From IMG/VR virus record IMGVR_UViG_3300048592_000321, positions 1 through 40,893 of that record: 40,893 nt of DNA; one strand, 5' to 3'. The position numbers were made by a program, and so were the translations under genes. The notes under the pieces were generated by a model. That model saw only the letters and a list, made by a program, of their open reading frames with translations, searched no databases and was not told the origin of the DNA. How positions within the stretch are numbered: the first letter of the stretch is position 1; each line of letters opens with the position of its first letter. This document shows, piece after piece, positions 1-40,893 of the stretch. Origin of the DNA: a virus.

Positions 1-127
1 GCTTCATCTTCGCTCTTGCCGTTGGTTTTACGGCAACGTGCCAGATAGTCCACGTATTCAGTAACCGCATTGAACACGCCGAATGCGGTTTCTGTTACTG
101 CGGTAGTGCGACCACCGCGAGGCTTGT
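1..127. repeat. Left copy of 127-bp terminal direct repeat
   Basis: Bases 1-127 are identical to 40767-40893. An exact overlap of this length at both ends of an assembled contig is typical of a closed circle, with 127 being a common assembler k-mer. It therefore shows that the genome is circular or circularly permuted, with 40,766 unique bases. It should not be read as a proven physical terminal repeat. The repeat lies inside a leftward gene that continues across the junction. Confidence 0.95.
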
Positions 128-321
128 GGTAGGCTGCTTGCAAGGCTTCCCTTGCGGTTTGCTTGGCGTTTGCGCAGTTCTTTTATAGTAGGAGCAAGCT
201 TTAGGTCTTTAACGCTAACATCTAGCGTTTCGCCTGCCCTTGTGATAGTGGCGGTTTTACCGTCATCTGCCTTGCACCACCATGTTTCATTTTCGTATAT
301 GACGTGCTTTTCAGTAAACAT
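1..321 (-). CDS. 5' part of short DUF932-C-like gene, frameshifted, crosses circle junction
   Basis: This is the first gene of the leftward unit. The ATG at 321 is preceded by a good ribosome site (AAAGGTTAGG on the - strand). The first frame gives about 49 plausible residues ending near TIKEL at about 175, then runs on into a basic, low-quality tail that stops at 58. A second frame, open from 182, reads KQTAREALQAAY and then, across the junction, FNAVTEYVDYLARC, which resembles the C-terminal end of DUF932 phage/plasmid proteins. Joining the frames needs a +1 shift (skipping one base) at about 160-182, for example after CTG at 177-175. The fused product would be about 159 residues, much shorter than usual DUF932 proteins, so the N-terminal DUF932 domain is missing. 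Either a real +1 recoding event or an indel could explain it. The function of DUF932 is not established. Confidence 0.6.
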
Positions 322-335
322 AGTACCTAACCTTT

Positions 336-354
336 CCGGGCAGCTAGTGCCCGG
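336..354. promoter_or_regulatory. GC-rich hairpin upstream of first leftward gene
   Basis: The sequence CCGGGCA-gctag-TGCCCGG is a 7-bp perfect inverted repeat just upstream of the ribosome site of the gene starting at 321. In the leftward transcript it would form a 5' leader stem. It belongs to a set of intergenic hairpins with a CCCGGGC core seen elsewhere in this genome (28718-28751, 31393-31464). Its role is unknown. Confidence 0.45.
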
Positions 355-381
355 GCTTATCGCTATTCAAGCTAACAGAGG

Positions 382-400
382 CGTTCTACCTAGTAGAACG
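382..400. promoter_or_regulatory. Palindrome, operator-like or leader stem
   Basis: CGTTCTAC-cta-GTAGAACG is a perfect 8-bp inverted repeat with a 3-base centre. It lies between the candidate leftward promoter at about 540 and the first leftward gene, so it could be a DNA operator or a stem in the leader RNA. Confidence 0.4.
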
Positions 401-539
401 GGTTCTTTACCCCCGGGCTTGTCAGTGTGGAGTTGTCAATCTGGCGTTGCCAGTAGGCTAACCGAACCCCCGGGCAGCTTTGGCCAGTGGTGCGCCGCAG
501 CTACGCTAAACTACATAGCTAAACCCGTGCCAAAAGCAG

Positions 540-545
540 ATTATA
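540..545 (-). promoter_or_regulatory. Candidate -10 box of leftward early promoter
   Basis: The - strand reads a perfect TATAAT here, about 220 bases upstream of the first leftward start codon at 321. The expected -35 position, at about 563-568, holds ACCTTA on the - strand, a poor match to TTGACA, so the promoter may need an activator. GTTAC/GTAAC repeats immediately upstream (596-659) would be well placed for regulator binding. Confidence 0.35.
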
Positions 546-595
546 ACGATAAATAGCGGGTTTAAGGTTAAAACCGGATTTTAAGCACAAGAGGT

Positions 596-659
596 GTTAC
601 GCTAAAGTAACATTTTAAGTTACTTTTAGGTAATCACGGGTTACGTAAAAGTAACTTTT
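596..659. promoter_or_regulatory. Cluster of GTTAC/GTAAC operator-like sites
   Basis: Five copies of GTTAC, on either strand, lie in 60 bases (596, 607, 619, 640, 651). They form the inverted repeat AAAGTAAC-n7-GTTACTTT (604-626) and the near-palindrome AAAAGTAACTTTT (647-659), with centres about 15 bases apart or multiples of that. The region is AT-rich against a GC-rich background and lies directly upstream of the candidate leftward -10 box, which suggests a regulator-binding array. Confidence 0.5.
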
Positions 660-687
660 AAGTGGGGATGACGTGATTTAGGTCATT

Positions 688-1147
688 ACTACGCTGGAGC
701 CCGCTTGAATTGTGGGTTTGTAGTAGGATGCAAAGGCTTGAAACTACGTCGGAACCCGCTTGAAATATGGGTTTGTGGGGCAGAATGCCTAGAAATAGCG
801 GGTTCTAAGTGCTTACTACGCTAGAACCCGCTATTTCTAGGCTTTCAAAGGCAATAGAGTAGTGTAGTAGGATGTATATTTCACTAATGCGCGAGACCAC
901 CCGGGCATGGTATGCGTATTTCATGTAATGTATAGGGAATGAGCTTTTTCGGGTTTGCTTGCTACAATGGCTTCAAACCCGCTCTACAGGCGGGCTCTAG
1001 CGTAGTGGGCAGGGTAAATCAGGGGCAAAATGGAAACTACAAACGTCGCAAGTGCTTACGGGGGCAATGGTTAAGGTGTAGTAGGCAAAAGAAGCTGAAA
1101 TCAGGGGTGTTAGGAGAATGCTTAGAAATAGCGGGTTCTAGCGTAGT
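688..1147. repeat. Five-copy 17-bp interspersed repeat (ACTACGYYRGARCCCGC)
   Basis: Copies lie at 688-704, 743-759 and 815-831 in one orientation and, reversed, at 990-1006 and 1131-1147. The first two share more sequence downstream (CCCGCTTGAA, then TGGGTTTGT), and TAGTAGGATG recurs at 721-730 and near 870. Inverted pairs can fold into stems, for example 787-842 and 1143-1170. The arrangement resembles iterons of a replication origin or a structured RNA locus. Neither role is proven. Confidence 0.7.
787..842. repeat. Perfect 21-bp inverted repeat with 14-base loop
   Basis: The arms are 787-807 and 822-842, beginning GCCTAGAAATAGCGGG and matching perfectly. The right arm carries the third copy of the 17-base repeat. 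A partial copy of the left arm (TAGAAATAGCGGGTTCTA) recurs at 1123-1140. No T-run follows on either strand, so this is not a typical terminator. It could extrude as a cruciform or fold in RNA. Confidence 0.75.
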
Positions 1148-1393
1148 AGGCAAGGCGGCTTGCCTGCTACAACTCACAACGAGTAACGTAAGTGCTTTGC
1201 ACACAATGGTTTAGGTAGGTTGTAGCAGCAACTATTGAATTAGCAGGGGTTAGGGAATGCCCCCGGCATTGATTGTTTGAACCAATTAAACGAATCGAAT
1301 AGCTAAGGCTAGGTTAAAGCCCGGGTTTAGCTATGCCCCCGCAGGGGTAAACTCCGGGTTTAGCTGTAAACCGCTATCCTGCCCCTACAAGCC

Positions 1394-1407
1394 CGGGCAT
1401 ATGCCCG
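1394..1407. promoter_or_regulatory. Perfect 14-bp palindrome CGGGCATATGCCCG
   Basis: This is a fully symmetrical site followed by short CACACG repeats (1408-1424). It has the size and symmetry of a dimeric regulator site. No function can be assigned. Confidence 0.4.
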
Positions 1408-1433
1408 CACACGCACACGCACACAAGCCCGGA

Positions 1434-1475
1434 AGCTAAAACCGCACTATAAGGAAGGAAACGGTTTAGCTTTTT
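1434..1475 (+). terminator. Rho-independent terminator-like hairpin
   Basis: AGCTAAAACCG pairs with CGGTTTAGCT (one bulged A) across a 17-base loop and is followed on the + strand by TTTTT (1471-1475). It would stop rightward transcripts that begin in the repeat region before they reach the terminase gene. Confidence 0.5.
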
Positions 1476-1579
1476 GCTGCCCCCTGCCCCTACCCCTTGT
1501 GCGTACGCGTTAGGTAACCACTACAGCTAGTGTGTGACCCTACGCACGCCCGCGCACGCGACCCCCGCAGGCCCCCCGC

Positions 1580-1744
1580 AGGTACTTTATATTAAGGTAC
1601 AGGTAGGCTATAAACGTCCCTTAAAGTTAACCCTTACGTATATCTTAAGACTAAATTTAGCACTTAGGTACTTAGGTATACAACCTGTGTACACCTAAAA
1701 CCCTATTTTAGCTAAAACACCCCGCCACCCCCAATCAGGTACTT
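1580..1744. promoter_or_regulatory. AGGTAC iterons around candidate rightward promoter
   Basis: AGGTAC occurs at 1580, 1595, 1666 and 1737; the last three are spaced exactly 71 bases apart. A candidate rightward promoter lies among them: -35 TTTATA (1586-1591), 17-base spacer, -10 TATAAA (1609-1614). The first two sites overlap the -35 box and the spacer, as an operator would. An imperfect inverted repeat (AGGTATAC / GTACACCT, 1674-1698) uses the same half-site. Transcription from here would give a leader of about 330 bases before the terminase gene. Confidence 0.4.
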
Positions 1745-1912
1745 AATTTCCAGTTTTATCGTAAGTCGCCACAGTGTCAAAGCAAGGGAGCCCCGCACAC
1801 TCGAGCCCGGGCCCCCGGCCCCGGGTTAAAAGGAACAGCGTATATTTTTTGCACAATTGGCTTGCGCCCCGCGTACTCTGGTGTTCTTATCTTCTCTGGT
1901 TAGCGTCCGCGT

Positions 1913-1925
1913 CCGGTTTAACCGG
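1913..1925. promoter_or_regulatory. Palindrome CCGGTTTAACCGG before terminase gene
   Basis: CCGGTT-T-AACCGG lies 26 bases before the terminase start codon. It could be an operator or a leader hairpin near the ribosome site (GGGAG, ahead of the ATG at 1952). Confidence 0.35.
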
Positions 1926-1951
1926 GTAGCGCGGGGAGCGCGGGAGAACCA

Positions 1952-3823
1952 ATGGAAGTCCGAGACGTAAGCCGCACGTTGCAGGAATTAAAGTATCTCG
2001 ACCAAGCCTTTCGGCTTATGGGGTGCAAGTGGGACCACGTTCGCAGGCGCGTGGTACACCTTGAAGCGCACGAACTCCCTTACCCCGGGGCAGACCCTTC
2101 CAAGTTCGCAGGTAAGTCCGTCTTCACCATCAAGATCAAAGGCGGCGGGTTTACGACCTTCCGGCCAAAGTCCGCGCAGTTGCGGATGCTGACAGCGGTG
2201 TTTGAGGAAATGGCCCTTGGCCTGCCGGTGTTTATCGTAATCCTCAAAGCACGCCAGATCGGCTTCTCTACTTGTATTGCCTTGTTATTCCTTGCCCTTG
2301 CCTTAATTAAATCCGCTTTGGATATCATCGTGGCCGCGCATATCGATACCAGCGCGTCAAACCTGTTCAGCATTTACAAGACGGCCTACCACTTCCTGCC
2401 AGATGATATCAAGCCGCCAAAAGAGAAGGATAACCAGCAGGAATTGAAGTTTGCGCCTAATCAAAGTCAATTAAAGTCCTTTGTTGCCAAGGAAGGCAAC
2501 ATGGGTGTATCCACGTCCTACACGCACGCCCACTTTTCTGAAATCGGCCTCTGGAAGCACAACCCGGCAGAGACACTGGCAACCGCGCTCGATTCAATCC
2601 CCAAGATGGTAGGGACCATCGTGTTTGCCGAATCCACCAGCCGTGGCAAGGGGAACCTGCTGCACGAACTGTGGGAAAGGTCCATAGCGTCTTGGTTGGT
2701 GCCCGAACAACGCGGGCTCAATCGCAAAGACCCGTGGCGTCCGCTCTTCTTTGCTTGGTTCGATGACGAAGACTATTACCTGCCGATAGACGACAGCTTT
2801 AAGCTGACCGGGGAAGAAGTAGAGCTACAACAGCAATTCAGACTTACTAAGCAGCAGTTGGCTTGGCGCAGGGCCAAAATCGCGGAAAAGGCCGGTGCCT
2901 TGGGAGAGCCGGGGGCCAAGGCGCACTTTAACCGGGAAAATCCGAGCGACCCGGAAACAGCCTTCCGCCTCATGGGCGATATCGTGTTCGATGCGCCCGC
3001 AATCGAATGGCAGACCAAAACATATCAAAAGGAAAACCCCAACTGCTTTCAGGCATACTTGGTGCCGGATAAGCGAGTACCTACAGGGTTTAAACCATTT
3101 GTTGTGCCCCGGCACGACGGGCCTTTGCGCATTTATCGTAGACCGGAACCCAGCGGTGATTATTTAATGTGCATGGACCCTACAAGAAATGAAGGCACGA
3201 CGCCGGATGACGCGGCTTTGCAGATTATTGACGTTAATAAAGTTGAAGTAGTCGCGTCCTATAACCAACCGATTGACCCGGAAGATTTCGGCAGAGAGGC
3301 TGCCGCAATTGGTTGGTACTACAACGAAGCCTTTTGCGTGTGTGAGTCCAATGACGCGGGCATTGGCACGGTACGCACCATGTACAAGGAACTAGGTTAC
3401 CGGCGCATGTACCGGCATACGTCCCCGGACAAGATTGTGCAGGAATACTCCAAGTCGCTGGGCTTCCCGCTTAAAGGCGAAATCCGGGATGAAGTAATTA
3501 AAAATGGCAAGCGGTTCTTGCGTGAGTACAGGGTAATCATCCCCGACAAGCCGACGCTGAATGAGTTAATCGCCTTCCGCACGGTGTTTGACAGGGTGCG
3601 GAATCGTTTCAAGGCACAGGGCACGGGCAAGTCAAAACAAGACAATCTGGTTATGGCATTGCTGATCGGGCTTTACGTTGGCAACATCATTTACCAGTGG
3701 CACAAGAAAGAAATCGTGCCGATCCACCTTCCGCGCACCTTGGATAACGTTGCGGAAAGCTGGGATGATGAAAGAGAGTTGGCGGTAAGGGGACCGTCAA
3801 TTGAGGCTCTACTAGGGGATTAG
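1952..3823 (+). CDS. terL: Terminase large subunit (DNA packaging ATPase/nuclease)
   Basis: This is the motor protein that drives DNA into the prohead and cuts the concatemer. The N-terminal ATPase domain shows a Walker A-like motif KARQIGFST (residues 99-107), a Walker B-like strand AHFSEIG (193-199) and a coupling motif FAEST (225-229). The C-terminal RNase-H-like nuclease shows the acidic positions MDPT (about 408-411), CESNDAG (464-470) and KQDN (562-565). At 623 residues it is of normal length. The ATG at 1952 follows GGGAG with good spacing. It is the first gene of the virion operon, 2 bases before the portal gene. No small terminase was recognised next to it. Confidence 0.95.
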   Translation: MEVRDVSRTLQELKYLDQAFRLMGCKWDHVRRRVVHLEAHELPYPGADPSKFAGKSVFTIKIKGGGFTTFRPKSAQLRMLTAVFEEMALGLPVFIVILKARQIGFSTCIALLFLALALIKSALDIIVAAHIDTSASNLFSIYKTAYHFLPDDIKPPKEKDNQQELKFAPNQSQLKSFVAKEGNMGVSTSYTHAHFSEIGLWKHNPAETLATALDSIPKMVGTIVFAESTSRGKGNLLHELWERSIASWLVPEQRGLNRKDPWRPLFFAWFDDEDYYLPIDDSFKLTGEEVELQQQFRLTKQQLAWRRAKIAEKAGALGEPGAKAHFNRENPSDPETAFRLMGDIVFDAPAIEWQTKTYQKENPNCFQAYLVPDKRVPTGFKPFVVPRHDGPLRIYRRPEPSGDYLMCMDPTRNEGTTPDDAALQIIDVNKVEVVASYNQPIDPEDFGREAAAIGWYYNEAFCVCESNDAGIGTVRTMYKELGYRRMYRHTSPDKIVQEYSKSLGFPLKGEIRDEVIKNGKRFLREYRVIIPDKPTLNELIAFRTVFDRVRNRFKAQGTGKSKQDNLVMALLIGLYVGNIIYQWHKKEIVPIHLPRTLDNVAESWDDERELAVRGPSIEALLGD

Positions 3824-3825
3824 CC

Positions 3826-5874
3826 ATGACAGAGAACTTAAATGAAAAGGTGGATTCGCTACCCTCTGACGCACTGGAGCAGGGGGAAGCCGCGCCGGAC
3901 CTAGATATGCACGTTTTGGACGGGCAGATTTACACCGTGCTGAGAAACAGAATCCAGCGTGCCATGAAGAAACAACAGCCTTGGTGGGATGCCGGGCGGG
4001 CACGACGGGAATTCATGGACGGCAAGCAGTGGGAAGCAGACCTTGCCGCGCTACTCTCCCCCAAGAACGGATGGATTCGCAAGGTAGTAAACAAGATGCG
4101 GGCTCTCCGTACAGGTTTAATCAGCCAGATTGCTTTCCAGAAACCCCGGGTTACCGCACTGCCTTTGCGCCGGGTGCCGGATTTCATCGGTAAAGCAACC
4201 GTGGCAAGTACGTTAATCAATCACTCGATTCGGGAAACAGGCTTCGCTTCGCACCAGAAGAAGGCGGCGCTGGAAGCCATGGCTTTTGGCGCGGGTGCTT
4301 TGCGCCTGTGCACCAACCCGGAGAAGGGCGGTATTGCGGGCGTGGAACACGTCTGTATCGAAGACGTGGTGTTTGACCCGGACGCAAAGACGATTGAAGA
4401 TGCAAAGTGGGTGGCTTATCGCTTTCCCTTAAATATTTTCGTTGCCCGGAAAGAGTACAATTGCGAGAGTCTGCTTTCAGACAGGCAGCACGCAAAGGCA
4501 AACGGAGCGGACGTAAGCAAAGACGAAATTGCCCCGGAAGACGAAACAGTAGAAATATGGGAAATCTGGTGCCGGGCAGACGCAATTAACTTTGCGGATG
4601 CGGAAGAGAACAGCGAACGCAACAAGGTCAAAGACAGCTTGACGGACAAAGCCCCGGCAATGCTGAAGTATTTAACGGAAGAAGGTAATCGAGTCTTCCA
4701 TATCTCGCTTAACCACAATAAAATCCTAAAGGATGAACCTTGGCCGTTTATCCTTGACAACGATATGCTGCCAATCTGGCCAATGTATCTGGAAGAGAGC
4801 CCGCATTGCCTGTTGCCGGAATCGGTGTTGGAACCCGCCGTGGGGCTTCAGCGTGCGTTGAACACGCAACTTACCTTCCTGATTACGCAAGCATACGTGA
4901 CAGCACGTATTAAATTCAGTGCGGACAAAGGTACGCTCGCGGACCCACAAGTGCAAAAGGGGCTGAAGAGCGCCGAAGTCGGCACAATTGTAGGCACGGA
5001 AGGGGGGCAGCTTGGTATCAATCCTATTAATCTTGGCGGGCTTAATCTGGCAATGCTTGAGTTGTTTAAACAAGTTGATTACCAGTTTAACCAGATTACC
5101 GGGTATGCTGAAATGTTCGGCGGAATGCAGGGAACCCGTTCGGCAGCGGAAGCGGTGATTCGGGAAGATCGTGCGCAGACTAATAGCAGTACCATGCGCG
5201 TGGCCTTTGAAACAGGGCTGGAAAGACTTATCCGGGGAATGTGGCAGATTTCCATGTCTACACTTAGCCACAAGAAAGTGGCCGATATCGTGGGCAGGGA
5301 AGAAATGGGCTACGTTAACTCTGAAGGCGTAGTAGACGCGGATGAAGAGAAGAACATCGTGCCGATCAACTGGCCCTATGACAAGGCCACTCCTGCTGAA
5401 ATCCGCAGGGAAAACTTTATCGAGTACGTGGTGAACTCTACTCGCCGCTCCAATCCGCAACAGGAAGTGCAGGACTTGAATACTTTAATGCAAAACCTGA
5501 TCGGATTGATTGGAACCTACACACAACAGGGCTACCGTATTTCGCCCGTGCGCATGGCGCGTAAGTTGAACTACATCCTGAGCCGCATTCTTCAGGCCAT
5601 GGGAATGGCAGACTACAAGCAGATGGAAATAACCCCGGAAGACTTGAGCATAGATGATCGTTTAATGCCCCGGGGTCAGACAGAAGAACAGATGCTTGCA
5701 AAGCTTCAGAAGCAGCAGGCAGAGGAAGCAGAACAGGCCGACGTTGCCGGGATTGACGGCATTACAGAGTACATGGCGCAAAGCGGTGCCGATCCGGCAG
5801 CGGTTCAAGCGCAGCTTGCGCAGTTGACCCCGGAAATGCGTAAGGTGTTGATTCAGGCGATTGAAGGCGCTTAA
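3826..5874 (+). CDS. Portal protein
   Basis: This is a 682-residue protein directly after the large terminase, in the usual place and size for a podovirus portal. The portal is the dodecameric ring at one capsid vertex through which DNA passes. The N-terminal region (about residues 30-110: WWDAGRARREFMDGKQW, then VVNKMRALRTGLISQI) and the long middle region with acidic, aromatic-rich stretches match portal proteins of this type. The C-terminus (about 620-682) is helical and rich in Gln, Glu and Ala, as in portal barrel domains. The start at 3826 follows the terminase stop by 2 bases, which suggests coupled translation. Confidence 0.9.
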   Translation: MTENLNEKVDSLPSDALEQGEAAPDLDMHVLDGQIYTVLRNRIQRAMKKQQPWWDAGRARREFMDGKQWEADLAALLSPKNGWIRKVVNKMRALRTGLISQIAFQKPRVTALPLRRVPDFIGKATVASTLINHSIRETGFASHQKKAALEAMAFGAGALRLCTNPEKGGIAGVEHVCIEDVVFDPDAKTIEDAKWVAYRFPLNIFVARKEYNCESLLSDRQHAKANGADVSKDEIAPEDETVEIWEIWCRADAINFADAEENSERNKVKDSLTDKAPAMLKYLTEEGNRVFHISLNHNKILKDEPWPFILDNDMLPIWPMYLEESPHCLLPESVLEPAVGLQRALNTQLTFLITQAYVTARIKFSADKGTLADPQVQKGLKSAEVGTIVGTEGGQLGINPINLGGLNLAMLELFKQVDYQFNQITGYAEMFGGMQGTRSAAEAVIREDRAQTNSSTMRVAFETGLERLIRGMWQISMSTLSHKKVADIVGREEMGYVNSEGVVDADEEKNIVPINWPYDKATPAEIRRENFIEYVVNSTRRSNPQQEVQDLNTLMQNLIGLIGTYTQQGYRISPVRMARKLNYILSRILQAMGMADYKQMEITPEDLSIDDRLMPRGQTEEQMLAKLQKQQAEEAEQADVAGIDGITEYMAQSGADPAAVQAQLAQLTPEMRKVLIQAIEGA

Positions 5875-5885
5875 AGGAGACAAAC

Positions 5886-6224
5886 ATGCCTCACTACGAT
5901 TACAAGTGTACGAACAGGGCTTGCGCGGATTGGGGCAAGTGCGTTGAAGTCTTTCAGAAAATGTCAGACGAACCCCTGAAGCAGTGCCCCACCTGTAGCA
6001 AGGATACCTTGTTTAAGTGCGTAACCGCACCAAGGCAGACGCCTACGAGTACACAGGTGGTAGGAGCAGGCGACACTACTACAGTGGCTTACGGAGAGGA
6101 TGGTAAACCTTATCGCTTTAAGTCCGGCACGGTGCAGGAACAAAAGCGAGAATTGGCCCAAGTGCTTAACAGGCGGGAAGAGCAAGTGCCTGAAAAGTAT
6201 CGAAGGGTGTATAACGTAGATTAG
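5886..6224 (+). CDS. Small zinc-ribbon protein, FmdB-like
   Basis: This 112-residue protein begins MPHYDYKC and carries C8, C13 or C19, and CPTC (34-37), the layout of the FmdB-type zinc ribbon found in bacteria and many phages. The rest is polar with no further domain. It lies between the portal and an unknown gene, so a role in head assembly or as a small regulator is possible, but nothing in the sequence decides. The start has a strong ribosome site (AAAGGAGAC). Confidence 0.7.
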   Translation: MPHYDYKCTNRACADWGKCVEVFQKMSDEPLKQCPTCSKDTLFKCVTAPRQTPTSTQVVGAGDTTTVAYGEDGKPYRFKSGTVQEQKRELAQVLNRREEQVPEKYRRVYNVD

Positions 6225-6234
6225 GGAGAATTAA

Positions 6235-6873
6235 ATGAGTAACCAGCGATACCTTTCCCCGGCAGAAAGGGAAGACGACCTTGGCGTTTGGGAAGGCCCG
6301 GAAGACGTGGATAGCCGTATCCGGGACTTGCCTGCGGCCTTCAGCCTGACCGAAAGGGACTTGGGGCTGCCCCGGGGTACGGAAACACTTATCCGACAGT
6401 TTAAGAACCCGGAAAACAAGACACAGGCGCGGGAAGCAAAGGCGTACTTGGAGAAGGCGCAGTTGGTACTGCTTAACCTAATGCTGCGCTCTTCCGGTTA
6501 CAGGGGCACGCCTGTTACGGTTCCCGTGAAGCAGTGGGAGTACGCTTGGTTGGTGGGCGATACCAGTTACCCCAAGAATTTCGGGAACACGCACCAGCAG
6601 TCGCGCCAGTCAGACGACCACCGTTTCACAGAAGCAGTCAGTCCCGGGGAAGGCTGGACGTACCGAATGCTGGATTTTAAAGACAACTTCCTTGTTGTCT
6701 TGAAGTCGCTTCGCTACTTCAATCCGGTCAAGCGCAATAGCCCGGAAGCAGAGGAAGCGCGCAATCTGCCGCACGCTGTTTGGGCACGCAAGATGATTGC
6801 TGAAATCATGGGTGAAATGCTTGTGCCGGAAGACAAGCAGGAAACCACGGAACAGGCCACAACAGAGGTATAA
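6235..6873 (+). CDS. Unknown virion-operon protein
   Basis: This 212-residue protein is not recognised. It is mainly hydrophilic and begins with an acidic, proline-containing segment (YLSPAEREDDLGVWEGPEDV). There are no membrane segments. Its position between portal and scaffold genes suggests a head-assembly or head-completion role. The ribosome site AGGGAG precedes the ATG by 7 bases. Confidence 0.8.
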   Translation: MSNQRYLSPAEREDDLGVWEGPEDVDSRIRDLPAAFSLTERDLGLPRGTETLIRQFKNPENKTQAREAKAYLEKAQLVLLNLMLRSSGYRGTPVTVPVKQWEYAWLVGDTSYPKNFGNTHQQSRQSDDHRFTEAVSPGEGWTYRMLDFKDNFLVVLKSLRYFNPVKRNSPEAEEARNLPHAVWARKMIAEIMGEMLVPEDKQETTEQATTEV

Positions 6874-6904
6874 GCCTTACGCGTAGAATTTTTACACAAC
6901 CCAC

Positions 6905-6910
6905 TTGACA
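6905..6910 (+). promoter_or_regulatory. TTGACA -35-like box before scaffold gene
   Basis: A perfect TTGACA lies in the 62-base gap before the scaffold-like gene. With a 17-base spacer the -10 position reads GTTAAC, a weak match. A rightward internal promoter that boosts scaffold and capsid expression would make sense here, but the sequence support is modest. Confidence 0.25.
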
Positions 6911-6935
6911 GGCAGTAACATAAAAAGGTTAACTT

Positions 6936-7889
6936 ATGTCGAAGGAAGCGAAGTCCGTGTCCGCAGAACAGGACGTTGGCGAAACCCGCACCTATGCGGA
7001 AATCGCGCAAGCCCTTGCAGCGGGCAGCACGGAAGAGCAGGAAGAGACGCCCACCCCGGGCGCAAACGCGGACGAAATCGAAACGGAAACCGAAGAGGAA
7101 ACCGTTTCGGAAGAAACAACAGAGTCCACGGAATCAACTTCACAACCGGAAAACCAAGAGCCGCAAACGCTGGAAGAAGCGCGTGAGTTGCTGAATAAAT
7201 TCCGAAAGGAAAGGGACAATGCCCAATCCAAGATCGGAAGTCAAGGCAACGAACTAGGGGACTTGCGCAAAGAAGTTGCGCAGCTTCGCGCCGAAATGGC
7301 CGCGAAGCCCCCGGAGAAGAAGCCAGCGGAAGAGGAAGAATCTAAGTCTTATTCCGAACTCTTCAAAGCGGACGAACGCTTTAAGGGAATGACCCCTGAA
7401 AGCAAAGAGTACATGGGGCGGATGTTTGACTTGTTTGAGGAAAGACTGCTTAAACGAGTAACCAAGGCCCCTGAAATTGAACAGATTCGTACCACCGTTT
7501 CGTCTCAAGAAATGCAGCGCACACAAGCGCGGTGGGAGAAGGAAGCAAACGACCTTGTCAGTGTTTACGGGAAAGAACTGGTAGAGAAGCACGGCAAGGC
7601 CGTCAGTGACGGAATCGTGGCAGCGGTTAATCGCGGGATGGCAGCGGACGAAATCAGCGTGACAAAGCTTTTCCGCGAACTTGCTTTTGACGATATCTTG
7701 AATCACGTAAAGCAAGACAAAGGCAAGTCGGACGCGGAAGTGAAAGACGAATTAAATGCCCGTGCCAAGAAAAGAGGTTCACGGACGGGCGCGAAGACGG
7801 TTAGCACGCTAGACGTGTCAAACCTCTCCGGCAAGGAAGCATTTCAAAAACTGCTTGAGGAAGATCGTAAACGGGGCTTGGTGCCCTAA
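6936..7889 (+). CDS. Putative scaffolding protein
   Basis: This 317-residue protein has a strongly acidic Glu/Thr-rich N-terminal half (about residues 30-90), a predicted coiled coil (about 90-135: LLNKFRKERDNAQSKIGSQG and onward) and a basic C-terminus (KKRGSRTGAK, then KLLEEDRKRGLVP). Acidic, helical proteins directly upstream of the major capsid gene are the usual phage scaffolds; the basic tail would contact the capsid protein. Sequence homology is not visible, so the call rests on position and composition. Confidence 0.75.
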   Translation: MSKEAKSVSAEQDVGETRTYAEIAQALAAGSTEEQEETPTPGANADEIETETEEETVSEETTESTESTSQPENQEPQTLEEARELLNKFRKERDNAQSKIGSQGNELGDLRKEVAQLRAEMAAKPPEKKPAEEEESKSYSELFKADERFKGMTPESKEYMGRMFDLFEERLLKRVTKAPEIEQIRTTVSSQEMQRTQARWEKEANDLVSVYGKELVEKHGKAVSDGIVAAVNRGMAADEISVTKLFRELAFDDILNHVKQDKGKSDAEVKDELNARAKKRGSRTGAKTVSTLDVSNLSGKEAFQKLLEEDRKRGLVP

Positions 7890-7921
7890 CCTTCTGAAAG
7901 CCTAAAAGGGAGTAAGTGGAT

Positions 7922-8875
7922 ATGAGCATCAACGCCCGTATCCCGGTCGCTACACTCGACCGCTACGTTCGCAACAAGCTTGAGCCGGGTACGATTGAGC
8001 AGCGCGTACTCTCCAAGCAAATCATGCGGGCGGGCAACGTCGAGTACAACGTTTCCGGGGATGCATACAAGTGGCCGGTTCGCTTTAAGCGAGTTGGCAA
8101 TTTCCGTCAACATGATGTGTTCGAGGAAATTTCCGTCACCCCGGAAAAGAACGAAGTCATGGCTTCACAGTCGTTCGGACGGTACTTGCAGAATGAGTAC
8201 ATCGACGATGAAGAAGAACTGATTAACAAGTCGCCTGAAGCGATTTACGACCTCTCCCGCAGCCTTACCGAGTCCATGACGGAAGACGGTAAGGATGAAT
8301 TCCACTACGAAATGCACAATGGTACGAACACTGGCCGACGCATCGCTGGCCTTAACGTACTGCTGCCCACGTCGTATGGAACAGTGGGCGGGATCGCGCA
8401 GACGGGCAACGTCTGGTGGCAGCACGGCCTGATTGACGCGCAGGCAGGTCCAAACACCAATGCGACCACGGACTTGCTTGAACGTATCCGTACCGGCCTG
8501 ATTACCGCCAATCGCGGTGACGCTGCCGGTGCCCCGTCATTCGGCGTTACCGATACCACTGTCTACGGCAAGATCGTAGACAAGCATCAGGCGAACGAGC
8601 GCTACACGGCTGCGGGCAAGGATATTTCCGGGGATTTGGAATTCATCAACGTCCACAACTGCCCCATTTACTACGACAAGCAGGCCGCAAGCAACGTGCT
8701 TCGCCTCATCAACCCCAAGAAGATGAAGCTGCTTTTCCGCACGCCCGGCATGTTTAAGGTGGGGACGAAAGACCCCAGCAACCGCGCAGGTACAATGCTG
8801 CTGGTTCAAGCATTCCCCTGCTTTGTTAACTTGAACCCCCGGTACCACTCGGTGATTTACAACTACGGCTTCTAA
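7922..8875 (+). CDS. Major capsid protein
   Basis: This 317-residue protein follows the scaffold-like gene, where the HK97-fold shell protein is expected. It has the mixed alpha/beta composition of such proteins, with a glycine-rich middle (residues about 135-150) and a C-terminal strand-rich region. The ATG at 7922 is preferred over the in-frame GTG at 7916, because the ribosome site AAGGGAG (7907-7912) sits 9 bases before the ATG and only 3 before the GTG. A weak hairpin follows at 8877-8904. Confidence 0.85.
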   Translation: MSINARIPVATLDRYVRNKLEPGTIEQRVLSKQIMRAGNVEYNVSGDAYKWPVRFKRVGNFRQHDVFEEISVTPEKNEVMASQSFGRYLQNEYIDDEEELINKSPEAIYDLSRSLTESMTEDGKDEFHYEMHNGTNTGRRIAGLNVLLPTSYGTVGGIAQTGNVWWQHGLIDAQAGPNTNATTDLLERIRTGLITANRGDAAGAPSFGVTDTTVYGKIVDKHQANERYTAAGKDISGDLEFINVHNCPIYYDKQAASNVLRLINPKKMKLLFRTPGMFKVGTKDPSNRAGTMLLVQAFPCFVNLNPRYHSVIYNYGF

Positions 8876-8876
8876 G

Positions 8877-8904
8877 CCAAGGCAGTTTCTAGCCTTTGGG
8901 TTTT
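8877..8904 (+). terminator. Weak terminator-like hairpin after capsid gene
   Basis: CCAAGGC-agtttcta-GCCTTTGG (one bulge) is followed by GTTTT. The short stem and T-run suggest partial termination or an RNA-stabilising 3' end for capsid mRNA. Confidence 0.35.
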
Positions 8905-8926
8905 AAGCTTTAAGGGAGAAAGAACT

Positions 8927-9517
8927 ATGAAAGTGCATCCCGCACTCTTTCACTTCCTCACCAAGACGACCAGTGCGCCGCCTACTTGGGCGCTTGGCCG
9001 AAAGTTTGAGGACGGCTTGGGTAACGAGTTTATGCTCGTTCTCCACAACACCCCCACGGCAGGCGTGGCTTGCACAGCGGGCAGCCCGGTTGGGCAGCTT
9101 GACGGGGGCGAGTTTTACGAAGTGACCACGGACCTTTCACAGTCCGACGTGGGCAAGCTTGTTGGAATGAACATGGTAGATATCACGGCAGCGGAATCGC
9201 TTGCCGGTGAAACCTACCATTGGGTCATGACAAAGGGTGCCCCCGCAGACTATGCAAGTGGTGGTCGCGGCGTGCCTCTTGGCGACAGTACCAACAAGTT
9301 TAACCCCAACGTCAACCCGATTGCCGGGATGCTTACGGACGGCACAGTGGCGGACGCCTACGCACTGTACTGGCAGGCGGACAACACTTGGGGCGGCACC
9401 AACGACCTTGGCACGGGTGCTGTGCCGGGCGGCTGGGCAAAGGCTGCTGACACAGCCACGAACCTTGCCCCGGCAGACGCCTTCATTGACGTGGGCCGAC
9501 AGGTGGCGGCAGCCTAA
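8927..9517 (+). CDS. Putative minor head or decoration protein
   Basis: This 196-residue protein is not recognised by motif. It is rich in Gly, Ala, Thr and Asp with few charged residues, as is common for capsid-surface or head-fibre proteins. It directly follows the major capsid gene with a strong ribosome site (AAGGGAGAAAG) and is bounded on both sides by hairpins, so it may be expressed at a high level together with the capsid protein. The repeated-looking Gly/Asn/Thr segments in its second half suggest beta structure. The function is inferred from position only. Confidence 0.65.
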   Translation: MKVHPALFHFLTKTTSAPPTWALGRKFEDGLGNEFMLVLHNTPTAGVACTAGSPVGQLDGGEFYEVTTDLSQSDVGKLVGMNMVDITAAESLAGETYHWVMTKGAPADYASGGRGVPLGDSTNKFNPNVNPIAGMLTDGTVADAYALYWQADNTWGGTNDLGTGAVPGGWAKAADTATNLAPADAFIDVGRQVAAA

Positions 9518-9542
9518 GCATAGGCTTTCGTCTTTCGTCTGG

Positions 9543-9587
9543 AAGAAAGGGCCGGTGCGGTGCTATACTGCACCGGCCCGCTTTCTT
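9543..9587 (+). terminator. Strong hairpin after the capsid block
   Basis: GGCCGGTGC pairs with GCACCGGCC around an 11-base loop (9550-9578), extended by an outer AAGAAAG/CTTTCTT stem (9543-9549 and 9581-9587). The right arm ends in CTTTCTT, so it may terminate a share of rightward transcripts after the capsid genes. The loop contains TATACT, preceded by TGC, which resembles an extended -10 box. The ribosome site of the next gene starts right after the stem. Confidence 0.6.
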
Positions 9588-9597
9588 GGAGCAACCT

Positions 9598-10491
9598 ATG
9601 CCTTGGGTTTGGACAGGACAAAGCTTACAGTGGCGGGACGACGCGCCTACAGCGCAGCCCGTGGTAAATCCCGGCCCGCCCGTACAGCCCCCGATTACGT
9701 CCCCTGTGCCGGGCTCCGGCACGGGTACAGGTTCAAGCACTTGGAAGGCCCCGAACCCGTGGCCCTTGGGTGCGCCGGGGCCGGGCGGTGGGCAGCCCAT
9801 ACCCACTGGCTATTCAGGGACCGGCAAGGCAGTGGGCAGCAACGTAGTAGGCGGTCCTCTTGGGGGCGGCACAGGCATTGATTACGATGCCGTGCGCAAG
9901 GCACTGGCAGAGCGGGAAGGTAAAGTAGATAGTTTATTTGGAAGCCCTTTGGGCATCGAGACAGGCCAGTTTGGTTTGCTGGGCAAGACACTTTCTAGTT
10001 TGCTGGGCAATCCTTGGGGCTTCCGACCGGAAGACCTACAGGCCGCACGTACCCGTATTTCAGAACGTGAGGCAGGTTTAAGGACTTCGCAACTTTCGCG
10101 CTTAAATGCAAGCAAATTCGGCCCCCGGGTAGCGGATTATGCGCTACGTGAGTCTTTGCGGGGACAATCAGCCTCTCGAATCACGGATCAGGAGTTGGCC
10201 TTAGATATGTCCAATCAGCAGATGAAGCAGCAAAACTTCCTTGCTGCTATATCTGCTGCGTTAAATGCTGCGGGGGTCAGCGCCGGTCTGACCGGGCAAC
10301 ACGCGCAACTCACTGCGCAGATGTTTGACCCGATTGCAGCGGGCACCGATACGGGTGGCAGCGGCGCACTGCCTGCGGAACGTGGGCTTAAAGAAAACAG
10401 ATTGCCGGGGGAAACTTTGGCCGATCAGTTGCGCCGGGAAGCCGCAGCGTGGCAGGCGCACTATGGCGGGGCAACTACTCCTACAGGTTAA
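9598..10491 (+). CDS. Putative internal virion protein, Pro/Gly-rich N-terminus
   Basis: This 297-residue protein is not recognised. Residues about 15-95 are a low-complexity Pro/Gly/Thr region; the rest is helical with Gln- and Ala-rich segments. The ATG at 9598 is chosen over an in-frame TTG at 9586 because GGAG lies 7 bases before the ATG. It is the first of three consecutive genes whose products look like the internal or ejected proteins of podoviruses. Its stop codon is in the same reading frame as the next gene: TAA, AGT, ATG. Confidence 0.65.
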   Translation: MPWVWTGQSLQWRDDAPTAQPVVNPGPPVQPPITSPVPGSGTGTGSSTWKAPNPWPLGAPGPGGGQPIPTGYSGTGKAVGSNVVGGPLGGGTGIDYDAVRKALAEREGKVDSLFGSPLGIETGQFGLLGKTLSSLLGNPWGFRPEDLQAARTRISEREAGLRTSQLSRLNASKFGPRVADYALRESLRGQSASRITDQELALDMSNQQMKQQNFLAAISAALNAAGVSAGLTGQHAQLTAQMFDPIAAGTDTGGSGALPAERGLKENRLPGETLADQLRREAAAWQAHYGGATTPTG

Positions 10492-10494
10492 AGT

Positions 10495-11778
10495 ATGGCT
10501 AAACAACTTGGCGCTCTTGTTTCTTTGTTGCAGGGGATTGATATGTCCCCTCTTCAGAATGCCCGTCAAAATAGTTTGGCGCAGGGCCAGCTTGCGCTTG
10601 CGCAGCGGGCGCAGGAAGCCGAACAGGTTTTGGAGACACGCCGGTTGGACCTTGCGAAGATGAACGCAGCGGACAACTTATCTTTAGACAAAGAACGTCT
10701 TGGCCTTGCTCGAACAGAGTTGACGTCGCGTGAGAAACAGGCGGAAGAGCAACGCACACTAGACAGGCAGCTTGCGGAAATGCAACAGGCAGGACGCGTT
10801 GACTTACAAGAGTTAATCGGCGCACAGGAATTGGCAGGCATCAACCTACAGGGGCAGTTAAGTCAAACGCTACAACAAGATCGCATGGCCTTTGAAGAAG
10901 CCGCGCAAGATCGGCTCCTCAAGGCACAAGGTGCAAACCTAGACAAAGAACTTAACTTGCGCCGGTCGCTTGCTGACAGGGAGTTTGAGCTTGCTAAGCG
11001 CAGGGGCGACGATGACGCCGCAATGGCCGTGTTGGAGCGGGAAGGCGCGGCATTGCGTAACAAGATGCTTAAACTTCAGGAAGAGAAAATACCCGGCGAC
11101 GTGGAGTATGAACAGAGCGCACGGGCAGTAGAGCTTGAACTTGCTCGGCTTTCGTTGCGCAAGAGTCGCTATGAGTTGGAAAAGATCAACCCGGACAGCC
11201 CCACGGTTAAAAAACTACAAGAACTTGAGTTGTCATTGGCAGAAGCCACTGTAGAGAAGACGCAACAGGAAGCGCGTCAAGAGAAGCAGATCGGGGACTT
11301 GCAGGAAGTGCAAGTGGCAAAGTTTAAGGAAAAGGGCAAGAGCGAAGACACGGAAGCAGGCTACCTTGACCCCAAGTTGGCGGCAGAAGGCAAGGTGCCG
11401 CGTGGTGCGGTCAAGTTCTTTACCGGGGAAGAATCGGATATTTACGCGGCAGACTTGCGCAGACAGGAAAAAGGCCAAGGTGGTGACGGTCTGGACGCAC
11501 GCATTGAGGCGTTCAAGGAACTGGAAGCCTTGGGTGACGCGCAAGATGAAGAGTCCGTTGCAATTCGCAAGGCGTTGCGTAGGTTCCTTAATGCCACAAA
11601 CACTAAGGGAGCCCGGAACATTGCTATTTCCTTCGGTTCCGTAGATAGGCAGTGGAAGCTTGCGGGCGCAAGACTCCCCGGAGCAGCTATTACGGAAACA
11701 GAGGAAGACGAAATAGATGACGCGCTGGAAGAATTGAGTCAGTATGATATTACCTTGGGTGAGGACTTGTTCGGCTAA
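10495..11778 (+). CDS. Putative internal virion protein, long coiled coil
   Basis: Most of the 427 residues (about 20-290) are charged, Gln/Leu/Glu/Arg-rich heptad-like helix, followed by a more globular acidic C-terminal part. Such helical proteins form the core or ejection apparatus in podoviruses, and the gene lies between two other candidates for that role. It follows the previous gene in the same frame after TAA-AGT, with a weak AGG ribosome site, and it overlaps the next gene at TAATG (11776-11780), which points to coupled translation. Confidence 0.7.
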   Translation: MAKQLGALVSLLQGIDMSPLQNARQNSLAQGQLALAQRAQEAEQVLETRRLDLAKMNAADNLSLDKERLGLARTELTSREKQAEEQRTLDRQLAEMQQAGRVDLQELIGAQELAGINLQGQLSQTLQQDRMAFEEAAQDRLLKAQGANLDKELNLRRSLADREFELAKRRGDDDAAMAVLEREGAALRNKMLKLQEEKIPGDVEYEQSARAVELELARLSLRKSRYELEKINPDSPTVKKLQELELSLAEATVEKTQQEARQEKQIGDLQEVQVAKFKEKGKSEDTEAGYLDPKLAAEGKVPRGAVKFFTGEESDIYAADLRRQEKGQGGDGLDARIEAFKELEALGDAQDEESVAIRKALRRFLNATNTKGARNIAISFGSVDRQWKLAGARLPGAAITETEEDEIDDALEELSQYDITLGEDLFG

Positions 11779-14700
11779 TGCCTATTGACTTTAACTCTCT
11801 CATTCAACAACGGCTCCCGAATCTGGTAAAGCGGGGGTCTTTGCCTATTGAGCAACAGTCATTCAGCAGGGGCGATAAATTCCAGCAGTTAATGAAGATG
11901 CTACAGCCCCCGGAAGCGGAAGCACCCGCGCCTTCCAGTCAGTTAGTAGCCGCACGTACCGCAGGACTTGAAGGGGCTCGACCGGATGAAGAATCCGGTT
12001 TCAACATATTTAACTCTCTTATATCCTTACTGGATATTGTGGGCAGGCCAGTGCGCGGTTTGTTGGGCGCGGGTATTTCTGCCGCAAAGGGGGACTTGGA
12101 TAAAGCGGGCAGTCGCTTACTTGACGCGGCACTTACTCCCTTTGACGCGCTTACGTTTAATATCTTTGACGTTGCCAAGGAAGAAACCAATACCACAGGC
12201 TCGGACCTGTTGAACGACCTTGGCTGGAAGTCAGGTACAACGGCAGAGGATGAAAGGCGTATTCGTATCGCAATGGCTGCCGGGGTGTCTCGCCGGGACG
12301 CAATCAGGCAGTTTGGTATTTACGGGGATCGGCGTTTGCCGGAATCGGTTGCACAGTCCTTTGAGAAGGTATTGCAGGCAGCCAAGGCAGCGGACCCTGA
12401 GCTAGACTTGAATCCAACAATGGATGATTTAAAGAACGCAGTGGATGCGCAAGACTTTGCAGGTTTTGCGGCGGAAGTCTTGTTGGACCCGCTTACGTAC
12501 TTGAGCATGGGAGTTACAAGCGCAGGCAAGGCAGCTAAGGCAGTGGGCGCGATTGCAGAGCAGGCCCCCCGGCTTGCCAAGGCGGTACGTGCAGCGGTTA
12601 GCCTAGACGATGCGCTTAAAGCAATCAAAGTATCCAAGGAAATCGGCGGTAAGCAGCAAGCACGCTTAACTAAGTTAATTACACGGGCATGGAAACACGC
12701 GCCTGAAGGTGAGAAGCCCAGCCTTTACTTGGCGGATAATTGGGCAAAGCAAGTCCGCGAAGGTCAGCGGGCGATGTTCACCACCATTGGTGGAAAGCCT
12801 CTTGTTAAAGGCGGGCCGGTTGCGGAAGTGTTGACCCATATTGGACAGACTAAAGTAGCAGAGGAAGTGCTGGGCAAGGCAACCGTAAGTGGTCGCTTGG
12901 GGCAGGCAATGCAGTTGCCCGGGGTAGAGCAAGTAGTAGGGGGCGTTAAAGGTTTGGTGCGCTTTGCGCGGGACAAGCTGGACACAAAGACGGGTGTTAA
13001 TTTCATTGACGAACTATTGGTATCTCGGGACGCGGAAGCACGAAAGGGTCTGACCGAAATCGGGCGCGTATTGAATTCTTTTGATAGTGAACTCCGACAA
13101 GTTGCTAAGGGGGATGCTGTAGTAGAAAAGAGTTTAAGGCAGCAAGTATCTAAGGCAGTAGAGTTGTCCAAGCAGACGGGCGGGGACTTTGCAGAGGCAA
13201 CGGACGCGGCGCGTGTAGCACTAGGCTTGTCTAACAACGCTGTAGGGGCCGACACTGTAGCCAAGATCGCGGCAGGTATTGTACGAATCAACAACACGAT
13301 GTTGGATAACGCGTCAAAGGTACCGACACGTATCCGGGAATTAAACGACGATACGATTCAATACCTGCACCATATGCTTACGCCAGAGGCAAAGAAGTTG
13401 TTTGCCGAACAAAAGAAAACAACTAAGTGGCTAGAGTCCACGGGCTTGGAGTTTAACGCACGTTCTCGTACTTTTAATGCGCGGTCTGAAAAGTCTTACG
13501 GAAAGACGCTTGACGAACTAAACAACGCATTTAGGGGCGAACACGGAATAGATTTGTTTAACCCGGACCCCATTGCAGCAACCCGGGAATCCGTGCGGCT
13601 TACGCAGCGAGCAGTTGCAAACGCAAAGTTTGCAGAGGCTTTCGTGCGTGAGTATGGCGCGACTACGGACGACACGTTGAAAGCGCTACTTGAGTCTGTA
13701 GACGGACTGCCGGAAAGACTACTCAACATGCGCAAGGCGGCGGAATACGACGCCGCTACAACCAAGGCAGCCGCCCGGGCCGCAAGGGAAATGGGTGCCG
13801 CCCATGGTGGCACGTTCAAGCCCAAGCCGGGCATACAGGGCTTGCTTGAGTACGTTACCAAAGAGCGCACGCCCAAGGCAGCGGCTTTTGCTGCTAAGAT
13901 GAACCCGAATAACCGGCAGCAGGTAAAGGAACTACGTAAGTTAATTAAAGAAGAAATACTTGCGCAGCGTCCGAAGGTGTCGGTCGCATTGGCAAAAACC
14001 AAGCCGACCGGCTTACCGGACCTGAACAAGATACCGGAAGGGCTGGACGTTTACGGCACGGCGGAATACTTTAAGAAGGTATTGAAGGATTCAGGCAAAG
14101 TAGAGCCCGGCACGGTTTCCGCTTTTGATATCTACAACCGCCTTGGCTTGAAATTGCCGAATACCCCGGAAGACCTCGCTAAGTTGGTTTCGGTGCGTAT
14201 GCCGGAAGAGGCAGCCGCGTTTGTAACCCGTGCGCTTAAAATCCAGAAAGACCCGGGCACGTTCATCCGCTATTACGATAAGATAACTAACTGGATGAAG
14301 TCTTGGGTTACAGTTCCTTTCTTGCAGTTCCACGGACGCAACTTCCTTGAGAACTCATTTAAGAACATTCTGGAAGGAAACACTAACCCAGCTAACTACA
14401 AGAATGCGGCAAAGTTGCTGTCCCAAGCTTCAGACCTTAATGCGGGCTCCCCGGATTGGGTGGGCAAGGCCGCAAACAAATTGAAGCAGGTTTTCCGCAG
14501 CATGGGGGAGCCCGACGTTGCTACGCTTAAGGACTTGAAGGAAGCAGGCGTGGGGGACAACTACGCCAAGATAGCCGATTGGCTGGTGGCGCACGGGGTA
14601 CTAGACAACCGTGTTACGTCCGAATTCGGGGAAGTGCTGCAAGATGGTGTTGAGGGAACCGGTCGTGCCGCCCGGCAGGTTCGCGGGCTAGGTGCTAAGG

Positions 14701-15914
14701 TCGTCAAGGAACTCGGCACACAAGGTGGTGTCCTTCGAGCAGGCTACGCGCTTGGCGCGGGTACTGAGAACCTTCACCGTACCAGCTTATTCTTGGACAG
14801 GATTCGGAAAGGCTACAGCGCGATTGAGGCAGCCGCAGAAGTAAAGCGGGTGTTCTTTGATTATCGCGCACTTACCAACTTTGAATCCACCTATGCCAAG
14901 CGGATGGGCTTCTTCTACTCTTTCTACCGCAACAATCTGCGGTATATCTTACAACAGGCTTTCACCAAGCCGGAAATGACAAAGCAGATTCTACGCCTGT
15001 TCCAGAACGACCCGGATAACCCGAAACAGAAATGGTTGTCGGACAAAGCCTCTTTCACAGCGGGCGCAAAGGAAGTGGCGCTGGGCTTTATCCCGCAACA
15101 GCAGTTCAGCATGTTTGGGTTTAACGGGGAAGATATCGTAGACAAGCTGCAAAACAAAGCGCAGCAGTTGGTGGGCATGGGCAATCCACTAATTACCACC
15201 CCGCTGGAAGTGGCCTTTAACAAAGACTTGTTCACGGGCGGGCAGTTGTTGCAGGAAACAACGTCGGTGGATTGGTCCTTTGCCCCGGAAGCAGTACAGG
15301 AGTTAATTGGATACCACCAGAACGAGAAGGGCGAACACAAGATTGGCAGGGTATGGAATCTGGTGTTTGGTGCGGTGCCCGCTATCGGTCGCTTCTCATC
15401 CACTGCGTTGCAGTTGACGCGGAAAGAGCGCACGTATTGGGAAAAACTTACCCAACTAGTGTCAGGTATTAAAATCCAAGACAGGGACTTGGAGAAGGAA
15501 GACTTGGCACTCATTGACCGAAATCTTTTGCGGGCAAAGCAGCAATTGCCCTTGGTTAAGCGGGACAACTACGGCAACTATCGAGTAAACGAAGAAACGC
15601 GGATGGGACGCGTAGCTTCTGCCATGTTGTTTCCGAGCAAAGCCAAGATGAAAGACTTAGCTTTGGAGCCGGTAATACTCTTTAAGTTAAAGCCTTACAT
15701 GACTTTTGACAAAGACGGTGAGGTGATCGTTACAGACCCGCTTAGGTTAAAGATGCACGAAGTAGCGGTTGAATACTTCCCGCGTGAACAGGCGTTCTTT
15801 GACGCCACGGAAACCCGCAAGGCCGTGGTCCGCAGTATTCAAGGCCGCGAAGTTAATCCGCTAGACGAAGAAGCACAGAAGGGCTTCAGCGCATTTTTGC
15901 AGGGAACACAGTAA
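11778..15914 (+). CDS. Very large internal virion / DNA ejection protein
   Basis: At 1378 residues this is the largest protein of the genome. The middle region contains a stretch typical of large podovirus ejection proteins: a Tyr/Trp-rich helix followed by FLQFHGRNFLENSFKN (about residues 850-875). Further on come TENLHRTSLFLDRIRKGYSA and VFFDYRALTNFE, another conserved pattern of such proteins. Much of the remainder is Ala/Lys-rich helix. Proteins of this kind are carried in the capsid and enter the cell with the DNA. No lysozyme or transglycosylase motif was visible. The last 29 bases overlap, tail to tail, a leftward RusA-like gene. Confidence 0.8.
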   Translation: MPIDFNSLIQQRLPNLVKRGSLPIEQQSFSRGDKFQQLMKMLQPPEAEAPAPSSQLVAARTAGLEGARPDEESGFNIFNSLISLLDIVGRPVRGLLGAGISAAKGDLDKAGSRLLDAALTPFDALTFNIFDVAKEETNTTGSDLLNDLGWKSGTTAEDERRIRIAMAAGVSRRDAIRQFGIYGDRRLPESVAQSFEKVLQAAKAADPELDLNPTMDDLKNAVDAQDFAGFAAEVLLDPLTYLSMGVTSAGKAAKAVGAIAEQAPRLAKAVRAAVSLDDALKAIKVSKEIGGKQQARLTKLITRAWKHAPEGEKPSLYLADNWAKQVREGQRAMFTTIGGKPLVKGGPVAEVLTHIGQTKVAEEVLGKATVSGRLGQAMQLPGVEQVVGGVKGLVRFARDKLDTKTGVNFIDELLVSRDAEARKGLTEIGRVLNSFDSELRQVAKGDAVVEKSLRQQVSKAVELSKQTGGDFAEATDAARVALGLSNNAVGADTVAKIAAGIVRINNTMLDNASKVPTRIRELNDDTIQYLHHMLTPEAKKLFAEQKKTTKWLESTGLEFNARSRTFNARSEKSYGKTLDELNNAFRGEHGIDLFNPDPIAATRESVRLTQRAVANAKFAEAFVREYGATTDDTLKALLESVDGLPERLLNMRKAAEYDAATTKAAARAAREMGAAHGGTFKPKPGIQGLLEYVTKERTPKAAAFAAKMNPNNRQQVKELRKLIKEEILAQRPKVSVALAKTKPTGLPDLNKIPEGLDVYGTAEYFKKVLKDSGKVEPGTVSAFDIYNRLGLKLPNTPEDLAKLVSVRMPEEAAAFVTRALKIQKDPGTFIRYYDKITNWMKSWVTVPFLQFHGRNFLENSFKNILEGNTNPANYKNAAKLLSQASDLNAGSPDWVGKAANKLKQVFRSMGEPDVATLKDLKEAGVGDNYAKIADWLVAHGVLDNRVTSEFGEVLQDGVEGTGRAARQVRGLGAKVVKELGTQGGVLRAGYALGAGTENLHRTSLFLDRIRKGYSAIEAAAEVKRVFFDYRALTNFESTYAKRMGFFYSFYRNNLRYILQQAFTKPEMTKQILRLFQNDPDNPKQKWLSDKASFTAGAKEVALGFIPQQQFSMFGFNGEDIVDKLQNKAQQLVGMGNPLITTPLEVAFNKDLFTGGQLLQETTSVDWSFAPEAVQELIGYHQNEKGEHKIGRVWNLVFGAVPAIGRFSSTALQLTRKERTYWEKLTQLVSGIKIQDRDLEKEDLALIDRNLLRAKQQLPLVKRDNYGNYRVNEETRMGRVASAMLFPSKAKMKDLALEPVILFKLKPYMTFDKDGEVIVTDPLRLKMHEVAVEYFPREQAFFDATETRKAVVRSIQGREVNPLDEEAQKGFSAFLQGTQ

Positions 15915-16260
15915 CCACAATATATTCCGGTCCGTCCGGTTTGTGGATTTTAATAAGGTCTTTCCAGTGAACAATTGCCGAATCATCCGTTTGCAAGCAC
16001 TTACACAACACGTCAATCAATGTGCTTGCGTAGTTCAAGTGGTCACGCCTGCGGCGTTTTCCATTACGAGCAATCCAGTTGCCATAGAATACCATGGACA
16101 CGGCAATGTCTTGCTCTTTTGAAATGCGCTTGCCCGCGCACTGTGCGGCCACTTGATTGTAGTACCCGGGCGTGACGGGTCCGTTTTCGCGCAGGGACTT
16201 GGGAAAAGGCACGGTAATACGTAAGATGTAGCCCGGTTGCTCTGTAAGGGGATAGACCAT
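15886..16260 (-). CDS. Antisense RusA-like Holliday-junction resolvase homologue (degenerate site)
   Basis: This 124-residue protein is encoded against the direction of all surrounding virion genes. The C-terminal half reads RRRRDHLNYASTLID (about residues 69-83), then TDDSAI (91-96) and a final strand, which fits RusA-type resolvases (Asp, Asn, then an Asp-Asp pair). Compared with the E. coli enzyme, the second Asp of the D-x-D-N motif is Leu and the usual active-site Lys three residues after Asn is Ser (79), so activity is doubtful. Its ATG (16258-16260) overlaps the ATG of the rightward adaptor gene (16259-16261) within CATG. No good ribosome site precedes it. The rightward strand has no open frame here, which supports the gene. 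Confidence 0.7.
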   Translation of the reverse strand: MVYPLTEQPGYILRITVPFPKSLRENGPVTPGYYNQVAAQCAGKRISKEQDIAVSMVFYGNWIARNGKRRRRDHLNYASTLIDVLCKCLQTDDSAIVHWKDLIKIHKPDGPEYIVVTVFPAKMR

Positions 16261-17197
16261 GACGCAAGCCCAATCTGCAACGCTGCAAAACTACCTAGAT
16301 TACGCCTTTCAGCGTAACGGGGACAGTGGTGCATTGGAAGACTTGGACGACAATTTTATGTCGGTCAAGAATGCACTGTTGAATTTGTCTGCCGACCCCA
16401 ACTGGCCGCACTACCGGGAAGAGTACCGCATTACAACTGTGCAGCCCTACTCCACCGGCACCGTGGACTTGACAGACGACAGCACCACTTTAACTGGCAA
16501 CGCAACGCTTTGGGCGACCGCAGGGATAGACAATACTTGGGTGCTGAAGGTGGACGGGGAAGATACCGAGTACCCTGTAGCCTCTGTGGGCAGCGAAACC
16601 GGGATTGTTTTAAAGTACCCGTATGTTGACAAGGGGCGCACGGCACTAGCTGCACAGAGTTATAAGCTAATCAAAAGGTTTTATGTATTGCCCAACAACT
16701 TCCGGGAGTTGATTGCAATTAAAAGGGCAACCGCAAGTATCTGTGAAGTACGGCTACTTTCACCAGACGCTTTGCGAGAGCGTGCGCAGTTGTCGGACAA
16801 CGGGGGCACGCCGGAATACTATACTGTCTTAAATCTGCCCGCAGACGGTAGAAAAGCAATTCGTTTCTTGCCCTACCCGGAAGGGGACTACGCTTTCCAG
16901 TATGACTTGGAGTATTTAAGGTGGCCTACTGCATTGAGCGCCGCCAGTCCTAGTGATGTGGTGGATTGGCCAGAAGAGCTACGGGGGCTGCTAGAAAAAG
17001 CAATTGAAGTAGAAATTGCCCGCAAGAATCGTGACCCCATTGCAGAGGATATTGCAATTAAAGCACTAAACCGTGCAATGCCTGTGTTTGAGCGTGGTTC
17101 GCTGGAAGATGGTGGTAATCATCGTCTCTATCCTTTTGGAATAAACGAAGATCAGCTAGAACTAGATCGTATCTTTGTTGACGGATCAGGTGCTTAA
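16259..17197 (+). CDS. Putative head-tail adaptor (neck) protein
   Basis: This 312-residue protein has an N-terminal helical segment, then a beta domain (about residues 60-150: TLTGNATLWA, followed by YPVASVGSETGIVL), a pattern common in phage neck and tail structural proteins. The segment FYVLPNNFRELIAIKRAT follows. Its place just before the nozzle genes fits the ring that joins portal and tail. The start follows AAGGGGAT. It ends in TAA immediately followed, in the same frame, by the ATG of the next gene. Confidence 0.6.
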   Translation: MTQAQSATLQNYLDYAFQRNGDSGALEDLDDNFMSVKNALLNLSADPNWPHYREEYRITTVQPYSTGTVDLTDDSTTLTGNATLWATAGIDNTWVLKVDGEDTEYPVASVGSETGIVLKYPYVDKGRTALAAQSYKLIKRFYVLPNNFRELIAIKRATASICEVRLLSPDALRERAQLSDNGGTPEYYTVLNLPADGRKAIRFLPYPEGDYAFQYDLEYLRWPTALSAASPSDVVDWPEELRGLLEKAIEVEIARKNRDPIAEDIAIKALNRAMPVFERGSLEDGGNHRLYPFGINEDQLELDRIFVDGSGA

Positions 17198-18292
17198 ATG
17201 GCGCAACCGATAGGTAAAGACGTAAGGTATGCCATAGCCGCTACTCTTTCCGGCTCCGGGGACGTTATTCATCCCGGGGGCACTGGCAAGAATGACGCGA
17301 CGTTGTATGCGGTACAATTTAACGACGCCGCGATTAAAGCGGGCCTATCTGTACCACAACCCGGTATCGTTGTTGTACAGAGCCCGTACCCAGCACGCAA
17401 ACTCGCGGCGTACCACGTTGTAGTCCAGAAAGGCTTTGTCGCGCAGGTACAGCAGGCCGGTGGCGGCGGCTCACAATCGGGCGGTAGTGGTAATCCGCTT
17501 CAGGGAGCGACCAATGCTGTTACCCGGGCGCTTGCGGGCGGCGCTCCTATTTCCCGGGGTGCCAGTTCGGAGTTAGGGGTAGGTGCGGACGTTCGCACGG
17601 AATTTACAGGCATTAACTCGTATCCCCCTGATACACAGATTCAACCTCAAGAGGCTAAAGACGCCTTGAACGTGGACAGTGTTACGCGCCGGGGCGCTCT
17701 TGGTAAGCGCCCGGGCATCGTTGCCACGTACCCGCAAAGAACGGACGTAGTTAATGCTGTTGCCGCAATCAACGCGGCGCATATGGGTAGGTCGATTAAC
17801 GCGCTTCCTGCCGGTTTCTTTGAGAGCGGGAACAACTGTATCCTTGTGGGCTATGATAGTCGTACTGACTTAGGTAAAGGAATCAGTTCAGTGGGTAGTA
17901 AGCGCGTTCGGGCATTGCCCGCCTACGCGCTCTGGCATCCGCAAAGGGACGTGCGGCATGTTCGACCGTCTTTGGCAATCGCGGACACAACAGCCGCGTC
18001 AATCCAATTCAGTTTGGTGCTGCCCGCAACGTACCAGAAAGACGGGGCAGGGACGCGGTTAGCTAGTGTAGACAAGATTATTGTGCTAGTGTCCACACTT
18101 GGCTTCCCTTTAGACAGAGACAACCAAGACAGTTTAAATGCCACGTACTTGGAAGAGTATACCGATTGGGACGGAACTACTAGAACCATCAATGATGCAG
18201 GTACGGTAGCGGTACGAAGATACTATACTGTTTGGTTCTCCAACAAGAAGCACTTCAGTAAACCCTTTAAATTCTACATTGACCCCACTTAA
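17198..18292 (+). CDS. Tail nozzle/tubular protein, N-terminal part
   Basis: This 364-residue protein contains QPQEAKDALNVDSV and RRGALGKRPG (about residues 148-173), matching the conserved region near the N-terminus of podovirus nozzle proteins, where the chain says that the product is built from Asn-Val strands and an LxKRPG turn. A Gly/Ser-rich linker lies at about 95-105. The protein ends at FKFYIDPT, a TAA and, three bases on, the ATG of the next gene in the same frame. The two products together would be about 990 residues, a plausible full nozzle. AGGTG precedes the start. Confidence 0.6.
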   Translation: MAQPIGKDVRYAIAATLSGSGDVIHPGGTGKNDATLYAVQFNDAAIKAGLSVPQPGIVVVQSPYPARKLAAYHVVVQKGFVAQVQQAGGGGSQSGGSGNPLQGATNAVTRALAGGAPISRGASSELGVGADVRTEFTGINSYPPDTQIQPQEAKDALNVDSVTRRGALGKRPGIVATYPQRTDVVNAVAAINAAHMGRSINALPAGFFESGNNCILVGYDSRTDLGKGISSVGSKRVRALPAYALWHPQRDVRHVRPSLAIADTTAASIQFSLVLPATYQKDGAGTRLASVDKIIVLVSTLGFPLDRDNQDSLNATYLEEYTDWDGTTRTINDAGTVAVRRYYTVWFSNKKHFSKPFKFYIDPT

Positions 18293-18295
18293 CCT

Positions 18296-20179
18296 ATGGA
18301 CGCTGTAGACGTATCCACAACAAACGTAGCACGCAAAGACACAGTTGCGGTGCTGGATGGCGTAGCCGTAGTCGCTCCCGAAATGCGGACAATTCGAGAG
18401 AGCGGTGCGGTCAACGTGCTGGGCATACCAAAACCGGCGAATGCCCCCACTGCGGCTGCGGGTGCTGCGGGCAATCCCGACGGTGCTTATATTTACAAAG
18501 TTACCTTTAAAGACAGCACCAAGGGCTATTTTGGTGAGGGGTCAGATACCTTTAGTATCACGGTAGCAAGTCAAAAAGTGGTAATTGATTTAACACCTAT
18601 CACGAACGAAGCAGATCATAGCGAAGTAGATATTTTGCAGATATGGCGCTCGCTCGCGGGTGGAACCATCTTGTTCTTGGTGGACGAAATTGCCATTCCG
18701 CTTGCCGCATCGTACACGGACGACGCCTCGGATGCTTCCATTAGCGTCAACGATACACTGCCTGTGGCCGAACAGGCTTATAAATTTTTAAGCGCAGACA
18801 CTTTTGGTTGGGTAGTCCGTACCAAAGATCGCCTGATGTTTGGTGGCTCGCGGAATTATTACGAGAACCACACTACGCGCAACCAGTGCGCTTGGACTCC
18901 TGTTGAGCCCAATTCAGGTATCCCGTTTGTAGAGGCCGTGCCCGACGAAAACTACGGGACGTTTGAGAACGGGGGCAAGCACCTTCGCGGCGGCACGATG
19001 TTAGGTGATGTTTTCGTTGTCTTTGAAGACGATGAAATCTGGAATTGGGTTTGGATTGATAACCCGGATACCCAAGTAGGTAACGGCTCGCTCGCGCCCA
19101 TGGGGATAGGTCGCGGCACGGTCGCGTTTAAAACAATTGTGAACGCGGACGGGGATGTTTGGTCAATGGATATGCAGGGCTTTTTCAATTATCGCGGCGG
19201 GCAGTCTATCACGGACGTAACGGAGCCTATCGTAGAGGAGTTTAAGCGGATCAACTGGAACGAGCGTGCGCAGTTCCACGGTGCATACGACGATAAACGA
19301 ATCTACTTCTTTGTCGCCTTGGACGCGGATACGGAATGCAAGCATGTTTTTGTCTTGGACCGCAAGAGCGTACAGGCAAGCAAAGGCATTCGTTGGTGGT
19401 TGTATAAGCTACCCCAAGGCGTGCGGGACAGTTGTGTTGACACGCTAGGGGACAGTAACGAAAACGAGGACTTTAATCTGTCTGGGCGCAAGGTGGTACG
19501 CATTATCACGCCAGCAGGTTATGAAGGCATGATACTTGAAGGCGTTTATACGGATATGGTTCACCCCGAAATCACCAAAGAGGGGGATATAGATAGCGCT
19601 TCCGCACAAGTAATGACAATGGCTGCGGGGACGTTTAAGGTTGACAATGCCACGTTGGCCGGTGTTTTCGTGGAGTTTGACCACCCTTCCACCCCGGAGC
19701 CTTTGGAGATTGCATCGTCCACTGCCACCACCTTTACACTAAAGACGGCACTAAGCGCAGCACTTCCCGCAGGCACGACGTTTAAGCTTGGATTGATTAA
19801 GGGGCACTGGACAAGCGGACAGCTTGACGCGGGCGGGCCGGAAGCAATGAAGCACTACACAGGTGTAGGTGTGGTGGTCAACCCCTTGCCGGAAGAAGGG
19901 GAGATTCGCGTAGTTACTCGCAACGGTCGTTTAGGTGAGTTTGTTTCCGGCGTAGATGAAACAAACCGCACGGGTTACGAGTTGGAACAATACAAGCCCG
20001 GCACCGTGTTAAAGACAGGTGGACGTTCGCGGGGTACAGGCAACCGGGATGGATACAAAGAAGTTCCCGTGCATGGCCGCGACGGCAGGTATATCGAAGT
20101 GGAAATACAAGACGAATCGTACTTGCCTTGGGAGTTGGTAGGCTACTACGTTAAATCTACAGCGTATCCGAAGGATTAA
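18296..20179 (+). CDS. Tail nozzle/tubular protein, C-terminal part
   Basis: This 627-residue beta-rich protein shows features of the nozzle propeller: TKDRLMFGGSRNYYENH (about residues 175-191), blade-like repeats such as DVFVVFEDDEIWNW, and DDKRIYFFVAL. The last third carries further beta domains and ends LPWELVGYYVKSTAYPKD. The ATG at 18296 has no recognisable ribosome site; upstream is only ...CCCCACTTAACCT. Translation therefore probably depends on ribosomes finishing the upstream gene, by reinitiation or stop readthrough. Both halves are in one frame, so the pair looks like a nozzle gene split by one stop codon. Confidence 0.7.
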   Translation: MDAVDVSTTNVARKDTVAVLDGVAVVAPEMRTIRESGAVNVLGIPKPANAPTAAAGAAGNPDGAYIYKVTFKDSTKGYFGEGSDTFSITVASQKVVIDLTPITNEADHSEVDILQIWRSLAGGTILFLVDEIAIPLAASYTDDASDASISVNDTLPVAEQAYKFLSADTFGWVVRTKDRLMFGGSRNYYENHTTRNQCAWTPVEPNSGIPFVEAVPDENYGTFENGGKHLRGGTMLGDVFVVFEDDEIWNWVWIDNPDTQVGNGSLAPMGIGRGTVAFKTIVNADGDVWSMDMQGFFNYRGGQSITDVTEPIVEEFKRINWNERAQFHGAYDDKRIYFFVALDADTECKHVFVLDRKSVQASKGIRWWLYKLPQGVRDSCVDTLGDSNENEDFNLSGRKVVRIITPAGYEGMILEGVYTDMVHPEITKEGDIDSASAQVMTMAAGTFKVDNATLAGVFVEFDHPSTPEPLEIASSTATTFTLKTALSAALPAGTTFKLGLIKGHWTSGQLDAGGPEAMKHYTGVGVVVNPLPEEGEIRVVTRNGRLGEFVSGVDETNRTGYELEQYKPGTVLKTGGRSRGTGNRDGYKEVPVHGRDGRYIEVEIQDESYLPWELVGYYVKSTAYPKD

Positions 20180-20181
20180 GC

Positions 20182-21414
20182 ATGGGCCGCACCAAGGGCT
20201 TTGCAACTATGTCTTCTATTCCAGAAGACGCTACGGAACTAGGCGGGAACCCGCAGACGCTCGCCTATGGCCCGGAGTTGTTGCTCCCTTGGCGGGATAA
20301 CCCGGAACAGTATCAGGCTTTGGCCAAACTGATTCACTTCCTGCGCCAGATGTATAATCCCGACCAAATACAGATGTGCATGAACGTCTGCAAGTTGGGT
20401 GGTTGGACGCGGGATGATTTTAAGGATTATGTGACTGCGCAGATAGCAGCGGCACTAGCTACTATCTTCCCACTCAACGCGCCGGATGACGGTAGCGATG
20501 CCTATATGTTTGACGATGCGACCGTGCCCGGCAGCGTGAACGCGGGCATGGTTTTTGATACGGAGTTTGCGGAAGGCCCCGCACTAAAAGATGTAATAGG
20601 GGACGCGCAACTACAGGTCAAGATAGGGGAAATAGTTATACAAGGCAAGCTTACCGTGGGGGGTTTAGTAGACCCTACGGGCTTGGAGTTATCTCCCGTT
20701 GCTGCCAACCCCGGGGGGACGGCGGCTAACACCTTATGGTTGGATAATGGGGACGGTAACCGTTTAAAGCACGGTGCGCAGTTGGTTGGTGAAATCAGCG
20801 GTAATCCTACAAACAACAGATTGCTTAGTTGGAATACAGGCAGCAAGCGCATTCAAGATAGCGGGTACACTGCCGCGGATTTTGCGGCGGCAGCGCACAG
20901 CCATTCCGATTACTTGGAGAAGACGCAAAACCTAGCAGACGTAAATGATGCAGGGGAATCTTTAACAAACTTAGGTGTCTTGCGTGCGATATTAACTGCG
21001 GACGATAACAATAGTGGAGTAGCAAAGCCAACTAACACAGACGCGCTTTTCGTGACAGTAGAAGCCTCAAAGTGGTATCAATTCGAGGCTTGGTTGCTGG
21101 TGGATTACGATGATGGGTTTATCTTTGACTTGGACGGTGGAACCGCGACCGTGACGCTTATCGAGTACGACGTGCAATTTCTCTCTGCTACCGGGGCGGC
21201 TGGCTCCAGCGTAATTACAAAAGGGGAGTCTACCATTTCGGGCGATGTGCAGGTGGGTGCGCCGGAAGAGTCCGCACGGGGACCAATACATATTAAAGGA
21301 TTTATTCAGTCAAACGCCGCAGGCACAATTCGGTTTAGGCACTGTTCGGGTAGCGGGGCGGGTACAAAGGCAACAATGCTCGCAGGTTCGTGGATGCGTT
21401 TAACCGCAGTATAG
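20182..21414 (+). CDS. Tail fibre protein
   Basis: This 410-residue protein has an N-terminal attachment region (1-100), a shaft section with KLTVGGLVDPTGLEL (156-170), typical of phage fibres, then ANTLWLDNGDGNRLKHGAQ and AHSHSDYLEKTQNLADVND (the latter at about 239-257), common fibre linkers. The C-terminal part (about 285-410: ASKWYQFEAWLLVDYDDGF, then GGTATVTL) looks like a beta-sandwich receptor-binding tip. It should determine host recognition. It follows the nozzle gene by 2 bases. Confidence 0.85.
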   Translation: MGRTKGFATMSSIPEDATELGGNPQTLAYGPELLLPWRDNPEQYQALAKLIHFLRQMYNPDQIQMCMNVCKLGGWTRDDFKDYVTAQIAAALATIFPLNAPDDGSDAYMFDDATVPGSVNAGMVFDTEFAEGPALKDVIGDAQLQVKIGEIVIQGKLTVGGLVDPTGLELSPVAANPGGTAANTLWLDNGDGNRLKHGAQLVGEISGNPTNNRLLSWNTGSKRIQDSGYTAADFAAAAHSHSDYLEKTQNLADVNDAGESLTNLGVLRAILTADDNNSGVAKPTNTDALFVTVEASKWYQFEAWLLVDYDDGFIFDLDGGTATVTLIEYDVQFLSATGAAGSSVITKGESTISGDVQVGAPEESARGPIHIKGFIQSNAAGTIRFRHCSGSGAGTKATMLAGSWMRLTAV

Positions 21415-21423
21415 GGAGTAACT

Positions 21424-22113
21424 ATGTTTTTGTTCGGGTGGCTTAAACGCAGGTTTCGTAGACGCAGGAGTGGCGGTGGGGGCGTGGCGTTGCCCGCTGG
21501 TTATACCTCGTTACTAGACGCAGAGAGCATGAGTGCGGGTGCTTGGGTAAATCTCGCCAATCCCGGTGCAGCGGGTAGTGAATGGGCGCAAACACACACA
21601 GGGGTTACTGTAGAAGCGGCTGGCGGGCCTAACGGGCGCAAATGGATTAAGAATCCCCGCAATTATTTTGACGACGGGGTAGAACTTACTGGCAAGGTGT
21701 TGAGTGATTTAATCAACGCAAATGCTGGTATGCTTGTGTTCCTAGTTAAAAGCGAGTCAGATAAATCGTGGTTGTCCTCTATTGGCGACCTGTCAATCTT
21801 TGCTTACGTGTTTGGTGGAAATCTTGGCATGTATATTGATTCCGCCGCAGCAACCAAAGCATACACAGCGGATTCTTGGCGTGCCGGGGTCTACCGCTGG
21901 GACGGGGCCAAGAGCTACTTAAAGCTTTCAGGGGACGCCTCTTGGGCAGAAGGTTCGGACGGTCTGTTGTCTGCCGTTACAGCCGCGCTTCGTATCATCG
22001 GGGATGGCACGTCCGCAGGTAATTTTGGTTGCTCCTTGTTCGCCACCTACCAAGAGCAGAGCGAGGCAACGGGGGATGCGGCTTTGGCATACGCGGCTAG
22101 TCTCTTAGGCTAG
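21424..22113 (+). CDS. Tail-associated lectin-like protein
   Basis: This 229-residue protein begins with a basic stretch (KRRFRRRRSGGGG, about residues 8-20), followed by a beta-rich domain. Segments such as MLVFLVKSESDKSW, GMYIDSAAAT and ALRIIGDGTSAGNFG resemble the concanavalin-like lectin fold found in phage tail and structural proteins. It may add a second binding tip next to the fibre. The basic N-terminus is not a usual signal peptide and may anchor the protein to the virion. The ribosome site GGGAG lies ahead of the ATG. Confidence 0.55.
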   Translation: MFLFGWLKRRFRRRRSGGGGVALPAGYTSLLDAESMSAGAWVNLANPGAAGSEWAQTHTGVTVEAAGGPNGRKWIKNPRNYFDDGVELTGKVLSDLINANAGMLVFLVKSESDKSWLSSIGDLSIFAYVFGGNLGMYIDSAAATKAYTADSWRAGVYRWDGAKSYLKLSGDASWAEGSDGLLSAVTAALRIIGDGTSAGNFGCSLFATYQEQSEATGDAALAYAASLLG

Positions 22114-22156
22114 GAAAGCGCGGCCTGTCGGGCTGACACAGTTTTGAGTAAGTAAG

Positions 22157-22185
22157 TTGACAGCACAAAAGACTTCAATTAGTTT
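22157..22185 (+). promoter_or_regulatory. Candidate internal rightward promoter
   Basis: A perfect -35 box TTGACA (22157-22162), a 17-base spacer and TAGTTT (22180-22185, 3 of 6 matches to TATAAT) lie in the 109-base gap before the gene at 22223. This is the only sizeable gap in the tail module, so an internal promoter for the late tail/lysis genes is plausible. Confidence 0.4.
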
Positions 22186-22222
22186 GTTTCTTTAGGTTGC
22201 ACACGTCCAGAAAGGACCAACC

Positions 22223-23995
22223 ATGATTTTAGTCGAGAAGGAAGGCAAGCTGCTTGCCGAAGTCTTGCCGCAGGCCGGGCAAGGAAACATCGTACAGGCC
22301 GTGCAGGCGTACCGGGGCTGGCTCTCTGCCGGTCTAGCACGCCGGGCGCTGGGTACAGCAGAGGTAGAGGTTACCGCAGGCGCAACTGCCGGGGCCACTA
22401 TCACGCTGCCCGCCAAGTCCGCTTTCATACCCGGGGACTGGTTCGGGCTAAACCATTCCGTTAACGGCAACCTAGCCTTCTGGTTTAAAGGTGTAGCGCT
22501 TACTGCATCGGGCGCGGCCTCTGTACCCGCAGTGGCAGACCTTGAAAGCGCGGGGGATGCCCTACTGTTCACGGCACCGGACGGCACAAGTCACGCTTTT
22601 ATCTTTGTTGCCGGGTCCGCAGAGTTGGGGCTTACGACAAGAATCAACAATATTGGTGGGTATGATGACATTGCCACGTCCATTGTTGTGGACGACGCGA
22701 GCGGGCTTTCCATCAACGATATCATTCAAGTAGCCGGTACGCCCGAATTCATTAAAATCACAAACATTGTAGGCAACACGCTAACAGTGACTCGCGGGGA
22801 GTACGGAACTACACCGGCTTCCATGTCTGATAACGCAGGTGTCTACATTATCCCGGCAGCGGTCTACGGTGCGGATACGCTCACTTTCGTAACTATGACC
22901 GTAGAGGTTACCGCCGCAGACGTCATGGCTACTTTCGAGTTGGCGTTTAATGCGGCTGCTATCGGGGTTACTTCAGATGACTCTGCTGCGGACGGTACAA
23001 CTATCCTGACCGTAGACACTGCGGGCGCGGACGGTAATGATTGGGTGTTTGCAGAGTACGGAGTAAATGCGGGCTTTACTGTCACTTCTCCCACTGGCGG
23101 CGTAGATGATTTAACGGCTGCCCCGCAGGCCGCGATTGAAGCGAGCGATTACCAGATTGCGGTAGACCTTACCGGGGATTCCACGGCAGAAGACGTGGAA
23201 GCCACCATCATTGCCGCAATTAACACAGCGGAAAACAGCTTGATTGCCAGCGAGCAAGATACATCCATTGACTTAAACCTGCCCACTGCGGAAAGCGGTG
23301 GCACAGGCGTAGTTAAGATGCTGACCGGCATCATTGACCAAGAGGCCGTTTGGACACTGACCGAATCGGTTACAAGCGGTACCTTTGCAATTGTGCAGGC
23401 GTCTACCTTGGATGTTAAAGTAAACGACGTGTCTATTTCTGGCGGGCCGCAGCTTTACACTACAGATGACCCGGGCACGGTTGTTGTTTTGATTGCGGCG
23501 ATTAACGCAGAGAAAGCAAACCACAACTACCATGCCTACGAAGGCACCAACTCAAGTCACCTTGCCTTGCGCCAGCGGCGCGGCGGGGCAATCACGGGCG
23601 TCCTGTCCGTCACCGTTACCGGCTCTGCGCAGGTAGAAGGCGGCGGCGCGGTTACGGACTTCTCCGGGGATACCGATACCTTAACCGAAATCGTTTCCGG
23701 CGCGGCTGCTAACCTGCCCACAGGTACATGGGAAATCCTTGCGGACTACTCGCTGCTGGACGACAACCCCGACGCTGTAATCATGCACGGTGTGTTTGAT
23801 TGCGACGTGGATATTGAGGCGTTCCGTGGACGACGGGTAGCCGCTACCGGGCGCACGTTCGCCACTGCGGACGGGGAGTTTGACCTTCCTTGTGCGGGGC
23901 TGGGCAAGACAGGCCCGGACGGTTACTTGATTAGCCTTGGCGTCTGGACAGTCGCCGGGAATGGTGTGCTGGAATACACCTTGTTCTACAACTAA
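22223..23995 (+). CDS. Large beta-rich tail/surface protein
   Basis: This 590-residue protein is Ala/Thr/Val/Gly/Asp-rich with almost no Cys, suggesting stacked beta-sandwich domains. The segments AAIGVTSDDSAADGTTI, TAGADGNDWVFAEYG and TSPTGGVDDLTAAP, and the repeated use of 'AAIN' helices (AAINTAEN, AAINAEKA), point to at least two related domains in the middle (about 250-330 and 390-470). The N-terminus (MILVEKEGKLLAEVLPQAGQ) is helical, as in attachment domains. It may be a tail spike, fibre or decoration protein. It is not assigned to a known family. AAAGGA precedes the ATG. Confidence 0.65.
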   Translation: MILVEKEGKLLAEVLPQAGQGNIVQAVQAYRGWLSAGLARRALGTAEVEVTAGATAGATITLPAKSAFIPGDWFGLNHSVNGNLAFWFKGVALTASGAASVPAVADLESAGDALLFTAPDGTSHAFIFVAGSAELGLTTRINNIGGYDDIATSIVVDDASGLSINDIIQVAGTPEFIKITNIVGNTLTVTRGEYGTTPASMSDNAGVYIIPAAVYGADTLTFVTMTVEVTAADVMATFELAFNAAAIGVTSDDSAADGTTILTVDTAGADGNDWVFAEYGVNAGFTVTSPTGGVDDLTAAPQAAIEASDYQIAVDLTGDSTAEDVEATIIAAINTAENSLIASEQDTSIDLNLPTAESGGTGVVKMLTGIIDQEAVWTLTESVTSGTFAIVQASTLDVKVNDVSISGGPQLYTTDDPGTVVVLIAAINAEKANHNYHAYEGTNSSHLALRQRRGGAITGVLSVTVTGSAQVEGGGAVTDFSGDTDTLTEIVSGAAANLPTGTWEILADYSLLDDNPDAVIMHGVFDCDVDIEAFRGRRVAATGRTFATADGEFDLPCAGLGKTGPDGYLISLGVWTVAGNGVLEYTLFYN

Positions 23996-24008
23996 CCGGG
24001 GGGGCACC

Positions 24009-24368
24009 GTGGAACTACAGATGGTGATTCAGTTGATCGTCATTGCCGTAGGCGGGATAGCAACCGCCTACGGCATTGTCCGACGTGTCGAGACGCAAGC
24101 GGACCAAAGGCATATAAACCTAAAGAACGAGTTGAACCAACGGCACGCGGAACTAAAGGCAGAGTTGGGGGGCATCGACAAACGTTTAATCCTTGTCGAG
24201 CAAAGCATGAAGAACGGTTCCGAGCGGTTTGGGGAAATCAACACAGACCTACGAGACTTGCGTAAACTACACAGGGAATTAGAACTGGACCTTGTTGCAG
24301 CGGGCATCGTTCGACGCTACAACAGGCGGGGCACAGATAGCGTTAAAACAAACGAACAAAAAACTTGA
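24009..24368 (+). CDS. Small membrane protein with coiled coil (i-spanin- or holin-like)
   Basis: From GTG 24009 the protein has about 119 residues; an ATG at 24021 is the alternative start. One transmembrane helix (VIQLIVIAVGGIATAYGIV) lies at the N-terminus, followed by a charged coiled coil (QRHINLKNELNQRHAELKAE onward). The topology fits an inner-membrane spanin or another lysis/membrane accessory protein. It lies directly before a tiny membrane peptide and a lipoprotein, so a lysis cassette is likely. No enzymatic motif is present. The G-run at 23998-24004 may serve as ribosome site. Confidence 0.6.
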   Translation: MELQMVIQLIVIAVGGIATAYGIVRRVETQADQRHINLKNELNQRHAELKAELGGIDKRLILVEQSMKNGSERFGEINTDLRDLRKLHRELELDLVAAGIVRRYNRRGTDSVKTNEQKT

Positions 24369-24397
24369 AGCTGTTCTGCAAACAAGATGCTTTACCA

Positions 24398-24472
24398 ATG
24401 CTTGCCGTCACGCTACTATTGCTGGCGGCAAGTTTACTATTAGGTTTGTTTAAAGAGAAAGGTTGGTTATGA
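24398..24472 (+). CDS. Possible tiny transmembrane peptide
   Basis: From ATG 24398 the frame reads MLAVTLLLLAASLLLGLF followed by KEKGWL, a single strongly hydrophobic helix with a charged C-terminal end. The same frame extends upstream to a TTG at 24365 that overlaps the previous stop. Its TGA overlaps the ATG of the lipoprotein gene (24469-24472), as in translationally coupled operons. No clear ribosome site was seen. It could be a small holin or a leader peptide, or it could be unexpressed. Confidence 0.4.
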   Translation: MLAVTLLLLAASLLLGLFKEKGWL

Positions 24473-25029
24473 AGCCGATTTTTGTTGTGTTGTTCGCGGT
24501 GTCGGTGCTGCTGTTGTCGGGCTGCCCGGACCTACAGAAGTTCGCCAACTTGGTAGACGAGTCAAGCGCCAATTGGGAGAAGGCCAGTGAGGAGTTGCTG
24601 GTTCTCTCTACGGAAGTTAAGGGCGCACTGGAAGCCTACCAGAAGGTGCTTGCCAGCGGGGATACCGACGCGATTGCCAAGGCGCGGGCCGTGCTGGTAG
24701 ACGCACAGGCGCGTTACGAGAGCAAGGAAGCAGAAGTAGCAGTGGTGAAGGAAGCCGTAGACGCCTCAATTAAACAGTACGAAGACGCCAAGAAAGAAAG
24801 CAATTACTGGTGGACTATCCCCGGGCTGCTGCTTGGCGGTGTGCTTGGCGGGCTAGGCATACGGACAAAGCTTGCGCCTGTGGTATCCGCCTTTACCAAG
24901 ACGGTCAACAACGTCCGGGCACTTGGAAAGGATCAACCGAAAGCCGTGGAAGAATTCAAGGATGCGCAGGCAGGGGCACTTACCCCGGCAGAGAAGAAAG
25001 CTATTGCCAAGGTGCTGGGCAAGAGCTAG
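24469..25029 (+). CDS. Lipoprotein with C-terminal membrane helix (u-spanin-like)
   Basis: This 186-residue protein has a lipoprotein signal peptide with lipobox LLSGC (Cys at about 19), an 80-residue charged helix likely to form a coiled coil, and a second hydrophobic segment WWTIPGLLLGGVLGGLGI (about 109-126), followed by a 60-residue polar tail. A lipid anchor in the outer membrane, a coiled-coil periplasmic rod and an inner-membrane helix is the topology of unimolecular spanins, which fuse the envelopes at the end of Gram-negative lysis. The long cytoplasmic tail is unusual for that class. It is the last gene of the virion unit. The ATG at 24469 (after AAAGAGAAAGG) is preferred to the TTG at 24463. 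Confidence 0.6.
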   Translation: MKPIFVVLFAVSVLLLSGCPDLQKFANLVDESSANWEKASEELLVLSTEVKGALEAYQKVLASGDTDAIAKARAVLVDAQARYESKEAEVAVVKEAVDASIKQYEDAKKESNYWWTIPGLLLGGVLGGLGIRTKLAPVVSAFTKTVNNVRALGKDQPKAVEEFKDAQAGALTPAEKKAIAKVLGKS

Positions 25030-25072
25030 GATGTACTCTCCTGTGCGGGTGGTCGCCTGCCACCTTCGCCAG

Positions 25073-25105
25073 AAAACCCCGGGGCTTTGAAGGCCCCGGG
25101 GTTTT
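25073..25105. terminator. Bidirectional terminator between convergent units
   Basis: AAAACCCCGGGGC (25073-25085) pairs perfectly with GCCCCGGGGTTTT (25093-25105) around a 7-base loop, with TTTTTGTTT on the right. Because the left arm begins with AAAA, the structure works for both strands. It sits exactly between the last rightward gene and the last leftward gene. Confidence 0.95.
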
Positions 25106-25135
25106 TGTTTGGTGATCGCTGCTAAACAACTTGGT

Positions 25136-25651
25136 TTAGACTGACGCGACAGGGCTTGCTTCCGGGGTCGGGCCGTTATCTACCTGAATTCCGGTAGGAT
25201 TCACCAGCCCGCTTACCGTGAGTTTGGCAGCCTTGGGCTTGCTGGCCTTCTTCGGGGCAGCCTTGGGCTTGCTGGCCTTGGGCTTGCTGGCCTTGGGCTT
25301 GCTGGCCTTCTTCGGGGCAGCCTTGGGCTTGCTGGCCTTCTTCGGGGCAGCCTTGGGCTTGCTGGCCTTTGCAGCAGGCAGCTTGCCACCGTGCTTCAGG
25401 ATCAGCTTGTCGCACTGCTCATTAAGGTACTTGGCACGGCTGCTGATACCCGCCTTCTTCAGTGCGTTGTCAAGCTTGGCAAGGTAGGCATTGTCTACCC
25501 AAAAGGCAATCAGCTTGTTCTTTGGCTTGTCGGACCACTTACCCTTTGCCTTTCCTTTGGACGGGCTCTTGCGGCTCGAACCCGCCACCTGCTTCCGCAA
25601 TCCCTTTGAACCGGATCGCTTTGAACTCCCCTTCTTTTTCGTGCTGCTCAT
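25136..25651 (-). CDS. Lysine-rich ribbon-helix-helix protein with H1-like tail
   Basis: The 171 residues divide in four: a basic Ser/Lys/Gly N-terminus (1-45); a region KLIAFWVDNAYLAKLDNALK (46-65) followed by AGISSRAKYLNEQCDKLI, which has the strand-helix-turn-helix pattern of ribbon-helix-helix DNA-binding domains; a low-complexity tail of SKPKA and APKKA repeats (about 93-143), like bacterial histone-H1-like proteins; and a C-terminal KLTVSGLVNPTGIQV (143-157) that resembles a tail-fibre motif. It probably binds and perhaps compacts DNA. It is the last gene of the leftward unit, has a strong ribosome site (CAGGGAGAGAAC), and overlaps the preceding resolvase gene by 113 bases. Confidence 0.75.
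   Translation of the reverse strand: MSSTKKKGSSKRSGSKGLRKQVAGSSRKSPSKGKAKGKWSDKPKNKLIAFWVDNAYLAKLDNALKKAGISSRAKYLNEQCDKLILKHGGKLPAAKASKPKAAPKKASKPKAAPKKASKPKASKPKASKPKAAPKKASKPKAAKLTVSGLVNPTGIQVDNGPTPEASPVASV
25228..25372. repeat. Minisatellite encoding SKPKA / APKKA units
   Basis: Copies of CCTTGGGCTTGCTGGCCTT, some interspersed with CTTCGGGGCAG, run in phase with the reading frame of the lysine-rich protein. The near-identical DNA of the units implies recent expansion by slippage or unequal recombination. Confidence 0.9.
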
Positions 25652-26144
25652 GTTCTCTCCCTGTTAAAACAAAAGTCCAGTGCGGTTGCTGCCCCTGTGG
25701 CAGATTCCGTTTGTGAATTAAAACGTCAAGGTGGAACCTATCATCCCTACCTATTGCTTGGCAAATGGAATCTTCAGAAACTTTAATGAAATTAGATACG
25801 TCACGCATCACCAAGTCGTTGTTGCTGTGGTACAAAGGAATCCACACAGCTATATCTAATTCGTAAAACTGGAACAGAGGCGCGTAAGCAGCGTATTGAG
25901 TTAACCAAGAAAACAAGGCTGCTTTAAATACTTTAACTGGAACGGTCGGCGCTCTGCGGCGGATGCGGTGCACGTCAAGAGTTAATTCATTTACGCTGGG
26001 TATCTCCCCAATCCAGTACCCGGCAAAGTGCCGGTCGTCGTAACCTAAACGGACCAACTTACCAGCATAGCGGCGTTTTAGTCGCTCTATCTGTTCAGGG
26101 GTTTTAGGCCCCTTTTTACGTTTACGTTTCCGGCGATTAACCAC
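25539..26144 (-). CDS. RusA-like Holliday-junction resolvase
   Basis: This 201-residue protein has a basic N-terminal extension (VVNRRKRKRKKG) and a C-terminal RusA-like domain: MRDVSNFIKVSED (about residues 113-125) and RDDRFH (133-138), giving Asp115, Asn118, Lys121 and the Asp-Asp pair expected of the fold and active site. RusA cuts four-way junctions during recombination and packaging of concatemers. The GTG at 26144 overlaps the DNA polymerase stop and is preceded by GGGAG, so translation is coupled; a TTG at 26168 is less likely. The last 113 bases overlap the next gene, so the final 30-odd residues are probably a dispensable tail. The genome carries a second, more degenerate homologue at 15886-16260. 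Confidence 0.8.
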   Translation of the reverse strand: MVNRRKRKRKKGPKTPEQIERLKRRYAGKLVRLGYDDRHFAGYWIGEIPSVNELTLDVHRIRRRAPTVPVKVFKAALFSWLTQYAAYAPLFQFYELDIAVWIPLYHSNNDLVMRDVSNFIKVSEDSICQAIGRDDRFHLDVLIHKRNLPQGQQPHWTFVLTGREHEQHEKEGEFKAIRFKGIAEAGGGFEPQEPVQRKGKG

Positions 26145-28098
26145 GTTGTTTGGGCTCCCAGCAAACAAGCTGCCCCCGGGCGTCTCGTACCTGCTTGGCT
26201 CCCTTGTACCAGCGGCGCATGAGTACGGGCTCTGCTTCCACCGGCACGTCTGGTAAGTAAGCCTTCATGCCTGTCACCATTAGCTGTGAGAGGCGTTCGG
26301 CGGCGTAGGGCGCGGCTTCCTCTGGTGCCTCTGCCAAGCACTCGTCGTGGATAAAAGCTACCAACCTTGAGCCGTAAAGGGCGCTGTTGCGGTCAAGGTA
26401 CATTTCCCGGCTAAGTAGCCAAAGGGCGTTTTTAGCCCCGTCCGCAGCAAGCCCTTGGAACATCGAGTTAGCCCCGGAAGTGTAATGCGCCTTGCCGCGA
26501 ACACGGCGACTACCCGGTTGCACTAGCGTAAATTCCCCGTTTGGGTTGTTGGTCACTTGGCTAAAATAATTGAAATAGTTTACCATTTCGGGGAAGGTCT
26601 GTAGCCACACTGCCCGCAGACTTTGCGCCGTTTCCAGTTTAATATCCATGCCGTAACTCTGCCGGGCGAACAGGCAAAGCTTCTCTGGCCCCATCCCGCC
26701 CGGGAATCCAAAGTTAGGTACCTTGGCTAACTGGCGCATATCCTTTACGCGTTCGTCGTCTTCTTCGTATGCTTGTTTAACTGTGGCGTAGTCTGCATTC
26801 AGCAGGCCAGCAGCCATGACTAGGTGAAGGTCATAGCCTTTAATCAGGTACTCGCGCATGGCACTGTAGCCAAACATGCTGTAGGTGACTTGCGCGAGCG
26901 CGGCTAGTTCGATAGTGGAGTAGTCGCAATCAATGTAGACGTAACCCGGGCGCGGGATAAAGCACTCGCGCACGCCGCCCTTCCGGGGAAGTTGCTGGAT
27001 ATTGCAGCCTTCTTTATCATTGCCCCTGCCCGTACCGTAAGAAGACGTGCGCCCGGTTGCTTTAAGCACGTCATAGTTAGGGTGGATTGTCCCTTGTGTT
27101 CCTTGCCGCAAAACCGGGCGCACGAATGTATCCAGAAGTTTTTGAACCGAGTTGTATTCTTCCAGCGAGACAAGCAGCGGGTCGCAGGATTCAATTAAAG
27201 TATCCCCGTCTGTCTTTACCTGCCCTTCAGGGCTTCTGCTTGACGGGGGCGTGCGGGGCACGTCCAGCAGCATATCTTCAAAAGCCTTTTGTACCCGCTC
27301 GCGGATGTTGTTCAGATTGCGCCCGCCCGTGGGCTTTACCAGCCCGGCGCTCTTGAGGCTTTCAATGTACTTGGTGGATTCGGTCAGTAGCTCAAGTTCC
27401 AGTTTATCCACGGCTTCTTTATCTGTGATTAAACCCCATGCTGTAATCAGCAGCAGTACCCATGCCGCCCGGCACTGCTCTACTTCGTTTGTTACCCGGC
27501 CCCCGGAAACAAACTGTATTCCGTCTTTAGTAGAGCGGTCGGCACACTGCGCACGCCAAATCGCGCCGGTTATGCTTACGTCGTTTAACAGGTATTGTTT
27601 AGCTTCTTCCGGCCATTGGTCGAAAGGTACCCCGTCAAGTTCCCTGTAGCGAAGCCGCCAAGAGTAAGGGTTTTTCTTGTCTTCAAAGATATCGACGTTA
27701 AGGTACTCTTTGGCAAGGTCGGCCAAGCTGAATTTCGGCGGGCCTTTAAAGTGGTAGGGGTCAAAGTCCAAGCGCCCTTCCGCACACTTAATCAGCTTCT
27801 CGCGCACGTCGGTTGAACTAACCAATCCGTTCTCTAGCGCGTACCAGATGTACTCTCCAAGGGAAGGGTCATGCCGCCATGAACAGGCCAGATCGTAGAA
27901 GACGTTATGCCCCACGATTAACCACTTGCGCGATATGGCTTCTCTAAGGTCTGCGCAGACTTCATCCATGGTGCGCAGCAGCGGGCCGACAAACTCTTTG
28001 CCGTTATACACCATGACTCCACCGGCAACCGGCTTGGGGATAATGTTGCCCAGCTCAATCAGGTGGGTTTCAAGGTCGAACACTAAATGAAGTGCCAT
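26137..28098 (-). CDS. polA-like: Family A DNA polymerase with 3'-5' exonuclease
   Basis: The replicative polymerase, 653 residues. The proofreading domain shows FDLET (7-11, catalytic Asp8 and Glu10), GHNVFYDLA (63-71) and YLLNDVS (169-175). The polymerase domain shows GRTSS (349-353), motif A DCDYSTIELAALAQ (390-403; Thr replaces the usual Gln after Ser), motif B RQLAKVPNFGFPGGMG (455-470) and motif C HDE (584-586). It has the layout of T7-type polymerases without a 5' nuclease. It starts at ATG 28098 after AGGATTAAAC and overlaps the resolvase gene at its 3' end. Confidence 0.97.
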   Translation of the reverse strand: MALHLVFDLETHLIELGNIIPKPVAGGVMVYNGKEFVGPLLRTMDEVCADLREAISRKWLIVGHNVFYDLACSWRHDPSLGEYIWYALENGLVSSTDVREKLIKCAEGRLDFDPYHFKGPPKFSLADLAKEYLNVDIFEDKKNPYSWRLRYRELDGVPFDQWPEEAKQYLLNDVSITGAIWRAQCADRSTKDGIQFVSGGRVTNEVEQCRAAWVLLLITAWGLITDKEAVDKLELELLTESTKYIESLKSAGLVKPTGGRNLNNIRERVQKAFEDMLLDVPRTPPSSRSPEGQVKTDGDTLIESCDPLLVSLEEYNSVQKLLDTFVRPVLRQGTQGTIHPNYDVLKATGRTSSYGTGRGNDKEGCNIQQLPRKGGVRECFIPRPGYVYIDCDYSTIELAALAQVTYSMFGYSAMREYLIKGYDLHLVMAAGLLNADYATVKQAYEEDDERVKDMRQLAKVPNFGFPGGMGPEKLCLFARQSYGMDIKLETAQSLRAVWLQTFPEMVNYFNYFSQVTNNPNGEFTLVQPGSRRVRGKAHYTSGANSMFQGLAADGAKNALWLLSREMYLDRNSALYGSRLVAFIHDECLAEAPEEAAPYAAERLSQLMVTGMKAYLPDVPVEAEPVLMRRWYKGAKQVRDARGQLVCWEPKQRG

Positions 28099-28100
28099 GT

Positions 28101-28427
28101 TTAATCCTCACTCCGTATGGGTCGAATATGCGGGCTGCCGCAACCGGCGCACACGCTTCCTTCCCTGTTGTCTTTGCAATCCAGTCCGCAGTTATCGCAG
28201 ACCTCTTTAATAATCCACCTTGCTTCTGCAATACCGTCGGCGCGAATTTCTACCCCGTATAAATACATCCGGTCTGAGTAGGTGAAAAGAATCTGTGTGG
28301 GATTGCACCATTCACCTATGTCATAATACAGTTCCATGAATTCTTCACGCGGCAGAATGCAGATAGTAGGAGCCGCGCCGGAATGCGCACGCTTGTGGTA
28401 AGCTTCTCGGAATTCACTGTACTTCAT
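28101..28427 (-). CDS. Small zinc-ribbon protein
   Basis: This 108-residue protein ends in CDNCGLDCKDNREGSVCAGC (about residues 77-96), two CxxC pairs typical of a zinc ribbon. The N-terminal two thirds are an unassigned alpha/beta region. It lies 2 bases before the polymerase start, so it may be a polymerase accessory factor or a DNA/RNA-binding regulator; this is inferred from position only. It uses the leader AGGACTAATTAAA shared in part by other early genes. Confidence 0.7.
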   Translation of the reverse strand: MKYSEFREAYHKRAHSGAAPTICILPREEFMELYYDIGEWCNPTQILFTYSDRMYLYGVEIRADGIAEARWIIKEVCDNCGLDCKDNREGSVCAGCGSPHIRPIRSED

Positions 28428-28432
28428 TTTAA

Positions 28433-28699
28433 TTAGTCCTGCGCGGCATAAGCGCCTTCAGCGCAATAACGAAATACGTCTACTACCCTACCAGATCGGC
28501 GGGCTACCCTGATTCGTGTTAAATAAAGAACATGCCTTCTGTACTTTTGTGTTGTACGTGCCGCCTCTTCGGGGATAGATTGAATATCTTTAAGTGGAAT
28601 AAGCTCATCCCAAGTAAAAACGTCCCGGGCATTCTCTTCTGAAATTCGGTAGCCGTGACACGGTTTGCCGGGGGCATGTACTTTAATTGATTTCAGCAT
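28433..28699 (-). CDS. Small unknown early protein
   Basis: This is a basic 88-residue protein with no recognisable motif. AAAGG lies 6 bases before the ATG. It sits between the single-strand-binding-like gene and the zinc-ribbon gene, downstream of the 28718-28751 hairpin, and is likely co-transcribed with the polymerase. Function unknown. Confidence 0.65.
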   Translation of the reverse strand: MLKSIKVHAPGKPCHGYRISEENARDVFTWDELIPLKDIQSIPEEAARTTQKYRRHVLYLTRIRVARRSGRVVDVFRYCAEGAYAAQD

Positions 28700-28717
28700 T
28701 CGTTGCCTTTAGGTGAG

Positions 28718-28751
28718 AGAGCCCGGGCAGTAATTAACCTGCCCGGGCTCT
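28718..28751. promoter_or_regulatory. 13-bp perfect intergenic hairpin with CCCGGGC core
   Basis: AGAGCCCGGGCAG-taattaac-CTGCCCGGGCTCT lies exactly between the stop of the single-strand-binding-like gene and the next start. It has no T-run, so it may protect or process the upstream mRNA end or attenuate transcription rather than fully terminate it. Confidence 0.75.
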
Positions 28752-28760
28752 GCTAGGTGA

Positions 28761-29498
28761 CTAGCTAAACAGGCCGGAACGGGGCGGCTGCGGCTGTGGC
28801 TGCGGCTGCGGCTGCGGGGCGAACGTCGGCTGCGGCTGCGGCTGCGGCTGCGGCTGCGGCTGCGGGGCGAACGTCGGCTGCGGCTGCGGCTGCGGCTGCG
28901 GCTGCGGCTGCGGGGCGAACGTCGGCTGCGGCTGCGGCTGCGGGGTGGTGATCGGCGCGGGGACAATTTCAGGGAAAGGCGTGCCCTTCCTGTGGAAATC
29001 GTAATTGGTGACAGGCGGCTTGTTCTTTGAGGAACGGTCCACGTCGGTAGCGGTCACGTAAACTGTGGTGCCGTTAACCGCGCCATGGCGTACGATCATT
29101 GCAAAGAACTCTCCCCACGTCATACCGTTTGCCTGCCCGTTGTAGGGGCTGTTCTGCTGGATGCAGTCGGGCTGCAACTGCGCACGCGGGAAGGAAGCCA
29201 AGTCCTGTTCGGTCGCGCAGGCAAGCATGAAATTCTTCAGCTTGTCTGCGGCCATTTTCTCGTACTGCTTGGTTTCAACGAAGATGCTGAAGGGCATCCC
29301 CTTTGCACAGTCGGGTCGGTCAGTACGGCTGGTTTTCTCGTAGGTGCCTTTGATGATGACAAACTCTTTGCCTACGTTCTTTGCCGTGCCGGGCTTGACC
29401 AATACCCCTTCCAGCTTAAGCGCGTGCCTGCCGGAAGGTACGAAAGACTTGCTGTTACTTTCGCCTGTGCTTGTATTCAGTTCGTCGAGCAATCCCAT
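28761..29498 (-). CDS. Putative single-stranded DNA-binding protein with Pro-Gln tail
   Basis: Of 245 residues, about 1-180 form a compact domain (KNVGKEFVIIKGTYEKTSRT, TVYVTATDVDRSSKN) like phage SSB-type proteins, and about 185-238 are a repeat tail of PQPQPQ blocks separated by TFA. The last residues, PRSGLFS, could be a partner-binding tip as in other SSBs. Its place between a helicase and the polymerase supports a role in replication. No conserved catalytic residues are seen. The start is MGLLDELN, similar to the internal start of the Cas4-like gene (MGLFDQ). The ribosome site (AAAGAAA) is weak. Confidence 0.65.
   Translation of the reverse strand: MGLLDELNTSTGESNSKSFVPSGRHALKLEGVLVKPGTAKNVGKEFVIIKGTYEKTSRTDRPDCAKGMPFSIFVETKQYEKMAADKLKNFMLACATEQDLASFPRAQLQPDCIQQNSPYNGQANGMTWGEFFAMIVRHGAVNGTTVYVTATDVDRSSKNKPPVTNYDFHRKGTPFPEIVPAPITTPQPQPQPTFAPQPQPQPQPQPQPTFAPQPQPQPQPQPQPTFAPQPQPQPQPQPPRSGLFS
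28787..28945. repeat. (GGCTGC)n-type repeat encoding (PQ)n
   Basis: Hexamer arrays of GGCTGC on the + strand are interrupted by GGGGCGAACGTC (TFAPQ). Similar arrays lie 4 kb away in the Cas4-like gene (32808-32855, 32925-32961), in the same orientation. Length variation by slippage is expected. Confidence 0.9.
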
Positions 29499-29577
29499 TT
29501 TGTTTTCTTTCTTTTAAGTTAGTTTGTTTTCGTTGCTTGCTGTTTGCTGGTTGGGTAAGTTTAATACCTGCCCCCGG

Positions 29578-31368
29578 CTAGGTCAACATGAAATCCCCTT
29601 TCATTTTAATTTTTGTTCCGTACAGAATTTTTTGCTTCTGTCCTGTTGTCTGTTCTAGGTACTGCGCTTCCTTCTGCGCTTCACTCCATTTACGCTTGTA
29701 GCGGTCGGTATGCAACAAGATATCGGCTGTCACTTCATCCGCCTCTTGCCCTTGCCGATGGGTTCTACCTAGCAACTGTTCCCACGCCGCGCCGGAAAGC
29801 ACGGGGGATATAATCAGATTGTTTTGATATTGTTGCAGGTTATGGCCTGTACCGTGGGCGTACTGTGATGCCATGGCATAAGCTGCTGTGGGCTTGCCGG
29901 AACCCGCTCCGTAGTACGGTATGCCGCCCGGCTGCTGGGCAAAGGCTTCTCCAAACGCATCATACGCGCACCACACGATTGAGCCCGGCCCGTTTTTAAT
30001 TAACCACTTGCGGCATAAGTGCAGCATGTAGTCGCTAACCCAAACAATCTTCTTCGGCGGTTCGGGCTTTAGCCTTTGCGTTTTCCAGTCTCTCCACGCC
30101 GCGCAAAGGTCCAAGTTGTTGTTGGCCAAGTTGACGTTGCGCGGCGTGCCCCTGCCTTCGATTGCTTCAACTATCAGCGCCGGGGAATCGTAGCCCGTGT
30201 GGGAGTTTAACCCTAGCTCTAGGGCAAGCAGCTTGCCCCACACTGACCGGGCGTTGACGTAATCCATATCAGGTATGCCGCCCGGCCAATCCAGCGTGTA
30301 GTAAAACCCGTGCATTAACTGATTGGTTTTCTCCGCAATAAACGTGGTGATGTAGTCTTGGTAGGCTTCCGGTCCCTGAGCATCCGTAGGCGGGAGCAAA
30401 CCGTAGAGGTGGGGAGCGTCATTGAGTTGGTGGATTTCAGCGTCAACGACAGCCGGAACTTCCACGGATTCCCATAGATTAAGATTGAGGGAAGAGGTAA
30501 CGGAAGGTTCTTTGGTAGTGACGATTCCGGGACAAGTATGCAGTCTTCGCCGGAATGCCTCTCTGTAATTAGCCGATATATCAGGGCTGTTAAATTGTCC
30601 AAATGCTTTAATGAAATCGGCCCCCCAATTAAAGGTTGCCAAAGGCTGTAGCTGAGAGAGATCGCCAAGCAGGGGGTCCATTCCGGCGTCAAGAACACCA
30701 GCCCATGCGGATAGCTCGCTTTCGTCGAAAGGAAGCGGCGAATTCTCACGCAAAGCGATTCTACTAATATGCTCGTAATCTTTAATGCTCCGTTTTGTTA
30801 GCGTACCGCTAGTGGCAACCAACATGGGCTGCGCGTTCGCGGGCGCAAGCTTCTCTTGTTCTTGATAGTAGCGGATAAACCGTTTGGTTCGGGCGGCGCT
30901 TAATTGGCTCAAGCAGTGTACTTCATCCGCCATAATTAAATCGGGCTTGTAGTCTTGCAGCAGTGTGGCAAACTCTGCCCGGGACAGATTGCCTTCGTAA
31001 CCAAAGACGCGAATGTTCTCACTGATATAGTAGTGTGCTTTAAACTTGGCGTGTTCTTCCCAAACAGTTTCAATGTTCTTTGAGCGCGTCAAGTAAATCG
31101 GGCGCTCTGCCCTTAGCACAGTAGGGGCAAGTAGATTGATTAGAGTCTTGCCCCAACCTACAGGAAGCATCCCAAGCAATCCCCGGGCGTCCTGCATGGT
31201 CGAGAGCGCGATACGTTGCAACTTGTTTAAAGGCAGCGGGCAGTCATCTGCGTTGCCGCAACGATAGAGCCAATCAAACACGGGCCAACCACCCCAATCG
31301 TTATCAGGCTTGGCAGGTATCGACAGGATACGTCGCATATCCCGGGACATATATTGGAAGTTTGTCAT
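29578..31368 (-). CDS. SNF2/SF2-type DNA helicase
   Basis: This 596-residue protein has Walker A PVGWGKT (69-75), DEVH (148-151, with MADEVHCL), motif III ATSGT (185-189) and motif VI GRTHRQGQ (534-541), which place it in helicase superfamily 2 near the SNF2 group, found in many phages beside polymerases. It likely remodels or unwinds DNA at forks or during recombination. No nuclease domain is seen. The ATG at 31368 is preceded by a structured intergenic region (31393-31464) without a strong ribosome site, so translation may be controlled by RNA folding. Confidence 0.9.
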   Translation of the reverse strand: MTNFQYMSRDMRRILSIPAKPDNDWGGWPVFDWLYRCGNADDCPLPLNKLQRIALSTMQDARGLLGMLPVGWGKTLINLLAPTVLRAERPIYLTRSKNIETVWEEHAKFKAHYYISENIRVFGYEGNLSRAEFATLLQDYKPDLIMADEVHCLSQLSAARTKRFIRYYQEQEKLAPANAQPMLVATSGTLTKRSIKDYEHISRIALRENSPLPFDESELSAWAGVLDAGMDPLLGDLSQLQPLATFNWGADFIKAFGQFNSPDISANYREAFRRRLHTCPGIVTTKEPSVTSSLNLNLWESVEVPAVVDAEIHQLNDAPHLYGLLPPTDAQGPEAYQDYITTFIAEKTNQLMHGFYYTLDWPGGIPDMDYVNARSVWGKLLALELGLNSHTGYDSPALIVEAIEGRGTPRNVNLANNNLDLCAAWRDWKTQRLKPEPPKKIVWVSDYMLHLCRKWLIKNGPGSIVWCAYDAFGEAFAQQPGGIPYYGAGSGKPTAAYAMASQYAHGTGHNLQQYQNNLIISPVLSGAAWEQLLGRTHRQGQEADEVTADILLHTDRYKRKWSEAQKEAQYLEQTTGQKQKILYGTKIKMKGDFMLT

Positions 31369-31392
31369 GTTTGTTTAAGTAGAGACAGAACG

Positions 31393-31464
31393 CTTGCCCG
31401 GGCGGGGTGTTGGCAAAGAACGGAACTTGGGAAACGCCTTTGCTACTCCCCGAACCCGGGCAAG
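31393..31464. ncRNA. Structured intergenic RNA element, three nested stems
   Basis: The 97-base gap upstream of the helicase gene contains three nested complementary segments: CTTGCCCGGG (31393-31402) with CCCGGGCAAG (31455-31464), GGGG (31404-31407) with CCCC (31448-31451), and GCAAAG (31413-31418) with CTTTGC (31438-31443). These fill the gap almost exactly. In the leftward transcript it would be a leader structure for the helicase mRNA. No known family was recognised. Confidence 0.5.
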
Positions 31465-31468
31465 ACTT

Positions 31469-31927
31469 CTAGCCCTTCTTACCAAACCGAACCTGCCAGT
31501 TAAGCGGGTCGCTGCTACGGTCACAGGCGTAGCCGCGATTCTGAAGCGCGTCCACCACGCCGGGCACGATCATCCACTTAGCAGGCATGGAGCCCGCTTC
31601 CAAGCCTTGCTTGCGCAAGTCGTGAATACGTTCGTCAATCTGCTTGAGCGTATTCTTGAGCAACGCCGCCCGCTCTCTGTGGATGTAGTTCTTCTGGTCG
31701 TCGGTCAAGGTGTCGGGGTGTCCTTCGGGGGTGGGGACGGTGCTTTTATCTTCACCTTCAACTTTCCCGGCTTGTTTTCCTTTACCTTTCGGAGCTTTAA
31801 CCTTGCTCGTAGGGGTTTCCGGTGTGGGTTTACCCCCACCATTCGCTGCCGTAGCTGCTTCCGGCTGGGATACCCCGGGTATTCCTTCCCCGCTTTCGGG
31901 TTCTTCGGTATTTCCATTCGGCACCAT
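31469..31927 (-). CDS. Unknown protein with disordered N-terminus
   Basis: This is a 152-residue protein from ATG 31927 (after AAAGGGAAGC); an upstream in-frame start at 31987 has no ribosome site. Residues 1-80 are low complexity (Pro, Gly, Glu, Thr, Lys); the last 70 residues are helical (AALLKNTLKQIDERIHDLRK) and end in a small domain with WQVRFGKKG. It lies between the nuclease and helicase genes. Function unknown; an accessory role in recombination is possible from context. Confidence 0.65.
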   Translation of the reverse strand: MVPNGNTEEPESGEGIPGVSQPEAATAANGGGKPTPETPTSKVKAPKGKGKQAGKVEGEDKSTVPTPEGHPDTLTDDQKNYIHRERAALLKNTLKQIDERIHDLRKQGLEAGSMPAKWMIVPGVVDALQNRGYACDRSSDPLNWQVRFGKKG

Positions 31928-31961
31928 TGCTTCCCTTTCTTTGTTGTAGCGAGTTTTAAAA

Positions 31962-32154
31962 CAACTGGTTGCAGGGCTAGAACCCAAAGGTTATCTTTTT
32001 GTCCCTTTGTTGGCTAGGTCAGTCCCCTACAGTCCGCAAGCGGTTTAAGGTTTCCCCTGTTTGCACAGTTCTAACTTTGCCTCAAACATCCGAGTATGCT
32101 GTCTCCGGTAACTCTACCCGGCGTGCCCGGATGCCGTGTCCCTGTAACCAGTTG
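31962..32154. other. Intergenic element bounded by 15-bp inverted repeats
   Basis: CAACTGGTTGCAGGG (31962-31976) and CCCTGTAACCAGTTG (32140-32154) are inverted copies with one mismatch, enclosing about 160 bases without a gene. Inside lie smaller stems such as CCGC-TT-GCGG and CCGGGTA/TACCGG. The element sits between the nuclease stop and the next leftward gene. It could be a structured RNA or a small inserted element; no tRNA cloverleaf was found. Confidence 0.45.
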
Positions 32155-32163
32155 AACTGGTTT
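32147..32163. terminator. Palindrome at the end of the Cas4-like gene
   Basis: AACCAGTTGAACTGGTT overlaps the stop codon of the nuclease gene. It is not GC-rich and lacks a T-run, so it is a weak terminator at best; its symmetry would also suit a protein-binding site. Confidence 0.3.
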
Positions 32164-33013
32164 AGCCTACGGACTCCACGATTTCAGTGGCGTACCGCTT
32201 GAGTACGTTAATCAGCTTGGCGAATGACGCGTCCCGCCCGTCAACATAGATGTTGCCGTATAGGCCAAGGTATTGACGGTCGCTCTTGTTTTCGGGGCTC
32301 ATTACCAGATTGAGTAGACCGGCTGCGGCGTCAACGCCCTTGCCGTACTCTACTTGCGTCCAGTAAGCGACCTTGTTTTCTGCTTCAATCTTCTTAAACA
32401 CGGGCTGAAGCAGTTCGGACAAGTCCTTTACTTCCTGCTTGGCGGGGCGGCAGTTGATAAACAACTTCAACTGTTCATTGCTGCCGTGCTGTTCCGGGGC
32501 AACCGTTGCCGGGGTCGGGGCAGGTGCGGGTGCGGGTGTCGGGGCCGGTGCGGGCTGTGCCTGCTGTACGGGCTGCGGGGCCGGGGCCGGGGCCGGGGCC
32601 GGGGCCGGGGCCGGGGCCGGGGCCGATGCGCCCAACACGGGCAGCACGTAGTTTTCCAGTGGCGCTTCCTGTAGCAGATACGACAGCTTGCCATAGTCGG
32701 CTGGGCTGAGTTTGGTCGCGTCACCATTTACGGAATCCAACAGGTTGTCCCGCTCAATTTCCACTTTGGTTCGGCGCTTGCGCTTGCGCTTGGGCTTCTC
32801 TGCTTCCTGCTGCGGCTGCGGCTGCGGCTGCGGCTGCGGCTGCGGCTGCGGCTGTTGCAGGTTCATGGACAGCAGCGGACTTTCCGCAGACGGTGCGTTG
32901 TACGCTGCGGGCGGGTTGATTGCCGCAGGCTGCGGCTGCGGCTGCGGCTGCGGCTGCGGCTGTACCGCCGCGTTAATTGCGGGCTGGTTGCTGGGTTGGT
33001 CGAAAAGTCCCAT
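32162..33013 (-). CDS. Possible in-frame internal product of the Cas4-like gene
   Basis: Inside the nuclease gene, AAAAGAGGTAGATTATATG places AGAGGT 8 bases before an in-frame ATG at 33013, a better ribosome site than the gene's own start has. The product (283 residues, beginning [11 protein letters not shown]) would consist of the (QP)n and (PA)n linkers, the basic segment and the C-terminal domain, without the nuclease. The boundary falls right after the last Cys of the nuclease domain, where a separate gene would begin. Its start resembles that of the single-strand-binding-like protein (MGLLDEL). Confidence 0.5.
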
Positions 33014-33769
33014 ATAATCTACCTCTTTTGTGTTGTTTGCCGGGCAACCCGGACAGATGGATTTAAACGGACAACCACCATAGTTGCCGCAAGAATCGTA
33101 GTTAGCTTGTACTTCGTTAACGTCGGTCTGTAAACTATCGGCCTTCATGCCGTAAGTATCTGCTTTAACTGTCAGCAGTTCTTGGTAAAACAATTCGTTT
33201 CCACGCTGCATGGGCACGCTAACCACCCGGCTTTGCGTGCTTCGATCATATGATTTAAGTGTAAAGAGCAAGCTGAAATCCAGATACTTGGCTTGCGGCT
33301 CCAACATCATAACCATGTACGTGTAAATTAACCGTTGCGGGTCCAAGCGCAACCGTTCGTAATCGGGTACATACGAGAAGTCCTTTGTGGTTTTGTAGTC
33401 GTAGATGCTTACTAGTTCTGGATTCTTCCTGTCTTGCGCGAGAAGGTCTATCTTGCCGGTCAAGGCAACCGGCCAGCCATCCCCTGCCGGGAAGGTCACG
33501 TTGGCTTCCGTGACTAACTTGTGCGTGTCATGCTTGGGGATATGTTGAAGCAGTTCAATTGCTTCGGGCATCATTTGGTGTATTTCCAATTGCCCTTTAA
33601 CATAGCTTTCCAATTGCGCATGGACCTTTGTGCCAAAGTCCATGGCCGCAGACGTGGGTTGCCCCAAGCCTTTAATCTTGTCGAACCACCACTTGCGCGG
33701 GCAGTCCCGGTAAGTCTTAATTTGACTCGCTGACACGGTGTGAAACGGTTTTAGTTCTGTGCCTTCCAT
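32162..33769 (-). CDS. Cas4/RecB-like PD-(D/E)xK nuclease with repeat linkers and C-terminal domain
   Basis: This 535-residue, three-part protein starts with a nuclease domain (1-245): CPRKWWF (23-29), GTKVH (46-50), LTGKIDLL (103-110, Asp108), DYKT (124-127, catalytic Asp and Lys) and QRLIY (145-149). With [16 protein letters not shown] (227-242), it has the Cys pattern of the iron-sulphur exonucleases Cas4 and AddB. Next comes a disordered region with two (QP)n arrays, a basic [11 protein letters not shown] segment and a (PA)n array. The last domain (from about 420, [20 protein letters not shown] onward) is unrecognised. Nearby polymerase, SSB and resolvase genes suggest DNA-end processing. 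A strong internal ribosome site before Met253 (33013) may give a second product. Confidence 0.85.
32577..32625. repeat. (GGGGCC)n repeat encoding (PA)n
   Basis: Uninterrupted GGGGCC hexamers lie in the linker of the Cas4-like protein. Confidence 0.9.
32808..32961. repeat. Two (GGCTGC)n arrays encoding (PQ)n
   Basis: The arrays are at 32808-32855 and 32925-32961, separated by coding sequence for LQQ and Ala/Pro/Ser residues. They match the array in the single-strand-binding-like gene. Confidence 0.9.
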
Positions 33770-33798
33770 TTACGCTCTTTCGTATCCTGTGTTAGTGT

Positions 33799-36291
33799 TT
33801 ATCCCCTGCTTCTTTGGTCGTCAATGCTTAAATGTAGAAAATCTTCAATAGCTTTAACTAGTTCGTCTGGTGCCGCCCGCTCTATTTCGTCCATGAGTAG
33901 TTCGTAGTCGGCAATGTAGAACTTACGCGGACCCATGGTTGTACGCTTGGACTTCTCTGTTTCGCGGCTGAAGATTTTAAGAGAGGAAGCGGCATCCCGG
34001 GGAGAAGGAACCTTGCCAAAACGCGTTTCGTTTAAGTTCCAGTATTCCGCGAGCCCCTTCCAGCGGATAGCTACTGTGCCTTCCGTAAACAAAACACCTT
34101 CTTCGTACTTGGTGTAGTGCCCGTTCTTTGCGGTTGCTGCTTCGATTACGTAGTTTGCCACCACTTCAAACAAGGTGCTGTTGCTCCGGTACGTGCGCAG
34201 CATTTGCAACTTTTCCATGTTGAAGTTGCCCGGCACAAGGAACCTGTTTTCGTGCCCTTCTGTTTCCACTTCAACTGTTTGCTTTAACCAGAGTACGTGC
34301 CGGGCAATCAGGTCGTCTTCTACCCATTCGGTTGTAGTCTGCCTGCCATGGAGCCGCTTAAGGTATTGAGCGGCTTCCGAGCCCGTGCTTATCCAAGAAA
34401 TGCGGGATGAAATAGCGTCGATATCGTCTGTGTTTAACGCCTCTTGAATCTTTAGTGCGTTCGCGTTGTTGCTGGTTACGATGACTCTAGCACTACCTTG
34501 CAGGGTATATTGAGGCTGCCCCTTAGTTTCAATAACGTGTTCAGTTTCGCTAATGAACTCACGGAACCGGAGACTGTCTGTGTGGTCCGAGAGCCCTTCA
34601 TCCAGATGGACAAGAGGACACTTGAGAAATGAATCGTTAAACCGTGCCATAACGTCACGGTAGCGGACAGCTTTTCTACCCCATAATCTAGCGAGCCCGT
34701 CAACGAGTAGACTTTTACCAATGGCTTTTGGGCCTTTAATATAAAGGCAAGAATTCGGGCGCTCTGTATTGGTGACAGTGGCAAGCCAAGCCGATAGGGC
34801 ATCATATTCGTCCCCCGCAAGCAAACGCAACCAGTGGTCTATCTTCTCATTAAATGCGGGCTCAAGGTTGCGCAGTTGCCAAACCCCCATAACCATTGTT
34901 TCGTCGCGCCGGTTGTAGATCGGCACGTCAAGCCCGGCCTTGCGGTCGATTCGGGTAATTGGCTTACCAAAGTCCCGCAGCAGGAAACTAACGGGGCGCA
35001 AGGTAATCTGCCCCGATTGGTTTATATCGTATAGGTCTGCTTGGGAAAAGACGTGCGGGCAGCCTTCTGTGATACGTTGCAGCAGGCCGTTACTGCTTGT
35101 CGGGCCAGCATAGCCGCCAATCTTTTCGTTTAGCACGTAGTAGTGGTGTCCGTTTGGCAGGTACAGGATAGCTTGTTTCTTTAACTCTTCCGGGCTTACG
35201 TTCATTGTTTCTGCGAGCCCGCGTTTAATTGCGTCTGCGTCTTGTTCTGCCTGTACCCTTTGTTCGTAAAGAACTTTATTTACTACCCCCAAGATAGATT
35301 GATTCTCTAACCACGTTGCGGTTTCCGCGTCACACAAACGGCAGCAGGCAGACCACAATTCCGCAGGTGACGGGGGCGGGTTGTGCGCGTCCCCGCTTGT
35401 GTCTGCCATGATGGAAGGAAGCAACGCGGCAAAGGCCAGTTCGGGGGAAGGCGCTTCCCCGGGGGGCGTGCACAGCCCAAGGAACATACCCACTACCCTA
35501 ACCATGTAGTTGTTTCGTGCGCCAACTTCGTTGGTCAAGGGTTGGTTGTTTACGATTCGTTTATATAGGTTTTCGTCTACTTCTTTAATTACTTTGTATG
35601 CTTCCGCCTTGGGCTTGGGCGGGTTGATCGGCATGGGGCCGTACTCACGATGCGTTGCCGGTGTGCCTGTCCTGTTATTGGCAAGGTACTTCAGCAAAGC
35701 ATCCGGGCGAAGCGGTAACGTGTCCCGGTCAATAGGCAACGGGCGTAGCCAACGGTATTTCCCTTTCAGTCCGGTGGAAGGGAAACACGCAACTTGGCTA
35801 CGCCCGGCAGAGCGGATATCGTAAACAATTCCGTCTATTTCTACCTTGCGGGTGGCGGAAAACTCTTCCCCCGGGTTGGTGCGGAAGAACAGGTGCAAGC
35901 CCCCGCTTTGCGTGAGTTGTGCCGGGGCGTCTGGATAAAGAGCAAGAACAGAATCAACTAGGCCGGGGTTGTCTAGGTCGAGACAAACTGTGTTGTCGGG
36001 AATGACCATTCCGATATTACGTCCACGCTGGATTTCGTGCGCGATATCGTTAAAGGTTTCAAACTGGCTTTCTTTAACTGCTTGTCTTTGCGCGGGGATG
36101 GTCTGCCATACATTGTGGATCGGTTCTTTGCCTGTAGCTGTAACTTGCTGCCCGTTCGCTGCCGTGAATACTTCACCGGGGGCGCGTAAGGGTATTAAAC
36201 CTACCGCCGCCCATGCCGGGTAGCAGTCCTGCCATGGGATGACGGGGGCATTAGCAATTGCGGGCGAGTTGTTGCTACTGAATATGGGCAC
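33799..36291 (-). CDS. Primase-helicase: Prim-Pol domain fused to SF3/D5-like helicase
   Basis: This 830-residue replication initiator has an N-terminal archaeo-eukaryotic-type Prim-Pol domain with CLDLDNPG (103-110, metal-binding Asp105/Asp107), SGGLHLFFR (129-137) and YDIRSAG (157-163). The C-terminal superfamily 3 helicase has Walker A KGPKAIGKS (519-527), Walker B LVHLDEG (560-566) and a sensor ARVIVTSNN (601-609). Such proteins synthesise primers and unwind DNA at the origin. The start is GTG 36291, with GGAG 9 bases before; the frame is open further upstream but without another start codon. It lies about 80 bases after the 72-residue gene. Confidence 0.93.
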   Translation of the reverse strand: MPIFSSNNSPAIANAPVIPWQDCYPAWAAVGLIPLRAPGEVFTAANGQQVTATGKEPIHNVWQTIPAQRQAVKESQFETFNDIAHEIQRGRNIGMVIPDNTVCLDLDNPGLVDSVLALYPDAPAQLTQSGGLHLFFRTNPGEEFSATRKVEIDGIVYDIRSAGRSQVACFPSTGLKGKYRWLRPLPIDRDTLPLRPDALLKYLANNRTGTPATHREYGPMPINPPKPKAEAYKVIKEVDENLYKRIVNNQPLTNEVGARNNYMVRVVGMFLGLCTPPGEAPSPELAFAALLPSIMADTSGDAHNPPPSPAELWSACCRLCDAETATWLENQSILGVVNKVLYEQRVQAEQDADAIKRGLAETMNVSPEELKKQAILYLPNGHHYYVLNEKIGGYAGPTSSNGLLQRITEGCPHVFSQADLYDINQSGQITLRPVSFLLRDFGKPITRIDRKAGLDVPIYNRRDETMVMGVWQLRNLEPAFNEKIDHWLRLLAGDEYDALSAWLATVTNTERPNSCLYIKGPKAIGKSLLVDGLARLWGRKAVRYRDVMARFNDSFLKCPLVHLDEGLSDHTDSLRFREFISETEHVIETKGQPQYTLQGSARVIVTSNNANALKIQEALNTDDIDAISSRISWISTGSEAAQYLKRLHGRQTTTEWVEDDLIARHVLWLKQTVEVETEGHENRFLVPGNFNMEKLQMLRTYRSNSTLFEVVANYVIEAATAKNGHYTKYEEGVLFTEGTVAIRWKGLAEYWNLNETRFGKVPSPRDAASSLKIFSRETEKSKRTTMGPRKFYIADYELLMDEIERAAPDELVKAIEDFLHLSIDDQRSRG

Positions 36292-36373
36292 GGGCCGGAC
36301 TCCGTTGCGGTTGGAAGGGCGATTGTCTAACAGCGTGAAAGCAAAGTCAACGTGTAAGACTTACACACGCGGC

Positions 36374-36592
36374 TTATTGCTTTGGTTTGTACGGTCGGCG
36401 CTTATTCCAATAATCCACGTTGTTTTGCAGGTTCTTCATAAATGATTTAACTATATCCTCTGCCTCTTCACTAGGAAGAGGAAGTTGTTCGCTCTCGTCG
36501 AAGTAGACACGCAAGACTTCTAGCAGCGCCTTACCGCACCGTCTGTTTAGAACAGGTGCAACGTTCACCGCCTTTTTAATATCGTAAGTCAT
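36374..36592 (-). CDS. Small unknown early protein
   Basis: This 72-residue hydrophilic, helical protein (EEAEDIVKSFMKNLQNNV region) has no recognisable motif. Its ATG overlaps the stop codon of the upstream gene (TAATG type), so translation is coupled. It is the last small gene before the primase-helicase. Confidence 0.65.
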   Translation of the reverse strand: MTYDIKKAVNVAPVLNRRCGKALLEVLRVYFDESEQLPLPSEEAEDIVKSFMKNLQNNVDYWNKRRPYKPKQ

Positions 36593-36915
36593 TACAGGTG
36601 CCTTTCAATTTCGTTGATGATTTCGTTTACGAAAACGTCCAAGTCTTGTTCGGACCAATTAAACGAAACGGTATTGCCAAACCCGTTGCGTTCTCGAACA
36701 AACACAATGGTCCCGTCGTTCCAGATCAGCATGGTAAAACAAGCGGGCTTGTTACGCGTCACCATGACTTGCGGGCGAGCCCATTGCAGCGCCATACCAC
36801 CTGATTCGGCGTGCGACCACCCATAGGGCAGGTCGCGCCGGTCGCTTTCGTCTGTCAGGCGCTTGGCAAGCAGCACTGTCCATTGCGCAGGCAGTGGAAT
36901 CTTAACTATTTTCAT
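36592..36915 (-). CDS. Small unknown early protein
   Basis: This 107-residue mixed alpha/beta protein includes MLIWNDGTIVFVRERNGFG followed by an acidic helical C-terminus (DVFVNEIINEIERHL). It overlaps the previous gene by 14 bases and the next by 1. No family is recognised. Confidence 0.65.
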   Translation of the reverse strand: MKIVKIPLPAQWTVLLAKRLTDESDRRDLPYGWSHAESGGMALQWARPQVMVTRNKPACFTMLIWNDGTIVFVRERNGFGNTVSFNWSEQDLDVFVNEIINEIERHL

Positions 36916-37447
36916 AGGTCATAACCTTGTCTGGTTCAATTGGTCCTGAAAGTGCATCTACTAGCCCGGGCGCGTTATACACACGGTCGATCCCTAAATA
37001 ACTTGGTTCACCTTGTGTGATATCAGCAAGTTTAAATGTTGCTACAAATCGCGCTTTTGTCCGATAGTTCGCTTCTACCCAGCGAATGCCGTACTTGCCT
37101 GCTTTAATTAACTTAAGTAGTTCATCTGTGCTGACAAGGGCAAAGGTCAGGCTGCGTAGAAACGCGTCTTGAATACTGTACTCGTGCTGGCGTTTTGGCT
37201 TGCGCCCCTTGGTTACGTTACCAACTCGAAGCCGCCTGCCTCTTGAGTAGGCGCAAACCACGTAAAGCTTGTCGGGCTGCCTTTCCAGTTGTGTTAACTC
37301 TACTGAGAACAACTTGCGCTCTAGGTGCATTGTTTTAATTTCTACATCCGGCTCAAACAAGTGCAGCTTTTCCTTTACGGCCTTTTCGCCAAGCCGTCCA
37401 GCAAGTAGTGCGTTTTCCCCGTTTAGTTTACGTGCTTTGGTCGGCAT
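36902..37447 (-). CDS. Unknown early protein, possible nucleic-acid enzyme
   Basis: This 181-residue protein begins with a basic segment (MPTKARKLNGENALLAGRLG), then GEKAVKEKL and PDVEIKT (about residues 34-40), and a strand LYVVCAYSRG. An E...ExK-like order is reminiscent of PD-(D/E)xK nucleases, but the spacing is not normal and the call is weak. No membrane segment. GGGA lies 8 bases before the ATG. It belongs to the early small-gene cluster. Confidence 0.6.
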   Translation of the reverse strand: MPTKARKLNGENALLAGRLGEKAVKEKLHLFEPDVEIKTMHLERKLFSVELTQLERQPDKLYVVCAYSRGRRLRVGNVTKGRKPKRQHEYSIQDAFLRSLTFALVSTDELLKLIKAGKYGIRWVEANYRTKARFVATFKLADITQGEPSYLGIDRVYNAPGLVDALSGPIEPDKVMTYENS

Positions 37448-37449
37448 GA

Positions 37450-37611
37450 TTAGTTTCCCTTAACCGGGTCCAGTTCTTCATAGACTAGTTTAATATCAAA
37501 CCAGTCTGCCAATATTTTGATTGTTCCATCCGGCAGCAAGGTCGCTGCCGGATGGATTTTCTTGTTTAGTATATCTACCCACACAAGCGGGGCGGCTGGT
37601 ACCAGTATCAT
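37450..37611 (-). CDS. Small unknown early protein (53 aa)
   Basis: This reading frame has the same leader style as its neighbours (AGAAGGGATTGATTTAAG before ATG 37611) and fits exactly between two genes. The product is MILVPAAPLVWVDILNKK then HPAATLLPDGTIKILADWF and onward, a compact alpha/beta composition. It contains a perfect 13-bp hairpin (37525-37556). Function unknown. Confidence 0.6.
   Translation of the reverse strand: MILVPAAPLVWVDILNKKIHPAATLLPDGTIKILADWFDIKLVYEELDPVKGN
37525..37556 (+). terminator. Antisense terminator-like hairpin inside early gene
   Basis: TCCATCCGGCAGC-aaggtc-GCTGCCGGATGGA is a perfect 13-bp stem with a 6-base loop, followed on the + strand by TTTTCTT. It lies inside a leftward coding sequence, so it would stop rightward, antisense transcription. 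Confidence 0.55.
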
Positions 37612-37617
37612 CTTAAA

Positions 37618-37962
37618 TCAATCCCTTCTTAATTGCTTACGTCGGCCAAGGTCTGCGCCTTCCGCTTCCGGGCTCATACGCTTGAACTTGATCGCGTTGC
37701 GGCGTACCGTGGCCTGCTTGCGCCCGACAATATCCTGGTGTTCTACTCGTTCAAAGGATTTACCGTCGTACAGCACGGTTAACGCGCCCTTCAACACTTC
37801 GATTCGTGCCACAAGCTGCTTACCGTCGTACAGCACGGCTTCCACGGTGCCCGAGCCCGGTAGCACGTCCAGCGGGCTTTCGTACTCTGGGCGTTCCCGC
37901 TCTTCCGCACGCAATTCCTTAATCAGCTTGTTTTTTAGTTCACGTTTCTTTGCGGTCTTCAT
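37618..37962 (-). CDS. Unknown early protein with internal repeat
   Basis: This basic 114-residue protein has a charged N-terminus (MKTAKKRELKNKLIKELRAE) and two copies of VLYDGK 20 residues apart, encoded by identical 19-base DNA (37760-37778 and 37820-37838), which suggests an internal duplication of a beta hairpin. The tail is Arg/Lys-rich. Nucleic-acid binding is possible from charge only. Leader AAAGGGATTTAATT before the ATG. Confidence 0.65.
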   Translation of the reverse strand: MKTAKKRELKNKLIKELRAEERERPEYESPLDVLPGSGTVEAVLYDGKQLVARIEVLKGALTVLYDGKSFERVEHQDIVGRKQATVRRNAIKFKRMSPEAEGADLGRRKQLRRD

Positions 37963-37964
37963 AA

Positions 37965-38180
37965 TTAAATCCCTTTGTAATGAATGGTTTGATGTGCCGG
38001 GTAAATTGATCCTGCTTTACTGTCTCGATAGGCTTTTAATGCGTCTGTAATAACGTCGGCTTCCTCTTTCGTCTCACAAAACGCAATTGGTTTGTTTGTC
38101 AGGCTGTCCATTACAGCGAACCGGAGCCCTGCCAAACGAGCCAGTGTGTTCCTGTGTCGTGCTTGCTTGTCTGTGTTCAT
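37965..38180 (-). CDS. Small unknown early protein
   Basis: This 71-residue protein has GLRFAVMDSLTNKPIAFCET and EADVITDALKAY, resembling the short 'strand-turn-strand-helix' phage proteins with unknown roles. GGAA precedes the ATG by 7 bases. It lies 2 bases before the next gene. Confidence 0.6.
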   Translation of the reverse strand: MNTDKQARHRNTLARLAGLRFAVMDSLTNKPIAFCETKEEADVITDALKAYRDSKAGSIYPAHQTIHYKGI

Positions 38181-38237
38181 GGAAGTTTCCGATAAGTTGC
38201 TTGCGAGTTGGGAGTCTAGCCCGTCAAGTTGTCCGGG

Positions 38238-38552
38238 TCAAGGGCTTGCATCCGAATACTTTGCTACAATCTGTTTAACTCTTTCCGCCAAGTCTTCCGG
38301 CAGTCTACCACGATACGGGTTTAATTCAATTATCAGTGCCATTGCTTCCTGCCGGGCTACTTGTCTCTGATTTGCTCGATTGCGCATTGCGCTTTTTTCT
38401 GCGTATGCCTTTCGCCGCTCTGCTTCCCTTTCTGCTTTCGCCTGCGGGCTGTGCTGCTTGCAGTAGTATCTGCCCTCATGCTGCACAACGCCTTTTCGTG
38501 TGCATCTGTGCAAGCTGTATTTTCTGCTATAAACTAGTTCATAGCATTGCAT
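38238..38552 (-). CDS. Small Cys/His protein, possible zinc-binding
   Basis: The 104 residues from ATG 38552 begin with CYELVYSRKYSLHRC and GRYYCKQHSPQA, Cys and His residues that could hold a zinc ion (C3, C18, C33, H36), followed by a long Ala/Arg/Glu-rich helix and a short acidic end. Leader AGAAAGGATTGATTAAA. A TTG at 38561 is a weaker start. The role is unknown; the layout resembles small phage DNA/RNA-binding factors. Confidence 0.65.
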   Translation of the reverse strand: MQCYELVYSRKYSLHRCTRKGVVQHEGRYYCKQHSPQAKAEREAERRKAYAEKSAMRNRANQRQVARQEAMALIIELNPYRGRLPEDLAERVKQIVAKYSDASP

Positions 38553-38567
38553 TTTAATCAATCCTTT

Positions 38568-38756
38568 CTACCCCTGAATTCCGGCAGGTGAAGAACGATA
38601 AACCAAACAAGATACGATGCGCTTAAAGACTGGCCAGTTTTTATAGTTGCTGCCCAACGCCTTGCGCTCTTGCGCCATGGCAATCAACTCCTTTCCAAGC
38701 GAACCCCGACACTTGGCGGCAACGTGGAAGGTGTGAAGTACACAAAAGTAAATCAT
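38568..38756 (-). CDS. Small unknown early protein
   Basis: This is a basic 62-residue protein. Its ATG overlaps the stop of the upstream gene (ATGA), so translation is coupled. It is rich in Cys and aromatic residues near the N-terminus (MIYFCVLHTFHVAAKCRG), perhaps a small fold. No family is recognised. Confidence 0.55.
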   Translation of the reverse strand: MIYFCVLHTFHVAAKCRGSLGKELIAMAQERKALGSNYKNWPVFKRIVSCLVYRSSPAGIQG

Positions 38757-38983
38757 GGCTTGTCCTTTTCTCCGGGCAGCAACGGGGAAAGCTTGTCAAT
38801 AAAGTAATTCATTACCCATACGTCGGGGATACAGCGGATGTTGTTTTCCTTAAACAACTCCACCTTATCGGGGTAGTCTTCCTTTCCGTATAGTATGGCA
38901 CAAGCGTACTCCGGTGCATTGTCGATTTCGTGAACTTCTTTAAGCCAAAGCATATCGTCTTTTGTTTCGAGAAAGGTTTGCAT
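38753..38983 (-). CDS. Small unknown early protein
   Basis: This is a 76-residue acidic protein from ATG 38983, chosen because AAAGGGATTAAAA precedes it, whereas the longer frame has no ribosome site. Its C-terminal end overlaps the next start. No motif is recognised. Confidence 0.65.
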   Translation of the reverse strand: MQTFLETKDDMLWLKEVHEIDNAPEYACAILYGKEDYPDKVELFKENNIRCIPDVWVMNYFIDKLSPLLPGEKDKP

Positions 38984-39047
38984 TTTTAATCCCTTTAGAT
39001 AAGAGTCTGGACTCCGGGCACTGCTGCAATGCCCGGTGTCGAGCCCG

Positions 39048-39299
39048 TTACCCTTGCAACCATTCATTTAATGCCTTTTGCATCGGCTTGATTCCAAGCT
39101 GCTTACAGGCGATGCGCAGCGTATCATTGCCCGTAAAGGTGTAGTTCCCTGCTGCTATCGCGTGCATCAAGTTTTCCGCAAAGGCTTCCAGTGACTTTTC
39201 TTCTGTCACCCACGGGAACCGTTCAGGCATTAGTTCGGATCGCTCTTTTAATACCTTTAAATGCGTCTTGTGTAGTTCGTGAATTCGTTTGTTTTCCAT
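39048..39299 (-). CDS. Small unknown early protein
   Basis: This is an 83-residue helical protein. It has the segment DTLRIACKQLGIKPMQKALN near the C-terminus, which looks like a helix-turn-helix, so DNA binding is possible but uncertain. AAAGGAAAC lies before the ATG, and the gene starts 12 bases downstream of the clamp gene. Confidence 0.6.
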   Translation of the reverse strand: MENKRIHELHKTHLKVLKERSELMPERFPWVTEEKSLEAFAENLMHAIAAGNYTFTGNDTLRIACKQLGIKPMQKALNEWLQG

Positions 39300-39311
39300 T
39301 GTTTGTTTCCT

Positions 39312-40352
39312 TTAACTAGGAATGGGCATACACAGAATGATATCTTGTTTCCTGTGGCGTTGGTGGAAGTAAAACCCGTGGTCGTTATCGATGTACTTTA
39401 ATTCAATCGGATTAGCGGCGTTCCACGGTTCTGCAAACGCCCGAATCAATCCGATTGCGTTGCCTACTTGTCGGGGGCAGATGTGCAAAGCCACTTCCTT
39501 AAAGTTCTCTTTCGCCTGTCTGCCCATTGTGGGCATGACTGCGGCTGCACGCGCACCCGTAGGCTTGTGGTGTGCTCGCAAATGCATTTCCGTCTGCTTG
39601 CCGTTGGCGAGGAAGTCCACACGGATATCCGCACTATCTTCACTCGTTACGCCCTTCAACACTTCCACCGTATCCCAAAATTTCGGGTGTACTTCAACAG
39701 TGTGTTTTGTTTCGGGCAGTACCCAACGGTATTCAGGGTAGTTTGTGTTGCCGTCAAGAATCGCAAGCCCCCGTCTGGACAAGATAAATAACTTGTTTAC
39801 TCCGTTACGCGAAAGCACGTTAAAGGTCACGTCCTGTGCGCCATCCATCTTGGCGAACACGTCATAGATTAAAGCAAGTGCTTTACTGTCCACGGCAAAC
39901 TTGGCAAGTGGTTCCGTTTTGCTTTCGTCAATAATGTCCCCGCCATGGATGCTGGCAAGGTGTCTACCGTCTGTACATGTGAATCGAGTTGTGTTTGCGT
40001 ACCACTCAATCAGCGTGCAATCGGTTCGGTAACGTCCGGGCTCCGGGGCAGCAAACTTAACTAGTGCTTTGATTTTATCCGGCCCCCAAACACGTCGGGC
40101 AGTTCTGTCCATCTCCCTTGCGTTTTCAAGCGGAAGCAGTGGCGCGTTAACGTCATGGTCAAACCGCTTGCCCGGTTCTGCAATCCATACCATTGCATCT
40201 TGTGTCCAGAATGCCCGTGTCCAGAATGCCCGGGCATAGATTCCGTTTGCCGTATCGGCGACGTGTCCCTCGCACCAGTGGGGGAACTTCCTATAGGCTG
40301 CTTTAAGCTTTTGGTCCGGTTCCCGCGCATCGTTAAATATGAGTTGTTCCAT
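39312..40352 (-). CDS. Putative sliding clamp (DnaN-like)
   Basis: This 346-residue protein resembles bacterial beta clamps. It has RFTCTDGRHLA (123-133), the conserved T-DG-R-L pattern; FAVDSKALALIYDVF (152-166); YPEYRWVLP (205-213), like the Pro-[DE]-Tyr-Arg-x-Val/Ile-Pro motif; and a final ILCMPIPS (339-346), like the MPMR ending. Such a ring would tether the polymerase encoded in this operon; few small phages carry one. A 15-base tandem duplication (40203-40232) doubles RAFWT (41-45 and 46-50) near the N-terminus. The ATG at 40352 is preceded by GGAGCC. The similarity is seen by eye only. Confidence 0.6.
   Translation of the reverse strand: MEQLIFNDAREPDQKLKAAYRKFPHWCEGHVADTANGIYARAFWTRAFWTQDAMVWIAEPGKRFDHDVNAPLLPLENAREMDRTARRVWGPDKIKALVKFAAPEPGRYRTDCTLIEWYANTTRFTCTDGRHLASIHGGDIIDESKTEPLAKFAVDSKALALIYDVFAKMDGAQDVTFNVLSRNGVNKLFILSRRGLAILDGNTNYPEYRWVLPETKHTVEVHPKFWDTVEVLKGVTSEDSADIRVDFLANGKQTEMHLRAHHKPTGARAAAVMPTMGRQAKENFKEVALHICPRQVGNAIGLIRAFAEPWNAANPIELKYIDNDHGFYFHQRHRKQDIILCMPIPS
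40203..40232. repeat. 15-bp tandem duplication in clamp-like gene
   Basis: TGTCCAGAATGCCCG occurs twice in direct succession, adding RAFWT in frame. The perfect identity suggests a recent event. Confidence 0.9.
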
Positions 40353-40390
40353 AGTAGAGGCTCCAATAAAGGTTCAAGAGTTTAAACCCC

Positions 40391-40414
40391 CGGGGGCATA
40401 GTGTCCTGCCCCCG
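40391..40414. promoter_or_regulatory. Hairpin upstream of clamp-like gene
   Basis: CGGGGGCA-tagtgtcc-TGCCCCCG is a perfect 8-bp stem in the 73-base gap between the 46-residue gene and the clamp-like gene. It may attenuate or stabilise the leftward message. Confidence 0.5.
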
Positions 40415-40425
40415 CTTTGTTTCCT

Positions 40426-40566
40426 CTAGTCCAGCGTCTTGTGTTGCCCCCGGTTGATTAACTCTTGTGTCGTTTCGATAATCAATTCCAGTAGTTCTGC
40501 CCCGGTCAGTTCTGATAGAACGGGCATGTAAAGAGTCTGCCCGGGCTTGGTGTCAAAGTTGTTCAC
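40426..40566 (-). CDS. Small unknown early protein (46 aa)
   Basis: GTG 40566 is preceded by AAAGGAATTAAAC, the common leader of this operon. The product (VNNFDTKPGQTLYMPVLSEL, then TGAELLELIIETTQELINRG) is acidic and helical. A longer in-frame version to 40836 overlaps the DUF932-like gene and has no ribosome site there. Function unknown. Confidence 0.65.
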   Translation of the reverse strand: MNNFDTKPGQTLYMPVLSELTGAELLELIIETTQELINRGQHKTLD

Positions 40567-40606
40567 GTTTAATTCCTTTCGATTATATGCCCCCGCTTTG
40601 AATTCT

Positions 40607-40893
40607 CTAGCTGAAAAGTTGGTCCAGCACAGGGGTTTCCGAACCCGCAAGAGCCCCTGTTTCAAGCGTATCCATAAAGGACTTATTTTGGACACAAGCC
40701 CCGATAATGGCCAATGCGTCTGCCCGTTTACGGCCGTTTGCACCCACAAGCGAAGATTCTGCCCTTGCTTCATCTTCGCTCTTGCCGTTGGTTTTACGGC
40801 AACGTGCCAGATAGTCCACGTATTCAGTAACCGCATTGAACACGCCGAATGCGGTTTCTGTTACTGCGGTAGTGCGACCACCGCGAGGCTTGT
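40607..40893 (-). CDS. 3' part of short DUF932-C-like gene (continues at 1-321)
   Basis: This is the continuation of the gene that begins at 321 and crosses the circle junction. The segment has FNAVTEYVDYLARC, then a Lys/Glu-rich stretch, GANGRKRADALAIIGACV and a short C-terminal tail. The NAVTEYVD sequence and the following helix match the C-terminal end of DUF932 proteins. A GTG at 40843 could start a shorter 78-residue version, but the same frame extends upstream in DUF932-like sequence (AREALQAAYHKPRGG), so the longer, frameshifted product is preferred. Confidence 0.6.
   Translation of the reverse strand, partial: KPRGGRTTAVTETAFGVFNAVTEYVDYLARCRKTNGKSEDEARAESSLVGANGRKRADALAIIGACVQNKSFMDTLETGALAGSETPVLDQLFS
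40767..40893. repeat. Right copy of 127-bp terminal direct repeat
   Basis: Identical to 1-127; see the left copy. It marks closure of the circle. Confidence 0.95.

Follow-up and report, generated by a model that had tools for sequence, protein, structure and literature searches.

An antisense RusA-like gene with two active-site replacements within the virion operon of a phage

Introduction

RusA of E. coli (1Q8R, 2H8C; Pfam family PF05866) is an enzyme of 120 residues that cuts DNA junctions; it is built around an RRRRD-x2-N-x6-D-...-DD core, and its known catalytic residues are D70, D72, D91 and K76. That the family can lose catalysis through a single active-site change follows from the RusA-D70N variant, which serves as a RusA without nuclease activity (PMC4909299). 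In phage LeBron, two distinct junction enzymes have been predicted side by side (PMC3029335); our literature search returned no report of a phage with two RusA genes or of a RusA encoded antisense. A further point of comparison is the phage moron, as defined in PMC3029335. Here we analyse a gene from a 40,893-nucleotide stretch of viral DNA (IMG/VR record IMGVR_UViG_3300048592_000321; "the window" denotes this entire stretch), in which the original prediction, made from the sequence alone, had recognised an antisense, active-site-degenerate RusA homologue inside the virion operon that might act as an inhibitor, bind particular DNA structures or be in decay.

Results

The open reading frame at 15886-16260 lies on the minus strand, starts with ATG and comprises 124 codons. 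At its 3' end it overlaps, tail to tail, the 3' end of a 1378-residue virion gene (11778-15914, plus strand) by 29 bases (15886-15914), and at its 5' end it has a CATG (16258-16261) in common with the divergent start of a 312-residue virion gene (16259-17197, plus strand), exactly as had been predicted. The names given to these neighbours, ejection protein and adaptor, are positional: the former is without a family match, and the latter has only a partial match to a tail-protein PHROG. With the exception of the antisense frame, the virion genes that extend from TerL (1952) to a gene with its end at 23995 are all on the plus strand and separated by 0-109 nt; the 344-nt gap between these two neighbours is the only one in this range that exceeds 110 nt. 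Within this gap, the antisense frame is the only one of the six that is free of stops, and any open frame survives in just 2.2% of mononucleotide shuffles. Its codon log-odds score, 0.14 per codon compared to a mean of 0.18 for 36 genes, is far above the scores of the five remaining frames, which range from -0.10 to -0.31. It surpasses each of the roughly 60 shadow frames with 100 or more codons in the window except 25136-25651, which is itself a probable gene. Given the gap frames, the shuffles and the codon statistics, the frame is a coding gene, or was one until very recently.

The encoded protein is related to RusA. In Pfam its only family match is PF05866, at 15.6 bits (E 0.026) and thus below the gathering cut-off of 22.8, for which reason we file it as RusA-superfamily-like and not as a PF05866 member. 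A profile of 15 phage RusA proteins, widened to 24 sequences by adding E. coli RusA and proteins from more loci, ranked it first among the 543 frames of the window (17.8 bits, E 9e-5), with an E-value of 0.0022 over the 13,419 frames of the window and all loci combined; its score was not reached once in 20,000 shuffles of the protein sequence. The spaced core D-x2-N-x6-D-x7-DD was found in only 10 of the same 13,419 frames, all RusA-like, namely RusA proteins (some in duplicate loci), the antisense frame and a second copy in the window. With phmmer, the protein matched an annotated phage rusA (E 2e-4), and it also has a weak match to PHROG 11573, a group to which two clear RusA proteins are similar as well. 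By eye, all secondary-structure segments of the domain are recognisable, from the N-terminal ILRITVPFP, which resembles SITLPWPP of E. coli RusA, to the C-terminal strand, indicating that the protein is not truncated. AlphaFold models built from the sequence alone or with a nine-sequence alignment were of too low confidence (pLDDT 49 and 51) to speak for or against the dimeric alpha/beta fold of RusA; Foldseek returned no RusA from the PDB, which at that confidence we regard as uninformative and not as negative. Matches of the protein to designed PPR proteins, obtained by phmmer in the PDB, were discarded as repeat artefacts summed over domains. The predicted homology is thus borne out by the wide profile, the shuffle control and the pattern test, with weak Pfam evidence.

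The core motif, RDHLNYASTLIDVLCKCLQTDD, spans codons 72-93 (15982-16047, minus strand) and fits the pattern D..N......D.{7,11}DD. Residues D70, N73, D80, D90 and D91 of E. coli RusA correspond to D73, N76, D83, D92 and D93 of the antisense protein, whereas D72 is replaced by L75, K76 by S79 and Q93 by A95; the loss of the second Asp and of the active-site Lys had therefore been assigned to the right residues. Of the set D70/D72/D91, the first and last are retained and the middle one is a Leu, leaving the set incomplete, and Ser79 stands in place of the Lys. Among the 24 reference RusAs, D70, N73, D80 and D91 are invariant and K76 is present in 23, the sole exception being the protein encoded at locus L041. 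D72, however, is Ser, Ala or Leu in three of the 24, most of those without it still having K76, so that loss of D72 is not diagnostic by itself while loss of K76 is rare. The description of the site as degenerate therefore holds for the two losses taken together, but not for the missing D72 alone, since other RusA-like proteins of phages also carry Ser, Ala or Leu there.

The second copy, RusA-2 (25539-26168, minus strand; motif DVSNFIKVSEDSICQAIGRDD), is located directly downstream of DNA polymerase A. It had been considered the better conserved of the two, which is correct for the retained K76, but not for D72, which is a Ser, nor for its profile score of 8.8 bits compared to 17.8 for the antisense copy. 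The 3' end of its gene is overlapped by about 113 nt by the gene at 25136-25651 (minus strand), which encodes a Lys/Ala/Pro-rich protein with ASKPKAAPKK repeats. Long PQPQPQ and PAPAPA tracts are found in two further proteins of the replication module, encoded at 28761-29498 and 32162-33769 (both minus strand), one of them in an SSB-like position and one nuclease-like with clustered cysteines. The DNA polymerase, helicase and nuclease encoded across 26137-33769 (minus strand) find their matches, in unchanged order, in the Manatee Spring myovirus MW202816. The matches of TerL, by contrast, are to podoviruses, pointing to a mosaic genome.

The antisense gene has a poor Shine-Dalgarno sequence (-2.4 kcal/mol, where many genes of this phage reach about -5 or stronger), while that of the adaptor gene, AAGGGG (16246-16251), which lies inside the antisense coding sequence, is good (-8.3 kcal/mol). 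A weak candidate sigma-70-like promoter, TCAACA-18-TAAAAT (16353-16382, minus strand), is located 93 nt upstream of the antisense start; it is a consensus match only (9 of 12 positions), one of three such weak matches on the minus strand where 0.7 were expected. A search for a terminator of the antisense gene gave no convincing candidate, and Rfam no match in 15700-16700. It is from its coding statistics that we take the gene to be probably expressed.

Close relatives of the antisense gene, the adaptor, the ejection protein and the portal were not found in IMG/VR; phage and plasmid records yielded insignificant matches only, bacterial and archaeal genomes no relatives, and a defence library no match to the antisense protein. 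When we searched 80 loci with TerL relatives, mostly of at most 30% identity, for the adaptor, the one partial match (G013) was in an unrelated phage and not syntenic, and a search of the same loci for PF05866 revealed RusAs at other positions only. In the collections searched we found neither an occupied nor an empty version of this site between the same flanking genes. Near matches to the virion genes, in DNA or protein, were not found except for family-level matches of TerL, portal and capsid, and this small tailed phage is thus isolated.

The best pairwise match of the antisense protein is a RusA-like protein of the Manatee Spring podovirus MW202524 (phmmer E 2e-4), with the motif DVANMHKALIDTICEKQGWDD, in which D72 is also replaced; the similarity to PHROG 11573 is common to both. 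Unlike the antisense protein, it has kept K76 and Q93, and its gene sits in a block of non-virion genes. The double active-site change recurs in the only PF05866 match in IMG/VR record G019 (L041/L093; L041:5003-5773, plus strand), which has the motif DALNVIDAVSDAIKGVLGVDD, with D-x-L-N and without K76. It differs in having Asp instead of Ser at position 76, a zinc-finger-like tail and a location on the same strand as TerL. This protein, for which phage records contained no relative of its type, is the only other double active-site change seen in our analysis, and the combination is therefore not unique to the window. In a different RusA variant, encoded at L013:4560-4913 and L075:5634-6023, the stretch from N73 to the Lys is longer by three residues (RDLDNIAFSKKFILDAM).

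Discussion

In length (124 residues), order of elements and core motif, the antisense protein resembles E. coli RusA, from which it is set apart by the three replacements in and around the active site, by the sub-threshold Pfam score and by the orientation of its gene relative to the virion genes. What is unusual about this phage is the antisense placement and the presence, beside RusA-2, of another RusA that has lost Lys76. Our preferred reading, which we hold tentatively, is that the gene is intact, probably expressed and moron-like, and that its RusA-fold product most likely binds branched DNA while cutting it poorly or not at all. Like a moron, it stands alone between two genes that would be neighbours without it; in contrast to one, its promoter and terminator are weakly matched, and it is from the gap alone that we infer an insertion. 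With the equivalents of Asp72 and Lys76 gone and the rest of the domain kept, the small protein, which would probably dimerise, likely still recognises branched DNA with little or no cleavage. Transcription opposite to the late genes would allow it to act apart from RusA-2, and it may shield junctions or compete for them, for example against RusA-2. A more specific form of this proposal, in which a nuclease-dead paralogue has been selected, is timed unlike RusA-2 and binds branched phage DNA, regulating or blocking junction resolution late in infection, we consider rather doubtful.

Against the preferred reading of a non-cutting protein speaks the protein at L041, which combines D-x-L-N with an Asp in place of K76: with the same two losses, the double change may represent a functional variant. 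The poor Shine-Dalgarno sequence, the weak promoter matches and the fact that our searches gave no homologue of the locus in which selection could be traced also count against this reading. In view of L041, the antisense protein could be an active nuclease for branched DNA that uses a variant active site, with His74 possibly taking part in metal binding, in which case the phage would have two working RusA-type enzymes of different timing or substrates. Such a variant could draw on the retained equivalents of D70, D80, D90 and D91 and on the replacement of D72 by Ser, Ala or Leu in RusA-2, L119, L003 and L041. Since all but one of the reference RusAs nonetheless keep K76, most of those lacking D72 included, and since both replaced positions belong to the known catalytic residues of the E. 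coli enzyme, we regard this as rather unlikely.

One can also ask whether the gene, recently acquired or duplicated, is simply decaying, its frame still open while selection has gone and the active site drifts. The loss of two conserved active-site positions and of Q93, the lack of a good ribosome-binding site, the antisense position with its weak promoter matches and the presence of another RusA with K76 would all fit this course. Yet the frame is full-length and its codon usage typical of the phage, all structural segments and five conserved polar residues persist, and small phage genomes usually shed useless DNA fast, making decay quite unlikely.

It is highly improbable that the antisense RNA is what serves the phage, the protein being secondary. 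In that case late expression would be damped by minus-strand transcripts running across the start and ribosome-binding site of the adaptor gene and the 3' end of the gene before it. The CATG common to both starts does mean that a transcript from upstream would cover the adaptor Shine-Dalgarno sequence, but an RNA role requires neither a RusA signal at the protein level nor the observed codon usage, and no Rfam match was found in the region. A chance open frame with an accidental resemblance to RusA is scarcely credible, for although the Pfam score is below its cut-off and the AlphaFold models are uninformative, it is contradicted by the geometry of the gap, the codon statistics, the rank in the profile search, the shuffle control and the specificity of the pattern.

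The comparison with the reference proteins indicates that environmental phages adhere less strictly to the active-site signature of RusA, D-x-D-N...K, than one would expect from the E. coli enzyme. If the antisense gene is kept by selection, it would provide a natural junction-binding RusA without resolvase activity, beside the separate RusA-2 in one phage, and an instance of a DNA-processing gene that runs antisense within a virion operon.
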